NCBI RefSeq assembly: GCF_000421705.1
Contig: NZ_ATXN01000002.1
Location: 744,001 to 808,000 of the forward strand
DNA from: Brevundimonas naejangsanensis DSM 23858
GTDB lineage: Bacteria > Pseudomonadota > Alphaproteobacteria > Caulobacterales > Caulobacteraceae
DNA: 64,000 bases
Direction: 5' to 3'
Below the pieces are notes generated by a model. The model saw nothing but the letters and a program-made list of their open reading frames with translations, did not search any database and had not been told where the DNA came from. Within the stretch, counting starts at the first letter, position 1. Each line of letters opens with the position of its first letter. Position numbers and translations under genes: made by a program. Shown in pieces: positions 1 through 64,000 of this stretch.

Positions 1-801
1 GAACAGGGTCATGGCGGCGAATGCGCCGACCTCGATGAAGTTCGACGCGCCCGCGCCCAGCCCGACCTTCATCTGCTGGCTCTCGACCGCCTTGTCGCGT
101 TTGGGCTTCTTGAACACGCCCCAGGCCCGCGCCTCGGGCAGGCGCAGGATGAAGACGACCAGAAAGATCGCCAGCGCCGTGCGCGCGCCGAACGTCGCCC
201 AGGCCGAGGCCACCGCGCCATGCAGGCCGATGCCCAGCAGGTCCGGCACCAGCAGCAGGTTCAGCGCCAGATTGACCGCATTGGCCACCCACATGGCGAC
301 CATGCCCGCCTTGGGCCTGTGCAGTCCCTCAAGGAAGAACTGGGCGCAGACCGAAATCAGATAGGCGGGCATCGACAGGGCGAAGACCATCAGGGCGGGC
401 GTCGCGCCCTCGCCCAGACCATCCTCCAGCCCCATGTGAACCAGTCCGAACGGCCCGAGCAGCAGCAGGCCGATCATCGAGACCAGACCGATCTGCAGCG
501 AATAGGTCATCCCGCGCCTCAGGACGGCGCCGACCTCGTCGCCCCTGCCCTCGCCCAGCAGGCGGGCGGTCATGACCTGCACCCCCATCATCAGGCCGAC
601 CGCCGTGGTCAGCACGACCGAGGACGGCGCCCATGCCAGGGAGTGGAAGGCCAGCTCGCGGCTGGCGTAGTGGCCGACGACGATGGCGTCCGTCAGCCCC
701 ATCGTCATGATGCCCAGACGCGCCATAACGACCGGCCAGGCCAGCTTCAGCAGCTCGGACAGGGTGGCGCGTGTTTTGAAGCTGAACAGAGCGTGGGTCA
801 T
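1..801 (-). CDS. MATE-family multidrug/Na+ antiporter, C-terminus off window
   Basis: Inner-membrane exporter of the MATE (NorM-like) family, which moves cationic drugs or metabolites out using a Na+ or H+ gradient. The visible 267 codons read as successive hydrophobic helices with MATE features, including WPVVMARLGIMTMGLTDAIV near the start and a MMGVQVMTARLLGEG segment in the second helix pair. The reading frame runs off the left edge, so roughly the last 40% is missing. I use the ATG at 801; an in-frame ATG at 828 would add nine residues, and neither has a clear ribosome site. The substrate cannot be told from sequence. Confidence 0.85.
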   Translation of the reverse strand, partial: MTHALFSFKTRATLSELLKLAWPVVMARLGIMTMGLTDAIVVGHYASRELAFHSLAWAPSSVVLTTAVGLMMGVQVMTARLLGEGRGDEVGAVLRRGMTYSLQIGLVSMIGLLLLGPFGLVHMGLEDGLGEGATPALMVFALSMPAYLISVCAQFFLEGLHRPKAGMVAMWVANAVNLALNLLLVPDLLGIGLHGAVASAWATFGARTALAIFLVVFILRLPEARAWGVFKKPKRDKAVESQQMKVGLGAGASNFIEVGAFAAMTLF

Positions 802-864
802 CGGAGGCCGCAACAGCCACGCGCCCATGCGCGCGTCAATCGATTTTCCGTGTGTTTCGGGCGC

Positions 865-1260
865 CTACCAGGCGCCCAGTTCGCGCAACTCCCGCGCCAG
901 TTCGGGCGGCAGGTCCGTCGGCTCGGCCACCGACAGGTCCGGCGGCACGTCCTTGTCGAAATAACGCCAACCCTGAAACGGCCGCCGGGCCAGCGGCGCG
1001 GTGCGGATGACCTGGCTGTCCAGCTTGATTTCACACCGGCTGGCCTTGCCCTCGCCCACGGTGGTGATGTCCAGAATGCGCTGACGGCAGGTCACTACGC
1101 CCTTCATCACCCAATAAAGGGAGCCGCCGTCTTCGATCTCGGCGGCGCGCTTGGGCGTCATGCGGGTGTGAACGATGCGCCAGTCGGACCGGGCGGCGTT
1201 CGCCTCCAGCGTCTCGACGTCCGACACGCCGACGCAGAGCTTGATCATGTGCAGGGGCAT
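865..1260 (-). CDS. DUF1489 family protein
   Basis: A 131-residue soluble protein of unknown function matching the DUF1489 family, which is largely alphaproteobacterial. The recognisable parts are the MIKLCVGV start, a LYWVMKG segment in the middle and the RPFQGWRYF segment near the C-terminus. There is no signal peptide or membrane segment. An internal Met at residue 5 (position 1248) is the alternative start. The gene lies on the same strand as the MATE gene, upstream of it, and is separated from mccA by a REP-like repeat region, so it is probably transcribed apart from the mcc operon. Confidence 0.8.
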   Translation of the reverse strand: MPLHMIKLCVGVSDVETLEANAARSDWRIVHTRMTPKRAAEIEDGGSLYWVMKGVVTCRQRILDITTVGEGKASRCEIKLDSQVIRTAPLARRPFQGWRYFDKDVPPDLSVAEPTDLPPELARELRELGAW

Positions 1261-1281
1261 GAAACGCCGCCTCTACTCCGT

Positions 1282-1309
1282 TCATCCCGGCGGACGCCGG
1301 GACCCAGTG
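1282..1309 (+). repeat. REP-like palindromic repeat
   Basis: The sequence CATCCCGGCGGACGCCGGGA with a trailing CCCAGTG forms a short hairpin (CCCGGCG/CGCCGGG). The same unit recurs at 20801-20829 and inverted at 20885-20907. It sits in the gap between DUF1489 and mccA, a typical place for a REP element. Confidence 0.7.
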
Positions 1310-1351
1310 AGAGCCCCGCACGCGGCGCTCGACAAACTTGCTCGGGCCAAC

Positions 1352-1368
1352 TCCCGGCGTCCGCCGGA
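1352..1368 (-). repeat. Degenerate inverted partner of the REP-like repeat
   Basis: TCCCGGCGTCCGCCGGA is the reverse-orientation partner of the unit at 1282-1309, with the outer part eroded. The two lie about 45 bases apart just past the mccA stop codon and could fold as a longer stem-loop at the 3' end of the mcc transcript. Confidence 0.5.
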
Positions 1369-1379
1369 TCAGCGGCGGT

Positions 1380-3386
1380 TTAGTCCGCCGCCTTCACCAC
1401 AGCCAGAACCGCGCCGTCCACGACCTGATCACCGACAGCGACGTTGAACTCGGCCACCACGCCGTCGAAGGGCGCGGTCAGGGCGTGCTCCATCTTCATG
1501 GCTTCCAGCACCACGACGGGTTGGCCCTTGGTCACGGCGTCGCCGGCCTTGGCGGGCGCCGCGACGATCTTGCCCGGCATGGGCGCGCGCAGGCCGCCGT
1601 CCGAGGCGGCGCCTACTGTGGCCGTTGTCGGTCGGCACAGCGACACCCGCGAAACTTCCCCGGCGCGGAAAACGACGACGTCATCTTCAACCGATATGAT
1701 CGAGGCGGCAGGCCGACCGTCGAACATCACGGAGGCTCCCTTGCCACGCCCCCCCCATTGCACGTCAGTGACCAACGAGGTAGCGCCCGCGCTCACGTTC
1801 CAATTCCAATCCGGCCTAGACGAAAATACGAAGTCCGATGCCGCATCCGCCGAATAGACCCGCACCTTAGCCCCAGGCGAGCTATTGGCGCGGAACCCGA
1901 ATATGCCGTCCGGGGTCGGCGTCCACGGGTCGAAAGGCCCACTTCCCCAGAACGCCCGGTCGTCATCGCGGGCAAGACCGTCGAGCAGAGCAGCGGCTCC
2001 TGCTAAGACTGCTTCCGAAGCGGACGCCGCGATCAGCGCGCTCTCCTCCGCTGCGATGAAGCCGGTGTCCACGTCACCCTCGACGAAGCGCCGGTGATCC
2101 AGACAGCGCGCCATGAAGCCCGCGTTGGTCTTCACCGGCCAGACTTCTACCTCGCGGCAGGCGTCGGCCAGGCGGGCGGCGGCGGCTTCGCGGGTGTCTT
2201 CATGGACGATCAGCTTGGCGATCATCGGGTCGTAGAACTGGCTGACCTCGCCGCCCTGCATCACGCCGGTGTCGACGCGGATGTCGTCGGGCATGACGAA
2301 GTGATCCAGCCGCCCGATGGATGGCAGGAAGCCGTTGGCCGGGTCTTCGGCGTAGAGGCGGGCCTCCATGGCCCAGCCCTTCATCGGGATGTCGGCCTGC
2401 GCCAGCGGAATGGGCTCGCCCGCCGCGACGCGCAGTTGCCATTCCACCAGATCGACGCCGGTGATGGCCTCCGTCACCGGGTGCTCGACCTGCAGTCGGG
2501 TGTTCATCTCCATGAACCAGATGCGGTCAGCCTTCAGTCCGTCGGAGGCGTCGGCGATGAACTCGATGGTGCCCGCGCCCTGATAGTCCACGGCCTTGGC
2601 GGCGCGCACGGCGGCCGCGGTGACGGCGTCGCGCGTGGCCTGATCCATGCCGGGCGCCGGGGCTTCCTCGATCACCTTCTGGTGGCGGCGCTGCAGCGAG
2701 CAGTCGCGTTCATGCAGGTGGACGACGTTGCCGTGGCTGTCGCCGAAGACCTGCACCTCGATGTGGCGCGGACGGGTGATGTAGCTCTCGATCAGGACGC
2801 GCGGGTCGCCGAAGGACGACTGCCCCTCACGCTGCGCTGAGGCCAGACCTTCGGCGAAGTCCTCAGTCCTATCGACCTTGCGCATCCCCTTGCCGCCGCC
2901 GCCCGCGACCGCCTTGATCAGGACGGGGAAGCCGATGCGGTTCGCCTCGGCCGTCAGGGTCTCCAGCGACTGGTCCTCGCCCTGATAGCCGGGCGTGACG
3001 GGCACGCCCGCCTCGATCATCAGCTTCTTGGCCGCGTCCTTCAGCCCCATGGCGCGGATCGAGGACGGCTTGGGGCCGATCCAGACGATGCCTTCCGCCG
3101 ACACGGCCTCGGCGAAGTCGGCGTTCTCGGACAGGAAGCCGTAGCCGGGGTGGATGGCCTCCGCCCCCGTCGCCTTGGCCGCCGCCAGCACCCTGGCCGC
3201 ATCCAGATAGGATTCGCGCGCCGCCGCCGGGCCGATCAGCACCGCCTCGTCCGCCTCACGCATGTGCAGGGCGTTGGCGTCAGCCTCGGAATAGACGGCG
3301 ATGGTGCGCAGGCCCATGCGGCGAGCGGTGCGGAAGACACGGCAGGCGATCTCGCCGCGATTGGCGACCAGGACGGACTTGAACAT
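1380..3386 (-). CDS. mccA: Methylcrotonyl-CoA carboxylase biotin-carboxylase subunit
   Basis: Alpha subunit of 3-methylcrotonyl-CoA carboxylase in leucine degradation, carrying both biotin carboxylase and biotin carrier functions. In 668 residues it has the biotin carboxylase N-domain (VLVANRGEIACRVFRTARR), an ATP-grasp glycine loop GGGGKGMR near residue 165, the EMNTRLQVEHPVTE catalytic segment, and a C-terminal biotinyl domain with EAMKMEH, whose lysine is K631. It ends a three-gene minus-strand operon, nine bases after the hydratase. The AMKM biotinyl type also occurs in propionyl- and acetyl-CoA carboxylases, but the hydratase and mccB neighbours favour methylcrotonyl-CoA. Confidence 0.9.
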   Translation of the reverse strand: MFKSVLVANRGEIACRVFRTARRMGLRTIAVYSEADANALHMREADEAVLIGPAAARESYLDAARVLAAAKATGAEAIHPGYGFLSENADFAEAVSAEGIVWIGPKPSSIRAMGLKDAAKKLMIEAGVPVTPGYQGEDQSLETLTAEANRIGFPVLIKAVAGGGGKGMRKVDRTEDFAEGLASAQREGQSSFGDPRVLIESYITRPRHIEVQVFGDSHGNVVHLHERDCSLQRRHQKVIEEAPAPGMDQATRDAVTAAAVRAAKAVDYQGAGTIEFIADASDGLKADRIWFMEMNTRLQVEHPVTEAITGVDLVEWQLRVAAGEPIPLAQADIPMKGWAMEARLYAEDPANGFLPSIGRLDHFVMPDDIRVDTGVMQGGEVSQFYDPMIAKLIVHEDTREAAAARLADACREVEVWPVKTNAGFMARCLDHRRFVEGDVDTGFIAAEESALIAASASEAVLAGAAALLDGLARDDDRAFWGSGPFDPWTPTPDGIFGFRANSSPGAKVRVYSADAASDFVFSSRPDWNWNVSAGATSLVTDVQWGGRGKGASVMFDGRPAASIISVEDDVVVFRAGEVSRVSLCRPTTATVGAASDGGLRAPMPGKIVAAPAKAGDAVTKGQPVVVLEAMKMEHALTAPFDGVVAEFNVAVGDQVVDGAVLAVVKAAD

Positions 3387-3395
3387 TCGGCTACC

Positions 3396-4298
3396 TTATT
3401 GCGCCCAGCTCGGCGCGCGTTTGTCGAGGAAGGCGCGCACGCCCTCCTGGCCCTCGGCCGAGACGCGGGCGCGGGCGATGCGCTTGGCGGTCTCTTCCAG
3501 CAGGCGGTTGTCGATCTCTTCGCCCGCCACATCGTTGACCAGACGCTTGGCGTCGCCCATCGCGCCCGGCGCATTGGCCGACAGGCTGTCCGTCAGCATG
3601 GAGATGAACTCGTCCACCGAACCTTCAGGCAGGACCATGTCGATCAGCCCCGCATGAGCGGCGTAATCGGCGTCGAAGATGTTGGCCGTCAGGAATAGCT
3701 GGCGCGCGCGGCGCGCGCCGACCGCCTCGATGACATAGGGGGCGATGGTCGCGGGGATCAGGCCCAGCTTGACCTCGGAGAAGGCGAAGCGCGTCCCTTC
3801 GACCGCCACGGCCATGTCGCAGGCGGCGACGATGCCCGCACCGCCGCCCATGGCCGCGCCCTCGACCAGAGCCACCGTCAGCGCCGGCACGTCGTGCAGG
3901 GCCTTCAGCATCTTCGCCAGGCCCATGGCGTCGTCGCGGTTGTCGCTTTCGGACCAGTCGGCCGCGTCGCGCATCCAGTTCAGGTCGGCGCCCGCGCTGA
4001 ACGTCCCGCCCGCGCCGCGGATGAAGACCACGCGGACCCGGTCAGCGCCCTGCAACGTCTCGAACGCTTCATACAGGGCGGCGATGGTGGCGGCGTCGAA
4101 GGCGTTCTTCTTCTGCGGCCGGTTGATGGTGACGAAGACCACGCCGTCGGCCGTGGCGTCGATCTGCACCAGGTCATCGTTCGCATCCGGCGCTGGGTCA
4201 GCGACGAAGGGATGGGCGATGGCGTTCATCTCCGCCGCCTCGGCGTCGGTGATGTCCAGGGCGTTGAGGTCGTCTTCGGTGGGCTTCTGGTCGGTCAT
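3396..4298 (-). CDS. Enoyl-CoA hydratase, probable methylglutaconyl-CoA hydratase
   Basis: Crotonase-fold enzyme placed between the two carboxylase subunits, where methylglutaconyl-CoA hydratase (LiuC/AUH type) makes HMG-CoA in leucine degradation. The crotonase core starts near residue 45 (VVFVTINRPQKKNAF) and shows both oxyanion-hole segments, GGTFSAGADLNWM near residue 100 and EGAAMGGGAG near 150, followed by FSEVKLGLIPA. The first 45 residues are an acidic extension not usual for the family. The ATG has an AAGGAG ribosome site six bases upstream, so the long form is probably real. Isohexenylglutaconyl-CoA hydratase (terpenoid catabolism) is the main alternative. Confidence 0.85.
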   Translation of the reverse strand: MTDQKPTEDDLNALDITDAEAAEMNAIAHPFVADPAPDANDDLVQIDATADGVVFVTINRPQKKNAFDAATIAALYEAFETLQGADRVRVVFIRGAGGTFSAGADLNWMRDAADWSESDNRDDAMGLAKMLKALHDVPALTVALVEGAAMGGGAGIVAACDMAVAVEGTRFAFSEVKLGLIPATIAPYVIEAVGARRARQLFLTANIFDADYAAHAGLIDMVLPEGSVDEFISMLTDSLSANAPGAMGDAKRLVNDVAGEEIDNRLLEETAKRIARARVSAEGQEGVRAFLDKRAPSWAQ

Positions 4299-4357
4299 GA
4301 TAGGCTCCTTGCCGGACTGAAACGCGGCAGCAGTGCTTTGGTGCAGGCTTTCGCCAG

Positions 4358-5950
4358 TTACATCCGGAATACGCCGAAGGTCGTCTCAGGGATGGGTGCG
4401 TTCAGGCTGGCGCTGATGGCCAGACCCAGCACGTCGCGGGTCTGGGCCGGATCGATGACGCCGTCGTCCCACAGGCGAGCCGTGGCGTAGTAGGGGTTCC
4501 CCTCGTCCTCGTACTTCTGACGGATCGGCGCCTTGAAGGCCTCGGCCTCTTCCGGCGTCCAGGTCTCTGCGTCGCGGTGAACGGTGGCCAGGACGCTGGC
4601 CGCCTGCTCGCCGCCCATCACGCTGATGCGGCTGTTGGGCCAGGTGAACAGGAAGCGCGGGGAATAGGCCCGGCCGCACATGCCGTAGTTGCCGGCCCCG
4701 AACGACCCGCCGATCAGGACGGTGAACTTGGGCACCTCGGCCGAGGCGACGGCCGTCACCAGCTTGGCGCCGTGCTTGGCGATGCCCTCGGCTTCATATT
4801 TGCCGCCGACCATGAAGCCCGAGATGTTCTGCAGGAAGAGCAGCGGAATCTTGCGTTTGCAGGCCAGTTCGATGAAGTGCGCGCCCTTCTGGGCGCTCTC
4901 GGAGAACAGCACGCCGTTGTTGGCCAGGATCGCGACCGGCTGCCCCCAGATGCGAGCGAAGCCGCACACCAGCGACGTGCCGTACAATGCCTTGAACTCG
5001 TCCATCTCCGAGCCGTCGACGATACGGGCGATGACCTCGCGCACGTCATAGGGGGCCCGGACATCCTCGGGGATGATGCCGTACAGCTCAGCCGGATCGT
5101 AAGCGGGGGCGCGCGGCTCGCGCACGTCCAGCGGCTGGGGCTTGGCAGTGTTCAGGTTGGCGACGATGGAGCGCACGATCTCCAGCGCGTGCTCGTCGTT
5201 CTCGGCCACATGGTCGACCACGCCGGACCTGCGGCCGTGGGTCTCGGCCCCGCCCAGCTCCTCGGCCGAGATGACTTCGCCGGTCGCGGCCTTCACCAGC
5301 GGCGGCCCAGCCAGGAAGATGGTGCCCTGATTGCGGACGATCACCGTCTCGTCCGACATGGCCGGCACATAGGCGCCGCCCGCCGTGCAACTGCCCATGA
5401 CGCAGGCGATCTGGGGGATAGACCGGGCGCTCATCCGCGCCTGGTTGAAGAAGATGCGGCCGAAGTGATCGCGATCAGGAAAGACCTCCGCCTGGTGCGG
5501 CAGGTTGGCCCCGCCGGAATCGACCAGATAGACGCACGGGAGGTTGTTCTGCTCGGCGATCTCCTGCGCCCGCAGGTGCTTCTTCACCGTCACCGGGAAG
5601 TAGGCGCCGCCCTTCACCGTCGGGTCGTTGGCGACGATCATCACCTCGCGGCCCGACACCCGGCCGACGCCGCAGATCATCCCGGCGCCCGGCGCTTCGT
5701 CCCGATACATCCCATCGGCGGCCAACTGGCCCACCTCCAGAAACGGCGAGCCCGGATCCAGCAACCGCTCGACCCGATCCCTCGGCAACAGCTTTCCGCG
5801 CGCCACATGGCGCTCGCGGCTGGCGTCCGATCCGCCCCGCGCCGCCTTGGCGACCTTTTCATAAAGCACGTCCCGCAGGGCGCGATTGTGCGCATCCAGC
5901 GTTTTGAAAGCAGGACTGTTGCGATCGACGGCGGAAATCAGCTTGGGCAT
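4358..5950 (-). CDS. mccB: Methylcrotonyl-CoA carboxylase carboxyltransferase subunit
   Basis: Beta subunit transferring CO2 from biotin to 3-methylcrotonyl-CoA. At 530 residues it is full length, with two crotonase-like halves. Typical MccB segments are visible: [23 protein letters not shown] near the N-terminus, the [23 protein letters not shown] region, and [16 protein letters not shown] near residue 420. It is the first gene of the minus-strand mccB-hydratase-mccA operon and is divergent from the patatin gene across an 80-base gap that must hold promoters for both. Leucine degradation is then continued by ivd at 28.9 kb. Confidence 0.92.
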
Positions 5951-6029
5951 GCCTAAGGTTTAGGAGGCTTCCGCGCCGGGGGGAAGCCGTTCGGTTCACC
6001 GAAGACGAAATCGGCTATATCTCCTTCCC

Positions 6030-7889
6030 ATGGCCCCGCTTCGACCGGACACCCTCGCCGCCGCCCTGACCCGCGCCTTCGAGGACGCGCAGGACAGCCG
6101 CGCCAGCTGGTTCGCCCTGACGCGGGGCGAGCGGCTGTTTTCCGCCGGCGACCGCGCCGACACCCTCTATCTGCTGCGCGCCGGGCGGCTGGGCGTCTTC
6201 CGTCGCGACGACGGCCGCACCCCCCAGATGATCGCGGTCATCAAGCCCGGCGAGCCGGTCGGCGAACTGGCCATGCTGGCGGGGACCTCGCACATGTCGG
6301 ACGTTGTCGCTCTGCGCGACAGCGACGTGCTGGCCCTGCCGCGCGAGGCCTTCTTCGACGCCGCGCGCAACGATCCCCTGCTGATGTCGGAGTTGGGCCA
6401 GATCATGCTGACCCGGGCGCGTGAGCGCGGCGGCGGGACCGAGCCCAACGTCTTCGGCTTCGTCTCGGCCCGCGACAAGCCGATCCGCGCCTTCGTCGAG
6501 CGCGTCGCCCGCGCAGTCGAGGCTCAGGGCGCCACCTGCCACGTCATCGACAGTTCGGCCCTGTCATCCGCCGCCGAGTGGTTTTCGCGGGTCGAGGACG
6601 CCCACGACTATGTCCTCTATGTCGCCGAGGCGGACGAGCCGAACTGGGCCGCCCTGTGCGCGCGTCAGGTCGACCGGCTGTTCCTGGTCGGCGCCGCCGA
6701 CTGCCCCCCGCCCCTCGCCCCGCCCGTGGCCGACGAGTGGGACGATGCGGGCCAACGCACCGACCTGATCCTGCTGCGCGATCCCCGGATGCCGCGTCCC
6801 AGCAACACCCGCGCCTGGCTGGACGTGCTGAAGCCCGGCCGCTGGTTCCACGCGGTCGAGGGCCTGTTTGAAGACACCGCGCGGATCGCCCGGCTGATCA
6901 CCGGCTCCTCCGTCGGGGTGGTGCTGTCCGGCGGCGGCGCGCGCGCCTACGCCCACATCGGCGCGCTGAAGGCCCTGCGCGAGGCCGGCACGCCCATCGA
7001 TTTCATCGGCGGCGCCTCAATGGGGGCGGTCATCGGCGCCGGTCCCGCTCTCGGCTGGTCCGACGAAGAACTGGAGCACCACATCCGCCAGGCCTTCGTC
7101 CTGTCCGATCCCCTGGCCGACATCGCCCCGCCCATTATCGCCATGACCCACGCGCGCAAGGTCAAGGCGCTGATGAAGGAGGCCTTCGGCGACGTGCAGA
7201 TGGAGGACATGCTGCTGCCCTTCTTCGCCGTCTCGACCAATCTGACCGCAGGCAGGCTGGAGGTGCATCGCGAGGGCACGCTGCGCCACGCCCTGCGTGC
7301 CTCCATCTCCATTCCCGGCGTCATGCCGCCCGTGGTGATGAACGGCCAGGTGCTGGTCGACGGCGCCGTTCTGCGCAACTTCCCCAGCGACGTGATGCGC
7401 CGGTTGAACAGCGGTCCGGTCGTGGGCGTCGACGTGTCTCAGTCACGCGGCGTGGACGCTTCGGCGCTGGAGAATCCCCCCTCCTGGTGGCGTTGGATCC
7501 TGTCGGGGGCCTGGAAGCACGGCCCGCCGATCGTCTCCATCCTGATGCGCTCAGCCACCCTGTCGAGCGAGGCCGAGCGGATGCAGGCCCGCGCCGAGAC
7601 GGACCTGCTGATCCTGCCGCCCTCCGACGGCGTCGATATCCGTGACTGGAAGGCCTATGAGCCCGGCGTCGCCGCGGGCTATGAGGCCGCGCGCGCCGCC
7701 CTGGACAGCCTCAACGGCCCGGTCGAGACCCTGCACCGGCGCCGCCGCTCCGACGCGCCAGAAGAAACAGTCGAGGAAATGGCAGAAGAGTCCTTCCCTC
7801 AGGACGTTTTGGAAACGCCTGGCCCAACACCTGGCTCAGGCGCAACAGGAAGGCGTCGCGGCTGGCTGGGTCTTCGCAAAGCGCGGTGA
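6030..7889 (+). CDS. Patatin-like phospholipase with cyclic-nucleotide-binding domain
   Basis: A 619-residue NTE-type esterase: an N-terminal cNMP-binding domain (about residues 15-125, with LRAGRLGVFRRDD and PGEPVGELAMLAG) joined to a patatin domain (about 295-480). The patatin catalytic parts are intact: the glycine-rich oxyanion loop VVLSGGGARAYAHIGAL, the nucleophile in GGASMGA (S330) and the dyad aspartate in VDGAVLRNFP (D444). No signal peptide is seen, so it probably works on membrane phospholipids from the cytoplasmic side. Its last 179 bases overlap the convergent methyltransferase gene. Whether the cNMP domain still binds nucleotide cannot be judged. Confidence 0.88.
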   Translation: MAPLRPDTLAAALTRAFEDAQDSRASWFALTRGERLFSAGDRADTLYLLRAGRLGVFRRDDGRTPQMIAVIKPGEPVGELAMLAGTSHMSDVVALRDSDVLALPREAFFDAARNDPLLMSELGQIMLTRARERGGGTEPNVFGFVSARDKPIRAFVERVARAVEAQGATCHVIDSSALSSAAEWFSRVEDAHDYVLYVAEADEPNWAALCARQVDRLFLVGAADCPPPLAPPVADEWDDAGQRTDLILLRDPRMPRPSNTRAWLDVLKPGRWFHAVEGLFEDTARIARLITGSSVGVVLSGGGARAYAHIGALKALREAGTPIDFIGGASMGAVIGAGPALGWSDEELEHHIRQAFVLSDPLADIAPPIIAMTHARKVKALMKEAFGDVQMEDMLLPFFAVSTNLTAGRLEVHREGTLRHALRASISIPGVMPPVVMNGQVLVDGAVLRNFPSDVMRRLNSGPVVGVDVSQSRGVDASALENPPSWWRWILSGAWKHGPPIVSILMRSATLSSEAERMQARAETDLLILPPSDGVDIRDWKAYEPGVAAGYEAARAALDSLNGPVETLHRRRRSDAPEETVEEMAEESFPQDVLETPGPTPGSGATGRRRGWLGLRKAR

Positions 7890-8535
7890 GATAGGGCCGC
7901 AGGGCGGTCCCCTTCATCCACTCCAGCACGGCGTCATCGCCTTCCAGCACATGCAGATAGGTCGTCGACCAGATGTCGACCTCTTCGCACAGATCCGCCG
8001 CCGCATCGTAATAGGCCTCCGCCGCCAGCAGAGGCTGAATGGTGTCCACGCCGCTCAGCCGCTCGCGCCACGGTCCGCCCGCCGCCGTCTGACGCATCAG
8101 GGTGTGATGGCGCGTCTCCCACGCCATCGGCATCTGCACCGCCAGCACGCCGCCCGGCGCCAGCGTCTGCGCCAGCCGCCGGAACAGGGCCGCATGGTCC
8201 GGCGCCCACTGTAGCGAGGCGTTGGCCAGGATAAGATCAACCGGCGCATCCGGCGCCCAGTGCTCCAGATCGCCCTGCACCCAGCGCACGTCGTCCGGCA
8301 GGCCGCGCGCCTGTTCCAGCATCGCCGCGCTGGAATCCAGCCCATGCACCCGCGCTGCGGGCCAGCGTCGTTTCAGCAGGGCCGCATGCTGTCCCGTGCC
8401 GCAGCCGATGTCCCAGACCTCATGCGGGTCCAGATCGTCCGGCAGATGCGACAGCAGGTCGATGGCCGCGCGATCGCGCTGGCGCTCAAAACGATTGTAT
8501 TGCTGGGGGTCCCACGCCGGCGACGTCATCGTCAT
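7711..8535 (-). CDS. tam: Trans-aconitate 2-methyltransferase
   Basis: SAM-dependent methyltransferase that methylates trans-aconitate, a by-product inhibiting aconitase. The 274-residue protein begins WDPQQYNRFERQRDRAA, typical of Tam, and has the SAM-binding loop DIGCGTGQH near residues 42-50. The usual Tam end, FPRLFLLARR, is followed by about 11 extra Gly/Arg-rich residues in the part antisense to the patatin gene. The start at 8535 follows AAGGAG by four bases; that ribosome site lies inside a long hairpin joined to the upstream tRNA-His. ATG at 8529 is an alternative. Confidence 0.88.
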   Translation of the reverse strand: MTMTSPAWDPQQYNRFERQRDRAAIDLLSHLPDDLDPHEVWDIGCGTGQHAALLKRRWPAARVHGLDSSAAMLEQARGLPDDVRWVQGDLEHWAPDAPVDLILANASLQWAPDHAALFRRLAQTLAPGGVLAVQMPMAWETRHHTLMRQTAAGGPWRERLSGVDTIQPLLAAEAYYDAAADLCEEVDIWSTTYLHVLEGDDAVLEWMKGTALRPYLTALCEDPASRDAFLLRLSQVLGQAFPKRPEGRTLLPFPRLFLLARRSGGAGAGSRPGR

Positions 8536-8536
8536 T

Positions 8537-8576
8537 ATTCTCCTTCGAGCATCGCGAAAGCGATTCGAAGGAGAAT
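8537..8576 (-). promoter_or_regulatory. Hairpin holding the tam ribosome-binding site
   Basis: A 12-bp arm (ATTCTCCTTCGA/TCGAAGGAGAAT), a two-base bulge, and a 5-bp arm capped by GAAA form one long stem. It begins at the 3' terminal base of tRNA-His and ends just before the tam start codon. On the transcribed strand the AAGGAG site of tam lies in the distal arm, so the stem would block initiation. No U-tract follows, so it does not look like a standard terminator. Confidence 0.7.
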
Positions 8577-8652
8577 GGTACAGCCTCTCAGGATTGAACT
8601 GAGGACCTCCGGCTCCACAAACCGGCGCTCTAACCAGCTGAGCTAAGGCTGC
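8576..8652 (-). tRNA. tRNA-His (GTG)
   Basis: Full cloverleaf of 77 bases including encoded CCA. The anticodon loop TTGTGGA gives GTG. The acceptor stem is GCAGCCT/AGGCTGT with a G1-U72 wobble, the discriminator base is A73, and the base before G1 is T, not G. The absence of G-1 with A73 is the unusual tRNA-His type known from part of the Alphaproteobacteria. Its 3' end runs directly into the tam leader hairpin. Confidence 0.95.
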
Positions 8653-8744
8653 ACATCTCTGCGCGAGGGCGGTTCTCTAGCGGGCCTCGCCGTCGGGGGC
8701 AAGCGGCCTTTTCACCCTCGCGTAGAATTTATGTTTTATCCCCG

Positions 8745-9503
8745 TCAGTTCCAACCTCGGCTGGCGATATATTGCTGCAACTGAGCGATCCGGGTCTGAT
8801 CCGACGGGTGGGTCGAGGCGAACTCCGGCGTGCCCGACTGCCGCCCGGCCGCCATCGCGCGCCACAGCGTCAACGACTCGGACGGCTTGTAACCGGCCGC
8901 CGCCATGTAATCGACGCCCAGCCGATCCGCCTCCAGCTCATGACTGCGCGAGAAGGGTAGCAGCACGCCCAACTGCGCGCCCAGGCCGCCGAAAGCCTGC
9001 ACTGCCTGGCCATAATCCCCTGCCCGGCTCTGCACGGCGCCCAGAACCAGACCCGTCGTCTGCGTTGTCGATGCCCGCTCGGCCGCATGGCGCGCGACGA
9101 CGTGGCCGACCTCGTGGCCGATCACCGCCGCCAGTTGGTCGTCGTTCTTGGCGATGGCGAGCAGACCCGTCGTCACGCCCATATGGCCGGACGGCAGGAC
9201 GAAGGCGTTCGGCGTGGCGTCGTCGAACAACGCATAGTCCCAGTGACGATTGGTCAGGTTCGCCGCCTGGACGATTCGATCGCCGACGCGGCGAACGCGC
9301 GCGTTCTGGGCGGCGTTGTTCGACACCTTCTGCGTCCGCAGGGTCTCGGCCCACGCTGCCTGCGACTGCTGGATCAGGGCGCTGTCGTCCATCAGAACGA
9401 ACTGGCTGCGGCCCAGCGCCTCATTATAGGCGCAGCCGCCGATGCCGGCGCCGACAACGCTCGCGCCAATGGCCAGAGCGACGAGGATGGGTTTGTGGGA
9501 CAT
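8745..9503 (-). CDS. M48 family zinc metalloprotease lipoprotein
   Basis: Periplasmic M48 peptidase of the LoiP/BepA type, likely degrading misfolded envelope proteins. The start at 9503 has a GGAGG ribosome site five bases upstream, better than the further Met at 9533. The 252-residue product has a signal peptide ending in a lipobox (GIGGC, C24). The zinc site is H130-E131-x-x-H134 (HEVGH) with the third ligand probably E189 in SHELEAD. It lacks the TPR domain of BepA, so it is closer to LoiP/YcaL. It stands alone between tRNA-His and the tonB terminator. Confidence 0.88.
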   Translation of the reverse strand: MSHKPILVALAIGASVVGAGIGGCAYNEALGRSQFVLMDDSALIQQSQAAWAETLRTQKVSNNAAQNARVRRVGDRIVQAANLTNRHWDYALFDDATPNAFVLPSGHMGVTTGLLAIAKNDDQLAAVIGHEVGHVVARHAAERASTTQTTGLVLGAVQSRAGDYGQAVQAFGGLGAQLGVLLPFSRSHELEADRLGVDYMAAAGYKPSESLTLWRAMAAGRQSGTPEFASTHPSDQTRIAQLQQYIASRGWN

Positions 9504-9691
9504 GGGGCCTCCAGACAGCAATTCGCTCTTCATAATGCACAGCCTGTCCGCTCGGCTCCATGTCAGGTGAGCGCAATCTGCCGTCTATCCAGCAAGCTGG
9601 CAGGTCGATCCGTCGCCAGAGGACGCCAGGCCGCGCTTCGCCGCCGACGCTGTTGCGCAACCCTGTTCCTGAACAGCTGGTGCCACGAAAA

Positions 9692-9722
9692 AAGCGCCCC
9701 GAGGCGAAACCTCGAGGCGCTT
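9692..9722 (-). terminator. Terminator after tonB
   Basis: A 13-bp stem with one mismatch (AAGCGCCCCGAGG/CCTCGAGGCGCTT) and loop CGAAA, flanked by T-rich bases in both directions (TTTTTTCG on the minus strand). It lies 25 bases beyond the tonB stop codon and probably ends the exbB-exbD-tonB transcript. Confidence 0.85.
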
Positions 9723-9747
9723 CTTTTCGTTCAGTGCGATCGCTCGC

Positions 9748-10461
9748 TTAGTCCAGGTTAAACGGCACCCGGACCACGAACTTGGCGTTCGTTGCAGCGC
9801 CATCGACCGTGCGGGGCGAAAGTTGCCCGCGCTGGACGATGCGGACCGCTGCGGCGCCGAAGCCCATGCCCGACGGCTCTTCCGAGACGACACGGCAGTC
9901 TTCAGGACGACCGCTCGGGGTCACCGTACATTCGACCGTGGCCGAACCACCCACGCCGCGATCAAGAGCGCGCTGCGGGAAGTCCCGTTCGGTCGGACGC
10001 GGCGGGCGAGCCCACTGCGGGTTGGTGATCACCGAAGGACGCGGCGGCGCGGGCGGCGCCGGCGGAGGCGGAGGACCTGGGACGATCACGGGCGGGCCCG
10101 TGTATTCGACGCGGTCTTCCTTCTTCGTCGGCTCGATCGGCAAGGTCACCGGCGGCGGAGGCGCCGAGGTGTTGACGACCGGCTCGCGCACCTGAAGCTT
10201 CGGCGGCGGAGGCGTGTCCGGCGGCGGAGGCGGAGGCGGCGGAGGCGGAGGCGGTGGCGGCGGCGCCATCAGCTCCACATCTACAGCCTCGTCTACATAG
10301 TTGAACTCCTGGAGTTCGAACTTGCTCTTGTAGAGGTAAAGACCCGCAAGAACGTGAACGGCGATAGAGATGCCGATTCCGACCATTGCGCCCGTCGAAA
10401 GTTTTTTCTTTCTCGGAGCGTCGAGCAGAGGGTCGCGATGCTCGCGATGTTCAGCAGTCAT
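9748..10461 (-). CDS. tonB: TonB family energy transducer
   Basis: Links the ExbB-ExbD proton motor to outer-membrane TonB-dependent receptors. The 237-residue protein has a short cytoplasmic basic segment, one membrane helix (about 24-44) carrying the functional S-x3-H pair (S32, H36), a proline-rich periplasmic spacer with about 15 consecutive prolines, and a C-terminal TonB domain (about 155-237) with the ATVECTVTPSGRPEDCRV strand pattern. It is the last gene of exbB-exbD-tonB and is followed by a clear terminator. The two TonB-dependent receptors at 44 and 57 kb are possible clients. Confidence 0.9.
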   Translation of the reverse strand: MTAEHREHRDPLLDAPRKKKLSTGAMVGIGISIAVHVLAGLYLYKSKFELQEFNYVDEAVDVELMAPPPPPPPPPPPPPPPDTPPPPKLQVREPVVNTSAPPPPVTLPIEPTKKEDRVEYTGPPVIVPGPPPPPAPPAPPRPSVITNPQWARPPRPTERDFPQRALDRGVGGSATVECTVTPSGRPEDCRVVSEEPSGMGFGAAAVRIVQRGQLSPRTVDGAATNAKFVVRVPFNLD

Positions 10462-10478
10462 GCTTGCGTCACGCCCCC

Positions 10479-10910
10479 TTACGACTGATCTTCGCCAACC
10501 AGGGCGACACTGTAGAAACCATTATCCTGCAAGGCGTTCATGACCTGCATGAAGTCCCCGTAACGCGTTTGCTGGTCAGCACGGATGAAGATCCGCTCCT
10601 GCTCAGGGTCACGTGTTCCGATCTGGACCTTCAGATCATCGCCCAACGAGCCCACCGAGGTCCGGAAGTCGCCGATCCACACTTCACCGCCATTCTGGAT
10701 GGAGATGAAGACAGGCTTGGGCGGATTCTGGGCCGGCGGAGCGACGGCGCGAGGAAGCGTCACCGGCACCGACACGGTGGCGAGCGGAGCCGCCACCATG
10801 AAGATGATGAGGAGAACGAGCATAATGTCCACGAAAGGCGTGACATTGATTTCGCTGTTCGCCTCGACGGTGTACTTGCCGCCGCCGGAACCGGAAAGTT
10901 TGGCGGCCAT
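10479..10910 (-). CDS. exbD: Biopolymer transport protein ExbD
   Basis: Proton-channel partner of ExbB that energises TonB. It is 143 residues with one N-terminal membrane helix (FVDIMLVLLIIFMVAAP, about 26-42) bearing the essential aspartate D28, preceded by the conserved INVTPFVD segment. The periplasmic domain includes the IRADQQTRYGDFMQVMNALQ region typical of ExbD/TolR. Gaps of 5 bases to exbB and 17 to tonB indicate one operon. TolR is the alternative name, but the adjacent tonB and absence of tolA/tolB favour ExbD. Confidence 0.92.
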   Translation of the reverse strand: MAAKLSGSGGGKYTVEANSEINVTPFVDIMLVLLIIFMVAAPLATVSVPVTLPRAVAPPAQNPPKPVFISIQNGGEVWIGDFRTSVGSLGDDLKVQIGTRDPEQERIFIRADQQTRYGDFMQVMNALQDNGFYSVALVGEDQS

Positions 10911-10915
10911 TCGGC

Positions 10916-11821
10916 TTACGCTCCCTTGTCGAGTTGACGCGAGATCGAGTTGATGAGCTCAGCGTTGAACCCGTCGGCGCGAGCGCCGTACGAAGCGATG
11001 CGGGTGTTGAAGTAGTTATAGAAGATAACCGCCGGGATAGCCGCGAACAGGCCGATACCGGTGGCCAGCAGGGCTTCAGCGATACCCGGAGCAACGACGG
11101 CCAGGTTGGTCGTGTTCGACTCGGCGATGCCGATGAACGAGTTCATGATGCCGTACACGGTGCCGAACAGACCGATGAACGGACCGCCCGAACCGACCGA
11201 CGCCAGGAACTGCTGGCCGCCCGACAGACGGATGCCCAGACCACCTTGAACGGCGCCGATGGCGTTGTTCGCGCGGTCGATCGTCGAGCCGCGGTGAACG
11301 CCAGCGACGTCCAGGCCGGCTTGACGCGACAGTTCCACTTCGCCGGTGGCGGCGGCGGCCATGTCGGCCAGCGGGTTGCCGTCGAACTCTTCCGAGGTGG
11401 CCAGGCGACGGATGTCAGCCAGGGTGCGAGCACCGCGGTACTCTTCCAGGAAGCGGTTGGTCTTTTTGCCCAGCGAGCTGAACTCGACCAGTTTGATGAG
11501 CAGCAGCGTCCAGGAGAAGATCGACGCCAGGATCAGACCTGCCATCACGACCTTAACGACCGGGTGCGCCATCATGAACATGGCGATCGGGGTCAGGCCC
11601 GCACCGCCGTGACCTTCAGCGGCGGCTTCTTCGGTGGCGGCTGCATCAGCAGCCGGGGCGGCGGCGTCGGCGGCCGGAGCGGCGGCGTCGGCAGCGGCGG
11701 GAGCCGAAGCGGCGGCCGGAGCGGCCGGAGCGGCTGCGTCCTGCGCCAGAACCGGCGAGCTCGCCATCAGGACGGCTGCGCCGGCCATAGCGAGGAGGAT
11801 ATTCGTCTTCTTATCGAGCAT
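10916..11821 (-). CDS. exbB: MotA/TolQ/ExbB proton-channel protein with long exported N-terminus
   Basis: Forms the proton channel with ExbD. The 301-residue protein starts with a cleavable-looking signal peptide (about 1-26, ending VLAQ), followed by a low-complexity Ala/Pro/Asp stretch to about residue 65 built of repeats of the type AAAPAAD, and then three membrane helices. The last two sit in the conserved GSGGPFIGLFGTVYGIMNSF and ALLATGIGLFAAIPAVI segments. Long-form ExbB proteins with a signal sequence are known; the repeat length varies and may be prone to slippage. First gene of the operon. Confidence 0.9.
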   Translation of the reverse strand: MLDKKTNILLAMAGAAVLMASSPVLAQDAAAPAAPAAASAPAAADAAAPAADAAAPAADAAATEEAAAEGHGGAGLTPIAMFMMAHPVVKVVMAGLILASIFSWTLLLIKLVEFSSLGKKTNRFLEEYRGARTLADIRRLATSEEFDGNPLADMAAAATGEVELSRQAGLDVAGVHRGSTIDRANNAIGAVQGGLGIRLSGGQQFLASVGSGGPFIGLFGTVYGIMNSFIGIAESNTTNLAVVAPGIAEALLATGIGLFAAIPAVIFYNYFNTRIASYGARADGFNAELINSISRQLDKGA

Positions 11822-12247
11822 GTTTCGCCAGTTCCTGCTTGGTCTGACTCGTGGAACCCAAGACGGCGACCGCGTCAGTCGGCCGCGCCTTTACAGTGAA
11901 ATCTTTTCCTCCCGCCGGATTTCTCCCCCGCCGGTCGGCGCCGCAATCCTCCAAACGCCGAAACGTCTGCGGACCTGGCGACAGAGACAATATCTCGCCG
12001 CCCACAGCCTGCAAGCAGGAATGCGGTCCTGTCCCTTTGGCGAAGCCCTATCTTAGCGTCAAGGGCGGAAAATGTCTTTTCACCCCCGGCCGGACGCTGT
12101 TCGCCACGCCGCGCACAAAAAATGCACGCTCAGGACACAGAACGGCAACAAACTTGCAGTGTTACCGATTGTTAAGAAAAGTTTAAGCCCGTGATGAATT
12201 TTCGGCTTTTTCGGGACCGAGGCGAATATTCATCAATGAGGGGAAAG
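11822..12247 (+). other. Intergenic region between exbB and tRNA-Phe
   Basis: A 426-base gap without a convincing gene. It should hold the exbB operon promoter on the minus strand. The part nearest the tRNA is AT-richer and contains the CtrA-type box listed separately. The short open frames here lack recognisable protein features and ribosome sites. Confidence 0.6.
12172..12186 (+). promoter_or_regulatory. Candidate CtrA binding site
   Basis: A perfect TTAA-N7-TTAA (TTAAGAAAAGTTTAA), the full-site consensus of the cell-cycle regulator CtrA in Caulobacterales. It is about 60 bases past the 3' end of tRNA-Phe and 350 bases upstream of exbB. The target gene is not obvious; the exbB operon is the only downstream gene set. 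Confidence 0.55.
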
Positions 12248-12323
12248 TGGTGCCTGGAGGCGGATTCGAACCACCGACACGCGGATTTTCAATCCGCTGC
12301 TCTACCAACTGAGCTATCCAGGC
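12248..12323 (-). tRNA. tRNA-Phe (GAA)
   Basis: Complete 76-base cloverleaf including CCA. Acceptor GCCTGGA/TCCAGGC, anticodon stem GCGGA/TCCGC with loop TTGAAAA giving GAA, and T-arm GGTGG with TTCGAAT loop. No intron or mismatch seen. Confidence 0.96.
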
Positions 12324-12386
12324 GTCGCTTTGCGTCGCGAGAGGCGGCTCTATAGGCGAGCCCGGACGGGCTGTCCAGACGCCAAT

Positions 12387-12551
12387 TCACTCAATTCCGC
12401 GATCTTTTTCATCATCGTGCGCTTCTTCGGCCGGAATGGCGTAGCCGCCGGTGAACCAACGCTGCAGATCGATGTCCGCGCAACGCTTGGAGCAGAACGG
12501 CTTATAGGCCGCGACGGTCTCGGCGCGACGGCAAATGGGGCACTGGGCCAT
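12387..12551 (-). CDS. yacG: DNA gyrase inhibitor YacG
   Basis: A 54-residue zinc-finger protein. YacG binds GyrB and blocks DNA binding by gyrase. The protein starts MAQCPICRR, with the zinc ligands as CPIC (C4, C7) and CSKRC (C20, C24), then the conserved tail segment RWFTGGYAIP. Its start codon lies three bases after the stop of the RNase E/G gene, so the two are translated from one message, an arrangement often kept in Alphaproteobacteria (maf, RNase, yacG). Confidence 0.92.
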   Translation of the reverse strand: MAQCPICRRAETVAAYKPFCSKRCADIDLQRWFTGGYAIPAEEAHDDEKDRGIE

Positions 12552-12554
12552 GCG

Positions 12555-13565
12555 TCAGCCCTCCTTGATATGAAAGTCGCCCGGCGCGGCGTCGGGGCGG
12601 ATATGGGCGCGCGGCCCCAGTTCAGCCGCCCACGGCGACAGAATCGTTTCAGAGGCCGGGCTGCAATGCAGCGTCAGACGCGGCGTCGCCCGATCCGTCG
12701 CCAACGCCAGTCGCAGGCGATGCAGGGCGGCGCGTTCGGCTGCGCCCGGCCCGGCCAGCCGCTCGTCCGCCGGGGTTCGCCCCCACGGCAGGGACAGTTG
12801 CAGCAGCCCGAACCGACTGAGCGGCCCCACCGCTACGCCTTGCGTCCCGGCGAAGGCCTGACGCGCCATGTTCAACGTGCTTTCGGGATGCAGGCCCACG
12901 CCCGCCAGATCGACCGCCACCAGACCGCCCCACCCCGTCAGGCCCAGCAGGCGCGCGGTCTGGCGAAGCCCCTCGCGATTCACCGCCTCGCGCCCCTTGC
13001 GGGAATCACGACCGGCGACAGGGGCGTAATCAATGTCGACCGCGATCAGGGCGCGCGTGCGCTGGATCGCCAGATCCAGCCCGACCGCAGGCGCGACAAC
13101 CCCGCCCGCCAGCGCCTCTTCCTGAGCCTCCGTCGCGGCGCGCATGGCCTCCGCGCCGGTCGTAATGGGCGTGTCAGGATAAAGGGTCTTCAGAATCGCC
13201 TGAATATCCGGCCCCGGCGTCAGCAGGCGCGGCTCGCCGCTCGCCTCGGCCAGACGGCGCAGCACCGGCCCCTTGCGCTCGCGGGGCTCAGCGGTGATTT
13301 CCAGTTCCAGCTTGGCGCCTTCAGTCGGACGATCCGCCTTGCCCAGCGGCAGGAAGCCGAACGGCTCGCCGCAGCCCAGGTCGACGAAGGCGCCGTGCAG
13401 CCCCGGCGCCAGCCGCGCCACCCGGCCCACGACCCGCGCGCCCAGGCGATGTTCGGGCCGGTCGTCGTCTCTATGAAGGATCAGGGTCTCGGCGCGGCCG
13501 TCGCGGAACGCCACGCCTCGGGTCTCGCCCGGAGCCGCGTCCAGGAAGACCTCGATATCGGCCAT
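12555..13565 (-). CDS. Ribonuclease E/G family protein, short form
   Basis: A 336-residue relative of RNase E/G lacking the large C-terminal scaffold of RNase E. The S1-like part is recognisable as RVARLAPGLHGAFVDLGCGEPFGFL, and the RNase H-like/DNase I-like core as IQRTRALIAVDID and GWGGLVAVDLAGV. At this length it also lacks the zinc-link region of canonical RNase G, so catalytic competence is uncertain. It overlaps maf by one base and is followed three bases later by yacG. Confidence 0.82.
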   Translation of the reverse strand: MADIEVFLDAAPGETRGVAFRDGRAETLILHRDDDRPEHRLGARVVGRVARLAPGLHGAFVDLGCGEPFGFLPLGKADRPTEGAKLELEITAEPRERKGPVLRRLAEASGEPRLLTPGPDIQAILKTLYPDTPITTGAEAMRAATEAQEEALAGGVVAPAVGLDLAIQRTRALIAVDIDYAPVAGRDSRKGREAVNREGLRQTARLLGLTGWGGLVAVDLAGVGLHPESTLNMARQAFAGTQGVAVGPLSRFGLLQLSLPWGRTPADERLAGPGAAERAALHRLRLALATDRATPRLTLHCSPASETILSPWAAELGPRAHIRPDAAPGDFHIKEG

Positions 13566-14164
13566 CAGGCCCCCTCGCCTCGCCAGCCGGCGCCGCGAAG
13601 AAGATTCGCCGCTTCATACAGAGGCAGGCCCATGACGGCGGGATGACTGCCGACGATTCGGGTGATGAAGGCCGCCGCCCGGCCCTGGATGCCATAGCCC
13701 CCGGCCTTGCCGCGCCATTCGCCCGAGGCGACATAGGCGGCGATCTCGCCGTCCGACAGCGGCTTGAAGCTGACGCGGGTTTCCACCACCCGCCAGGACG
13801 TCCGCCCGCCGCAGATCACGGCCACACCGGTGAAGACGCGATGATTGCGTCCCGACAGCAGCTTCAGAAACCGGATCGCCTCGGCCTCGTCAGAAGGCTT
13901 TTCCAGCAGACGGCGCCCGACAGCCACCACTGTGTCGGCGGCCAGGACCACGTCTTCGGGATGGCGTTCGGCCACGACGGCGGCCTTGGAACAGGCCAGC
14001 CGCTGGGCCAGACGCGTGGGCGTCTCGGCCCGCTCGGGCGTTTCGTCGATGTCGGCAGGGTCGACCAGATCGGGCGCAATGCCGATCTGCGCCAGCAGTT
14101 CGATACGGCGCGGGCTCGACGAGGCCAGGATCAGCCTCGGAGCCAGGGCGTCAGGACGCGACAC
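13565..14164 (-). CDS. maf: Maf family nucleoside triphosphate pyrophosphatase
   Basis: House-cleaning pyrophosphatase that removes non-canonical or modified nucleotides. The 199-residue protein has the Maf signature LILASSSPRRIELLAQIG at the N-terminus, the ADTVVAVGRRLLEKP segment in the middle, the SGRNHRVFTGV turn, and GSHPAVMGLPL near the end. It lies eight bases after infA and overlaps the downstream RNase E/G gene by one base, so all are probably cotranscribed. Confidence 0.9.
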   Translation of the reverse strand: MSRPDALAPRLILASSSPRRIELLAQIGIAPDLVDPADIDETPERAETPTRLAQRLACSKAAVVAERHPEDVVLAADTVVAVGRRLLEKPSDEAEAIRFLKLLSGRNHRVFTGVAVICGGRTSWRVVETRVSFKPLSDGEIAAYVASGEWRGKAGGYGIQGRAAAFITRIVGSHPAVMGLPLYEAANLLRGAGWRGEGA

Positions 14165-14172
14165 GCGCGTCC

Positions 14173-14391
14173 TTACTTGAAGCGATAGGTGATGCGACCC
14201 TTGGTCAGGTCATAGGGCGTCATTTCGACCAGCACCTTGTCGCCGGCCAGCACCCGGATGCGGTTCTTGCGCATCTTGCCCGCAGTGTGGGCGATGATCT
14301 CGTGATCGTTTTCCAGCGTCACGCGGAACGTCGCGTTCGGCAGCAATTCGCTGACCACGCCGGGGAACTCCAGAAGTTCTTCCTTAGCCAT
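14173..14391 (-). CDS. infA: Translation initiation factor IF-1
   Basis: A 72-residue OB-fold initiation factor that occupies the ribosomal A site during start selection. The sequence is textbook IF-1: [19 protein letters not shown] at the start, [21 protein letters not shown] in the middle and ending TYRFK. It heads infA-maf-RNase-yacG on the minus strand. The 107-base gap upstream separates it from the UPF0262 gene. Confidence 0.97.
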
Positions 14392-14498
14392 GCGGCCTCT
14401 CTCGCCCCTGTGAATACGGCATAAGGCTCGCGCCGGGCGTGAGCGCGAGCCGTAAAAGTGAGGGCGCCTAATGCACCAAAACGCTTAGATAGTCGAGT

Positions 14499-14966
14499 TC
14501 AGCCCCGACGGTAGAGGGCGCAGACCAAAGTAAAGAGCCGCCGCGCGGTCTCCTGGTCCATCTCAACCTTGCCTTCCAGACGCGCTTTCAGCAGGGCGGC
14601 GCCTTCATTGTGCAGGCCTCGGCGCCCCATGTCGACCGACTCGATCTGACTGGGCGAAGAGCCGCGCAGGGCCTCGTAATAGCTTTCGCAGATCAGGCCA
14701 TAGTCGCGGATCACCGTCTTCATGGGGGTCAGGGACAGGACATGGGTGCGGCTGAAATCCGGGCCGGTGATGTCAAAGGCCAGGCGATTGTCCTGCGACG
14801 ACAGCTTCAGCCCATAGGGTCCGCCTTCGGCGCCTTCGGGCACGAAACTGTTCTGCTCCACCAGGTCGAAGATGGCGACACGGCGCTCATGCTCGATCTC
14901 GGCCGTGGCCGCAGGCAGGGAGGCGTTGTCGATCTCGATCGCCGTCAGCTTGTGCGTCGCGCTCAT
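14499..14966 (-). CDS. UPF0262 family protein
   Basis: A 155-residue soluble protein of unknown function from the alphaproteobacterial UPF0262 family, starting [13 protein letters not shown] and containing the conserved [17 protein letters not shown] and [13 protein letters not shown] segments. The start at 14966 overlaps the stop of the DUF2948 gene (TGATG), showing coupled translation. The frame is open further upstream, but that part is antisense-like shadow of the DUF2948 gene. Confidence 0.88.
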
Positions 14967-15451
14967 CAGCCCGCCTCGTCCAGATGAGTCGGCGCCACGC
15001 GGGCGGGCCAGCGTTCGGACAGATCGGTCAGGACCGCGTCCAGGCATTCGACGTCGATTCGCAGGTCTCCGCCGCCGGCGAACATCATGAACACCTTGCC
15101 TCCCGGCGCCTCGGTCGGATGAAAGTCCATCGCCAGCAGTTCCAGCGCCTGATCCGGCAGGCGCGGCAGACGGCGGCTCTTGACCGCCTGAACGTCGCCG
15201 AACTGCATGGCCGCCATGACGCGCGTGCCCCCGCATTCCCAACAGAAGCGCGACAGGACCACCGTCAGGCGCCGCGCCTCCTTTTCCCAGCGGATATCGA
15301 CCGGGCGCATGATGGCGTCCTGAAGCGCAGCCGAAATGATCTGCAGGTCGTCCGCATCCTCGGCCAGCAGGCGCAGCGGCGCGATCGGCGCGGCCTCCTC
15401 GCCATCGCCGTCGATCATAGGATCAGGGATGGATTCGCCGTCAGTGGTCAT
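14966..15451 (-). CDS. DUF2948 family protein
   Basis: A 161-residue protein of unknown function matching DUF2948, conserved beside murA and UPF0262 in Alphaproteobacteria. Segments [19 protein letters not shown] and RFCWECGG are diagnostic. I place the start at 15451 (MTTDGES), 11 bases inside the murA gene; upstream in-frame codons would lie within murA. The order murA-DUF2948-UPF0262 with overlapping ends suggests coordinated expression, but not a known role in peptidoglycan synthesis. Confidence 0.85.
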
Positions 15452-16730
15452 CGCCCTCCCCCTTGATGCGTCGGACATCGGCGCCGCAGGCGCCCAGTTT
15501 CTCTTCCATGCGCTCGAAGCCGCGATCCAGATGATAGACGCGGCCGACCGTCGTCTCACCTTCGGCCACAAGACCGGCGATGACCAGAGACATGGAGGCG
15601 CGAAGATCGGTCGCCATGACCGGCGCCCCCTTCAGCCTCTCGACGCCCCGCACCACCGCCTGACCGGCGTGGACGGTAATGTCCGCGCCCAGACGCGCCA
15701 GTTCCGGCGCGTGCATGAAGCGATTCTCGAAGATGTTTTCCTGGATGACGCTTTCGCCTTCGGCCGTCGTCATCAGGGCCATGAACTGCGCCTGCAGGTC
15801 GGTGGCGAAGCCCGGATAGATCTCGGTCGTGGCGTCGACCGCCTTCAGCCTCTGCGTCGGGTCGCGGCGCACGATCAGGCCGTCGTCCGTGGGCTCGATC
15901 TCGACCCCCGCCTCGATCATCCTGTCGGTCAGGGCGGCGATCAGATCGGCGCGGCCCTTGGTCAGGCGCACCTCGCCCCCAGCCATCGCCGCAGCAAGCG
16001 CATAGGAGCCCATCTCGATCCGGTCGGGAATCACCGACCAGGTCGCGCCTGACAGGGACGAGACGCCGGTGATCGTCAGCACGTCCGTATCCAGCCCCTC
16101 GATCCTGGCCCCCATCGCGGTCAGGCAGCGGGCCAGGTCGCCGATCTCAGGCTCGCGCGCGGCCCGCTTCAGCACCGTTGTCCCGTCCGCCAGCACGGCG
16201 GCCAGAAGGGCGTGTTCGGTCGCGCCGACGGAGACGAAGGGAAACTCGATCTCGGCCCCGCGCAACCCTCTGGGTGCGGTGGCGGAGACATAGCCCTCTT
16301 CCAGCTCAATGGCCGCGCCCATAGCGGTCAGGGCCTGCAGGTGCAGATCCACCGGACGCGCGCCGATGGTGCAGCCGCCCGGCAGGGAGACCTTGGCGTT
16401 CCCCGTGCGCGCCAGCAGCGGTCCCAGCACGTTGAACGAGGCCCGCATCTGACGCACCAGATCATAGGGAGCGAAGGTGGAGGTCAGTTCCGGCGCATGA
16501 AACAGGGTCTCCTGTCCATCCGCGCCGTCCCGCTCGGTCACTTCCACGCCGAACTGACGCAGCAACTGGCCCAGGAATCGTGTGTCCGCCAGACGAGGCA
16601 TATTCGTCAGCAACAGGGGCTGATCCGTCAGAATCGACGCCGCCATCAGCTTGATCGCCGAATTCTTGGCGCCGCTGACTGGAATGGAGCCGTTGAGGCG
16701 GTGGCCGCCGTGGATGACGATGCTGTCCAT
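15441..16730 (-). CDS. murA: UDP-N-acetylglucosamine 1-carboxyvinyltransferase
   Basis: First committed enzyme of peptidoglycan synthesis, adding enolpyruvate to UDP-GlcNAc in the cytoplasm. The 429-residue sequence starts [20 protein letters not shown] and contains the active-site loop [15 protein letters not shown], with the fosfomycin-reactive cysteine at C120, so fosfomycin sensitivity at the target level is expected. The terminal [13 protein letters not shown] segment is typical. It starts the murA-DUF2948-UPF0262 group. Confidence 0.96.
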
Positions 16731-16840
16731 GAGTGTCGGGGAAGTCCTGGGAGGCCGGGCCCCTACGGCCCGGCGAACCGGCTATCTAGCAAGCCTGGCG
16801 GCGCAGGCGAAAGGCCGGAACTTCGCAATAGGGATGACTT

Positions 16841-17026
16841 TCAGTTGCTTTCCTTGGCCGGGCGCGCACCGCCCGCGCCCGGCGCCTTGCGGCGACGCAG
16901 ATTCGCACGCAGGGCGGCGGCCAATCGCGCTGCTCGCTCGGCCTTGGCCGAGGCGGCGGGCGAAGCTGAAGAAGGAACGGCGGGCTCCGGGCCCGCCCCA
17001 TCGGCGTCTTTGGTCGGCTTATCCAT
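16841..17026 (-). CDS. Small basic hypothetical protein near murA
   Basis: A 61-residue protein, acidic/Pro-rich at the start and strongly basic at the end (RAARLAAALRANLRRRK). Similar short proteins with this helix occur near murA in related genomes as far as I recall, so I think it is real. No signal peptide, membrane segment or known domain. It is upstream of murA on the same strand with a 110-base gap. The basic helix might bind nucleic acid, but that is a guess. Confidence 0.6.
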   Translation of the reverse strand: MDKPTKDADGAGPEPAVPSSASPAASAKAERAARLAAALRANLRRRKAPGAGGARPAKESN

Positions 17027-17124
17027 GACCGCAGCAGACCGCGCCCAAAGATTTTGATCAAGCGTGCATTTTTGGCTTGGCCCGGCCAAAACCTTTGGCT
17101 ATACGGCCGCTTCCTCAGTGACCC

Positions 17125-17199
<75 letters not shown>

Positions 17200-17200
17200 T

Positions 17201-17230
17201 CGAGGCCCAGACCTTCCGGTCTGGGCCTCG
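17201..17230 (+). terminator. Hairpin after tRNA-Thr
   Basis: A perfect 13-bp stem (CGAGGCCCAGACC/GGTCTGGGCCTCG) with a TTCC tetraloop, one base after the tRNA CCA. The following U-tract is weak (TCCATTTCC), but position and stability fit a tRNA terminator. Confidence 0.7.
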
Positions 17231-17440
17231 TCCATTTCCGGCCCCGATAATCCTGATCCACCGCCTCGGCGCCGAAAGCTGGTCAGGCCTCAAGCTCTGC
17301 TTTTGAACAAGCAGGCCGAGGCACTCACGATTCACCGAAGAATATTCGGACCTGCCGACCTTATCCCGACTAGCCAAGGTCCGGCCGCTGCCGCTAGCTT
17401 CGCCCCCATCTGTATACGTTTGATAGCCGAGGGGGCTTTC

Positions 17441-20704
<3,264 letters not shown>

Positions 20705-20727
20705 TCCCGCCGCACGGCAGGAACGCG

Positions 20728-20757
20728 AAAGGGCCCGGCATCCGCCGGGCCCTTTTT
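20728..20757 (+). terminator. Rho-independent terminator after the amidohydrolase gene
   Basis: A 12-bp stem AAAGGGCCCGGC/GCCGGGCCCTTT with a four-base loop, followed by a TTTTT run. It starts about 25 bases after the stop codon. Confidence 0.93.
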
Positions 20758-20800
20758 CGTGGGCAGTTCTGTTTGAGTGTTTCTCGCTGCCTACCTCCGC

Positions 20801-20829
20801 TCATCCCGGCGGACGCCGGGACCCAGTGA
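20801..20829 (+). repeat. REP-like palindromic repeat
   Basis: Second copy of the 1282-1309 unit (TCATCCCGGCGGACGCCGGG then ACCCAGTGA), identical over at least 27 bases. It pairs with the inverted copy at 20885. Confidence 0.75.
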
Positions 20830-20884
20830 GTGAGCCAGAGCGGGGCCTAACCGCTCAGCCGAGCGCTCTGAAGCCAAAGCACTA

Positions 20885-20907
20885 GGTCCCGGCGTCCGCC
20901 GGGATGA
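20885..20907 (-). repeat. Inverted REP-like repeat
   Basis: GGTCCCGGCGTCCGCCGGGA followed by TGA, the inverse of the copy at 20801-20829, with about 55 bases between. Together they form a typical paired REP arrangement in the gap between convergent genes. Confidence 0.75.
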
Positions 20908-21002
20908 GCGGGGATGAACAGACACAGCTCAGAACAGGCCCGAGGATGGCCGAGGGCCGGCCTCTCGCCTTGCGCCCTACACCGGACAAGAGCGGGCGAG
21001 TC

Positions 21003-21671
21003 TTACTCCCCCAGCCCGCGCACCGAGGCTTCCAGCAGGGCGTTGCGCCGCGCCGCGCGGCCCTTCAGCCAACGCATGGCGACGACCAGGGCCGCCACCA
21101 CCGCGACGAAGGCCAGCAGCCACAGTGTCGGATTGTGCGCCTCGCTCATCATCTCCAGCCGCGCCAGCCCTTTGGCGGCCAGATAGCCCGGCGCCAGCAT
21201 GGCCAGCACCCAGACGAAGGCCGAACTGACGTTGGCGATCTGGAACACGCGCTGGCGCATCTGCAGCACGCCCACCATCACCGGCACGAAGGCGCGCAAG
21301 GGACCGAAGAAACGGCCAATGAAGATCGAAGCCACGCCGTAGCGACGGCAGTACAGGCGCGTCCAGGCCAGCTTGCGGCGATGGGGCACCAGCAGGTGAT
21401 GACGCAGCACCCGCGTGCCCAGCCGACGCCCGATCCAGTAGGAGATGGCGTCGCCCATGACGGCGCCGATGACGCAGCCGCCGATGACGGTGAAGGGGTC
21501 CAGCACGCCTGCCGCCACCAGTCCGCCCGCCGCGACCAGCAGGCCCGTCGCCGGCACGAAGGCGCCGATGACGACCAGCGACTCAAAGAAGGTCACCGCG
21601 CCAAGGATCACGCCGGCCCACATGGCGTTGCGGGCGATGAAGTCGGCGGCCGAGGTAAGCAAACTGTCCAT
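21003..21671 (-). CDS. DedA family membrane protein
   Basis: A 222-residue polytopic inner-membrane protein of the DedA/SNARE-associated family; members include flippases for undecaprenyl phosphate or phosphatidylethanolamine. The signature region is clear: the FFESLVVIGAFVPATGLLVAAG re-entrant start, GDAISYWIGRRLG, and RFFGPLRAFVPVMVGVLQM with the conserved arginine. Four or five hydrophobic segments are visible. It converges with the amidohydrolase gene across the REP pair. Lipid specificity is unknown. Confidence 0.88.
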   Translation of the reverse strand: MDSLLTSAADFIARNAMWAGVILGAVTFFESLVVIGAFVPATGLLVAAGGLVAAGVLDPFTVIGGCVIGAVMGDAISYWIGRRLGTRVLRHHLLVPHRRKLAWTRLYCRRYGVASIFIGRFFGPLRAFVPVMVGVLQMRQRVFQIANVSSAFVWVLAMLAPGYLAAKGLARLEMMSEAHNPTLWLLAFVAVVAALVVAMRWLKGRAARRNALLEASVRGLGE

Positions 21672-21775
21672 ACTGATCCTTTGCCCGAGGGCATATGGGA
21701 TCAGGCCCTATAAAGGGAATGCGGCGATGCGACGCCCAGGCCTAAAAAAGGTCTGCGTGGCGTATGGGACGCACT

Positions 21776-22426
21776 TTATCGGCGGTCTGACGATCGACCG
21801 GCGTCGCCATCCGGGTCGCGCGCGGGCTCAGCCTGCCGCTCATCCGTGCTGAAGGGGCGGATGCGGCTGGGGCGTTCATGCGGACTGCGCACCCCCATCG
21901 GCCCCGGCATGGCGCCATAGGCGTCGCGCCAGCCATAGCCGTTCAGCCCATAGCGGCCCGCGCCATAACCGTAGGGCGCATAGCCGTAAGGCCCGTAGCC
22001 ATAGCCCCAGGGCGCGTTCTTGGTCTGGCTGACGCTCAGGTTCAACGTGCCGTTTTCGCCAAGCGGCATGGAGACGGCGGCGGCGAAGTCGCTATAGCCG
22101 CCCGTGCCGATCCCGGCGCTGACTTCGCCGTGCATCTTGCGGGGCGCGGCCTCTTCCCAGGCGTCGGCCCATTGCTCGACCGGACGCGCATCCGTCTTGC
22201 GTTCTCCGATCCAGCGGGAAATCTGTTCTTCGGTGCTCAGGCCGTGCGGCGCCGCCGTCTGCAGCGTCACAGCAGGCGAGGCCTCGCCCACGGTCTCGGC
22301 CAGCGCGGCCGCGCTGGCGGTCGGCACGGCGCCCGAGCCTGCGCGCGGAGCGGTCGAAACCACGCCCTCGGGATCGCTGCTCGCCAGCAGGAGGGAGGCC
22401 GTCATGAGTTCGATCAGCATACGCAT
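21776..22426 (-). CDS. Hypothetical exported Gly/Tyr-rich protein
   Basis: A 216-residue protein I do not recognise. It has a possible short signal-like N-terminus (MRMLIELMTASLLLAS), a middle segment with alternating polar/hydrophobic pattern (EVSAGIGTGGYSDFAAAVSM), then a low-complexity Gly-Tyr-Pro run (about residues 138-170, with YGYGPYGYAPYGYGAGRYG) and a charged disordered tail. The middle resembles a beta-hairpin of an outer-membrane or surface protein. Single gene between DedA and msrB. Confidence 0.6.
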   Translation of the reverse strand: MRMLIELMTASLLLASSDPEGVVSTAPRAGSGAVPTASAAALAETVGEASPAVTLQTAAPHGLSTEEQISRWIGERKTDARPVEQWADAWEEAAPRKMHGEVSAGIGTGGYSDFAAAVSMPLGENGTLNLSVSQTKNAPWGYGYGPYGYAPYGYGAGRYGLNGYGWRDAYGAMPGPMGVRSPHERPSRIRPFSTDERQAEPARDPDGDAGRSSDRR

Positions 22427-22469
22427 CTACTCCCGTTCACAACCACCCTACCCCTAAATGCGGCCAAGG

Positions 22470-22961
22470 TCAGGCGGTCCCATCGCCGCGCCCCAAAGGA
22501 TCGGGCAGGGATTCGCCTTCGGCTACGAAACTCAAGGCGACCGAGTTGATGCAGTAGCGCAGGCCCGTGGGCGGCGGCCCGTCCGGGAAGACGTGGCCCT
22601 GATGGCTGTCGCAGCGGGCGCAGCGTGTCTCGACGCGCACCATGCCGTGGCTGTCGTCGCGCACGGCGCGAACATGGGCCGGATCGACCGGCTCGGTGAA
22701 GCTGGGCCAGCCGGTGCCGCTTTCGAACTTGGTTCCCGACCGGAACAGCGGCAGGCCGCATTCGCGACAGCAGAACACCCCTGCCCGCTTTTCACCCAGC
22801 AAGGTCCCGCAGAACGGCGCCTCGGTGCCGTGCGCCAGAAGCACGCGCTTCTCTTCAGGCGACAGATCGGCCTCCAGCGCCGCGCGCTGGCTGTCGGTCG
22901 GGGGCGTCAGGTCATAGCCGGAGGCGGAACGCATGGCGGCGTGAGATTCGGTCTGGGTCAT
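22470..22961 (-). CDS. msrB: Peptide-methionine (R)-S-oxide reductase
   Basis: Repairs R-methionine sulfoxide in proteins. From the start at 22961 (MTQTESH) the product is 163 residues. It has the zinc-binding pairs CRECG and CARCD, the SGTGWPSF segment, the [21 protein letters not shown] segment with the catalytic cysteine, and no export signal. An in-frame Met 12 codons earlier (22997) would begin inside the upstream terminator hairpin, so I reject it. Single gene. Confidence 0.92.
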
Positions 22962-22977
22962 GGTCTGAAAATAGGAA

Positions 22978-23007
22978 GGGCCGGACGGTCGTTCCACCGT
23001 CCGGCCC
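22978..23007 (-). terminator. Terminator of the S41-like gene
   Basis: A perfect 12-bp stem GGGCCGGACGGT/ACCGTCCGGCCC with a six-base loop, 28 bases past the stop at 23036. On the minus strand it is followed by a pyrimidine-rich TTCCTATTTTC tract. Confidence 0.85.
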
Positions 23008-23035
23008 TCGATAGGCTGAATTCAGGTCGTCGCGG

Positions 23036-24520
23036 TCAGGCGCCGAACAGGCCGGCGACCCAGGCGCGAACGGCCGTCTCATCGGTGGCGTCACCCGTGT
23101 AGGCTAGGGCGCCTGCGGGCGCGTAGGGCGAGTTGTTGCCGCGTTGACGCGTCGTCCAGGCCTTATGGCCATAGCTCAGGTCGGCGTAGTTGGACGGCAG
23201 ACGCAGGGTCGTCGGCTCGATGAAGATGGTGTCTTCGGCCGTGGTCGAACCGGCGATGCGCACGTTCGGCAGGCGGCTCAGCAGGTCCAGCGTGTCCAGG
23301 CAGCCGCCCGAGCAACCAGCGTCCACCAGCACGACCACCTGGCCCTGCACCGGATTGGCGGCGCCGGTGTCCGGGGTCGCCGGGCGGCCCGGCATGACGA
23401 AGGTCGGCTGACCAGCGGCGATGGCGCTGTCGAAGGCGGCGACGATAGCCTGGGTCTGTTCGATCACCGCGCCCGATTCCTGAACGAAGCGCGGATCAGA
23501 CTGCATCCGGTTCAGGGTGTCGGCGAACCACTGGCGGTTGCCCGGCGTGGCGCGATAGGTGATCTGACCGGCTTCCGGCTGGCGGCTGACGGTGAATTCC
23601 GGCGACCAGATGCGATTGGCAAGGCCATAGCCGCGCGAGGTGGCGTTGGCCGAGGAACCGTTGGCGCCGCGCAGGTCCAGCACAAAGCCCTGCGGCCCGC
23701 GAATGGCGGCGGACTGGGCCTCGACCTGGGCGAAGAAGGCGTCCCAGGCCGCGTCGTCGGCCAGCGAGTGAACGCTGACCCACGGACGCCCATCGACCAT
23801 CTCGACCGACAGCGGCGCGCCGGACGGCGTATAGACCGAGGCGCGATAGGCGGCTTCCAGATTCTGGGCCGTGGCCGGCTGCGGCGACAGGGTGAAGCTG
23901 CGGGTGCGACGGCCGACCTGGAACTCGCAGGTCCCCGGCACGCCCGTCGTCATCGGGTTGTTGCGGTTCCACAGCAGATAAGGGGCGCTGCGGACGCGAC
24001 CGGCTTCGGTCGTCAGATCGCCCTCGAACTGGTCCAGCTTGGCCTTGGCCAGGTCCTCGATCGGCTCGGCGTTGCAGCTCTTCAGCACGGCGCCCAGCGG
24101 CGGCGCGCCGCGCACGCCGTCCTGAACATAGGAGACGACATACTGGCCGTTGCGCCAGGCCGTGGCCACGCCCGGCCAGCTGGTGGCGAAATACGGCCCG
24201 AGACCTTCATAGGTCGGACGGGCGGCGATGTTGGAATCGCGGAAGCCGTTGGCGTACCAGCGCAGCAGATAGGCGTGGCTGTCGCCGCTGTTGACCTGTC
24301 CGGCCTTGGCCTGCGCTTCCTGCAGGCCGGTGTCCAGCCAGCCGCGGAAGGTCGCGCTGGCCTCGCCCGGCGTCACGGCGGCCGGATGGTTGTCGCGCAG
24401 GGCCGCGTGCATGGCCTGAAGGTCCTGACGCGCCAGATCGCTGAAGTTCTGGGCCGAGGCGGCCGAGGCGGCGAAGCTCAGGGCCAGCACGGCCGCCGAA
24501 GCGGAAAGCAGGCGTTGCAT
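23036..24520 (-). CDS. Exported S41-like peptidase family protein
   Basis: A 494-residue protein with a signal peptide (MQRLLSASAAVLALSFAA, cut about ASAQ25). The C-terminal half resembles the tail-specific protease/S41 fold: GFVDLRGANGSSA-type strand (about 280), then QVVVLVDAGCSGGCLDTLDLL near residues 393-413, where S41 enzymes carry the nucleophilic serine, and a DTIFIEPTTLRLPS strand. No PDZ domain is seen. The lysine of the Ser/Lys dyad is not clear, so activity is uncertain. Single gene with its own terminator. Confidence 0.65.
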   Translation of the reverse strand: MQRLLSASAAVLALSFAASAASAQNFSDLARQDLQAMHAALRDNHPAAVTPGEASATFRGWLDTGLQEAQAKAGQVNSGDSHAYLLRWYANGFRDSNIAARPTYEGLGPYFATSWPGVATAWRNGQYVVSYVQDGVRGAPPLGAVLKSCNAEPIEDLAKAKLDQFEGDLTTEAGRVRSAPYLLWNRNNPMTTGVPGTCEFQVGRRTRSFTLSPQPATAQNLEAAYRASVYTPSGAPLSVEMVDGRPWVSVHSLADDAAWDAFFAQVEAQSAAIRGPQGFVLDLRGANGSSANATSRGYGLANRIWSPEFTVSRQPEAGQITYRATPGNRQWFADTLNRMQSDPRFVQESGAVIEQTQAIVAAFDSAIAAGQPTFVMPGRPATPDTGAANPVQGQVVVLVDAGCSGGCLDTLDLLSRLPNVRIAGSTTAEDTIFIEPTTLRLPSNYADLSYGHKAWTTRQRGNNSPYAPAGALAYTGDATDETAVRAWVAGLFGA

Positions 24521-24706
24521 AGGGGGTTTCTCCCAGTCCGTTCAGTATGCGGGTTGGTCGTGTTTTAGACCCATTAACGGCGCCGTCGCCACCCCTGTGA
24601 CGAAATTGCACCGCTTTGCGGACCGCGGCGTTTACGCGCGCCCCTTTCCCGACTAGGCCGGGTTTCTGCAGGCGCAAAACGCGCCGAAACGCCGCGTGCC
24701 CCAAGA

Positions 24707-25111
24707 ATGACCGCCCTGGCTGATCTCTTTTTGAATTCTACGGGACGCATCGGTCGAAGCCGCTTTTCAGCGGGCGCAGTCTGCCTGATCGGCGCCTGGA
24801 TCGCCGTGGACGTTTTTCTGCGAACGCCCGGCTGGCTTCACGCCCTGATCGCGGCCGCCCTGCTCTACGGCGGCTTCTGCGTCCTGTCGCAGCGCCTGCA
24901 TGATCGCGGACGCTCAGGCTGGTGGAGCGGGCCGATCCTGCTGGCCTTCGCCCTGGCCTGGCCGCAACCGCTGACGCTTCTGGACTGGGTCGCGACGGCC
25001 GCTCTCGCCCTGGTCGCCTTCGACCTCGCGATCCTGCCCTGCCGAAAGGCCTTCAACCGCTACGGCGCCGCGCCGGGCGCCCGGCGTCACAGGGGCGCGA
25101 CGCCCGGCTGA
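24707..25111 (+). CDS. DUF805 family membrane protein
   Basis: A 134-residue inner-membrane protein with the DUF805 features: an N-terminal [13 protein letters not shown] segment, three or four hydrophobic helices and the [14 protein letters not shown] motif after the second helix. Function unknown. Its last 25 bases overlap the 3' end of the convergent lipB gene. Confidence 0.78.
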
Positions 25112-25803
25112 ACCGGGCCGAACACCTGCTGGAAGGACGACTTGAGCGCATCGTCCGCCTCATCCATCGTCGCCAGCACGCCCAGATCGACCAGGCTGGT
25201 TACGCCGTGTTCGGTGATGCCGCACGGCACGATGCCGCCGAAATGGTCCAGGTCCGGCTCCACGTTCAGGCTGATGCCGTGGAAGCTGACCCATTTGCGG
25301 ACCTTGACGCCGATGGCGGCGATCTTGTCCTCGCGGCTCCAGCCCGCGCCCTTGCGCTCGATCCAGACGCCGACGCGGCCCTCGCGCATCCCCGCCTCAA
25401 CGCCGAAGCGGTCCAGGGCGCCGATGATCCAGTCCTCCAGCCCATGCACGAAGCCGCGCACGTCCTTGCCGCGCTGGTTCAGGTCCAGCATCACATAGGC
25501 CACCCGCTGGCCCGGTCCGTGATAGGTGAACTGCCCGCCCCGCCCCGTCCGGTGCACCGGAAAGCGATCCGGCGCCAGCAGGTCGTCGTCCTTGGCCGAG
25601 ACGCCAGCAGTATAAAGCGGCGGATGCTCCAGCAGCCAGACCATCTCCTCGGCTTCTCCCGCCGCGATGGCGGCCACGCGCGCCTCCATCGCGGCCTCGG
25701 CGGCGGCGTAGTCGACGTAGCCGGACGACAGCGCCCATTCGACAGGACGGCCGTCTTCGCGAAACAGGCTGCGTTGGGAAGAGTTTAACGGGTCGGCAAG
25801 CAT
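25087..25803 (-). CDS. lipB: Octanoyl-[acyl carrier protein]-protein transferase
   Basis: Transfers octanoate from ACP to lipoyl domains in lipoate synthesis. The 238-residue product from ATG 25803 has the substrate pocket motif [16 protein letters not shown], the conserved lysine in AIGVKVRKW and the catalytic cysteine in GGIVPCGI. Longer in-frame extensions upstream run into the opposite fliN-like gene and lack family similarity. Divergent from the fliN-like gene; convergent with DUF805. Confidence 0.93.
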
Positions 25804-25815
25804 GATGCCCTCAAT

Positions 25816-26121
25816 GTGGGGCCGAACGCGGCGGCGCAAGGGCCGCCCGTTGATTTGCGAGTATCCTCTTTGAGCCAGATCGATGCCGTCGATGTCGAGA
25901 TTTCGGTCGTATTGGGCCGTTCGGTCCTGCCGATGCAGCAACTGCTGCGCATGGGCCGTGGCGCGGTGATCCCTCTGGACGCCTCGGAAAAGGACGAGGT
26001 CTGGATCCTGGCCAACAACCATCCGGTCGCGCGCGGCGAGATCGAGATTCGCGACGACCGCATCGCCATCACGGTGACGCGCCCCGCGGATGTCTATGAT
26101 TTCATGGCAGGGGCGGCTTGA
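25816..26121 (+). CDS. Orphan FliN/FliM C-terminal (SpoA) domain protein
   Basis: A protein of up to 101 residues whose last 80 form a SpoA domain as in Fli[20 protein letters not shown], then [10 protein letters not shown] and [25 protein letters not shown]. FliN is the C-ring component of the flagellar switch and binds CheY in some species. The first 17 residues overlap the promoter of lipB and may be non-coding; TTG at about 25873 (LSQIDAVD) is another possible start. No flagellar operon surrounds it, so it may be a second FliN or a c-di-GMP/CheY-linked variant. Confidence 0.72.
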
Positions 26122-26220
26122 TGCTGGGCCGCGATCAGGAGGCTGCGCCTTCTCGACCCGACGCGGCCTGATGCTGGGTCGCGATCAGAAGGCTGCGCCT
26201 TCTCGACCCGCCGCCGCCTG
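26121..26220 (+). repeat. Tandem duplication of a 50-base unit
   Basis: Two adjacent 50-base copies (26121-26170 and 26171-26220), each beginning ATGCTGGGYCGCGATCAGRA and containing GGCTGCGCCTTCTCGACCCG, differ at only a few positions. The first copy starts at the last base of the fliN-like stop codon. Confidence 0.85.
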
Positions 26221-26351
26221 ACCCTCGTCCTCCCGTCGAGAGAAGGCCTCACGCACCGTCGATAGACAGGAATTGCGCCTGTCTCTGCTATTTCCGCAAA
26301 ACACTCTTTTCTTTCCGCTCTCTCTCCGCTATTGCCCGCCCTCCGATGCGA

Positions 26352-26436
26352 GCGGTCGTGGCGGAATTGGTAGACGCGCAGCGTTGAGGTCGCTGTGGGG
26401 CAACCCGTGGAAGTTCGAGTCTTCTCGACCGCACCA
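26352..26436 (+). tRNA. tRNA-Leu (GAG)
   Basis: An 85-base class II tRNA with CCA. Acceptor GCGGTCG/CGACCGC, anticodon stem CAGCG/CGCTG with loop TTGAGGT giving GAG, and a variable arm TGGGGCAACCCGT. No defects. Confidence 0.95.
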
Positions 26437-26500
26437 TCTGATCTGACAGGGCGAATCTCGGCTAGATACGGCTGATATCAACTCCAGAGGAGGCAGACAC

Positions 26501-27919
26501 GTGACCCACACGGACCTTGCCCCTCTGCGCCCCGAAGACCCTCATCTCGAAGACGAAGATCACGCCGCCCTCGGCGAGGACTACGCCCTGACGGCGGCCT
26601 TCGTCGAAAAGGTCGTGGACGCGGCCGACGACGGCGACGGCATGCGGCTGCGCAGCCTGCTGGAAGACCTGCACCCCGCCGACGTCGCCGATCTGATGGG
26701 CTTCCTGACCGCCGAACACCGCTCGGTCGTAGTCCAGTGGCTGCCGCCCGATCTGCTGGCCGAAGCCCTGCCCGAAATGGACGACGGCATCCGTGAAAAG
26801 GTGCTGGAGCGCGTCCCCTCGGCCACCCTGGCCGAAGCCCTTCAGGAACTGGATTCGGACGACGCCGCCTCGGTCGTCGAAGACCTTGAGGAGGACCAGC
26901 GCGAGCGCGTGCTGGCCGCCATGCCCGAGGTCGAGCGCGCCGCCATCGAATCCTCGCTCGGCTATGAAGAGGATTCGGCCGGCCGCCTGATGCAGCGCGA
27001 GTTCATGGCCGCGCCGCAGTTCTGGAACGTCGGCGACACCATCGACCACGTCCGCGCACAGGGCGATCACCTGCCCGAGCTCTTCTTCGACATCTATGTC
27101 GTCGATCCCATGAACCGACCCGTCGGCGGGGTGGCCATCAGCCGCATGCTGCGCAGCCCGCGCGACACGCCCCTCACCGAGCTGATGGAGCCGGTGAACC
27201 CCATTGAAGTGGACGTCGACCAGGAAGAGGTCGCCTACATCTTCGAGAAATACCACCTGATCTCGGCGCCCGTAGTCGATACGGGCGGGCGGCTGGTCGG
27301 CCAGTTGACCGTCGATGACGTCGTCAACATCATTCAGGAAGAGAACCGCGAGGACATCCTGCGTCTGGCCGGCGTCTCGGACGAGGACCGCTCGTCCAGC
27401 GTGCTGGAGATCGTTCGCGGCCGCGTGCCCTGGCTGGGCATCAACCTGTTCACCGCCGTGCTGGGCGCCAGCGTCATCGCCCTGTTCGAGGGCACCATCC
27501 AGCAGATCGTCGCCCTGGCCGTGCTGATGCCCATCGTTTCGGCCATCGGCGGCAATGCGGGGACGCAGGCCCTGACCGTTACCGTGCGCGCCCTGGCGAC
27601 GCGCGAGCTGAACGCATCGAACGCCCTGCGCACCTTCTGGCGCGAAATGGCCGTAGGCCTGGCCAACGGCTTCGTCCTGGCTCCGCTGATCGGCCTGGCG
27701 GCAGGGTTCTGGTTCCAGGACTGGAGGATCGGCGGCGTGATCGCCACGGCCATGATCCTGAACCTGCTGGTCGCCGCCAGCGTCGGGGTGCTGACGCCGC
27801 TGACCCTGGCCAAGCTGAAGTTCGACCCGGCCGTGTCCTCGGCCGTTTTCGTGACGGCGACGACCGACTTCTTCGGCTTCCTGATCTTCCTGGGCCTGGC
27901 GACCATCGTCCTGCTGTAA
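26501..27919 (+). CDS. mgtE: Magnesium transporter MgtE
   Basis: Mg2+-selective channel of the inner membrane, gated by cytoplasmic Mg2+. The 472-residue protein has the N-domain superhelix (about 45-150, with LLEDLHPADVADLMGFL), two CBS domains (about 155-280, LMQREFMAAPQFW and VAYIFEKYHLISAPVVD), and five membrane helices from about 305, including VLMPIVSAIGGNAGTQALTV of the pore. The GTG start has a strong GAGGAGG site. No Mg2+ riboswitch leader is seen; only 64 bases separate it from tRNA-Leu. Confidence 0.94.
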   Translation: MTHTDLAPLRPEDPHLEDEDHAALGEDYALTAAFVEKVVDAADDGDGMRLRSLLEDLHPADVADLMGFLTAEHRSVVVQWLPPDLLAEALPEMDDGIREKVLERVPSATLAEALQELDSDDAASVVEDLEEDQRERVLAAMPEVERAAIESSLGYEEDSAGRLMQREFMAAPQFWNVGDTIDHVRAQGDHLPELFFDIYVVDPMNRPVGGVAISRMLRSPRDTPLTELMEPVNPIEVDVDQEEVAYIFEKYHLISAPVVDTGGRLVGQLTVDDVVNIIQEENREDILRLAGVSDEDRSSSVLEIVRGRVPWLGINLFTAVLGASVIALFEGTIQQIVALAVLMPIVSAIGGNAGTQALTVTVRALATRELNASNALRTFWREMAVGLANGFVLAPLIGLAAGFWFQDWRIGGVIATAMILNLLVAASVGVLTPLTLAKLKFDPAVSSAVFVTATTDFFGFLIFLGLATIVLL

Positions 27920-27958
27920 ATATGACCTGAAACGGCCTCGCCCGTTTCGGAACAAGGC

Positions 27959-28849
27959 TTGCTCCGCCCCGGTCAGGGCGAGAACGCCCGTTTCGAATTG
28001 GGTCAGTCCGTGTCCGCAGCCGCGCCGCAACGCCGCAAGGTCTCTCGTGAAGGCCTTCTGCTGATCAAGAGTTTCGAGGGCTTTCGCCCGCGCACCGTGC
28101 TGCGCCGCGACGGGACGCCGGTCATCGGCTATGGCCACTCGCGCTCGGCCCGGCCCGGCGCCGTGGTCAGCGAGACCGAGGCCGAACTGCTGCTGCAATA
28201 CGACCTGATGCCCATCGTCGCCCTGTTGAACGAGCGGGTGCGCCTGCCGCTGAACCAGCACCAGTTCGACGCCCTGGCCAGCTTCATCTTCTCCATCGGC
28301 CTTGAGCGCTTCCAGGGTTCCGACGTGCTGGAGAAGCTGGACGCCGACGCCCTGCCCGAGGCCGCCGACGCCCTGTCCGCCTGGCCCGAGCGCGCCTCGC
28401 CGCCGGTCGACGCCCTTTATCGCCGCCGTTCGGCCGAACGCGCCCTGTTCGACACGGCGCCCGACCAGCCCGCCCCGCTGGACGCCCTGCTGACCGCGCC
28501 GGTGCAAGGTCCCGGCGCCGAGGCTACGTCTGCCGAGGCCGCTTCCGCCGACGCCGCGCCGCCCAGCGTGCCCGTCCTGCGTCATGAAAAACGCGCCGCC
28601 AAAGACGCCGCCAGCGACGCCGCCCTGGGCGACAAGGGCGCCGTCCTGTTCATCGGCGGCGTCGGCGCCCTGGCCTTCGCGGCCGGAATCGCCGCCTTCC
28701 GCCGCGCCCTCAACGCCCCCGCTTCGGGCGACGCCACGGTGGTGATCGGCGCCGGTCTGGCGGCGGCGGGGCTGGTCTTCATCGGCGTGGCGGCCTGGAG
28801 CTTCCTGCGCGGCAAGGACCTCCCGCCAAAGCACAAACAGTCGCGCTAA
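27959..28849 (+). CDS. GH24 lysozyme-like protein with C-terminal membrane helices
   Basis: The N-terminal part (about residues 27-155) is a T4-type lysozyme domain: [12 protein letters not shown] with the catalytic glutamate, IGYGHS in place of the usual IGYGHT, and [17 protein letters not shown] disordered Ala/Pro-rich linker follows, then two membrane helices (about 222-242 and 258-280). No phage genes are nearby, so it is probably a chromosomal murein hydrolase, though its orientation in the membrane is unclear. The start is uncertain: TTG 27959, TTG 27998 or GTG 28010, none with a good ribosome site. Confidence 0.75.
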
Positions 28850-28893
28850 CAGGCGTCTTTGCGAAGGCCGCGCACGATGCTACGCCTTTGGGC

Positions 28894-30057
28894 ATGAGCA
28901 TTCCCTTCGCGCCCCAATCCATGGAATTCGGCCTCGGCGAGACCGCTGACGCCATCCGTGACACGACCGCCCGCTGGGCCGCCGAGCGGCTGGCCCCCCG
29001 CGCCGCCGAAATCGACGAGAAAAACGAGTTCGTCCGCGACCTGTGGCCCGAGATGGGCGAGTTGGGCCTGCACGGCGTCACGGTGGAAGAAGAGTTCGGC
29101 GGCCTCGGCCTCGGCTACCTCGAACATGTGGTGGCGATGGAGGAGGTGTCGCGCGCCTCGGCCTCGATCGGCCTGAGCTACGGCGCCCACTCCAACCTGT
29201 GCGTCAACCAGATCCGTCGCTGGGGCACGCCCGAGCAGAAGGCGAAATACCTGCCCAAGCTGATCTCGGGCGAGCACGTCGGCTCGCTCGCCATGTCCGA
29301 GGCCGGTTCGGGTTCGGACGTCATGTCCATGCGCACCCGCGCCGAGAAGAAGGGCGACCGCTACGTCCTGAACGGCACCAAGTTCTGGATCACCAACGCC
29401 CCCCACGCCGAGACCCTGGTCGTCTACGCCCGCACCGGCGACGGCAACGGCGGCGTCACCGCATTCCTGATCGAAAAGGGCATGAAGGGTTTCAGCGTCT
29501 CCAAGAAGCTGGACAAGATGGGCATGCGCGGCTCGGACACGGCCGAACTGGTGTTCGAGGACTGCGAGGTCCCCGAAGAGAACATCATGGGCGGCGAAGG
29601 GCGCGGCGCGGCCGTGCTGATGAGCGGCCTCGATTATGAGCGCGCCGTCCTGTCCGCCGGCCCGCTGGGCATCATGCAGGCGGCGCTCGACGTGGTCCTG
29701 CCCTACGTCCGCGATCGCAAACAGTTCGGCAAGGCCATCGGCTCCTTCCAGCTTATGCAGGGCAAGGTGGCCGACATGTACGTCGCCCTGAACAGCGCCC
29801 GCGCCTATGTCTATTCGGTCGCCCGCGCCTGCGATCAGGGCCTGACCACCCGCTACGATGCAGCCGGAGCGATCCTGCTGGCCTCGGAGAACGCAGTGAA
29901 GGTCACGCTGGAGGCCGTCCAGGCCCTGGGCGGCGCCGGTTACACCAGGGAATGGCCGGTCGAGCGCCTGGTCCGCGACGCCAAGCTCTACGACATCGGC
30001 GCCGGCACCAACGAAATCCGCCGCTTCCTGATCGGTAGAGAACTGCTGGGCAGCTGA
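28894..30057 (+). CDS. ivd: Isovaleryl-CoA dehydrogenase
   Basis: FAD enzyme oxidising isovaleryl-CoA to methylcrotonyl-CoA, the step before the carboxylase at 1.4-6 kb. The 387-residue product shows ACAD signatures [11 protein letters not shown] and [16 protein letters not shown]. The catalytic base is placed as in isovaleryl-CoA dehydrogenases: E249 in [14 protein letters not shown], while the position used by other acyl-CoA dehydrogenases (Y-E-G-T) reads GAGT. This supports the substrate. ATG 28894 is preferred over the TTG two codons earlier. Not in an operon with mcc genes. Confidence 0.93.
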
Positions 30058-30058
30058 C

Positions 30059-30083
30059 GGAACTCCAAGGCGGGCGAACAGTT
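30059..30083 (+). promoter_or_regulatory. Candidate EcfG-type stress promoter for the DUF3008 gene
   Basis: GGAAC (30059-30063), 16 bases, then AGTT (30080-30083), close to the alphaproteobacterial general stress consensus GGAAC-N16/17-CGTT. It lies just past the ivd stop and 26 bases before the DUF3008 start codon. Confidence 0.5.
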
Positions 30084-30108
30084 GCTCCCTTCTCGAAAGG
30101 AGATCGTC

Positions 30109-30297
30109 ATGCCCGCCAAATCCGCCGCCCAGCAGAAAGCCGCCGGAGCCGCCCTGTCGGCCAAGCGAGGGGATACGCCCAAGTCCAAGTTGAAGGGCGC
30201 GTCGAAATCCATGATGGAATCGATGAGCGAAAAACAGCTTGAAGAATTCGCCCACACCAAGCGCAAGGGCAAACCTGAACACGTCTCGAAGCACTAG
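30109..30297 (+). CDS. DUF3008 small basic protein
   Basis: A 62-residue hydrophilic basic protein with the DUF3008 pattern: MPAKSAAQQKAAGAALSAKRG, then SKLKGASKSMMESMSEKQLEEFA. The start has AAGGAG seven bases upstream. Members are small, abundant and of unknown function, often grouped with stress proteins; the EcfG-like promoter upstream fits that. Confidence 0.88.
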   Translation: MPAKSAAQQKAAGAALSAKRGDTPKSKLKGASKSMMESMSEKQLEEFAHTKRKGKPEHVSKH

Positions 30298-30390
30298 AGG
30301 CCTTATTTCGTCGCAACCCTCGCGGCGGGGATGGCGCAAGTCGCGGCGCGCCCCTAACGTCGTGCACGACATCGCTTTGAGTCTCGCTTG

Positions 30391-31059
30391 ATGACGCTCG
30401 TTTCCACGCCGCCGCCCGATGAGGGACGGACCTTCTCCGACGTGCTGGAGCGCCTGGGCCAGGAGCGGCTGGATCAGGACCGGCTGGATCAGGGCGAATC
30501 CGATAAACTGTCCCTTCGCGAAATGGTCGAGGCTTTCGGCGAACGCGGCTTCGGCGCCGTCATCCTGATGCTGGCCCTGATGGCGCTGTTTCCGTGGCCG
30601 CCGGGCGGCAAGGCGGTCTTTTCCGTTCCGATCATCCTGATCGCCGCCGAGATGGCGCTGCAGCGCGAGAAGGTCTGGCTGCCGCGCTGGTTGTTGAACC
30701 TGTCGGTAAGCCGTCAGTCCTATCGTTCCGCCACGGCGAAAATCCTGCCCCGCCTGCGCCGTGTCGAGCGCCTGACCAGACCGCGCTGGCCAGTCCTGAC
30801 GGGCGAAGCCGCCGATGTCGCCATCGGCGTGATCTGCATTCTGCTGGCCCTGATGATGGCGCTGCCGGTGCCGTTCGGCGACGCCCTGCCCGGCCTGACC
30901 CTGGCCCTGTTCGGCCTGGGCATCATCCAGCGTGACGGCGCCTTCATCCTGGCCGGTCTCTTCGGCTCAGCGGTGTGCGGAGTCTATCTGGCCCTGGTGT
31001 GGACCACGGTGGTGGCTGTCGTCAGCGGCATAGCCCACTGGGCCGCGAACCTGTTCTAG
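30391..31059 (+). CDS. ExoD-like membrane protein
   Basis: A 222-residue inner-membrane protein of the ExoD family, named for a Rhizobium gene needed for exopolysaccharide synthesis and alkaline tolerance. After a polar 50-residue N-terminus rich in LGQERLDQDRLDQG-type repeats come membrane segments (about 55-90, 150-210) with FPWPPGGKAVFSVPIILIAAEMA and PVPFGDALPGLTLALFGLG typical of the family. Its exact role is not known. Single gene. Confidence 0.8.
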   Translation: MTLVSTPPPDEGRTFSDVLERLGQERLDQDRLDQGESDKLSLREMVEAFGERGFGAVILMLALMALFPWPPGGKAVFSVPIILIAAEMALQREKVWLPRWLLNLSVSRQSYRSATAKILPRLRRVERLTRPRWPVLTGEAADVAIGVICILLALMMALPVPFGDALPGLTLALFGLGIIQRDGAFILAGLFGSAVCGVYLALVWTTVVAVVSGIAHWAANLF

Positions 31060-31086
31060 GCTCGTAACTAGGCCCGCAGGAAGCGT

Positions 31087-31449
31087 TCAGCCCGCGTCCG
31101 TCTGTCCGCTGAGTCCCTGCATGATCATGCGGTTGATCTCGATCAGGGTCGAGAAATCGTCCTCGCCGCGCATGACTTCGGATGTGTTGCGGTTGACGAA
31201 CAGGCTCAGCGAAATGAACTGCGCCCGCATCGCCTGCGGCAAGGCGTTGTCCGGGTCCGTGCAGGCGGTCGCCAGCGTCGACCACAGCCGACGGTTCCAG
31301 TCCAGCGCGTCCATCCGCCCGGCGACATCCGACCTGTCCAGGGTCGAGGCGTGCATCAGGGCGCGCGTCACCTGGCCGAACAGCCGGTATTCCATTTCAC
31401 GCGGGGATTCAGCCCGCGTCGCCGCCGTCTTGTACGCCTGAAGCGACAT
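31087..31449 (-). CDS. flaF: Flagellar biosynthesis regulator FlaF
   Basis: A 120-residue FlaF protein, needed for flagellin secretion or synthesis in Caulobacter. It begins [20 protein letters not shown] and has [12 protein letters not shown] and [17 protein letters not shown]. It follows flbT on the minus strand and overlaps it by 41 bases, so the two are translated as a coupled pair with opposite effects on flagellin expression in Caulobacter. Confidence 0.92.
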
Positions 31450-31834
31450 TGCCGAGCCTTTGATCTTCGTAATCGACGATTTTGCGAGCGCCCATCAGGG
31501 CCTTGTAATACTGACGCGCCAGCACGTGCTTCGAGCAGGCGACGCATTCGCTCAGGATGTCCGGATTGCGCACCGCGCCCATGAACTCCGTCAGGCGCAG
31601 GGCGAACTCGTCATAGAATTTCGGCGCGTCGGCCTCATCCAGATACATCATCATGACGGGGAAATAGATGCGGCGCGCGGGCGTCGTGACGTCCTCGGGC
31701 TGCATGATGTCCTTTTCGCGCAGGACGCTGGCCTTGTTCTGCAGGATCAGAACGCCGCGACGGTCGCCGTTCTGGACGACGGCCCCGTTCAGCACGAATT
31801 TCTCGCCGGGTTTCAGCGACAGTTTCAGAGGCAA
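31409..31834 (-). CDS. flbT: Flagellin mRNA repressor FlbT
   Basis: A 141-residue FlbT protein; in Caulobacter it binds flagellin mRNA leaders and destabilises them until the hook is finished. The start [19 protein letters not shown] and the [25 protein letters not shown] segment are diagnostic. The first gene of the flbT-flaF pair. No flagellin or hook genes are in this window. A CtrA half-site lies about 70 bases upstream. Confidence 0.93.
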
Positions 31835-31901
31835 GGGAAGGTCTCCGTGGCGCCGCCCTCACCGTGACGGCCGGCCGCTGATGAACTGTAAAGCGACGTG
31901 G

Positions 31902-31909
31902 TTAACCAT
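31902..31909 (+). promoter_or_regulatory. Candidate CtrA half-site between flbT and the acidic-protein gene
   Basis: TTAACCAT matches the 8-base CtrA half-site motif described for Caulobacter. It is 68 bases upstream of the flbT start and on the other side 87 bases upstream of the acidic protein. CtrA control of flbT would fit a flagellar gene. Confidence 0.45.
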
Positions 31910-31949
31910 CCCTTCACTTCGCCCTTCCCCAGCGTCATGGCCGCAGGCG

Positions 31950-31975
31950 GGAACGCCCTGACGAGCCGAGCCGTT
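31950..31975 (+). promoter_or_regulatory. EcfG-type general stress promoter
   Basis: GGAAC (31950-31954), 17 bases, then CGTT (31972-31975): a full match to the consensus for EcfG/SigT sigma factors. It is 20 bases before the start codon of the acidic protein, so transcription should begin close to 31982. Confidence 0.7.
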
Positions 31976-31995
31976 GATCTGTCGGAAGGGAGACA

Positions 31996-32421
31996 ATGAT
32001 GGCAGGACCCGACTTCGACACCGACGCCCAGGATCAGGCCGAGGTCTATGACGAGACCCATCTGGACGATGACGGCGACGGCGACCTGTCGTTCGACGAA
32101 GCCGAGGACGTGCTGGACGTCACCCAAATGGATGGAGACGCCGACGCCGAACCCTTTGACGAAGATGACCCGGATCTCGACGCGGAACTGGCTCTGGACG
32201 GCATAGAGGCCGAGGCTGACGCCCTGCTCGGCGTCGACAGCGTCCGGCTCAGCCAAGCCGACGGCGACGGCGCCATGACCTCCGGCGCGGACGAGGTGGA
32301 ACTGGTCTACGCCGGTCTGATGCGCAACCAGCGCGGCGCCCAGGCCAGCGCCGCCCATTGGGAAGCCAAACGTCTCTCCGACGACGACATAGAGGACCTG
32401 GGCTACGGCCCCGAACAATGA
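31996..32421 (+). CDS. Highly acidic hypothetical protein
   Basis: A 141-residue protein I do not recognise. The first 75 residues are dominated by Asp and Glu (for example ETHLDDDGDGDLSFDEAEDV), with no strict EF-hand loop although DDDGDGDLSFDE is similar to one. The C-terminal part, AGLMRNQRGAQASAAHWEAKRLSDDDIEDLGY, looks folded. It has a GGAAGGGAG ribosome site and an EcfG-type promoter 20 bases upstream, and is followed nine bases later by another stress-like small protein. Confidence 0.7.
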   Translation: MMAGPDFDTDAQDQAEVYDETHLDDDGDGDLSFDEAEDVLDVTQMDGDADAEPFDEDDPDLDAELALDGIEAEADALLGVDSVRLSQADGDGAMTSGADEVELVYAGLMRNQRGAQASAAHWEAKRLSDDDIEDLGYGPEQ

Positions 32422-32429
32422 GGAAATCA

Positions 32430-32636
32430 ATGACCGACAAAGCTCACACCAAGACCCAGGAAGACGCTGACCCCAACACCCCTCCGGCCAAGCGCGCGCC
32501 CCACCAAAGCGGCAAGACCGACCAGCTGAAAGACAAGGAAAAGGACGCCGAAAACCGTCAGGAAGCCCTGATCGACGAGGGCGTCGAAGAGACCTTTCCC
32601 GCCAGCGATCCGGTGTCGGCCAAGCGCATCACCTGA
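32430..32636 (+). CDS. Small protein with ETFPASDP motif
   Basis: A 68-residue hydrophilic protein ending in the widespread small-protein motif DEGVEETFPASDPVSAKRIT. Proteins with this motif occur in many Proteobacteria, often under stress control; function unknown. The frame is open upstream inside the preceding gene, but the ATG at 32430 follows AGGAAATCA directly after that gene's stop. Second gene of the likely EcfG operon. Confidence 0.75.
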   Translation: MTDKAHTKTQEDADPNTPPAKRAPHQSGKTDQLKDKEKDAENRQEALIDEGVEETFPASDPVSAKRIT

Positions 32637-32706
32637 TCCTGCCGCCTGTTCACGCCCATCTCTTTAAGCTACCTGCTCCCTTCCCCCGGAATGGAGCAGG
32701 TTTCGC

Positions 32707-33567
32707 ATGAGCCGGTTCGAAGGCACGTCCAACTACATCGCCACCGACGACCTGAAGGTCGCCGTCAACGCCGCCGTGGCGCTGGAACGGCCGCTGCTGA
32801 TCAAGGGCGAGCCCGGCACGGGCAAGACGGTCCTGGCCTATGAACTGGCCCGCGCGCTGAACGCGCCGCTGATCACCTGGCACGTCAAGTCCACGACCAA
32901 GGCCCACAACGGTCTGTATGAATACGACGCCGTGTCCCGCCTGCGCGACAGCCAGCTGGGCGACGAGCGCGTGCACGACGTGCGCAACTATCTGAAGAAG
33001 GGCAAGCTGTGGGAGGCCTTCACGGCCCCGACCCGCCCTGTCCTGCTGATCGACGAGATCGACAAGGCCGACATCGAGTTTCCCAACGACCTGCTGCAGG
33101 AACTCGATCGCATGGAGTTCTACGTCCAGGAGACGGACGAGACGATCCGCGCCGAGGTCCGCCCCGTCGTCGTCATCACCTCGAACAATGAGAAGGAGCT
33201 GCCGGACGCCTTCCTGCGCCGCTGCTTCTTCCACTACATCCGCTTCCCCGACGCCGAGACGATGCAGGACATCGTCGAGGTCCATTTCCCCGGCATCAAG
33301 CCGCGCCTGGTCTCAGAGGCCCTGAAGACCTTCTATGAAATCCGCGACACGCCGGGCCTGAAGAAGAAGCCTTCGACGTCGGAACTGCTGGACTGGCTGA
33401 AGCTTTTGCTGGTGGACGACGTGGCGCCGGAGACCCTGCGCGAGAAGACGCCCGGCAAGCTGATCCCCCCGCTGCACGGCGCCCTGCTGAAGAATGAGCA
33501 GGACGTGCATCTGTTCGAACGCCTAGCCTTCATGAGCCGTCGCGAAGGCGCCCGTCCCGGGGGCTGA
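32707..33567 (+). CDS. MoxR family AAA+ ATPase
   Basis: A 286-residue AAA+ ATPase of the MoxR family, chaperone-like proteins that assemble or activate complexes, usually with a VWA partner. Walker A is GEPGTGKT (about 34-41), Walker B LLIDEIDKAD (about 114-123), sensor 1 ITSNN and the arginine finger region LRRCFFHYI. A VWA-domain gene, the usual partner, is not adjacent here. It precedes the lipoprotein gene by about 100 bases. Confidence 0.9.
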   Translation: MSRFEGTSNYIATDDLKVAVNAAVALERPLLIKGEPGTGKTVLAYELARALNAPLITWHVKSTTKAHNGLYEYDAVSRLRDSQLGDERVHDVRNYLKKGKLWEAFTAPTRPVLLIDEIDKADIEFPNDLLQELDRMEFYVQETDETIRAEVRPVVVITSNNEKELPDAFLRRCFFHYIRFPDAETMQDIVEVHFPGIKPRLVSEALKTFYEIRDTPGLKKKPSTSELLDWLKLLLVDDVAPETLREKTPGKLIPPLHGALLKNEQDVHLFERLAFMSRREGARPGG

Positions 33568-33673
33568 AGGGGCGGCTGATTTCAGCCGCTTTCCCGTCGC
33601 CTTTCGATTACCGCGATTTCACTGGCCCCACGGCGCTTATGGCGCACAATCGGGACCTTGAGTGGAGCCGACC

Positions 33674-34540
33674 ATGCAACAGATCACCTGGCCTGTTATC
33701 GCCCTGGCGCTGATGGCCGCCGCCTGCGACAACCCCGGCACGGTGCGCATCACCACGTCTTCGACCTCGGATTCGTCCGGGGTGCTGAAGGTGGTCGACG
33801 CCCTGCAATGCCCCCAGACCCAGGGCGTGCTGACGCGCAAGGGTTCGGCCCGCGCCGACGGGTCGTGCGTCTATGGCGGGCCGCGCGGTTCGGAAGTCAT
33901 CCTGCAACTGGTTCAACTGGACGGCCGCTCTTCCACCGAGGCCCTGAAAAGCTTTGAGAACCGCCTGACCTCCGACCTGCCCGAGGCCGTGGCCGAGGTG
34001 GAGGCCGAAAACGCCCGCGTCGAGGCCGAGGCCGCCAGGGCTGAGGCGGACGCAGCCCGCGCCGAAGCCGATGCGTCCCGCGCCGCCGCCGAAGCCGAGG
34101 CCGCCGCCGGCGATTCCGCCCAGGTCAGGATGCCGGGCCTGCGCGTCGATGCTCAGGGCGACAAGGCCACCGTCCGACTGCCCGGCATGAAGATCGAGGC
34201 CGACGGCGACCGCGCCAACATCCGCATCGGCGGCCTGACCATCCGCGCCGACGACAAGTCCAGCCGGGTCAACGTCTCGTCCCGCGACGACACGGTGAAC
34301 ATCGACGCGACCGACGGCGCCGCCCGCATCCGCACCAGCGGTTCCGGCGAGGCGGTGCGCGCCACCTTCCTGATGACCGGCAAGGAGGCCTCGGCCAGCG
34401 GCTGGCGCACGGTCGGATACGAGGCGCGCGGCCCGGTCGGCGGCCCCATCGTCGTCGCCACCGTCCGCAGCAAGGACCGCGACCCGGACCGCCTGTTCGA
34501 CGCGGCCAAGGCCTTGGTGACGCTAAACGTCGGCGATTAA
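33674..34540 (+). CDS. Lipoprotein with coiled coil and repeated beta motif
   Basis: A 288-residue protein not matched to a known family. The start at 33674 has AGTGGAG upstream; an earlier GTG at 33662 lies within that site. The signal peptide ends in a lipobox AAAC (C19). Residues about 115-150 are an Ala/Glu/Asp heptad region (EAEAARAEADAARAEADA). Then come two or three imperfect repeats of the type VRMPGLRVDAQGDKA, and a C-terminal domain (SGWRTVGYEARGPVGGPIVVATV). Probably an envelope structural or sensor protein. Confidence 0.68.
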   Translation: MQQITWPVIALALMAAACDNPGTVRITTSSTSDSSGVLKVVDALQCPQTQGVLTRKGSARADGSCVYGGPRGSEVILQLVQLDGRSSTEALKSFENRLTSDLPEAVAEVEAENARVEAEAARAEADAARAEADASRAAAEAEAAAGDSAQVRMPGLRVDAQGDKATVRLPGMKIEADGDRANIRIGGLTIRADDKSSRVNVSSRDDTVNIDATDGAARIRTSGSGEAVRATFLMTGKEASASGWRTVGYEARGPVGGPIVVATVRSKDRDPDRLFDAAKALVTLNVGD

Positions 34541-34601
34541 CCCCCATCTATCGCAACGGCCGCCCTTGATCGCGCGTTCGGTCTGAGTCACCAGCCTGAG
34601 C

Positions 34602-35288
34602 ATGCGCAACATCAAGACCTTGGCCGAAGAAATCGAAGACGCCGGCCCCGCGCCCCGAGTCCGCAAACCCAAGCCGCCCCGCGCCTGGCAGCGGATGCTG
34701 TCGGGCCGCCGCCTGGACCTGCTGGACCCGTCGCCGTTCGACATCGAGATCGAGGACATCGCCCACGGTCTGGCCCGCGTCGCCCGCTGGAACGGCCAGA
34801 CCATCGGCGAGCACGCCTTCTCGGTCGCCCAGCACTCCCTGGTGGTCGAGGAGATCGCCGCCCACATCCGGCCGGGGCTGGAGCCGAAATGGCGCCTCGC
34901 CGCCCTGCTGCACGACGCCTCGGAATACGTCATCGGCGACATGATCTCGCCATTCAAATCGGCGCTTGGCTCCAGCTACAAGGATTTCGAGGCCCGACTG
35001 GAAGCCGCCATCCACGTCCGCTTCCAACTGCCTCCCAAGACGCCGCAGACGATCAAGACCCTGATCAAGAAGGCCGACAAGGCCTGCGCCTTCTATGAGG
35101 CGACGCAACTGGCCGGCTTCACCCGTCGCGAGTCCCTGCAGATCTTCGGGGCCCCGCCGCCCGGCTATGATCTGGTGATCGAGCCCCAGCCCGCCGCCGT
35201 CGCCCAGCAGCGCTATCTGGACCGCTACCGCGTTCTGGCCGAAGCTGTCGGCATCCTGCCCGGCGCCGACGCTTGGCACACAGAATAG
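34602..35288 (+). CDS. HD-domain phosphohydrolase (YfbR-like)
   Basis: A 228-residue cytoplasmic HD hydrolase, likely a nucleotidase or dNMP phosphohydrolase of the YfbR type. The metal-binding residues are visible: H in GEHAFSVAQHSLVV, the HD pair in LLHDASEYVIGD (about 101-112) and the later KKADKACAFYEA aspartate region. It is followed with an eight-base gap by the NrtR-like gene. The pairing of a nucleotidase with an NAD-type regulator may point to nucleotide or NAD turnover. Confidence 0.82.
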   Translation: MRNIKTLAEEIEDAGPAPRVRKPKPPRAWQRMLSGRRLDLLDPSPFDIEIEDIAHGLARVARWNGQTIGEHAFSVAQHSLVVEEIAAHIRPGLEPKWRLAALLHDASEYVIGDMISPFKSALGSSYKDFEARLEAAIHVRFQLPPKTPQTIKTLIKKADKACAFYEATQLAGFTRRESLQIFGAPPPGYDLVIEPQPAAVAQQRYLDRYRVLAEAVGILPGADAWHTE

Positions 35289-35296
35289 GACGCTTG

Positions 35297-36250
35297 ATGA
35301 AGCAGGGGGGCGAACAGGGCGTGCGGATCGGCCTGTCGGCCGTGGTCATCGCCCTGCGCGAACGTCAGGCCGTAGTGCTGACCACACATGCCCCGGACGG
35401 CGCCTCCGCCCTGCCCTTCGGCCCGTTCGATCCGTCGCGCGACCGGACCTTTGAACTGGCCCTGCGCGCCTTCGTCACCGAACAGACCGGCTTCCCGCTC
35501 GGCTTTGTCGAGCAGCTCTATACCTTCGGCGACGCCGGTCGCGCCGCGCCCCGCGCCACGCCGGGGCCGGAACGCGCGCGCGAAGTCTCCGTCGGCTACC
35601 TGGCCCTGACCGCTGAGGCGCCCGACGCTCCCGGCTTCGCCTCGGGCAGGGACGCCGCGTGGACTCCTATCTTCGACATCTTTCCCTGGGAGGACTGGCG
35701 CCAGGGCCGCCCCTCCGTCCTGGCCAGCCTGCGTTCAGACCTGGCCGACTGGGCAGGCGATGATCCCGCCCGACGCGGCCGCGCCGAGTCCCTGTTCGCC
35801 CTCTCGCCCGACGCGCGCTGGAACGAGGAGCGCGTGCTGGAACGCTATGAACTTCTCTATGAGGCGGGCCTGGTCGCCGAATCCGCCCGCGATCATGACC
35901 GGCCCGTCCCGGCGCCTCTGGGCGACCTGTCCATGACCTCAGACCACCGCCGCATCGTCGCCACGGGCCTTGGCCGACTGCGCTCCAAGCTGAAGTACCG
36001 CCCGGTCCTGTTCGACCTGACGCCGCCGACCTTCACCCTGTCCGCTCTGCAGAACGCGGCCGAAGCGGTGGCGGGCCTGTCCCTGCACAAGCAGAACTTC
36101 CGACGCGGCGTCGAGCGCACCGGCCTGGTCCAGCCCACTGGCGTTTTCGCCAGCGACACCGGCGGCCGCCCGGCCGAACTTTTTCGCTATATCGGCCCCG
36201 AACCGGCCGGCGGCGCCCCTTCGGGACTGGCTCTTCCCGGACAGCGTTGA
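35297..36250 (+). CDS. NrtR-like Nudix/winged-helix regulator with degenerate Nudix box
   Basis: A 317-residue protein of the COG4111 type. The N-terminal Nudix fold (GLSAVVIALRERQAVVLT, QLYTFGDAGR) lacks the catalytic glutamates: the box reads ALRAFVTEQTGFPLGFVEQ instead of GX5EX7REUXEEXGU. The C-terminal winged helix is well conserved (FTLSALQNAAEAVAGLSLHKQNFRR, ending GRPAELFRY). It therefore looks like a ligand-sensing transcription factor, possibly binding ADP-ribose. The start at 35297 is chosen over an earlier Met overlapping the HD gene. Confidence 0.78.
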   Translation: MKQGGEQGVRIGLSAVVIALRERQAVVLTTHAPDGASALPFGPFDPSRDRTFELALRAFVTEQTGFPLGFVEQLYTFGDAGRAAPRATPGPERAREVSVGYLALTAEAPDAPGFASGRDAAWTPIFDIFPWEDWRQGRPSVLASLRSDLADWAGDDPARRGRAESLFALSPDARWNEERVLERYELLYEAGLVAESARDHDRPVPAPLGDLSMTSDHRRIVATGLGRLRSKLKYRPVLFDLTPPTFTLSALQNAAEAVAGLSLHKQNFRRGVERTGLVQPTGVFASDTGGRPAELFRYIGPEPAGGAPSGLALPGQR

Positions 36251-36347
36251 AGCGGCAGTCGATTTTCTTCGACATACGGCTTGCAGCCCGACACGGCTTT
36301 CATTAGAGAGACCGCTCGCTCAGCCCCATTAGGGACTACCGACCCGC

Positions 36348-36437
<90 letters not shown>

Positions 36438-36663
36438 CATATTTCCTTCCTGAAATTGTAGAATTGCGCTCCCGCCCGATAGCTTGGGTGGTTGGAGGGG
36501 CAGGCGTCGCCGTCTTCAGGCCAGAGCGACGGGCGTATCACTGAGGCGCCTGGGGGTTTCCCGTCAGTTCCCGCCCCGTTCCCAAACTTTTCGTGTAGCG
36601 CTGCTGTAGGAACCGGCTTCTCCCCTGTTGCTTGATTTCACTCAATCAACAGAGAGAACCGTC

Positions 36664-36876
36664 ATGACCGACGTCCAACCGAACGACCCCAACCGCGACG
36701 ACGAGACCGGCCTTGATGGCGACGAGGTCGAGGCTGGCCGAGCCGCCCGGAAGGCGGCCGCCAACCAGGATCCAGAGCAGACCAGCAACCCCGCTGACCG
36801 AAGCGCGACGCCCTCAACCGGCGGCGCTGGCGCTGCTGGCGCCGGTGGTCCCAAGGGCTTTGGCACAGGAACCTGA
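36664..36876 (+). CDS. Small disordered hydrophilic protein
   Basis: A 70-residue protein with mainly Asp, Asn, Gly, Ala and Pro, starting MTDVQPNDPNRDDETG and ending with a Gly/Ala-rich tail (GGAGAAGAGGPKGFGTG). It has no hydrophobic core and is probably intrinsically disordered. The start has a GAGAGAA site. A weak EcfG-like GGAAC occurs at 36609. I recognise no family. A similar small gene follows. Confidence 0.55.
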   Translation: MTDVQPNDPNRDDETGLDGDEVEAGRAARKAAANQDPEQTSNPADRSATPSTGGAGAAGAGGPKGFGTGT

Positions 36877-36944
36877 ACAGTGTGGAGAGGAGAGAGAGGT
36901 ACGAGCAACGACCTCGCTCTCTCCTCCTTCACAGGGAGAAGACG

Positions 36945-37163
36945 ATGACGGCAAATGATCAAGACCCTCGCAGCCCCGCTGACAAAGACAGCCTCCAGGA
37001 GCAGGCCCGCCGCGAGACCGGCGACGCAGAACGCCGCGACCGACACCCCGATCCCAGCGTCACCACCCCTCAGCCGGACGAAGACCCTGACCAACGCCGA
37101 AGGCTGGAAGAAGAAGCCGCCAAGGCTCCTGCGCCGACGGCGCCGATCGCCAACCCGGATTGA
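36945..37163 (+). CDS. Second small disordered charged protein
   Basis: A 72-residue charged protein (MTANDQDPRSPADKDSLQEQ, then RRETGDAERRDRHPDP) with an AGGGAGAAG ribosome site. Compositionally like its upstream neighbour (36664), with which it may form a stress-linked operon. No domain, signal or membrane segment. Confidence 0.55.
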   Translation: MTANDQDPRSPADKDSLQEQARRETGDAERRDRHPDPSVTTPQPDEDPDQRRRLEEEAAKAPAPTAPIANPD

Positions 37164-37189
37164 GCTTTTCGTTGAGATTGGCCAATATC

Positions 37190-37205
37190 GCTCAATATTT
37201 TGAGC
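37190..37205 (+). promoter_or_regulatory. Palindromic operator upstream of the aldehyde dehydrogenase operon
   Basis: GCTCAATATTTTGAGC is a perfect inverted repeat (GCTCAA/TTGAGC, spacer TATT), 113 bases upstream of the first gene of the catabolic operon. It is followed by AGCATCATAG (37203) and GGCTTGTTGCA (37248), both repeated upstream of the aminotransferase gene. It is a good candidate site for the XRE-cupin regulator encoded in the same operon. Confidence 0.55.
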
Positions 37206-37317
37206 ATCATAGACGCTAAATCAACAACTTAGCCCCCGCGCAAAAAGGGCTTGTTGCATAATCCGTAATGCGGCCCACTCTCAGGCTAGCGATCCCTCAG
37301 AGAAGATCGCAGGCAGG

Positions 37318-38778
37318 ATGGGCGGGAAACAAATGGCGGCGCCATTTTCCACGGACAGGATTTTCATAGGCGGTGTATGGCGATCCGCCGCCGACGGCGC
37401 CACCCTGCCGATTGAGAACCCGTCGACGGGCGAGGTCATGGGCGCTCTGGCCGCCGGGACCGCCGCCGACGTGGACGCCGCCGTCCAGGCCGCCCGCGCC
37501 GCCTTCGACGGAGACTGGGGCCGCATGACGGCCGTCGAGCGCGGCCGCATCCTGGCCCGCATGGGACGCGAGGTCGAAGCCCGCATCGACATGCTGGCCG
37601 AGCTTGAGGCGCTGGACGTCGGCAAGCCGCTGAAACAGGCCCGCAACGATGTCGTCGCCCTGGCCCGCTATCTCGAATTCTATGCAGGCGCAGCCGACAA
37701 GCTGCACGGCGAAACCATCCCCTTCCAGGACGGCTACACCGTCTACACCCTGCGCGAGCCGCACGGGGTGACGGGGCATATCATCCCCTGGAACTATCCG
37801 ATGCAGATCATCGGCCGCTCGGTCGTGGCCGCCCTGTGCGTCGGCAACGCCGTGGTGCTGAAGCCCGCCGAGCAGGCCTCTCTGACAGCGCTAGCCTTCG
37901 CCCACATCGCCGCCGACTGCGGCCTGCCTGCGGGCACGCTGAACGTCGTGACCGGCACGGGCGCCGAGGCGGGCGCGGCGCTGGCCGCCCATCCGGTGAT
38001 CAACCACCTGTCCTTCACCGGCTCGACCGGCGTGGGCGTCGCCATCCAGCAGGCCGCAGCGATCAACGCCGTGCCGGTGACGCTGGAGCTGGGCGGCAAG
38101 TCGCCCCAGTTGGTGTTCGACGACGCCGATCTGGACAAGGCCCTGCCCTTCCTCGTCAACGCGGGCGTCCAGAACGCAGGCCAGACCTGCTCGGCCGGAT
38201 CGCGCGTGCTGGTTCAGCGCGGCGTCTATGACGAGGTCGTACGCCGCATGGCCGAGCGCTTCGCGGCCCTGACCGTCGGCCCCGCGATGGACGACCGCGA
38301 TGTCGGTCCGCTGGTGTCGAAGAAGCAGCAGGCCATGGTCGAGAGCTTCATCGACAAGGGCCGCGCCGACGGCCTGATCGTGGCGCAGGCGAGGCTGTCC
38401 GACCTGCCGTCAGGCGGCGCCTATGTCGCCCCGACCCTGTTCGCCAATGTCGCGCCCGACCATCCGCTGGCGCAGCAGGAGATCTTCGGCCCCGCCGTCG
38501 TCGTCATCCCCTTCGACACGGAAGACGACGCCGTCGCCATCGCCAACGGCACAGACTACGGCCTCGTCGCAGGCGTCTGGACCGCTGACGGCGGGCGACA
38601 GATGCGGCTGGCGAAGCGGCTGCGGGCCGGACAGGTCTTCATCAACAACTACGGCGCGGCGGGCGGGGTCGAACTGCCCTTCGGCGGCGTCGGAAAATCG
38701 GGGCACGGTCGCGAGAAGGGGTTCGAGGCGCTCTACGCCTTCACCACCCTGAAGACCGTCGCGGCCCATCACGGATAG
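37318..38778 (+). CDS. NAD(P)+ aldehyde dehydrogenase
   Basis: Oxidises an aldehyde or amino-aldehyde to the acid. The 486-residue protein is full length for the ALDH superfamily with the cofactor segment IPWNYPMQI, the general base E257 (LELGGKSP) and nucleophile C291 (AGQTCSAGSR). Sequence style is that of betaine-aldehyde/gamma-aminobutyraldehyde dehydrogenases rather than methylmalonate-semialdehyde dehydrogenases. It starts an operon with SDR, LeuB-like, M20 and XRE-cupin genes. The regulator type recalls Puu-like amine catabolism, but the substrate is open. Confidence 0.88.
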   Translation: MGGKQMAAPFSTDRIFIGGVWRSAADGATLPIENPSTGEVMGALAAGTAADVDAAVQAARAAFDGDWGRMTAVERGRILARMGREVEARIDMLAELEALDVGKPLKQARNDVVALARYLEFYAGAADKLHGETIPFQDGYTVYTLREPHGVTGHIIPWNYPMQIIGRSVVAALCVGNAVVLKPAEQASLTALAFAHIAADCGLPAGTLNVVTGTGAEAGAALAAHPVINHLSFTGSTGVGVAIQQAAAINAVPVTLELGGKSPQLVFDDADLDKALPFLVNAGVQNAGQTCSAGSRVLVQRGVYDEVVRRMAERFAALTVGPAMDDRDVGPLVSKKQQAMVESFIDKGRADGLIVAQARLSDLPSGGAYVAPTLFANVAPDHPLAQQEIFGPAVVVIPFDTEDDAVAIANGTDYGLVAGVWTADGGRQMRLAKRLRAGQVFINNYGAAGGVELPFGGVGKSGHGREKGFEALYAFTTLKTVAAHHG

Positions 38779-38795
38779 CGCAAGGGAGTAGCGTC

Positions 38796-39560
38796 TTGGG
38801 GGAGAACAGATCGAAGCGGCTGGAGGGCAAGCGAGCGATCGTCACAGGCGGAGCCTCCGGCTTCGGCGCCGGTATCGCGCGCCGCTTCGCCGAGGAAGGC
38901 GCCCGCGTCATCGTCGCGGACCTGAACCTTGAAGCCGCCCGCACGCTGGCCGCTGAACTGGGCGACGCCGATCTGGGCGTGAAGGTCGATGTGTCCAGCG
39001 CCGCCGACGTGGCCGCACTCGGCGAGACAGCTGAGCGCCTGCTGGGCGGCGTCGACATCGTGGTCAACAACGCGGGCGTCGGCCACACGCCCCAGCCGCT
39101 GGACGAGCTGTCGGACGAAGCCTTCGACCGCATCGCCAACGTCAACATGCGCTCCATCTATCTGATGTCCAAGGCCTTCGTCCCGGCGATGAAGGCGCAA
39201 GGATCGGGCGCCATCCTGAACATCGCCTCGACCGGCGGCGTCAGCCCCCGCCCGAACCTGGCCTGGTATAACGCCTCCAAGGGCTGGGTCATCACGGCGA
39301 CGCGGGCGATGGCGGTCGAACTGGCGCCCTTCCAGGTGCGGGTGAACGCCCTGAACCCGGTGGCGGGCGACACCCCCCTGCTGAAGACCTTCATGGGCGC
39401 CGACACCCCCGAGGTGCGAGCCAAATTCCTGGCCTCCATTCCCATCGGCCGCTTCTCGACGCCCGAGGACATGGGCGCCGCCGCCGCCTTCCTGTGTTCG
39501 GACGACGCCTCAATGATCACGGGCGTGGCGCTGGAGGTCGACGGTGGCCGCTGCATCTGA
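38796..39560 (+). CDS. SDR family NAD(P)-dependent oxidoreductase
   Basis: A 254-residue classical short-chain dehydrogenase. Nucleotide motif [12 protein letters not shown] (about 18-29), NNAG at about 90, and the catalytic Ser with WYNASKGW (Tyr-x3-Lys). The likely start is TTG with AAGGGAG upstream. A role as hydroxyacid or hydroxyacyl dehydrogenase is likely; the exact substrate is not. It is 17 bases after the aldehyde dehydrogenase, and its end overlaps the next gene by 17 bases. Confidence 0.85.
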
Positions 39561-40656
39561 CCGCGTGTTCAAGCTGCTGGTCCTGCCGGGCGACGGCATC
39601 GGGCCTGAGATCGTCCGTGAGACCCTGCGCGTCATCGACTGGGCCCGGAACGCCGGGCTGCGGATTGAACTGAGCGAGGCCCTTGCGGGCGGCGCCAGCA
39701 TCGACGCCGTGGGCGCGCCCATCGCCGAGGATGTGGTCGAGCAGGCGCTGGCGTCGGACGCCGTCCTGTTCGGCGCCGTCGGCGGGCCGAAGTGGGACCA
39801 CCTGCCCCGCGCCCAACGGCCCGAGATGGGCATCCTGCGCCTGCGTCAGGCGCTGGATCTCTACGCCAACCTGCGCCCCGCCGTCTGTTTCGACGAACTG
39901 CTGGACGCCTCGGCGCTGAAGCCCGACCTGATCCGGGGCCTCGACATCCTGATCGTGCGCGAGGCGACGGCGGGCGTCTATTTCAGCCTGCCCCGCGCCA
40001 ACGAGGTCGCCCCCGACGGCCAACGCCGCGCCTACGACACTCAAGCCTACACAGAAGCCGAGATCGCCCGCGTCTGTCGCACGGCGTTCGAACTGGCCCG
40101 CACCCGCCAGCGCCGCGTCTGCTCGGTGGACAAGGCCAATGTCATGGAGACGGGCGCCCTGTGGCGCGCCGTCGCGATCGAGGTCGCCGCCGACTATCCC
40201 GATGTGGAGCTGTCGCACATGTACGCCGACAACTGCGCCATGCAGTTGGTTCGTCGCCCGGACCAGTTCGACGTCATCGTCACCGACAACTTGTTCGGCG
40301 ACATCCTGTCGGACGCGGCGGCGGCGCTGACCGGATCGCTGGGCCTGCTGCCTTCCGCTTCCCTGTCCGGCTTAGGAAAAGGCGGCAACAGCCGGGGCCT
40401 GTATGAGCCGATCCACGGCTCGGCGCCCGACATCGCGGGGCAAGGCATCGCCAACCCCATCGCCACCATCCTGTCCTTCGCCCTGTGCCTGCGCTGGTCC
40501 TTCGACCGAGCGGACCTGGCCGACCGGCTGGAACACGCCGTTCGGCGCGTCGTGTCCAGCGGCGTCCGCACCCCCGATATCGCCCACCCCGGCGTCGCCG
40601 CCGTTTCCACCATTGAGATGACCGACGCGGTGCTGGCCGCCTTGGCCGCCGAGTGA
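39544..40656 (+). CDS. Isocitrate/isopropylmalate dehydrogenase family (LeuB-like)
   Basis: A 370-residue beta-decarboxylating dehydrogenase with LeuB-like motifs ([56 protein letters not shown]). The substrate loop reads REATAGVYF where LeuB usually has RELTGGIYF. No leuC or leuD lies near; it sits in a catabolic operon, so I infer a different 2-hydroxyacid (tartrate or a 3-substituted malate) as substrate. Starts at GTG 39544, overlapping the SDR gene. Confidence 0.82.
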
Positions 40657-40666
40657 GGTTCCACCG

Positions 40667-41953
40667 ATGAGCGCCCCGACCCTGCAAACCGTCATGGACC
40701 TGATCGACGGCCGCACCGACGAACTGGTCGCCCTGACCCAGGACCTGATCCGCTTTCCCACCATTAATCCGCCGGGCGAGGCCTATCGCCCCTGCGCCGA
40801 ATACATCGGCGAGCGACTGAAAAAGCGCGGCTTCACCGTCGAATACGTACGCGGCGAGGGCTCGCCAGGCGACAGCGACCAGTACCCGCGCACCAACGTC
40901 ATCGCCCGCTGGACCGGCTCTGAACCGGGCCCTTGCGTCCACTTCAACAGCCACATCGACGTGGTCGAGGTCGGCGCCGGCTGGACCGTCGATCCCTTCG
41001 GCGGCGAGGTGAAGGACGGCAAAGTCTACGGCCGGGGCGCCTGCGACATGAAGGGCGGGCTGGCCGCCTCCATCATCGCGGTCGAGGCCCTGATCGATTC
41101 CGGCCTGCCCCTGCCCGGCGCGCTCGAAATCTCCGGCACGGTGGACGAGGAATCGGGCGGCTACGGCGGCGTCGCCTATCTGGCCGAGCGCGGCTGGTTC
41201 TCGGAGCCAAAAGTCAACCATGTCATCATCCCCGAGCCGCTGAACGTGGACCGGGTCTGCATCGGCCATCGCGGCGTCTGGTGGGCCGAGATCGAGACCA
41301 AGGGCCGCATCGCCCACGGCTCCATGCCCTTCCTGGGCGACTCCGCCATCCGCCACATGGGGGCGGTGATGGAGGAGTTCGAGAGCAAGCTCTATCCCGC
41401 CATGGCCGCCCGCCATTCCGACATGCCGGTCGTGCCCGAGGGCGCCCGCCAGTCGACAATGAACATCAACTCCATCCACGGCGGCCAGGCCGAGGGCTTC
41501 GACGGACTGCCCGCGCCCTGCGTCGCTGATTCCAGCCGCATGGTCATCGACCGCCGCTTCCTGATCGAGGAGTCTCTGGAGGACGTGAAGGGCGAGGTGC
41601 AGGCCATCCTCGACGGGCTGGCGGCCCAGCGTCACGGCTTCCGCTATGAGATGCGCGACCTGTTCGAAGTCGCCCCCAGCATGGCCGACCGCGACGGTCC
41701 CGTCGCCAGCACGACCGCCGCCGCCATCGAGACGGTGCTCGGTAAAAAAGCCCAGTTCGTCTGCTCGCCTGGCACCTATGACCAGAAGCACATCGACCGC
41801 ATCGGCCGGCTGAAAGACTGCATCGCCTATGGCCCCGGCGTGCTCGACCTGGCGCACCAGCCCGACGAATGGGTCGGCATCGACGACATGACCAACTCGG
41901 CCAAGGTCATGGCGCGGGCGGCCTATGATCTGCTGACCCGCAAACGGAGCTGA
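40667..41953 (+). CDS. M20 family ArgE/DapE-type deacylase
   Basis: A 428-residue cytoplasmic zinc hydrolase that removes an N-acyl group from an amino acid. The metal-binding set is visible: H in NSHIDVV, D in RGACDMKGG, E pair in TVDEESGG, the EPLN segment and a C-terminal histidine (LAHQPDEWVG). No signal peptide. It lies ten bases after the LeuB-like gene and four before the regulator. An N-acetyl, N-formyl or N-succinyl amino acid is plausible. Confidence 0.87.
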   Translation: MSAPTLQTVMDLIDGRTDELVALTQDLIRFPTINPPGEAYRPCAEYIGERLKKRGFTVEYVRGEGSPGDSDQYPRTNVIARWTGSEPGPCVHFNSHIDVVEVGAGWTVDPFGGEVKDGKVYGRGACDMKGGLAASIIAVEALIDSGLPLPGALEISGTVDEESGGYGGVAYLAERGWFSEPKVNHVIIPEPLNVDRVCIGHRGVWWAEIETKGRIAHGSMPFLGDSAIRHMGAVMEEFESKLYPAMAARHSDMPVVPEGARQSTMNINSIHGGQAEGFDGLPAPCVADSSRMVIDRRFLIEESLEDVKGEVQAILDGLAAQRHGFRYEMRDLFEVAPSMADRDGPVASTTAAAIETVLGKKAQFVCSPGTYDQKHIDRIGRLKDCIAYGPGVLDLAHQPDEWVGIDDMTNSAKVMARAAYDLLTRKRS

Positions 41954-41957
41954 CAGG

Positions 41958-42524
41958 GTGGCGCGTGGCGATATGGAAGAAGAAAACATCATCGGCCCGC
42001 GCCTGCGCGCCCTTCGGGACCGCCTCGGCCTGTCGCAACGCGCGCTCGCCCGCAAGGCTGGGGTGCCGTCCAGCACCGTCAGCCTGGTCGAGAGCGGCCG
42101 TACCAGCCCATCCGTCGGTTCGCTGAAACGGCTGCTGGACGCGGCGGGCATCTCGCTGGGCGACTTCTTCAGCTCGGAGTTCGAGACCCCGACCAAATAC
42201 TTCTATCGCCACGACGAACTGACTGACATCTCGCGCGGCGAGGTCTCCTATCGCCAGTTGGGCTCCAGCCAGGATTCCAGCCTTCAGATCCTCTACGAGA
42301 CCTATCAGCCCGGCTCGGACAGCGGCCGGGTCATGCTGTCTCACGAAGGCGAAGAAGGCGGCATGATCATCTCGGGCCGTCTGGAAGTCACCGTCGACGG
42401 CCAGTCGCGCGTGCTGAAGGCGGGCGAAGGCTATCTGTTCCCCAGCGTCCTGCCGCACCGTTTCCGCAACATCGGCGACTGCCCCTGCGTGGTCATCAGC
42501 GCATGCACGCCGCCAACCTTCTGA
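41958..42524 (+). CDS. XRE-family regulator with C-terminal cupin domain (PuuR-like)
   Basis: A 188-residue transcription factor: helix-turn-helix at about 12-66 (GLSQRALARKAGVPSSTVSLVE) and a cupin sensor domain at about 108-182 (MLSHEGEEGGMIISGRLEVT, VLPHRFRNIG). This layout matches PuuR, a repressor of putrescine catabolism that releases DNA upon ligand binding. It starts at GTG and ends the operon it probably controls. Likely sites are the AT-rich palindromes at 37190 and similar elements near 42562 and 57052. Confidence 0.87.
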   Translation: MARGDMEEENIIGPRLRALRDRLGLSQRALARKAGVPSSTVSLVESGRTSPSVGSLKRLLDAAGISLGDFFSSEFETPTKYFYRHDELTDISRGEVSYRQLGSSQDSSLQILYETYQPGSDSGRVMLSHEGEEGGMIISGRLEVTVDGQSRVLKAGEGYLFPSVLPHRFRNIGDCPCVVISACTPPTF

Positions 42525-42540
42525 CGCCCCCGATATAGGC

Positions 42541-42618
42541 GATCATTATATCGATCATTGGAATATTTTTGCTATCAATCTCAGCATCATAGGCTGAGAA
42601 AGAAACAGGCTTGCTGCA
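42541..42618 (+). promoter_or_regulatory. AT-rich element upstream of the aminotransferase gene
   Basis: It has a GATCATTATATCGATCATT direct repeat, a GAATATTTTT core, AGCATCATAG (42583-42592) and GGCTTGCTGCA (42608-42618). The last two blocks also occur near the aldehyde dehydrogenase promoter, but 45 bases apart there and 25 here. Confidence 0.5.
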
Positions 42619-42708
42619 AACAACGATCCATCGGCTACTCATTCCCGAAAGGGTGAAGATCGGCCATGACCGCTCCAGACTGCGCGAGCCGTGACGAAGG
42701 ATGACCGC

Positions 42709-44040
42709 ATGATCGCTGCAAACGTCGGCAAAGCCGCCAACGACCTTGATCCTTTCTGGATGCCGTTCACGGCGAACCGCGCCTTCAAGGCACAGCCGCG
42801 CCTGTTCGCCTCGGCCAAGGACATGCATTACTTCACGCCGGACGGTCGTGCGGTGATGGATGGCGCCGCCGGCCTGTGGTGCGTCAACGCCGGCCACGCC
42901 CGCCGGCCGATCGTGGAGGCCATCCAGCGTCAGGCCGAGGTTCTCGACTACGCCCCGACCTTCCAGCTGGGCCATCCGCTGGCGTTCGAGCTGGCGTCGC
43001 GTCTGGGCATGCTGCTGCCGGGCGACCTGAACCACGTCTTCTTCGCCGGTTCGGGGTCCGAGGCGGTGGACAGCGCCCTGAAGATCGCCCTCGCCTATCA
43101 GAGCGCCAGAGGTTTTGAGAACCGCACCCGCCTGATCGGCCGCCAGAAGGGCTACCACGGCGTCGGCTTCGGCGGCATTTCCGTGGGTGGACTGGAGAAC
43201 AACAGGCGCGGCTTCCTCACCCTGCCCGGCGTCGACCATCTGCCGCACACGCTGAACCTGGACGAGGCCGCCTTCACGCGCGGCCAGCCGAGCTGGGGCC
43301 TGCACCTGGCCGATGAGCTGGAGGTTCTGATCGAGGGCCACGGCGCCGAGACCATCGCCGCCGTCATCGTCGAGCCCATGTCCGGCTCGGCCGGGGTCAT
43401 CGTGCCGCCGCTTGGCTATCTGGAGCGTCTGCGCGAGATCACGGCGCAGCACGGCATCCTGCTGATCTTTGACGAGGTCATCACCGGCTTCGGCCGTCTG
43501 GGCGCCCTGACGGCGGCCGAGGCTCTGGGCGTCACGCCCGACCTGATGACCTGCGCCAAGGGGCTGACCAACGGCGCCGTGCCGATGGGCGCTGTCGGCG
43601 TCAGCGCCGCCGTCTATCAGGCCGTGGTCGAGGGCGCGGCCGGGCCGGGCATCGAGTTCTTCCACGGCTACACCTATTCCGGCCACCCGCTGGCGGCGGC
43701 GGCCGGGCTGGCGACGCTGGACGTCTATGAGAACGAAGGCCTGTTCCAGCGCGCGGCCGAACTGACGCCCTACTGGCAGGACGCCGTGCACAGTCTGAAA
43801 GGGCTGCCGCATGTCATCGACATCCGCGACATGGGTCTGGTCGCGGGAATTGAGCTTGAACCCCGTCCCGGCGCGCCCGGCGCCCGCGCCACGGAAGCCT
43901 TCCACCGCGCCTTCGATGACGGAATTCTAGTAAGGGTTACAGCAGATGTCATCGCGCTGTCGCCTCCTTTGATTATCAGCCGCGACCAGATCGACGAGTT
44001 GATCGATCGCCTTTCCAGCATCATCAAAACCATAAGTTAG
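42709..44040 (+). CDS. Class III omega-aminotransferase (beta-alanine:pyruvate type)
   Basis: PLP enzyme moving an amino group from an omega- or beta-amino acid to pyruvate. The start at 42709 has AAGGA seven bases upstream and gives 443 residues. It has the class III layout: PFWMPFTANRAFKAQPRL, the DGAAGLWCVNAGH segment, FAGSGSEAVDSALKIA and K284 (TCAKGLTNG) for PLP. Specific similarity to beta-alanine:pyruvate aminotransferases is my reading. It is 27 bases before the TonB receptor gene. Confidence 0.88.
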   Translation: MIAANVGKAANDLDPFWMPFTANRAFKAQPRLFASAKDMHYFTPDGRAVMDGAAGLWCVNAGHARRPIVEAIQRQAEVLDYAPTFQLGHPLAFELASRLGMLLPGDLNHVFFAGSGSEAVDSALKIALAYQSARGFENRTRLIGRQKGYHGVGFGGISVGGLENNRRGFLTLPGVDHLPHTLNLDEAAFTRGQPSWGLHLADELEVLIEGHGAETIAAVIVEPMSGSAGVIVPPLGYLERLREITAQHGILLIFDEVITGFGRLGALTAAEALGVTPDLMTCAKGLTNGAVPMGAVGVSAAVYQAVVEGAAGPGIEFFHGYTYSGHPLAAAAGLATLDVYENEGLFQRAAELTPYWQDAVHSLKGLPHVIDIRDMGLVAGIELEPRPGAPGARATEAFHRAFDDGILVRVTADVIALSPPLIISRDQIDELIDRLSSIIKTIS

Positions 44041-44067
44041 AATAACAATGGTATTGAGGGGGACGAT

Positions 44068-46284
44068 ATGAACAAATATATCTTGGCATCTTCTGTCAGT
44101 TTACTGACAATAGCTGCTTTCTCCAACGCCAATGCTCAGAGCAACGCTCGCTCGGGAGAGCAGGCGACGCGCGTCGATGAGATCATCGTCACTGCCCAGC
44201 GCCGCGAACAGGCCAGCCAGGACGTCGGCGTGTCGCTCAGCGTCATCGGCGGCGAACAGCTCGATGAGAAGGGCATCTCGGTCGTCAACGATCTTGAGAA
44301 CGCCGTCCCCAACATGGAGGTCGACAGCCAGTTCGGCGGCGGTCAGCCCCAGTTCCGCATCCGCGGCATCGGCGCGCGCGAATACTCGTCGAACAACGCT
44401 TCGACCGTCGGCATCTATGTCGATGAAGTGGCCCACCCCTACACCGTGACCACGCAGGGCGCGATGTTCGACATCGCCCGTCTGGAAGTCCTGCGCGGAC
44501 CGCAGGGCACCCTGTACGGCCGCAACACCACCGGCGGCGCCGTCAATATCATCACCAACGCCCCGACCGCCGATTTCCAGGCCGGTTTCAACGCCGAATA
44601 CGGCACGTTCGACCGCTATAAGGTCGAGGGCTATGTCTCGGGCCAGATCGCCCCGACCCTGCTGGGCCGTCTGGCCGCCGTCACCGAGCAGGGCGGCGCC
44701 TGGCAATACCACCGCGACACCGGCGAGAAGCTGGGCGACCTGAACAAGACCGCCATTCGCGGCCGCCTGACCTGGGACGTCAGCGAGACCGTGACCGCCG
44801 ACCTCAGCGCCACCTATTCGATCGACAAGTCCGACGGGCGCGGCTTCCGCCTGCTCGGCCCCTACACCGTCGCCGACGGCAGCGTGACCTATCCCAAGGA
44901 CACGGCGTGGCGCATCACGGGCTGGGGGATTTCACCGCAACTGGCCGCCAAGGCCGGCGTCTCGACCAACGCCAAACCTTTCCGCGACAATGACGGGTTC
45001 GACATCAACGCCCGCATCCGCGCGGATCTCGGCTGGGCCGACCTGACATCGATCACCGCCTACCAGACCTTCTCGCGCAGCGAATTCAACGACTGGGACA
45101 GCACGCCCTTCCACGAATCGAACGTCCTCTTTTACAATGACATCGACGTCTTTGCTCAGGAACTGCGCCTGAGTTCGAACGGCGATGGCCCGTTCAACTG
45201 GATGGTCGGCGCCCACTATGCCGACGAGAGCATCGACGGCGGCTTCTACACCGAATTCCGGGGCAACCCGAACCTGATCGACACAGCCTATGATCAAAGC
45301 GTGTCGGCCTTCGGCATCTTCACCCACAACTCCTATCAGGTGAACGAACGGCTGAACCTGATCGCCGGCCTGCGCTGGGAAACGGAAGAGCGGACGCTCA
45401 AGAGCGGCGGCACCTATGTCGCGCCCAACCCGCCGCCGCCGCCCGTCACCTACGACACCGACCTCAATGAAGTCTCGGGCCGACTGGGGCTGGAGTATAA
45501 GGTCACGGACGACGCCCTGTTCTACGCCAGCGTGGCGCGCGGCGTGAAATCCGGCGGCTTCACCACCTACAACGCCACTTCGGCGACCCCGTTCAAGCCG
45601 GAAATCGTCATCGCCTATGAGGCGGGCCTGAAGTCCGACCTGTTCGATCGCCGCCTGCGGTTGAACGGCGCCCTGTTCTACTATGACTACAAGGACCAGC
45701 AGGTTCAGGGTCTGGAATACGATCGCGACACCGGTCGACTGGGCAAGATCACCAACGTGCCCAAGTCGCACATCATGGGCGGCGAGATCGAACTGACCTG
45801 GGTGCCGATGGACGGCCTGACCATCAGCCAGAACATCGGCTACAAGACCGGCGAGTATGATGAATACAACGCCATCGACGGGCCTGCGACCGACGCCGCC
45901 AACCCGGTCGACGGCCCCTGGGACAACATCATCACCAACGACCGCTCGGGCGAACGCCTAGCCTTCCCCAAGATGAACTACGGCGGCGCCATTTCCTATG
46001 ACTGGGAAATGTCGGGCTGGGAGCTTCGCGCTGAAACCAACTACAACTACCGCGACGAACTCTACTCACTGAGCTCCTCGTCGATCATCGAGCCCTTCTG
46101 GCTGTGGAACTCCAACTTCAGCGTTTCGCCAGCCGGGGCCAACTGGCGGGCGGGCCTGTGGGTGCGCAACATGTTCAACACCTACTACGAAGAGACCCGC
46201 AACGGCTTCAACAGCTCGTCGCGGCCGACCACCTCGCCCAGCCAGGGCCGCACCTATGGCGTGCGGCTGTCGATGGACTTCTAA
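44068..46284 (+). CDS. TonB-dependent outer-membrane receptor
   Basis: A 738-residue receptor: signal peptide (MNKYILASSVSLLTIAAF, to about NAQ24), a TonB-box-like VDEIIVTAQRR, a plug domain (about 45-160; LRGPQGTLYGRNTTGGAVNIIT) and a 22-strand barrel ending with an aromatic terminus (RLSMDF). Such receptors take up siderophores, sugars or peptides. It is cotranscribed with the aminotransferase and ends at a strong terminator, so a catabolic substrate is favoured over iron. Confidence 0.92.
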   Translation: MNKYILASSVSLLTIAAFSNANAQSNARSGEQATRVDEIIVTAQRREQASQDVGVSLSVIGGEQLDEKGISVVNDLENAVPNMEVDSQFGGGQPQFRIRGIGAREYSSNNASTVGIYVDEVAHPYTVTTQGAMFDIARLEVLRGPQGTLYGRNTTGGAVNIITNAPTADFQAGFNAEYGTFDRYKVEGYVSGQIAPTLLGRLAAVTEQGGAWQYHRDTGEKLGDLNKTAIRGRLTWDVSETVTADLSATYSIDKSDGRGFRLLGPYTVADGSVTYPKDTAWRITGWGISPQLAAKAGVSTNAKPFRDNDGFDINARIRADLGWADLTSITAYQTFSRSEFNDWDSTPFHESNVLFYNDIDVFAQELRLSSNGDGPFNWMVGAHYADESIDGGFYTEFRGNPNLIDTAYDQSVSAFGIFTHNSYQVNERLNLIAGLRWETEERTLKSGGTYVAPNPPPPPVTYDTDLNEVSGRLGLEYKVTDDALFYASVARGVKSGGFTTYNATSATPFKPEIVIAYEAGLKSDLFDRRLRLNGALFYYDYKDQQVQGLEYDRDTGRLGKITNVPKSHIMGGEIELTWVPMDGLTISQNIGYKTGEYDEYNAIDGPATDAANPVDGPWDNIITNDRSGERLAFPKMNYGGAISYDWEMSGWELRAETNYNYRDELYSLSSSSIIEPFWLWNSNFSVSPAGANWRAGLWVRNMFNTYYEETRNGFNSSSRPTTSPSQGRTYGVRLSMDF

Positions 46285-46297
46285 GGCTCCCTCCCAA

Positions 46298-46330
46298 GCA
46301 AGACGGGCCGGTTCCGCCGGCCCGCCTTGC
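46298..46330 (+). terminator. Terminator after the first TonB receptor
   Basis: A 14-bp stem with one mismatch (GCAAG-A-CGGGCCGG / CCGGCCCG-C-CTTGC), loop TTCCG, followed by GCCTTTTG. It starts 13 bases after the stop codon. Confidence 0.9.
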
Positions 46331-46346
46331 GCCTTTTGCTGATGGT

Positions 46347-47930
46347 ATGATGGCTTATTCCGCCCCCCGCCTTGATCGTCGCGCCCTGCTCACGGGTTTG
46401 GTCGTCGCGCCCGCCGTGCTGAGTTTCGGCCGGGCGCAGGCGGGCGGCGCCTATCTGTTTCCGCTGGGCGTCGCCAGCGGCGATCCAGCTCCGGACGGCT
46501 TCGTCATCTGGACCCGGCTTGCCGCCGATCCCCTCGCCGCCGATGGGCTGGGCGGCCTGTCCGCAAACATTCCGGTGCGCTGGGAAGTCGCTGCCGACGA
46601 CCAGTTCCGCCGCATCGCCGCCGCCGGGGATGTGACCGCCTCAAGCGACGCCGCCCACAGCGTCCATGTCGAGGTCGCCGGCCTCGCCCCCGGCCGCCCC
46701 TACTGGTATCGCTTCACCGCCGAGGGCCAGCAGAGTCCGACCGGCCGCGCCCTGACCACGCCCGCTCCGAACGCCGCCGCCGACCGCCTGCGTCTGGCCG
46801 TCGCCTCCTGCTCGCACTGGGAGCGCGGCTATTTCAGCGCCTATGGCCATATGGCCGACGAACAGCCTGACCTGACCCTGTTCCTGGGCGACTACATCTA
46901 TGAATACAGCCTGGGGCCGGATCGCGCCGATCAGGTGGTGCGTCCCTACAACCTCGAAGAAGCGACGACGCTGGCCGGCTATCGCAACCGCTACGCCCTG
47001 CATCGCACCGACGCGAACCTTCAGCGTCTGCACGCCGTCGCCCCGTGTGTCGCCATCTGGGACGACCATGAGGTTCAGGACGACTATTCCGGCGTCTGGT
47101 CCAAGGTTTCCGGCGTCGCGCCCAGCGATTTCCTGCAACGCCGCGCCGCCGCCTACCAGGCCTTCTACGAGGCCATGCCGATCCGTCGCACGCGCCTGAG
47201 CGCCGCCTTGCAGATGCCGATCTATCGTCGCGTCCGCTATGGCAGGCTGGCCGAGTTCTTCATGCTGGACGGGCGCCAATACCGCTCTAAACAACCGTGC
47301 AGCGACGGCGAGAACGGCGGCAAGGGCCAGATCGTCACCGACGCGACCTGCACCGACCGGCTGGATCCCTCGCGCACCTTCCTCGGCTTCGAGCAGGAGC
47401 GCTGGCTGTACGACGGCCTGGCCCGCGCAGACGCGCGCTGGAACATCCTCGGCCAGAATCTGGTGATGGCGGGCCTGCGTCTGGCCCGCAGCCCGGCCGA
47501 GGAAAACCGCTACTGGACCGACACCTGGGATGGTTTCCCCGCCGCACGCGACCGCCTGACCTCCGCCCTGTCCGAACTGAAGCCGTCCAATCCTGTGGTG
47601 CTCAGCGGCGACTACCACTCCTTCTGGACCAATGACGTCAAGCTGGACAGCCGCGACCCGTCCTCGGCCACCGTGGCGACCGAGTTCGTCGGCACCTCCA
47701 TCACCTCGACCGGCCCCAGCTACGACGGGCTGATGGCCGTCATGCCCAATAATCCGCAGGTGAAGTTCTTCGACAGCCGCCCGCGCGGCTATATGTCGAT
47801 CGACGTGCGCCCCGACCGCATGGATACGCGCTATCAGGTCATCAGCGACGTCCGCGATCCCAAGGCCAGCCTGTCGACCCTGAAATCCTGGACCGTTGAA
47901 TCGGGCCGCCCCGGCGCCGTCGCCGCATGA
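46347..47930 (+). CDS. PhoD-like alkaline phosphatase/phosphodiesterase
   Basis: A 527-residue exported metallophosphatase. The start at 46347 gives a Tat signal (RLDRRALLTGLVVAP); earlier in-frame sequence is antisense or out of family. The N-terminal fibronectin-like part (GYASGDPAPDGFVIWTRL type) is followed by the metal site: CSHW, FLGDYIYEY, WDDHEVQDDY and SGDYHSFW. PhoD enzymes use Fe and Ca and hydrolyse phosphodiesters and monoesters in the periplasm. It pairs with the acid phosphatase 23 bases downstream. No Pho box was identified. Confidence 0.9.
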   Translation: MMAYSAPRLDRRALLTGLVVAPAVLSFGRAQAGGAYLFPLGVASGDPAPDGFVIWTRLAADPLAADGLGGLSANIPVRWEVAADDQFRRIAAAGDVTASSDAAHSVHVEVAGLAPGRPYWYRFTAEGQQSPTGRALTTPAPNAAADRLRLAVASCSHWERGYFSAYGHMADEQPDLTLFLGDYIYEYSLGPDRADQVVRPYNLEEATTLAGYRNRYALHRTDANLQRLHAVAPCVAIWDDHEVQDDYSGVWSKVSGVAPSDFLQRRAAAYQAFYEAMPIRRTRLSAALQMPIYRRVRYGRLAEFFMLDGRQYRSKQPCSDGENGGKGQIVTDATCTDRLDPSRTFLGFEQERWLYDGLARADARWNILGQNLVMAGLRLARSPAEENRYWTDTWDGFPAARDRLTSALSELKPSNPVVLSGDYHSFWTNDVKLDSRDPSSATVATEFVGTSITSTGPSYDGLMAVMPNNPQVKFFDSRPRGYMSIDVRPDRMDTRYQVISDVRDPKASLSTLKSWTVESGRPGAVAA

Positions 47931-47953
47931 TCCTTTCCGACCGGAGTTCCCCC

Positions 47954-48796
47954 ATGACCCAGCCGCGCCTCGCTTCTTCACTCATCGCCATCGGGTTCGC
48001 CCTGGCCCTGGGCGGTTGCGCCGGCGCGGTTTCGACGCAGACGGCGGCGGTCGACGCGCCTGCGCCCGTGAGCTTCTGGGAAGGCTTTCGCGACCACCCG
48101 CACGGCTATCTGACAGCTGAGAACACGCCCAACGCCGCCAACTTCCTGCCGCCGCCGCCCGAGGAAGGCTCCCTGCGCGAACAGGCCGACATCGCCGCCT
48201 ATCGCGCCATGCGGTCGCTGGAAGGCTCCGAGCGCTGGGCCATCGCCCGCGCCGACAATGAGATCGAGACGCCCGGCGCCCCGCGCGCCTTCGACTGCGC
48301 CCTTGGCTTCAAGTTCGAGCCTGAACAGATGCCGACCCTGACCCTGCTGATGGGCAAGATGCTGGGCGATCTGGAGATGATCCAGACCCCGGCCAAGAAG
48401 GGCTATTTCCGCAAACGCCCCTTCGTGGTCGAGCCTTTGCCGACCTGTATCGCGCCCGAGACATGGCTGGCGGCCAGCGGCTCCTATCCGTCGGGCCACT
48501 CGGCGCTGGGCTGGGCCTGGTCGCTGGTGCTGGCCGAACTGGCGCCCGACCGCGCCGACGCCATCCTGCGACGTGGACTGGCCTATGGCGAAAGCCGCGC
48601 GGTGTGCGGCGTCCACTATGTCAGCGACGTCGAGGCGGGCCGCATCGTCGGCGCGACCATCGTCACGCGCCTGAAGGCCGATCCGGCGTTCCAGGCCGAC
48701 TTCGCCCGCGCCAGGCAAGAGTTCGAGGCCGCCCGCGCCGCCGCGACCGAAAGCACCGCTGCCTGCCCCGCCTCGCTGTCTCGCCAGCCCTGGTGA
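47954..48796 (+). CDS. PAP2 class A acid phosphatase
   Basis: A 280-residue periplasmic acid phosphatase (PhoN type). The signal ends in a lipobox-like LGGC. The three PAP2 motifs are present: KKGYFRKRP (K-x6-RP), SYPSGHSALG and SRAVCGVHYVSD (SR-x5-H-x3-D), so the active site is intact. Together with PhoD it would release phosphate from organic esters, possibly from imported phosphorylated substrates. Confidence 0.92.
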   Translation: MTQPRLASSLIAIGFALALGGCAGAVSTQTAAVDAPAPVSFWEGFRDHPHGYLTAENTPNAANFLPPPPEEGSLREQADIAAYRAMRSLEGSERWAIARADNEIETPGAPRAFDCALGFKFEPEQMPTLTLLMGKMLGDLEMIQTPAKKGYFRKRPFVVEPLPTCIAPETWLAASGSYPSGHSALGWAWSLVLAELAPDRADAILRRGLAYGESRAVCGVHYVSDVEAGRIVGATIVTRLKADPAFQADFARARQEFEAARAAATESTAACPASLSRQPW

Positions 48797-48805
48797 GGCG
48801 CGCTT

Positions 48806-48836
48806 AATCCATGGCGTGAGTGCAAATCCATGACGT
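48806..48836 (+). promoter_or_regulatory. Direct repeats upstream of the ABC transporter operon
   Basis: AATCCATGGCGT (48806-48817) and AATCCATGACGT (48825-48836) are 12-base direct repeats, 19 bases apart from start to start, about two helix turns. They lie 48 bases upstream of the transporter start and could be a dimeric operator. Confidence 0.4.
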
Positions 48837-48883
48837 AGGCTGACGCAGATCGGCCGCGTCGCAAGGGGGGAGATCGAGGGAAG

Positions 48884-51505
48884 GTGACGAAGACAGGGGC
48901 GACACGCGTCGCGACAGCATCCCGACGGCGCAGCCGGAACGGCGGGCTTCGGTCCGGCCTGATGACGCTTATGTTGTCGCTGGCCCTGTGCCTCGTCTGG
49001 GGCCTGACGGCGCAACAGGTTCAGGCGCAAGCGCCGCGTGACCGTCTGGTGCTGGGCCTGCCGCTGGAGCCGCCGAACCTCGATCCGACCTCGGGCGCAG
49101 CGGCGGCGGTGGATGAAGTCGTCTACGCCAACCTCTTCGAAGGCCTGACCAAGCTGACCCAGAACGGCGCCGTCGCCCCGTCGTTGGCCGAGTCGTGGGA
49201 AGCCGCCCCCGACGGCCTCACCTGGACCTTCCACCTGCGGCGCGGCGTGATCTTCTCCGACGGCTCGCCGTTCGACGCCGCCGTCGCCAAATTCTCTCTC
49301 GACCGCATCACCGCCGAGGGCTCGACCAACGCCCAGAAGGCCCTGTTCGAGCCGATCCGCAATGTCGAGGTCGTCGACCCGACGACCCTGCGCATCCACC
49401 TGTCGCGGCCGATGGCGACCCTGCCCTACGTCCTGGCCTGGGGCGACGCCGTCATGGTCTCGCCCAGCAGCGTCGCGACCAACGCCGTCACCCCCGTCGG
49501 CACCGGCCCATTCAAGCTGCAGAGCTGGCAGCGCGGCAGTCAGCTGACCCTGATCCGCCGCGACGGCTACTGGGGGCCTGCGCCCCGCCTGAACACTGTC
49601 GTCTTCCGCTTCATCAGCGACCCGACCGCCGCCTTCGCCGCCGTAAGCGCCGGCGACGTGGACGCCTTCCCCAACTATCCCGCGCCCGAGAACGTGGCCC
49701 AGTTCCAGCGCGACCCGCGCTTCCGCGTCGTCGTCGGCGCCTCCGAAGGCAAGGTCATTCTGGGGATCAACAACACCAAGGCGCCGTTCAATGACGTGCG
49801 GGTGCGCCGCGCCCTGTCCTACGCCATCGACCGGGACGCCCTGATACAGGGCGCCATGTTCGGCTTCGGCCAGCCCATCGGCAGCCATTATTCGCGTCAG
49901 GCGCCGGGCTACGTCGACCTGACCGGCATCTATCCGCACGATCCCGCCAAGGCGCGCGCCCTGCTGGCCGAGGCGGGCTATCCCGACGGCATCGACGTGA
50001 CCCTGCGTCTGCCGCCGCGCCCCTACGCCCGGCGCAGCGGCGAGGTGCTGATCTCGCAACTGGCGCAGGCGGGCATCCGCGCCAGGATCGAAAACCTGGA
50101 GTGGGCCCAGTGGCTGGATCAGGTGTTCAAGCGCCGCCAGTTCGACCTGACCATCGTCGAGCACGTCGAGCCGATGGATTACGACATCTATGGCCGCAAG
50201 GACTACTATTTCGGCTACGACAGCCCCGCCTTCGACGCCCTGCTGGCTCAGGTCAACGCCGCCCCCGACGAGCCGACGCGCAACCGCCTGCTGGGCGATC
50301 TGCAACGCCGCATCGCCGATGACGCGGTGAACGGCTTCCTGTTCCAGTCCTCGCGCATCGGCGTGTGGAAAGCGGACGTGAACGGCCTGTGGATCAACGG
50401 CCCCATCGCCGCCAACGACGTCACCGGCGCCTACTGGACCGGCGCGGGCGCAGCGGGCGCATCGACTGCCGAGCGCACGGGCGGCGCCCTGCCCTGGGGC
50501 TGGATCAGCCTGATCGCAGGCGCGGCGCTCCTCGCCTTCGTCGCCTGGCGCTTCGGCGCGGTCTGGCTGCTGAAGAAGCTGGGCGGTCACGCGCTGACTC
50601 TGCTGGCGGCGACCGTGGTCATCTTCCTGCTGCTGCAGGTCGTGCCCGGCGACCCGGCCAGCTATATGATGGGGCTAAACGCCAGCCCGGAATCCATCGC
50701 CGCCCTGCGCCAGCAGATGGGCCTCGAAGGCTCAGGCCTTGAGCGCTATTTCGCCTGGCTCGGCGACCTGCTGACCGGAAAGTTCGGGACCAGCTACACC
50801 TATCAGGTGCCGGTCGGCGGCCTGATCGCGGAACGTCTGGCCGTGTCCGCGCCGCTGGCCCTGATGGCCACCGTCCTGTCGCTGCTGGTCGCCCTGCCCA
50901 TCGGCGTCACCGCCGCCAGCCGCAGGGGAACCGCCGTCGACACCGGCCTGATCGGCGTCACCCAGGTCGGCGTCGCCCTGCCCAACTTCTGGATCGCCAT
51001 GCTGCTGATCCTGCTGTTCTCGGTGAACCTGGGCTGGTTCTCGGCGGGCGGTTTCCCCGGTTGGAACAGCGGCTTCTGGCCCGCCTTCAAGGCCCTGATC
51101 CTGCCCGCCGTAGCGCTGGCCGCGCCGCAGGCCGCCATTCTGGCGCGCGTGCTGAGAACCGCCCTGCTCGACACCATGAACGAGGACTATGTCCGCACCG
51201 CCCGCGCCAAGGGGCTGTCGGTCAATCAGGCCCTGTGGCGACACGCGCTGCGCAACGCCTGGATCCCGGTCCTGACCATCCTTGGCCTGCAATTCCCCTT
51301 CCTGCTGGCGGGCGGCATCATCATCGAGAACGTCTTCTCCCTGCCCGGCTTGGGCCGACTGGTCTTCCAGGCCATCACCCAGCGCGACCTGATCGTGGTG
51401 CAGAGCGTGGTGGTGGTTCTGGTCTTCGCCGTGGTTCTGGTCAGCTTCCTGATCGACCTCGCCTATCTGTTCGCTGATCCGCGCCTGAGGGGACGCCGCG
51501 CATGA
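48884..51505 (+). CDS. ABC peptide transporter: substrate-binding protein fused to permease
   Basis: One 873-residue reading frame joins a family 5 periplasmic binding protein (about 50-525; ANLFEGLTKL, VAPSLAESWE) to a DppB-type permease (about 565-873; PGDPASYMMGL, EAA loop EDYVRTARAKGLSVNQALW near 765). An N-terminal signal helix (about 27-45) starts export. An extra hydrophobic segment at about 538-558 (WGWISLIAGAALLAFVAWRF) would bring the chain back to the cytoplasm before the first permease helix, so the topology works. It overlaps the second permease by four bases. Such transporters import di- or oligopeptides or nickel; the substrate is unknown. Confidence 0.85.
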   Translation: MTKTGATRVATASRRRSRNGGLRSGLMTLMLSLALCLVWGLTAQQVQAQAPRDRLVLGLPLEPPNLDPTSGAAAAVDEVVYANLFEGLTKLTQNGAVAPSLAESWEAAPDGLTWTFHLRRGVIFSDGSPFDAAVAKFSLDRITAEGSTNAQKALFEPIRNVEVVDPTTLRIHLSRPMATLPYVLAWGDAVMVSPSSVATNAVTPVGTGPFKLQSWQRGSQLTLIRRDGYWGPAPRLNTVVFRFISDPTAAFAAVSAGDVDAFPNYPAPENVAQFQRDPRFRVVVGASEGKVILGINNTKAPFNDVRVRRALSYAIDRDALIQGAMFGFGQPIGSHYSRQAPGYVDLTGIYPHDPAKARALLAEAGYPDGIDVTLRLPPRPYARRSGEVLISQLAQAGIRARIENLEWAQWLDQVFKRRQFDLTIVEHVEPMDYDIYGRKDYYFGYDSPAFDALLAQVNAAPDEPTRNRLLGDLQRRIADDAVNGFLFQSSRIGVWKADVNGLWINGPIAANDVTGAYWTGAGAAGASTAERTGGALPWGWISLIAGAALLAFVAWRFGAVWLLKKLGGHALTLLAATVVIFLLLQVVPGDPASYMMGLNASPESIAALRQQMGLEGSGLERYFAWLGDLLTGKFGTSYTYQVPVGGLIAERLAVSAPLALMATVLSLLVALPIGVTAASRRGTAVDTGLIGVTQVGVALPNFWIAMLLILLFSVNLGWFSAGGFPGWNSGFWPAFKALILPAVALAAPQAAILARVLRTALLDTMNEDYVRTARAKGLSVNQALWRHALRNAWIPVLTILGLQFPFLLAGGIIIENVFSLPGLGRLVFQAITQRDLIVVQSVVVVLVFAVVLVSFLIDLAYLFADPRLRGRRA

Positions 51506-52359
51506 CCGACGCCCCCGCCATCGCCGCCCCCGCCAAACCCCGCGTGCGCTGGCCTCTGTCGTTGATCGTCGGCGCAGGCCTGACCACCGTCGTGCTGGCG
51601 ACCGCCCTGCTGGCGTTGGCCTGGACGCCCTATGACGTGGAGGCGGTGGACATCGCCGCCAAGCTGACCGCCCCCTCCGCCGCCCACTGGATGGGCACGG
51701 ACCACTTCGGCCGCGATGTGCTGTCGATGATCATGGCGGGGGCGCAGAACTCCCTCGTCGTGGCCTTCATCGCCGTCGGCATCGGCGTCGGCATCGGCAC
51801 GCCTCTGGGCCTGACCGCGGCGGCGCGCGGCGGCTGGATCGACGAACTGGTCATGCGCGGCAACGACCTGATCTTCGCCTTCCCCGCCCTGCTGCTGGCC
51901 GTGATGATCACCGCCGTCATGGGGCCGGGCGCGATCAACGCCGTCATCGCCATCGGCGTCTTCAACATCCCCGTCTTCACCCGCGTCGCGCGTGGCGCGG
52001 CGCAGGGCCTGTGGACCCGCGAATACGTCCTGGCCGCCCGCACGGCGGGCAAGTCCAAGGCCCTGATCTCGCTCCAGCACATCCTGCCCAATCTGATGAG
52101 CCTGCTGGTCGTTCAGGCGGCGATCCAGTTCGCCGTCGGCATCGTGGCCGAGGCCGGCCTGTCCTACGTCGGTCTCGGCGCCCAGCCTCCCGCGCCCAGC
52201 TGGGGCCGGATGCTGGCCGAGGCCCAGACCATGATCGGCTTCGCGCCCTGGCTGGCCGTCATGCCGGGCCTGGCCATCTTCGTGACCGTGCTGGGCCTCA
52301 GCCTGACCGGCGACGGCCTGCGCGACCTGTTCGACCCGCGCGTGCGGCGGGAGCGTTGA
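51502..52359 (+). CDS. ABC peptide transporter permease (DppC type)
   Basis: A 285-residue inner-membrane permease pairing with the fused binding protein/permease. It has an N-terminal helix, the usual HWMGTDHFGRDVLSMI segment of the DppC/OppC type, and the EAA loop (YVLAARTAGKSKALISLQHILPN) that contacts the ATPase. Start overlaps the upstream gene (ATGA) and its stop is two bases from the ATPase start, so translation is coupled. Confidence 0.92.
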   Translation: MTDAPAIAAPAKPRVRWPLSLIVGAGLTTVVLATALLALAWTPYDVEAVDIAAKLTAPSAAHWMGTDHFGRDVLSMIMAGAQNSLVVAFIAVGIGVGIGTPLGLTAAARGGWIDELVMRGNDLIFAFPALLLAVMITAVMGPGAINAVIAIGVFNIPVFTRVARGAAQGLWTREYVLAARTAGKSKALISLQHILPNLMSLLVVQAAIQFAVGIVAEAGLSYVGLGAQPPAPSWGRMLAEAQTMIGFAPWLAVMPGLAIFVTVLGLSLTGDGLRDLFDPRVRRER

Positions 52360-52361
52360 CC

Positions 52362-53974
<1,613 letters not shown>

Positions 53975-53978
<4 letters not shown>

Positions 53979-55099
53979 ACCGCAGAACCGTCCTCGGCTC
54001 GGCCCTGATCGGCGCCGCAGCCTCCGCCGCCGGCGCCGCCGGCGCCAAACCGGCGGCCCAGTCCGCCGCCCGCGCGTCCGGCCGCACCGGCCCGCTGAAC
54101 CTGATCACCGACGTCGAGGGCCTCAAGGTCGGTCAGGCCCATGACGCGGGCGTCCGCACCGGCGTCACCGTCATCCTGGCCGAAAAGCCCGCCACGGCCG
54201 CCGTCGACGTGCGCGGCGGCGGCCCCGCCGGGCGCGAGACCGACGTGCTGCGTCCCGAAAATCTGGTGCAGGAGGTGGACGCCATCATCCTGTCGGGCGG
54301 CTCGGTCTATGGCCTCGGCTCGGCCGACAGCGTGGCGGCCTGGATGGGGATGCGCGGGCGCGGCTATGGCATGGGCGGGGCGCCGGGCGTGCCGCCCTCG
54401 CCCATCATTCCGACTGCCTGCCTTTATGATCTGGCCAATGGCGGGAACAAGCAGTGGGAAATGGAGCCGCCCTATCGCCGCCTGTCGGTTCAGGCGCTGG
54501 AGGCCGCGGGCGACCGCTTCGACCTCGGCACGGCGGGGGCGGGCTATGGCGCCGAAGCCGGCGCGCTGAAGGGGGGCATCGGCTCGGCCTCGGCCGTCAT
54601 GGCCTCGGGCTGGACGGTCGGCGCCATCGTGGCGGTCAACAGCGTCGGATCGGTCGTCGCGCCGGGCGGCAAGAGCTTCTGGGCCGCCCCCTATGAAATC
54701 GGCGACGAATTCGGCGGCCTCGGCTCGTCCGGCCTGCACGCCTCGGCCGAGGACTGGGGCCTGTCCAAGTTCCGCCCTCAACCGCGCGAGAACACCACCA
54801 TCGCCTGCATCGCCACCGACGTGGCCCTGACCCGCGTTGAGCTTCAGCGCGTGGCCATCATGGCGCAGGACGGCATGGCTCGCGCCATCCGCCCGGCCCA
54901 TGCGCCCTTCGACGGCGACACCCTGTTCAGCCTGTCGACCGGCAAGAAGATCATCGAGGACCCCGCCGCCCGCCAGGTCGCGGTGGCGCAACTGGGCAAC
55001 GTCGCCGCCGATGTGCTGGCCCGCGCCGTGGCGCGCGGCGTCTATCACGCCACCAACTATGACGGCGTCACCGGCAGGACCTGGCGCGAGATGGCCTGA
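53975..55099 (+). CDS. Exported P1/S58 Ntn hydrolase, DmpA/NylC-like
   Basis: A 374-residue self-processing amidase or aminopeptidase. The Tat-like signal is NRRTVLGSALIGAA (3-16). The fold markers are VDVRGGGPAGRETDVL, ILSGGSVYGLGSADSV and AGAGYGAEAGALKGG. The auto-cleavage site reads N273-T274 in ENTTIACIATD, the same pattern as N-TT in 6-aminohexanoate-oligomer hydrolase NylC, leaving Thr274 as the nucleophile; DmpA and BapA use a Ser. The end DGDTLFSLSTGK is also close to NylC. It is translationally coupled to the transporter ATPase, so it likely cuts what is imported. D-, beta- or omega-amide peptides are candidates. Confidence 0.87.
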
Positions 55100-55141
55100 C
55101 CCCCTCCCGCCGGGAGAGGGTCTCGATCAGCCGTCGCCGAT

Positions 55142-56890
55142 TTAGCGGACGCCCAGCGCCAGGGCGTCCGGACGGCGGGTGTCGGCGGCGCCCAGGAAGC
55201 GGTCGCCGTCGACCAGAATCGACTGGGTGCTGCCCATCGTCATCGACGGACGCACCGTGTGGCCGCGCTCGCGCAACAGCCGCTCCACGTCGGGCGAGAA
55301 GCCGCCTTCCAGCTCCAGCGGGCTGTCGCCGCCGCCCTGATTCAGGCGCGGCCGCATGGCGGCCTCGGCCACGTTCAACTGGTGGTCGATGACGTTGGAG
55401 ACCAGTTGCACCATCGTAGCGATGATATAGCCGCCGCCCGGCGTGCCGGTGACCAGCCACGGCTTGTCGTCCTTGAACACGATCATCGGCGTGATGGTCG
55501 AGCCCAGACGCTTGCCCGGCGCGGGCGAGTTCGGCTGCCCCTGCGTGCCCCAGTAGAAGTTGTCCAGGTGGTTGTTCAGCAGGATGCCCGTGCCGACCGG
55601 CGCGACGTGGGCGCCGTAGGAATTCGACAACGTATAGGTGTTCGACACCGCATTGCCGTAGGCGTCGGCCACCGAATAGTGCGTCGTGTCCTTGCTCTCG
55701 AACGGATAGGGATTGCCTTCCGGCACGTCCTCGGCCTTCAGCGTCTTGTCCAGCGAGATCAGTTTGACGCGCTCGGCGGCGAATTCCTTGCTCGCCAGGC
55801 CCTTGGCCGGGGTCGTCCACTGCGGCGCCCCGCCGATCAGGTTGCGGTCGGACGAGGTGATCTTCATCGCCTCGGAGATCAGGTGCAGGCTGTCGACGCT
55901 GCCCCATCCCATCGCGCGCAGGTCGAAATGCTCCAGCAGGTTCAGCGCCTCGGCGACGCTGACGCCCGAGGCCGTCGGCGGCATGAAGGAGATGCGGTGG
56001 CCGCGATAGCTGCCCCAGATCGGCTCTGACACGTCGGCGCGATAGGCCGCCATGTCTTCCATCGTGATGACGCCGCCATGCGCCTGAATCCCGGCCACGA
56101 TCTGACGCGCCAGTTCGCCCTTGTAGAACTCGTCCGCGCCGCCGCGCGCCAGTTTGCGCAGGCTCTCGGCCAGCAGGGGCTGACGGAAGACCTCCCCCGC
56201 CCGATAGACTGAACCGTCGGCCTTCAGATAGGCCTCGCGCGCGCCCGGATCGGTCACCAGAACGCGAGCGCGGCCGCCCGTGGCGTCGGCCTCGCCGTCG
56301 GACAGGACATAGCCTTCCTCCGCCAGGGCTATGGCCGGAGCCACCAGATCCGCCCACGGCATGGAGCCGAAACGCTGGTGCGCTTCCCACAGTCCCATGA
56401 CGGTGCCCGGCACCGCCACATTGCGGAAGCCCGACGGCTTGGAGCGGTCGAACCGGCCGTCCGGTCCCAGCAGCAGGTCAGGCGTCGTCGCCGCCGGGGC
56501 CGTGCCGTAATAGTTGATGGCGATGTCCTGGGCCGGACGATCCTTCGTGGCCGCCATATGCACGACCATATAGCCTGAGCCACCGATGTTGCCTGCGCGC
56601 GGCAGGGTCACCGCCTCGGCGAAAGCCACGGCGATGGCCGAGTCCACGGCGTTGCCGCCCTGGCGCAGGATGTCGACGCCGACGCGGGTCGCCGGGTCGC
56701 TCTGGCTGACCACCATGCCGCCGCGTCCCACGACAGGGCTGTGAATCTGGCCGTAGTTGACGATGTCGCCGCCGCTGCCGGTGGTCGGCCGAACCTGGAC
56801 CGCCGCCTCCTGGGCCATCCCCGGCGCAGCCAGCAACATCAGGGCCGCCGCCGAAACAGCCGTCGCCGACTTCATCAAACCCAAACGCAT
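55142..56890 (-). CDS. ggt: Gamma-glutamyltransferase
   Basis: Periplasmic Ntn hydrolase that cleaves gamma-glutamyl bonds such as those of glutathione. The start at 56890 gives a signal peptide (MKSATAVSAAALMLLAAPG) and 582 residues. The self-cleavage site is D401-T402-T403-H-Y-S, with Thr402 as nucleophile, and the GTGILLNNHLDNF and GGGYIIATMVQ segments are present. Most family members have a different residue than Asp before the Thr. It is convergent with the NylC-like gene and divergent from the second TonB receptor. Confidence 0.9.
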   Translation of the reverse strand: MRLGLMKSATAVSAAALMLLAAPGMAQEAAVQVRPTTGSGGDIVNYGQIHSPVVGRGGMVVSQSDPATRVGVDILRQGGNAVDSAIAVAFAEAVTLPRAGNIGGSGYMVVHMAATKDRPAQDIAINYYGTAPAATTPDLLLGPDGRFDRSKPSGFRNVAVPGTVMGLWEAHQRFGSMPWADLVAPAIALAEEGYVLSDGEADATGGRARVLVTDPGAREAYLKADGSVYRAGEVFRQPLLAESLRKLARGGADEFYKGELARQIVAGIQAHGGVITMEDMAAYRADVSEPIWGSYRGHRISFMPPTASGVSVAEALNLLEHFDLRAMGWGSVDSLHLISEAMKITSSDRNLIGGAPQWTTPAKGLASKEFAAERVKLISLDKTLKAEDVPEGNPYPFESKDTTHYSVADAYGNAVSNTYTLSNSYGAHVAPVGTGILLNNHLDNFYWGTQGQPNSPAPGKRLGSTITPMIVFKDDKPWLVTGTPGGGYIIATMVQLVSNVIDHQLNVAEAAMRPRLNQGGGDSPLELEGGFSPDVERLLRERGHTVRPSMTMGSTQSILVDGDRFLGAADTRRPDALALGVR

Positions 56891-57261
56891 ACAGAAATCC
56901 CCGCCGCAAGCCCGTGCGTCGCGAAAGGCTGAAGCGCCCGCCACGCTTTCCCGCAGGACAATATTATCAAGAACCATAGCGATAGCATTGCTCAAAACAG
57001 TAGTTCAAGGACGAGCTTGAGTGATTATCGCGCTCATTATTTGGGATATCAGCAATATTTTTTCAGCTAAGGTTGACGCGCCGCAGTGTGGCCGCTTCAA
57101 GTCCGGACTGAGGCGAACTCTCCGCGCCGCGCCAGGTTTTTCGATTCGTCGGGGCGGCGCGCGCGGGAGTCGGCCTCATTCGACAAACAGATCAGTCAGC
57201 GATGCGACGCCTGCTTCAGACAGGAGCGCAGAACGATGACCACAACGGGGATGACTATTTC
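56891..57261 (+). other. Divergent promoter region of ggt and the second TonB receptor
   Basis: A 371-base gap. Near 57052 it has CAATATTTTTTCAGC, close to the CAATATTTTGAGC found upstream of the aldehyde dehydrogenase operon, and GCTCAA at 56990-56995. The rest has an AT-rich part about 57020-57075 and a GC-rich part without a gene I can support. It should hold promoters for both genes. Confidence 0.5.
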
Positions 57262-60200
57262 ATGAGCACTGTCTTGGCGCGCCGCACCATGCGAACGGCC
57301 CTGCTGGCCACCACGGCCTTGTTCGGCGCAACCGCCGCCTTCGCCCAGGAGGCGCAGGACGAGGTCACTCAGGTCGACGAGATCGTCGTCGTCGGCTCGC
57401 AGATCCGCGGCTCCAAAGTGACGGCCGCCCTGCCGGTGACCGTCGTCAGCGAAGACGACATCGTCGCCGCCGCTCCGGCATCGGGCGACGACCTGTTCCG
57501 CTCCATCCCGCAAATGGGCGATGTGACCTTCAACTCGTCCTACCTGCCCTACACCTCGAACGCGGCGCGCGGCGACACCGGCTCGGTGAACCTGCGCAGC
57601 CTGGGCATCGGCAACACCCTGGTGCTGCTGAACGGCCGTCGCGTCGTCGGCCACCCGACGTCACAGGCCAATGAGCATCTGGTGCCGGTCCTGACCTACA
57701 ACACCAACGCCATTCCGGTGTCGGGCCTGAAGCGCATGGAAGTCCTGCGCGACGGCGCCGCCGCCATCTACGGCGCCGACGCCGTGGCGGGCGTGGTCAA
57801 CACTGTCCTGCGCGACGACATGGACGGCCTGACCATCTCGACCCAGTACGGCGGCGCCGAAGGCACCGGCATGCGCGAGCTGAACCTGTCGATCTATGGC
57901 GGCAAGGACATTCAGGACGGTCGCGGCAACATCTCGGCCTTCTTCAACTACGACCACCGCGACGAGCTGAACACGCTCGATCAGGACTACACCGCCTCCA
58001 ACGACCTGACGTCGCTGTTCGCCGGCACGGGTTTTGAGAACAACAGCAGCCTGATCGGCACCTCGCCGCTGACGCCCTGGGGCCGCTTCACCGTCAACGG
58101 CTCCGGCGCGACGATCAACGGCAGGGCCTACAGCGCCTTCACCGTCCTGCCCGGAACGCACAACGACTGCGTCACCGCCATCGGCGACGGCCTGTGCGTC
58201 ATGAGCGGCGCCAACCTGCCGTCGGACCTTAACGCCGACATGGCCAAGCTGGGCCTGACGGTCATGCCCGAGGTTGACCGTTTCAACCTCTTCGTCACCG
58301 GCAAATACCAGATCAACGACGCCGTCGAGGCCTTCGGCGAGCTGGGCGGCTACTATGCCGAATCCCAAGCCTGGCAGGAGCCGATCGCAACGGCCTCGGC
58401 TGTGCCCTTCATCATCCCCGGCACGAACTACTACAACCCGCTGGACGGCAATCAGAACCTGACCCTGACCGGCTATCGGTTCATGGACATGGGCCCGATC
58501 AGCGTCAATGTGGTCAACAAGCAGTACCGCATCCTGGGCGGCCTGCGCGGCGACTGGAACGGCTGGAACTGGGAAACCGCCCTGACCTGGTCGGAAGCTT
58601 CGGCCAAGGACGTGTCGGACAACATTTCCGCCACCAAGCTGCAGGAGTGGGCCGCCAAGTCGACCCCGGACGCCTACAACTTCTTCAACGGCGGCTCGCT
58701 GACCAACCCCACGGTCGGTGACGACACCCTGTCGAACCAGGCGGCCCTGGACGGCATCCGCGTGGACATGGTCCGCAAGACCAAGACCGAACTGGGCATG
58801 TGGGACTTCCGCATCTCGCGTCCGGACGTCTATCAGCTGCCCGCCGGTCCCGTCGGCGTCGCCGCCGGCATCGAGCTGCGCACCGAGACCCAGCTGGACG
58901 ACCGCGACAGCCGCGTCGACGGCACGATCCGCTTCACCAACCTGCTGGGCGTCCAGTCTTCGGACCTGATCAACCAGTCGGAGAACCCGGACACCTACGG
59001 CGAACGCGACGTCTTCTCGGCCTATGTCGAGCTCGCCGCCCCGCTGATCTCGCCGGAAATGGGCGTGCCGCTGGTCCACAACCTGGAAGTCCAGCTCGCC
59101 GGTCGCTTCGAGGAGTATTCGGACTTCGGTTCGGTCGCCAAGCCCAAGTTCGCTGCGGCCTGGGACATCGTCGACGGCTTCCGTATCCGCGGCTCGTGGG
59201 CGCAAGGCTTCCGCGCTCCGAACCTGGAGCAGATGAACGCCACCGTCATCACCCGCTCGAACAACAGCAACGACTGGATTTATTGCGAGGCCCTGCGCGT
59301 TCAGGGCGGCCTCAAGACCGCCACGGGCGCGATCGACAACACCCTGCGCGGCTGCGGCGCCTCGATGAGCTCCAGGGTCGCGGACGAGTTCAAGGCGAAC
59401 TTCAGCCAGACCCACGCCCGCAAGTCGACGCAGGAGCGCCGCTCGGGCAACCCGGACTTGGCCCCGGAAGAGTCCGAAACCGTCTCGCTGGGCTTCGTCA
59501 TCCAGCCGCGCTTCATCCCGGCTGAGTTCGGCGACTTCACCTTCACCGCTGACTGGTGGCAGGTGAAGCAGGAAGGCATGGTTGGCCTGTTCCGCGGTCA
59601 GAACGCTCTGACGCTGGACTACCTGCTGCGCAAGCAGGGCTCGTTCAACGAGAACGTCGTCCGCGCCGATCCGACCGCCGCCGACATCGCCCTCTTCGCA
59701 GGCTCGGGCCTCGAGGCGGCGGGCGAAGTTCTCTACATCAAGGACGCCTATACCAACCAGCAGCCCCAGACGGTCGAGGGCCTGGACCTGGGCGTGATGT
59801 GGCGTCTGCGCGGCACCCAGTACGGCGACTTCAACGTCAACCTGAACGTCTCGCACCTGATCAAATACTATCTGGACATGGCGCCGGACACCAAGATGCT
59901 GGCCGACGCCCAGGCTTCGGGTCAGCTGGACGAGGCTATCTTCCTGTCGGGTTCGTTCGGCGACATGATCGCCGACTTCGGTCGCCCGGAATGGAAGTGG
60001 TCGCTGTCGGCGACGTGGCGCAAAGACGACTGGACGGTCGGCGCCTTCACCCAGTACATCTCGTCGCTGTATGACGACGGCCTGACCAACTCGGCGGGCG
60101 ATTACTGGACGGTGGACTCCACCATCACCGCTAACCTCTATGCGGAATACGCCTTCGACGGTTCGCGCTTCAGCGAGGCGCTGGCCGACTCGGCCGTTCG

Positions 60201-60318
60201 CGTCGGCGTGCGCAACATCACCGACGAACAGCCCCCGCTGGCCAGCGGCGGTTATGTCGGCACGGTGTACCAGCCCTACGGGCGCTACTGGTACGCCAGC
60301 TTCCGCAAGTCCTTCTGA
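57262..60318 (+). CDS. TonB-dependent outer-membrane receptor (second)
   Basis: A 1018-residue receptor. The start at 57262 (MSTVLARRTMRTALLATTALFG) gives a signal peptide ending AFAQ; upstream in-frame residues lack one. It has a VDEIVVVGSQIRG TonB box, a plug (about 45-170) with GNTLVLLNGRRVVG and LRDGAAAIYGADAVAGVVN, and a long barrel ending YASFRKSF. This long class is common in Caulobacterales and sphingomonads for peptides or glycans. It precedes an exported M20 hydrolase, with a terminator in between. Confidence 0.92.
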   Translation: MSTVLARRTMRTALLATTALFGATAAFAQEAQDEVTQVDEIVVVGSQIRGSKVTAALPVTVVSEDDIVAAAPASGDDLFRSIPQMGDVTFNSSYLPYTSNAARGDTGSVNLRSLGIGNTLVLLNGRRVVGHPTSQANEHLVPVLTYNTNAIPVSGLKRMEVLRDGAAAIYGADAVAGVVNTVLRDDMDGLTISTQYGGAEGTGMRELNLSIYGGKDIQDGRGNISAFFNYDHRDELNTLDQDYTASNDLTSLFAGTGFENNSSLIGTSPLTPWGRFTVNGSGATINGRAYSAFTVLPGTHNDCVTAIGDGLCVMSGANLPSDLNADMAKLGLTVMPEVDRFNLFVTGKYQINDAVEAFGELGGYYAESQAWQEPIATASAVPFIIPGTNYYNPLDGNQNLTLTGYRFMDMGPISVNVVNKQYRILGGLRGDWNGWNWETALTWSEASAKDVSDNISATKLQEWAAKSTPDAYNFFNGGSLTNPTVGDDTLSNQAALDGIRVDMVRKTKTELGMWDFRISRPDVYQLPAGPVGVAAGIELRTETQLDDRDSRVDGTIRFTNLLGVQSSDLINQSENPDTYGERDVFSAYVELAAPLISPEMGVPLVHNLEVQLAGRFEEYSDFGSVAKPKFAAAWDIVDGFRIRGSWAQGFRAPNLEQMNATVITRSNNSNDWIYCEALRVQGGLKTATGAIDNTLRGCGASMSSRVADEFKANFSQTHARKSTQERRSGNPDLAPEESETVSLGFVIQPRFIPAEFGDFTFTADWWQVKQEGMVGLFRGQNALTLDYLLRKQGSFNENVVRADPTAADIALFAGSGLEAAGEVLYIKDAYTNQQPQTVEGLDLGVMWRLRGTQYGDFNVNLNVSHLIKYYLDMAPDTKMLADAQASGQLDEAIFLSGSFGDMIADFGRPEWKWSLSATWRKDDWTVGAFTQYISSLYDDGLTNSAGDYWTVDSTITANLYAEYAFDGSRFSEALADSAVRVGVRNITDEQPPLASGGYVGTVYQPYGRYWYASFRKSF

Positions 60319-60337
60319 TCAGTCTCTGACTGATTTC

Positions 60338-60376
60338 GGGGCGGTTGGCGGCGACGCCTTCCGCCCCTTCTTCTTT
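60338..60376 (+). terminator. Terminator after the second TonB receptor
   Basis: A 7-bp stem GGGGCGG/CCGCCCC with a 16-base loop, followed by TTCTTCTTT. It starts 20 bases past the stop; read-through into the next gene is possible. Confidence 0.65.
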
Positions 60377-60394
60377 CCTGTTCCCGGAGTTCCC

Positions 60395-61849
60395 ATGAAG
60401 CCCGTTTCGATGCGCGTCCTCGCCCTAGCCGCCGCGATGACCAGCCTGCCTCTGGCCCCCGCCGTCGCCGCTGAACTGTCGCCGCAGGCCAGAGCCCAGA
60501 TCACCTCCACCGTCGATCGCAACCAGGCCGCCCTGGACCACGCCGCGCTGGAGATCTGGAAGTTCGCCGAGCTGGGCTATCAGGAGACCCAGAGCACCGC
60601 CCTGCTGCAGGATCAGTTGCGCGACGCGGGCTTCGCCATCACCGCCGGCATCGCCAATGAGCCGACCGCCTTCCTGGCCAGCTTCAAGAACGGCGCAGGT
60701 CCGGTGATCGCCGTCCTGGCCGAATACGACGCCCTGCCCGGTCTGTCGCAGACCCTCAGCCCGATCCAGGAATCCGCAGGCGGCCATGCGGGCCACGGCT
60801 GCGGCCATAACCTGTTCGGCGCCGCCTCGATCCACGCCGCCATCGCGGTCAAGGACTGGATGGTCGCCAACAACATCAAGGGCGAACTGCGCGTCTACGG
60901 CACCCCGGCCGAAGAAGGCGGCTCTGGCAAGGTCTATATGGTCCGCGACGGCCTGTTCGACGACGTCGACGTGTCGCTGCACTGGCACCCCGGCAATGTG
61001 AACTCGGCCCGTCAGGGCGACACGATGGCCAACGTCTCGGGCAAGTTCCGCTTCTACGGCACGGCGTCCCACGCCGCCGCCGCGCCCGACAAGGGCCGCT
61101 CGGCGCTCGATGGGGTCGAGGCCCTGAACTACATGGTCAACATGATGCGCGAGCACGTGCCGGACCGCACCCGCATCCACTACGCCATCACCGACGGCGG
61201 CAAGGCGCCCAACGTCGTCCCGGCCTATGCCGAGGCCTATTACTACGTGCGCCACAACAACCCCGAGATCGTCCGCGACGTGCTGGAGCGGGTGAAGCTG
61301 GCGGCTGACGGCGCCGCCCTGGGCACCGGCACCCGCGTCGAGTTCGAGGCCATCGGCGGCGTCTATTCCATGCTGCCCAATCAGGCCCTGATGACGGTCA
61401 TGGACCGCAACCTGCGCCATGTCGGCGGCATCACCTGGACGGCAGAGGAAACCGCCCTGGCGACCGAAATCCAGAAGACCCTGACCTCCAAGCCGGACCT
61501 GGCCAGCGTCGGTCAGATCGAGGACGCCGTGATCGGGGGCGACTTCGGCGGCTCCACCGACGTGTCGGACGTGTCGTGGGTCACGCCGACGGTCGGCCTG
61601 TCGACGGCGACCTTCGTGCCGGGTTCGGCCGGTCACTCCTGGCAGAACGTGGTGGCGGCGGGCACGACCATCGGCCTGAAGGGCGCCCATCTGGCCGCCA
61701 AGACCCTGGCCCTGACCACGGCCGAGCTGTTCCAGAGCCCGGACACCATCGCCGCCGCCAAGGCCGAGTTCGAACAGCGTCGCGGCCCGAACTTCGAATA
61801 CCGCGCCCTGCTGGGCGACCGCGCCCCGGCGCTGAACTACCGCGACTGA
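60395..61849 (+). CDS. Exported M20 amidohydrolase (AbgB-like)
   Basis: A 484-residue periplasmic amidohydrolase with a signal peptide (MRVLALAAAMTSLPLAPAVAA). It resembles p-aminobenzoyl-glutamate hydrolase subunit B and N-acyl-amino acid amidohydrolases: HGCGHNLFGAAS metal site, EYDALPG, GTPAEEGGSGK with the catalytic glutamates, and SGKFRFYGTASHAAAAP. It likely removes an acyl or aryl group from an amino acid. Its end overlaps the convergent amidase by 13 bases. Confidence 0.88.
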   Translation: MKPVSMRVLALAAAMTSLPLAPAVAAELSPQARAQITSTVDRNQAALDHAALEIWKFAELGYQETQSTALLQDQLRDAGFAITAGIANEPTAFLASFKNGAGPVIAVLAEYDALPGLSQTLSPIQESAGGHAGHGCGHNLFGAASIHAAIAVKDWMVANNIKGELRVYGTPAEEGGSGKVYMVRDGLFDDVDVSLHWHPGNVNSARQGDTMANVSGKFRFYGTASHAAAAPDKGRSALDGVEALNYMVNMMREHVPDRTRIHYAITDGGKAPNVVPAYAEAYYYVRHNNPEIVRDVLERVKLAADGAALGTGTRVEFEAIGGVYSMLPNQALMTVMDRNLRHVGGITWTAEETALATEIQKTLTSKPDLASVGQIEDAVIGGDFGGSTDVSDVSWVTPTVGLSTATFVPGSAGHSWQNVVAAGTTIGLKGAHLAAKTLALTTAELFQSPDTIAAAKAEFEQRRGPNFEYRALLGDRAPALNYRD

Positions 61850-63444
61850 TCCGGCTCGGCCGCCGTCCCCGCGGGCGGCGGCCGACGCTCCCGCGTCGCC
61901 TGTTCATAGGCATGGCCCAGAGACAGGATGCGGGCGTCGTCCCACTTGCCGCCAATGAAGCTGAGGCCGATCGGCATCCCCCGATCAAACCCCATCGGCA
62001 CCGTCAGGTGCGGATAGCCCGCCACGGCCGCCAGCCGGCTGGCGGAGCCCTGCGACCGATCATCGTCGTTGGGATCATTGGTCCAGGCCCGCGACGTGGT
62101 CGGGGCGATCAGAGCGACCACGCCGTGCTCGCGCATCATGCGGTCGATTCCATCCGGCCCCGCCGCCTGGAAGGCCTTGGCCCGCACCTCGAGATAGGTT
62201 GGGTCGTCCAGGCCCGCGGTCGCTTCGGCCATCTCGAAGAACTCCTGTCCGAACAGTTCCGTCTCGCGCGGTTCGGCGGCGTTGAAGGCGATCACCTCGG
62301 CCAGGGTGCGCGTCCTGACCTGGGCCGGGTCGGTCGAGGCCAGATAGGCGTTCAGGCCGTGCTTCAGCTCGGTCAGCATGCCGGTCAGTTCCCAGCCGCC
62401 GATGGCCTGCATATTAGGCCCCTCGCCGATCTCGACCACCTCGGCGCCTGCGGCCTGCAGAGCCTCCACGGCCCGGTCGAACTCCACGCGCGCCTCGGTC
62501 GAGTAGGCGGGCAAGAGGAAGCCCATGACCCCGAGCCGCGCGCCGCGCAGGCTGCCAGCGTCCAGGGCCGCGCGATAGTCGACCTTTCGCGCATCCGCCT
62601 CGGCCGTCGCCGGATCCTCGAGATCGGACCCGGCCATGACGGTCAGGACGATGGCCGCGTCCTCCACCGTCGTGGCGAAGGGGCCCGGCGTGTCCTGGGA
62701 ATGGCTGATGGGGATGACGTGGGTGCGGCTGACCAGGCCCACCGTCGGCTTGAAGCCGACCACGCCGTTGACCGAGGCCGGGCAGACGATGGAGCCGTCT
62801 GTCTCGGTGCCGATGGCTACCGGCGCCAGGCCGATGGCGACCGCCACGGCGCTGCCTGAGGACGAGCCGCACGGCGTCCGCTCCGGATCATAGGGATTGC
62901 GCGTCTGGCCGCCGACGGCGCTCCAACCGCTGATGGACCGCGACGAACGGATGTTGGCCCATTCCGACAGATTGGCCTTGCCCAGGATGACGGCGCCGGC
63001 CTCCCGCAACCGCGCCACGATGGGAGCGTCGCGGCCGGGCGCATTATCGGCCAGGGCCAGCGAGCCGGCCGTGGTCGGCATGTCGCGCGTCTCGATGTTG
63101 TCCTTGAGCAGGACCAGCACGCCCTGCATTTGAGCGTCGTTTCCGTCTCGCATCCTCATGACTTCTGGCGATGACCATCGGAGCACGCTTCGATAGCGCT
63201 CATCCATTGTCTGCAGCATTCCGACGAACGACGCCGCAGAGGTCGCCCTCTCTCGGCAGACCTCGACGTCTGCTCCATCCGGAATGGGGCGTCCGCGCGC
63301 GGCGGCGGCGCGACGAATTTCAGCTTGCTCGGCAGGAGCCATCTGGCTGAGCAATCGGCAGCCCGAATGGGTTGACGTCGCCTGTGCGGCTGCCGGGGTT
63401 ACAACCCCGCAATAGAGAGCTCCGGCAGCCGCCGCCGCGATCAA
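61837..63444 (-). CDS. Exported amidase (amidase signature family)
   Basis: A Ser-cisSer-Lys amidase of about 535 residues, like bacterial peptide amidases. The catalytic lysine is in VLLKDNIET, the cis-serine in CGSSSGSAVAVA and the nucleophile in GTETDGSIVCPAS. The preferred start is TTG 63444, with AAAGG upstream, which shares the sequence TTGA with the stop of the peptidase gene; this gives a hydrophobic signal without positive charge (MIAAAAAGALYCGVVT). ATG 63507 would add a basic stretch, which would suit export better. Likely peptide or amino-acid amide substrates. Confidence 0.85.
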   Translation of the reverse strand: MIAAAAAGALYCGVVTPAAAQATSTHSGCRLLSQMAPAEQAEIRRAAAARGRPIPDGADVEVCRERATSAASFVGMLQTMDERYRSVLRWSSPEVMRMRDGNDAQMQGVLVLLKDNIETRDMPTTAGSLALADNAPGRDAPIVARLREAGAVILGKANLSEWANIRSSRSISGWSAVGGQTRNPYDPERTPCGSSSGSAVAVAIGLAPVAIGTETDGSIVCPASVNGVVGFKPTVGLVSRTHVIPISHSQDTPGPFATTVEDAAIVLTVMAGSDLEDPATAEADARKVDYRAALDAGSLRGARLGVMGFLLPAYSTEARVEFDRAVEALQAAGAEVVEIGEGPNMQAIGGWELTGMLTELKHGLNAYLASTDPAQVRTRTLAEVIAFNAAEPRETELFGQEFFEMAEATAGLDDPTYLEVRAKAFQAAGPDGIDRMMREHGVVALIAPTTSRAWTNDPNDDDRSQGSASRLAAVAGYPHLTVPMGFDRGMPIGLSFIGGKWDDARILSLGHAYEQATRERRPPPAGTAAEPDQSR

Positions 63445-64000
63445 TCGGCCTTTACGGGCGCCCGCGTGCCGATCGTGCGGTCCAGGAAGTCGAGGTAGGT
63501 GCGCCATAGGTGAAGCTGCCTGTCGTTGCCGCGCACGCCGTGGCGCTGGCCCGGATAGAGCATGGTCTCGAACGGAATGCTCTTTTCCTGCAGCGCGTTC
63601 AGCACCCGCGTGGTGTTCTCGAAGATGACGTTGTCGTCGGCCATGCCGTGCAGCAGCAGCAGACGCCCGGTCAGGTTGTCCAGACGGCCCAGCACGTCCG
63701 AAGCGGCGTAGCCCTCCACATTGCCCTGCGGCGTCGACATATAGCGCTCGGTATAGGCCGTGTCGTACAGGCTCCACTCCGTCGGCGGCGCCCCCGCCAG
63801 CGCCGCCGCCAGCCCCATCTTGGGCTCCGTCAGCGCCATCAGGCTCATGAACCCGCCGTAGGACCAGCCCATCATGGCGATGCGGCTATCGTCGACGTAG
63901 GGCAGCGAGCGCAGATAGTCGGCGCCGATGACCTGATCCTCAATCTCGGGCTGGCCCATCTTCAGATAGAGGGCCTGTTTGAAGGCGGCCGAACGGTCGC
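63441..64000 (-). CDS. S9 prolyl oligopeptidase/DPP-IV-like peptidase, N-terminus off window
   Basis: The C-terminal 186 codons of an S9 peptidase, which cleaves peptides at proline. The catalytic triad is visible: serine in GWSYGGFMS, aspartate in HGMADDNV and histidine in GQRHGVRG. The segment QALYLKMGQPEIEDQ is of the DPP-IV type. The rest, including the propeller and any signal peptide, is beyond the right edge. It precedes the amidase in a TTGA-coupled pair. Confidence 0.88.
   Translation of the reverse strand, partial: DRSAAFKQALYLKMGQPEIEDQVIGADYLRSLPYVDDSRIAMMGWSYGGFMSLMALTEPKMGLAAALAGAPPTEWSLYDTAYTERYMSTPQGNVEGYAASDVLGRLDNLTGRLLLLHGMADDNVIFENTTRVLNALQEKSIPFETMLYPGQRHGVRGNDRQLHLWRTYLDFLDRTIGTRAPVKAD

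Follow-up and report, generated by a model that had tools for sequence, protein, structure and literature searches.

Why some ABC importers draw on a free pool of binding proteins whilst others carry their binding domains remains an open question in ABC transport. The glutathione importer GsiABCD has a separate binding protein. E. coli Dpp has a heterodimeric translocator with six helices per permease subunit, which is inactive without DppA and ATP and whose DppB scoop enters the binding protein (PMC12136057). Fusions of a binding domain to a permease are, as an earlier note on this DNA pointed out, known from other ABC classes. OpuA of Lactococcus lactis, a type I importer, has a linker plus an anchoring helix, both unconserved in sequence, and two binding domains, and a local concentration of 4 mM is given for its 11-residue linker (PMC11065425). 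GlnPQ has N-terminal binding domains on the permease chain and four binding sites per transporter (PMC8025302). The binding domain of the ergothioneine transporter EgtUBC is also fused to the permease, and in the introduction of the same paper fusions are assigned to Gram-positive bacteria, whereas the binding proteins of Gram-negative ones are said to be typically soluble (PMC9732360). As OpuA and GlnPQ hold two or four domains, the effect of tethering is mixed in these systems with that of having multiple domains.

The window examined here (i.e. the whole 64,000-nucleotide stretch of Brevundimonas naejangsanensis DSM 23858) contains a single open frame of 873 codons with a GTG start at positions 48884-51505 of the forward strand, on which all features below lie unless given without a strand. 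The start codon is uncertain and could be either GTG 48884 or a later one (e.g. ATG 48962). This gene encodes an 873-aa protein consisting of a family-5 substrate-binding domain followed by a DppB-type permease, an assignment drawn from the frame, Pfam and AlphaFold2, and is intact in other genomes. Residues 1-49 (48884..49030) form a probable signal peptide region, with AQA before residue ~50 in agreement with an AxA pattern and a helix modelled with low confidence at 23-42. Among the 49 fused loci with a complete N-terminus, 46 showed a loosely defined AxA export motif ahead of the mature part. The substrate-binding domain spans residues 51-519 (49034..50440). Pfam SBP_bac_5 was matched at residues 97-426 with 288.7 bits against a gathering score of 32.4, and both Foldseek and VIA-align matched the domain to family-5 binding proteins. 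The VIA-align matches of residues 51-519 were to whole binding proteins with Z scores of up to 43.2; the best folds were 5u4o and YliB/GsiB (1uqw), each with Z 43.2, whilst Z 40.5 was reached by 8z1z_F, a chain of mutant E. coli DppA. The permease domain covers residues ~560-873 (50561..51502), with its first DppB helix at ~567-586, and was identified by Pfam (BPD_transp_1_N at 561-635 and BPD_transp_1 at 670-869, each above the gathering score), NCBIfam and phmmer matches to E. coli DppB and OppB. A coupling (EAA-type) motif, RTARAKG, at residues 771-777 (51194..51214) did not vary among the 11 fused sequences in alignment A1; the name 'RTA' coupling helix is taken from PMC12136057. Pfam and the fold matches agree with the earlier note, which had read the frame as a full family-5 binding protein joined to a full DppB-type permease. 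A chance open frame was considered and is ruled out by the Pfam domain scores. With NCBIfam, the best model was Opp2B for the permease part (279 bits, cut-off 350), followed by NikB- and GsiC-type models, and GsiB for the binding part (186 bits versus a cut-off of 594); no cut-off was reached by the chain among the 25 of 29 families listed.

The stop of the fused gene overlaps by four bases with a separate gene for a DppC-type second permease subunit (51502..52359; Pfam, NCBIfam), which carries BPD_transp_1 and for which the best NCBIfam model, Opp2C, scored below the equivalog cut-off. A fused double ATPase of DppD-DppF or GsiA-like type follows (52362..53978; Pfam, NCBIfam), with two ABC_tran stretches and oligo_HPY in one chain. 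The locus therefore contains the components of a type I importer of the Dpp/Opp/Gsi/Nik (peptide-nickel) class, namely a family-5 binding protein (by the SBP_bac_5 score and the fold match of residues 51-519) and, by Pfam domains, a DppB/DppC permease pair and the two ATPases of DppD/DppF type. The last gene of the cassette (53975..55099; Pfam, nearest solved structures) encodes a peptidase family S58 enzyme with a Tat-like leader, whose nearest solved structures were ThnT and then nylon hydrolases. Further genes in the neighbourhood encode a gamma-glutamyltransferase (55142-56995, given without strand; Pfam), a TonB-dependent receptor (44068..46284; Pfam and neighbourhood comparison) and a class-III omega-aminotransferase, AptA (42691..44040), which scored 695 bits against a cut-off of 500 (NCBIfam NF052567) and whose nearest PDB entry was a beta-alanine-pyruvate transaminase. 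Scans for promoters and terminators detected nothing exceeding shuffles, and no useful match was obtained with Foldseek against viral models.

The distribution of the fusion was examined in several genome samples. An intact fusion without stops was present in 11 of 61 related genomes, the proteins being 56-96% identical with the window itself aside. The earlier note had called for a search for the same architecture in the window's order, and here 45 of 398 genomes matched at E <= 1e-120, of which 38 encoded the whole fusion (16 in the window's family, f1, and 22 in family f5) and seven were split, all seven being read at the DNA level. The class sample (385 genomes, 79 matching) contained one fused locus, that of the window's own genome, and the phylum sample (398 genomes, 61 matching) contained two; the order, class and phylum samples partly overlap. 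Five doubtful rows from the class and phylum were read as DNA and four of these were split, whilst in the fifth the binding gene ended at a stop and the fetched piece was without the permease; the other split rows of these two samples are those of the search tables. The class and phylum samples show that the split state is the ordinary one, in keeping with the view that such a fusion is unusual for Dpp/Opp systems. In a global scan of species genomes, the best 80 of 384 relatives were kept and comprised 51 fused loci (two of them truncated at the 5' end) and 29 split loci, a ratio that is no frequency because the best-80 ranking favours fused and in-frame split loci. Fused records were found in Brevundimonas, Caulobacter, Phenylobacterium, Parvularculaceae, one Sphingomonas and several gammaproteobacterial metagenome bins, with Brevundimonas diminuta (96%) as the closest named record among the best 80 of 384. 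Binding domain and permease are hence present in one chain across species, as in OpuA and GlnPQ, and the suggestion that homologues might always be split is contradicted by the coexistence of fused and split forms in the global and order samples. Three genomes (G775, G760 and G696) resembled fusions with linkers of <10 residues, as the search's open-frame length sums in-frame pieces across stops, and were rejected when stop codons were seen in the DNA.

In the 29 split loci, which were read, the binding protein ends at residue ~519 and DppB starts near 560 (window numbering), indicating that the fused proteins contain ~40 extra residues. These unfused orthologues (e.g. Robiginitomaculum, Granulosicoccus, Mesorhizobium, Hoeflea and SAR324 bins) are 52-57% identical in the binding protein and 55-70% in DppB, and DppC is adjacent wherever the contig extends far enough. 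They differ in having separate genes and in being without the spacer and the added helix; one of them, L081, also has two separate ATPase genes. A meaning for the reading frame shared by the two genes in all 29 split loci was rejected: this is most likely a ranking effect, as one alignment across an in-frame stop scores higher and only the best 80 of 384 were kept.

The extra residues consist of a flexible spacer and a putative transmembrane helix. An AlphaFold2 model of the fused chain, generated from 77 aligned sequences (window plus fetched loci), had a pLDDT of 87.4 and a pTM of 0.81. The 18-residue spacer (residues 520-537; 50441..50494) starts at the stop position of the split relatives and is marked by low identity and low pLDDT (54 and 61 in blocks over 521-540, as compared to ~90 over 541-560). 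It is followed by a helix (538-557) lying between binding domain and permease, and then by a helix at 559-586 containing the first DppB helix. The helix at 538-557 (TM0; 50495..50554) coincides with the extra helix that the earlier note had placed at about 538-558 and, being present in the model and absent from the 29 split loci, is part of the fusion. Linkers of the 52 fused frames were 39-60 residues in length, mostly ~42. Conservation was lowest in the linker, with mean identities to the window of 27% for the spacer (519-537) and 32% for the helix versus 63-65% for the binding domain and 71% for the permease core, all means being taken over 40 aligned fused proteins. All 52 linkers nevertheless contained a hydrophobic 19-mer (Kyte-Doolittle 1.49-2.90), which was free of charged residues in 42 of them, and on shuffling of these linkers the observed hydrophobicity was reached in 1311 of 52000 cases. 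Low identity combined with retained hydrophobicity is the pattern that selection on topology alone would be expected to leave, and these linkers may constitute a natural set of membrane helices whose only retained role seems to be topological. If the binding domain lies outside and DppB begins inside, an odd number of membrane crossings is required between them. The added helix would therefore restore the topology, its presence being supported by the model and by the hydrophobic segment in every linker and its sidedness being suggested by parity. A weak point is that positive charges are scarce after the added helix (mean of 1.04 K/R inside the linker, zero in 6/52, versus 1.63 before the helix), which would count against the proposed topology; this count stops at the linker and DppB's own starting K/R fall outside it.

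These features argue with reasonable confidence for a three-chain importer of the Dpp/Opp/Gsi type in which one chain tethers the capture protein to DppB and which has a single binding domain. The signal peptide would direct the binding domain into the periplasm. Past residue 519, the chain would continue through the spacer into the helix at 538-557, which would span the membrane once, and this single added crossing would leave the start of DppB in the cytoplasm as in ordinary transporters. DppB would then pair with the separate DppC and the importer would be powered by the double ATPase DppDF. One domain per translocator, as the earlier note had also proposed, is to be expected because DppC is a separate and different subunit from DppB. 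If the domain radius is taken as 2.5 nm and each residue as 0.35 nm, the spacer is calculated to give the domain a half-sphere of ~9 nm and hence a local concentration of ~1.2 mM, which would favour docking of the tethered domain and could free the docking step from a pool of free binding protein. The single frame, its two domains, the helix in the model, the conserved cassette and the contrast of fused and split relatives are observed, whilst sidedness, assembly, stoichiometry and docking by local concentration are inferred.

The history of the fusion was explored with quick trees in which support is given as SH-aLRT alone. A tree of 87 rows with the linker omitted, and also without L124, L127, L128 and L129, which matched on the minus strand of their fetched pieces, placed the fused rows in a clade of 37 (Caulobacteraceae and others; SH-aLRT 98), a second clade of 14 (Parvularculaceae and a Woeseiaceae bin; SH-aLRT 99) and one lone row. 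The fused/split label changed three times on this tree, or twice without the distant outgroup. As this outgroup (L031), with its branch of 10, is too remote for rooting, the changes have no direction as gain or loss of the fusion. Forcing the fused rows together cost 0.25 log units (p-AU 0.50) in a test with 41 fused and 27 split rows, made after removal of 19 of the 87 rows, namely near-copies, two long branches and the outgroup. A single origin of the fusion is possible and would be compatible with this result. A wider scenario, in which an ancient single loss of a stop, with a helix derived from intergenic DNA, produced Gram-negative importers with one domain that serve preferentially in an uptake line coupled to TonB receptors without a free pool, is speculative and rather improbable. 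If true, it would imply a dedicated line of uptake from the outer to the inner membrane for which a free pool of capture protein is unnecessary. A loose lipobox was detected in 3/49 fused and 7/28 split loci, with three loci with a cut N-terminus being omitted. Replacement of a lipid anchor by the fusion was rejected as a general rule, since most of the scanned split loci do not look like lipoproteins. Several split relatives within the window's order do resemble lipoproteins.

Other explanations for the single frame were considered against this tethered importer. That the frame is a pseudogene, or an artefact of sequencing or assembly with a misread stop codon, is practically ruled out. The same intact frame occurs in the 11 of 61 relatives and the 38 of 45 matching order genomes described above, four of the latter fused genomes (G459, G616, G626 and G712) are single contigs, and the domains and downstream genes are conserved. 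As these independent genomes share the frame, the artefact reading is refuted, and with it the frameshift or lost stop that the earlier note had asked to see excluded. The polypeptide might alternatively be cut in the spacer after insertion, freeing the binding protein, so that the fusion would merely equalise the amounts of the two parts. Access of a protease is conceivable because the spacer is flexible and little conserved, and the split relatives show that the parts can exist apart. No conserved cleavage motif was seen by eye in the linkers, however, and the added helix would be purposeless once the chain was cut, yet all 52 linkers are hydrophobic; cutting is accordingly regarded as unlikely. 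Even less probable is the production of both a full fusion and an internally started DppB from the one frame, with tethered and untethered transporters coexisting. An ATG, GTG or TTG is found near the old DppB start in 29 of 52 fused frames, but is missing from the other 23, including the window, and is an ATG in just seven. An internal start for DppB is therefore no conserved feature, although one may be used in some loci other than the window, and the added helix would again be needless.

A reading of more weight, although still the less probable one, accepts the tethered importer and assigns it ordinary dipeptides or glutathione in the manner of Gsi, with the S58 enzyme, the gamma-glutamyltransferase and the TonB receptors as mere neighbours. 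It is favoured by NCBIfam scores to GsiC (222 bits), GsiB (186) and GsiA (521), each below its cut-off, by the gamma-glutamyltransferase downstream and by the phmmer alignment of the peptide-carboxylate Arg of DppA, R383, with R379 of the window. Against it, the chain stayed below the cut-off of every NCBIfam family among the 25 of 29 listed, and a gamma-glutamyltransferase lies near only 7/31 fused loci, as compared to 27/31 for S58. The DppB scoop pair E41-R42 of E. coli is also L-N in the window, and the Arg equivalent to R379 is not retained in the two most divergent fused members of A1, so the ligand may be other than a plain dipeptide.

Comparison of neighbourhoods bears further on the substrate of the tethered importer. 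DppC and DppDF followed the fusion in 10/10 related loci and the S58 gene in 9/10; the tenth is a short contig, whose end also truncates DppDF. Counts in the global set were made for the 51 of 80 loci whose upstream and downstream flanks measured at least 6 and 5 kb, respectively, the 29 short-flanked loci being omitted, and are confounded by kinship and by models seeded from the window. S58 was nearby in 27/31 fused and 7/20 split loci, a TonB-dependent receptor in 23/31 and 1/20, a class-III aminotransferase in 11/31 and 0/20 and a gamma-glutamyltransferase in 7/31 and 0/20, respectively. The association with the TonB receptor is inseparable from ancestry, because the fused/split label changes only two to three times and the window served as seed for the receptor models. 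A tblastn search detected no additional family-5 binding protein in the flanks (0 to ~10 kb) of the 80 global loci. The aminotransferase beside the Sphingomonas fusion is also AptA (713 bits). S58 was matched in 52 loci, and in 18 of these, the Brevundimonas-type ones, the protein has a Tat-like MNRR leader that was not seen in the remainder; the enzyme may act before import in loci with this leader and after import elsewhere. An amidase occurs near two other fused loci (L063 and L120). Among three plasmid-borne split relatives, one adjoins panB-panC, one lies ~4 kb away from these genes and one has a P1-family peptidase downstream.

Together, AptA, the S58 enzyme, the amidases, panB-panC and the P1 peptidase hint, tentatively and with the odds against it, at substrates with amide linkages from which beta- or omega-amino acids would be set free. 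The importer would take up amide-linked peptides, perhaps with beta- or omega-amino acids, the S58 enzyme would cleave them and the products would be transaminated where an aminotransferase is present. The presence of S58 near just 7/20 split loci counts against this assignment.

The open-licence literature searched, PMC8276074 and PMC2821768 included, yielded no account of a fusion between a family-5 binding protein and DppB, and an importer of the fused kind linked to beta-peptide enzymes was likewise not found in the literature searched. The tethering principle itself is already known from OpuA, GlnPQ and EgtUBC. The new part is tethering in a heterodimeric peptide-type importer of Gram-negative bacteria for which unfused orthologues are available. 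Such a heterodimeric translocator should give exactly one tethered domain, and the fused and split orthologues represent a natural before-and-after pair for a direct comparison of the effect of tethering. Orthologues with the linker cut or added would reveal how tethering by itself alters affinity, rate and the need for a supply of binding protein.

The window's importer resembles E. coli DppABCDF in its DppB/DppC homologues, predicted heterodimeric translocator and family-5 binding protein, but in E. coli DppA is separate, as are DppD and DppF, and the DppB E41-R42 pair is L-N in the window. GsiABCD likewise has a fused double ATPase (GsiA), and the window has GsiB- and GsiC-like parts, the GsiB fold being matched with Z 43.2; scores of 186 versus 594 bits for GsiB and 222 versus 463 bits for GsiC fall short of the equivalog cut-offs. 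In GlnPQ, the binding domains also precede the permease in one chain, but there are two per chain and the system is a Gram-positive amino-acid importer. The closest parallel in design is the OpuABC chain of OpuA, in which the binding domain is covalently tethered by a short linker and an anchoring helix. OpuA differs in its substrate class and binding-protein family, and the host of the window is Gram-negative. The window's importer may work like OpuA, but an OpuA-type homodimer with two domains would not be formed, as the fused gene is followed by a separate and different DppC gene; the translocator would be a DppB/DppC pair in which DppB alone carries one binding domain.

In the window, both ATPases of the importer are encoded by a single gene, a GsiA-like fused double ATPase (52362-53978, forward strand), so that three chains make up the importer. 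Among the split relatives, which have separate genes for the binding protein and DppB-type permease, at least one encodes its two ATPases in separate genes (Desulfobacula locus L081, L081:10894-12836). The two genes of the Robiginitomaculum-type split systems (L102, L110 and L162-L165) share one frame, with a single stop codon and a short gap between them; the binding proteins of these systems have lipoprotein-like leaders. A contig titled as a Bordetella MAG (L054) exhibited ~97% identity to the window fusion across the part present and is probably a misbinned Brevundimonas contig.

The S58 peptidase gene of the cassette (53975-55099, forward strand) encodes a Tat-like leader with the motif MNRR. 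This leader was observed in 18 of the 52 loci having an S58 match, these being the Brevundimonas-type loci (drawn from L044-L062, L073 and L123). No Tat-like leader was seen on the S58 enzymes of the remaining fused and split systems among these 52 loci. Confinement of the leader to Brevundimonas-type loci suggests that the S58 enzyme has shifted to the periplasm in this group.

The flanking genes were also compared. Genes for a PhoD-type phosphatase and a PhoC-like PAP2 protein (46104-48796) lie between the TonB-dependent receptor and the fusion in the window. As the class-III aminotransferase gene directly adjoins the fusion in L047, L050, L052 and L057, with no phosphatase pair between, this pair appears to be variably present across loci, having been gained or lost. 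Downstream of the cassette are a gamma-glutamyltransferase (55142-56995, reverse strand) and a second TonB-dependent receptor (57202-60318, forward strand). Among global-scan loci with enough flank, a gamma-glutamyltransferase was close to seven, every one from Brevundimonas.

In L081, a LarA-type 2-hydroxyacid racemase gene (LarAH10; L081:5143-6438) is located two genes upstream of the split importer, with the S58 gene between them. In split relatives on plasmids of Ruegeria (L153) and Agrobacterium (L154), panB-panC adjoin the importer or lie ~4 kb away, respectively; free beta-alanine would be the input for these genes.
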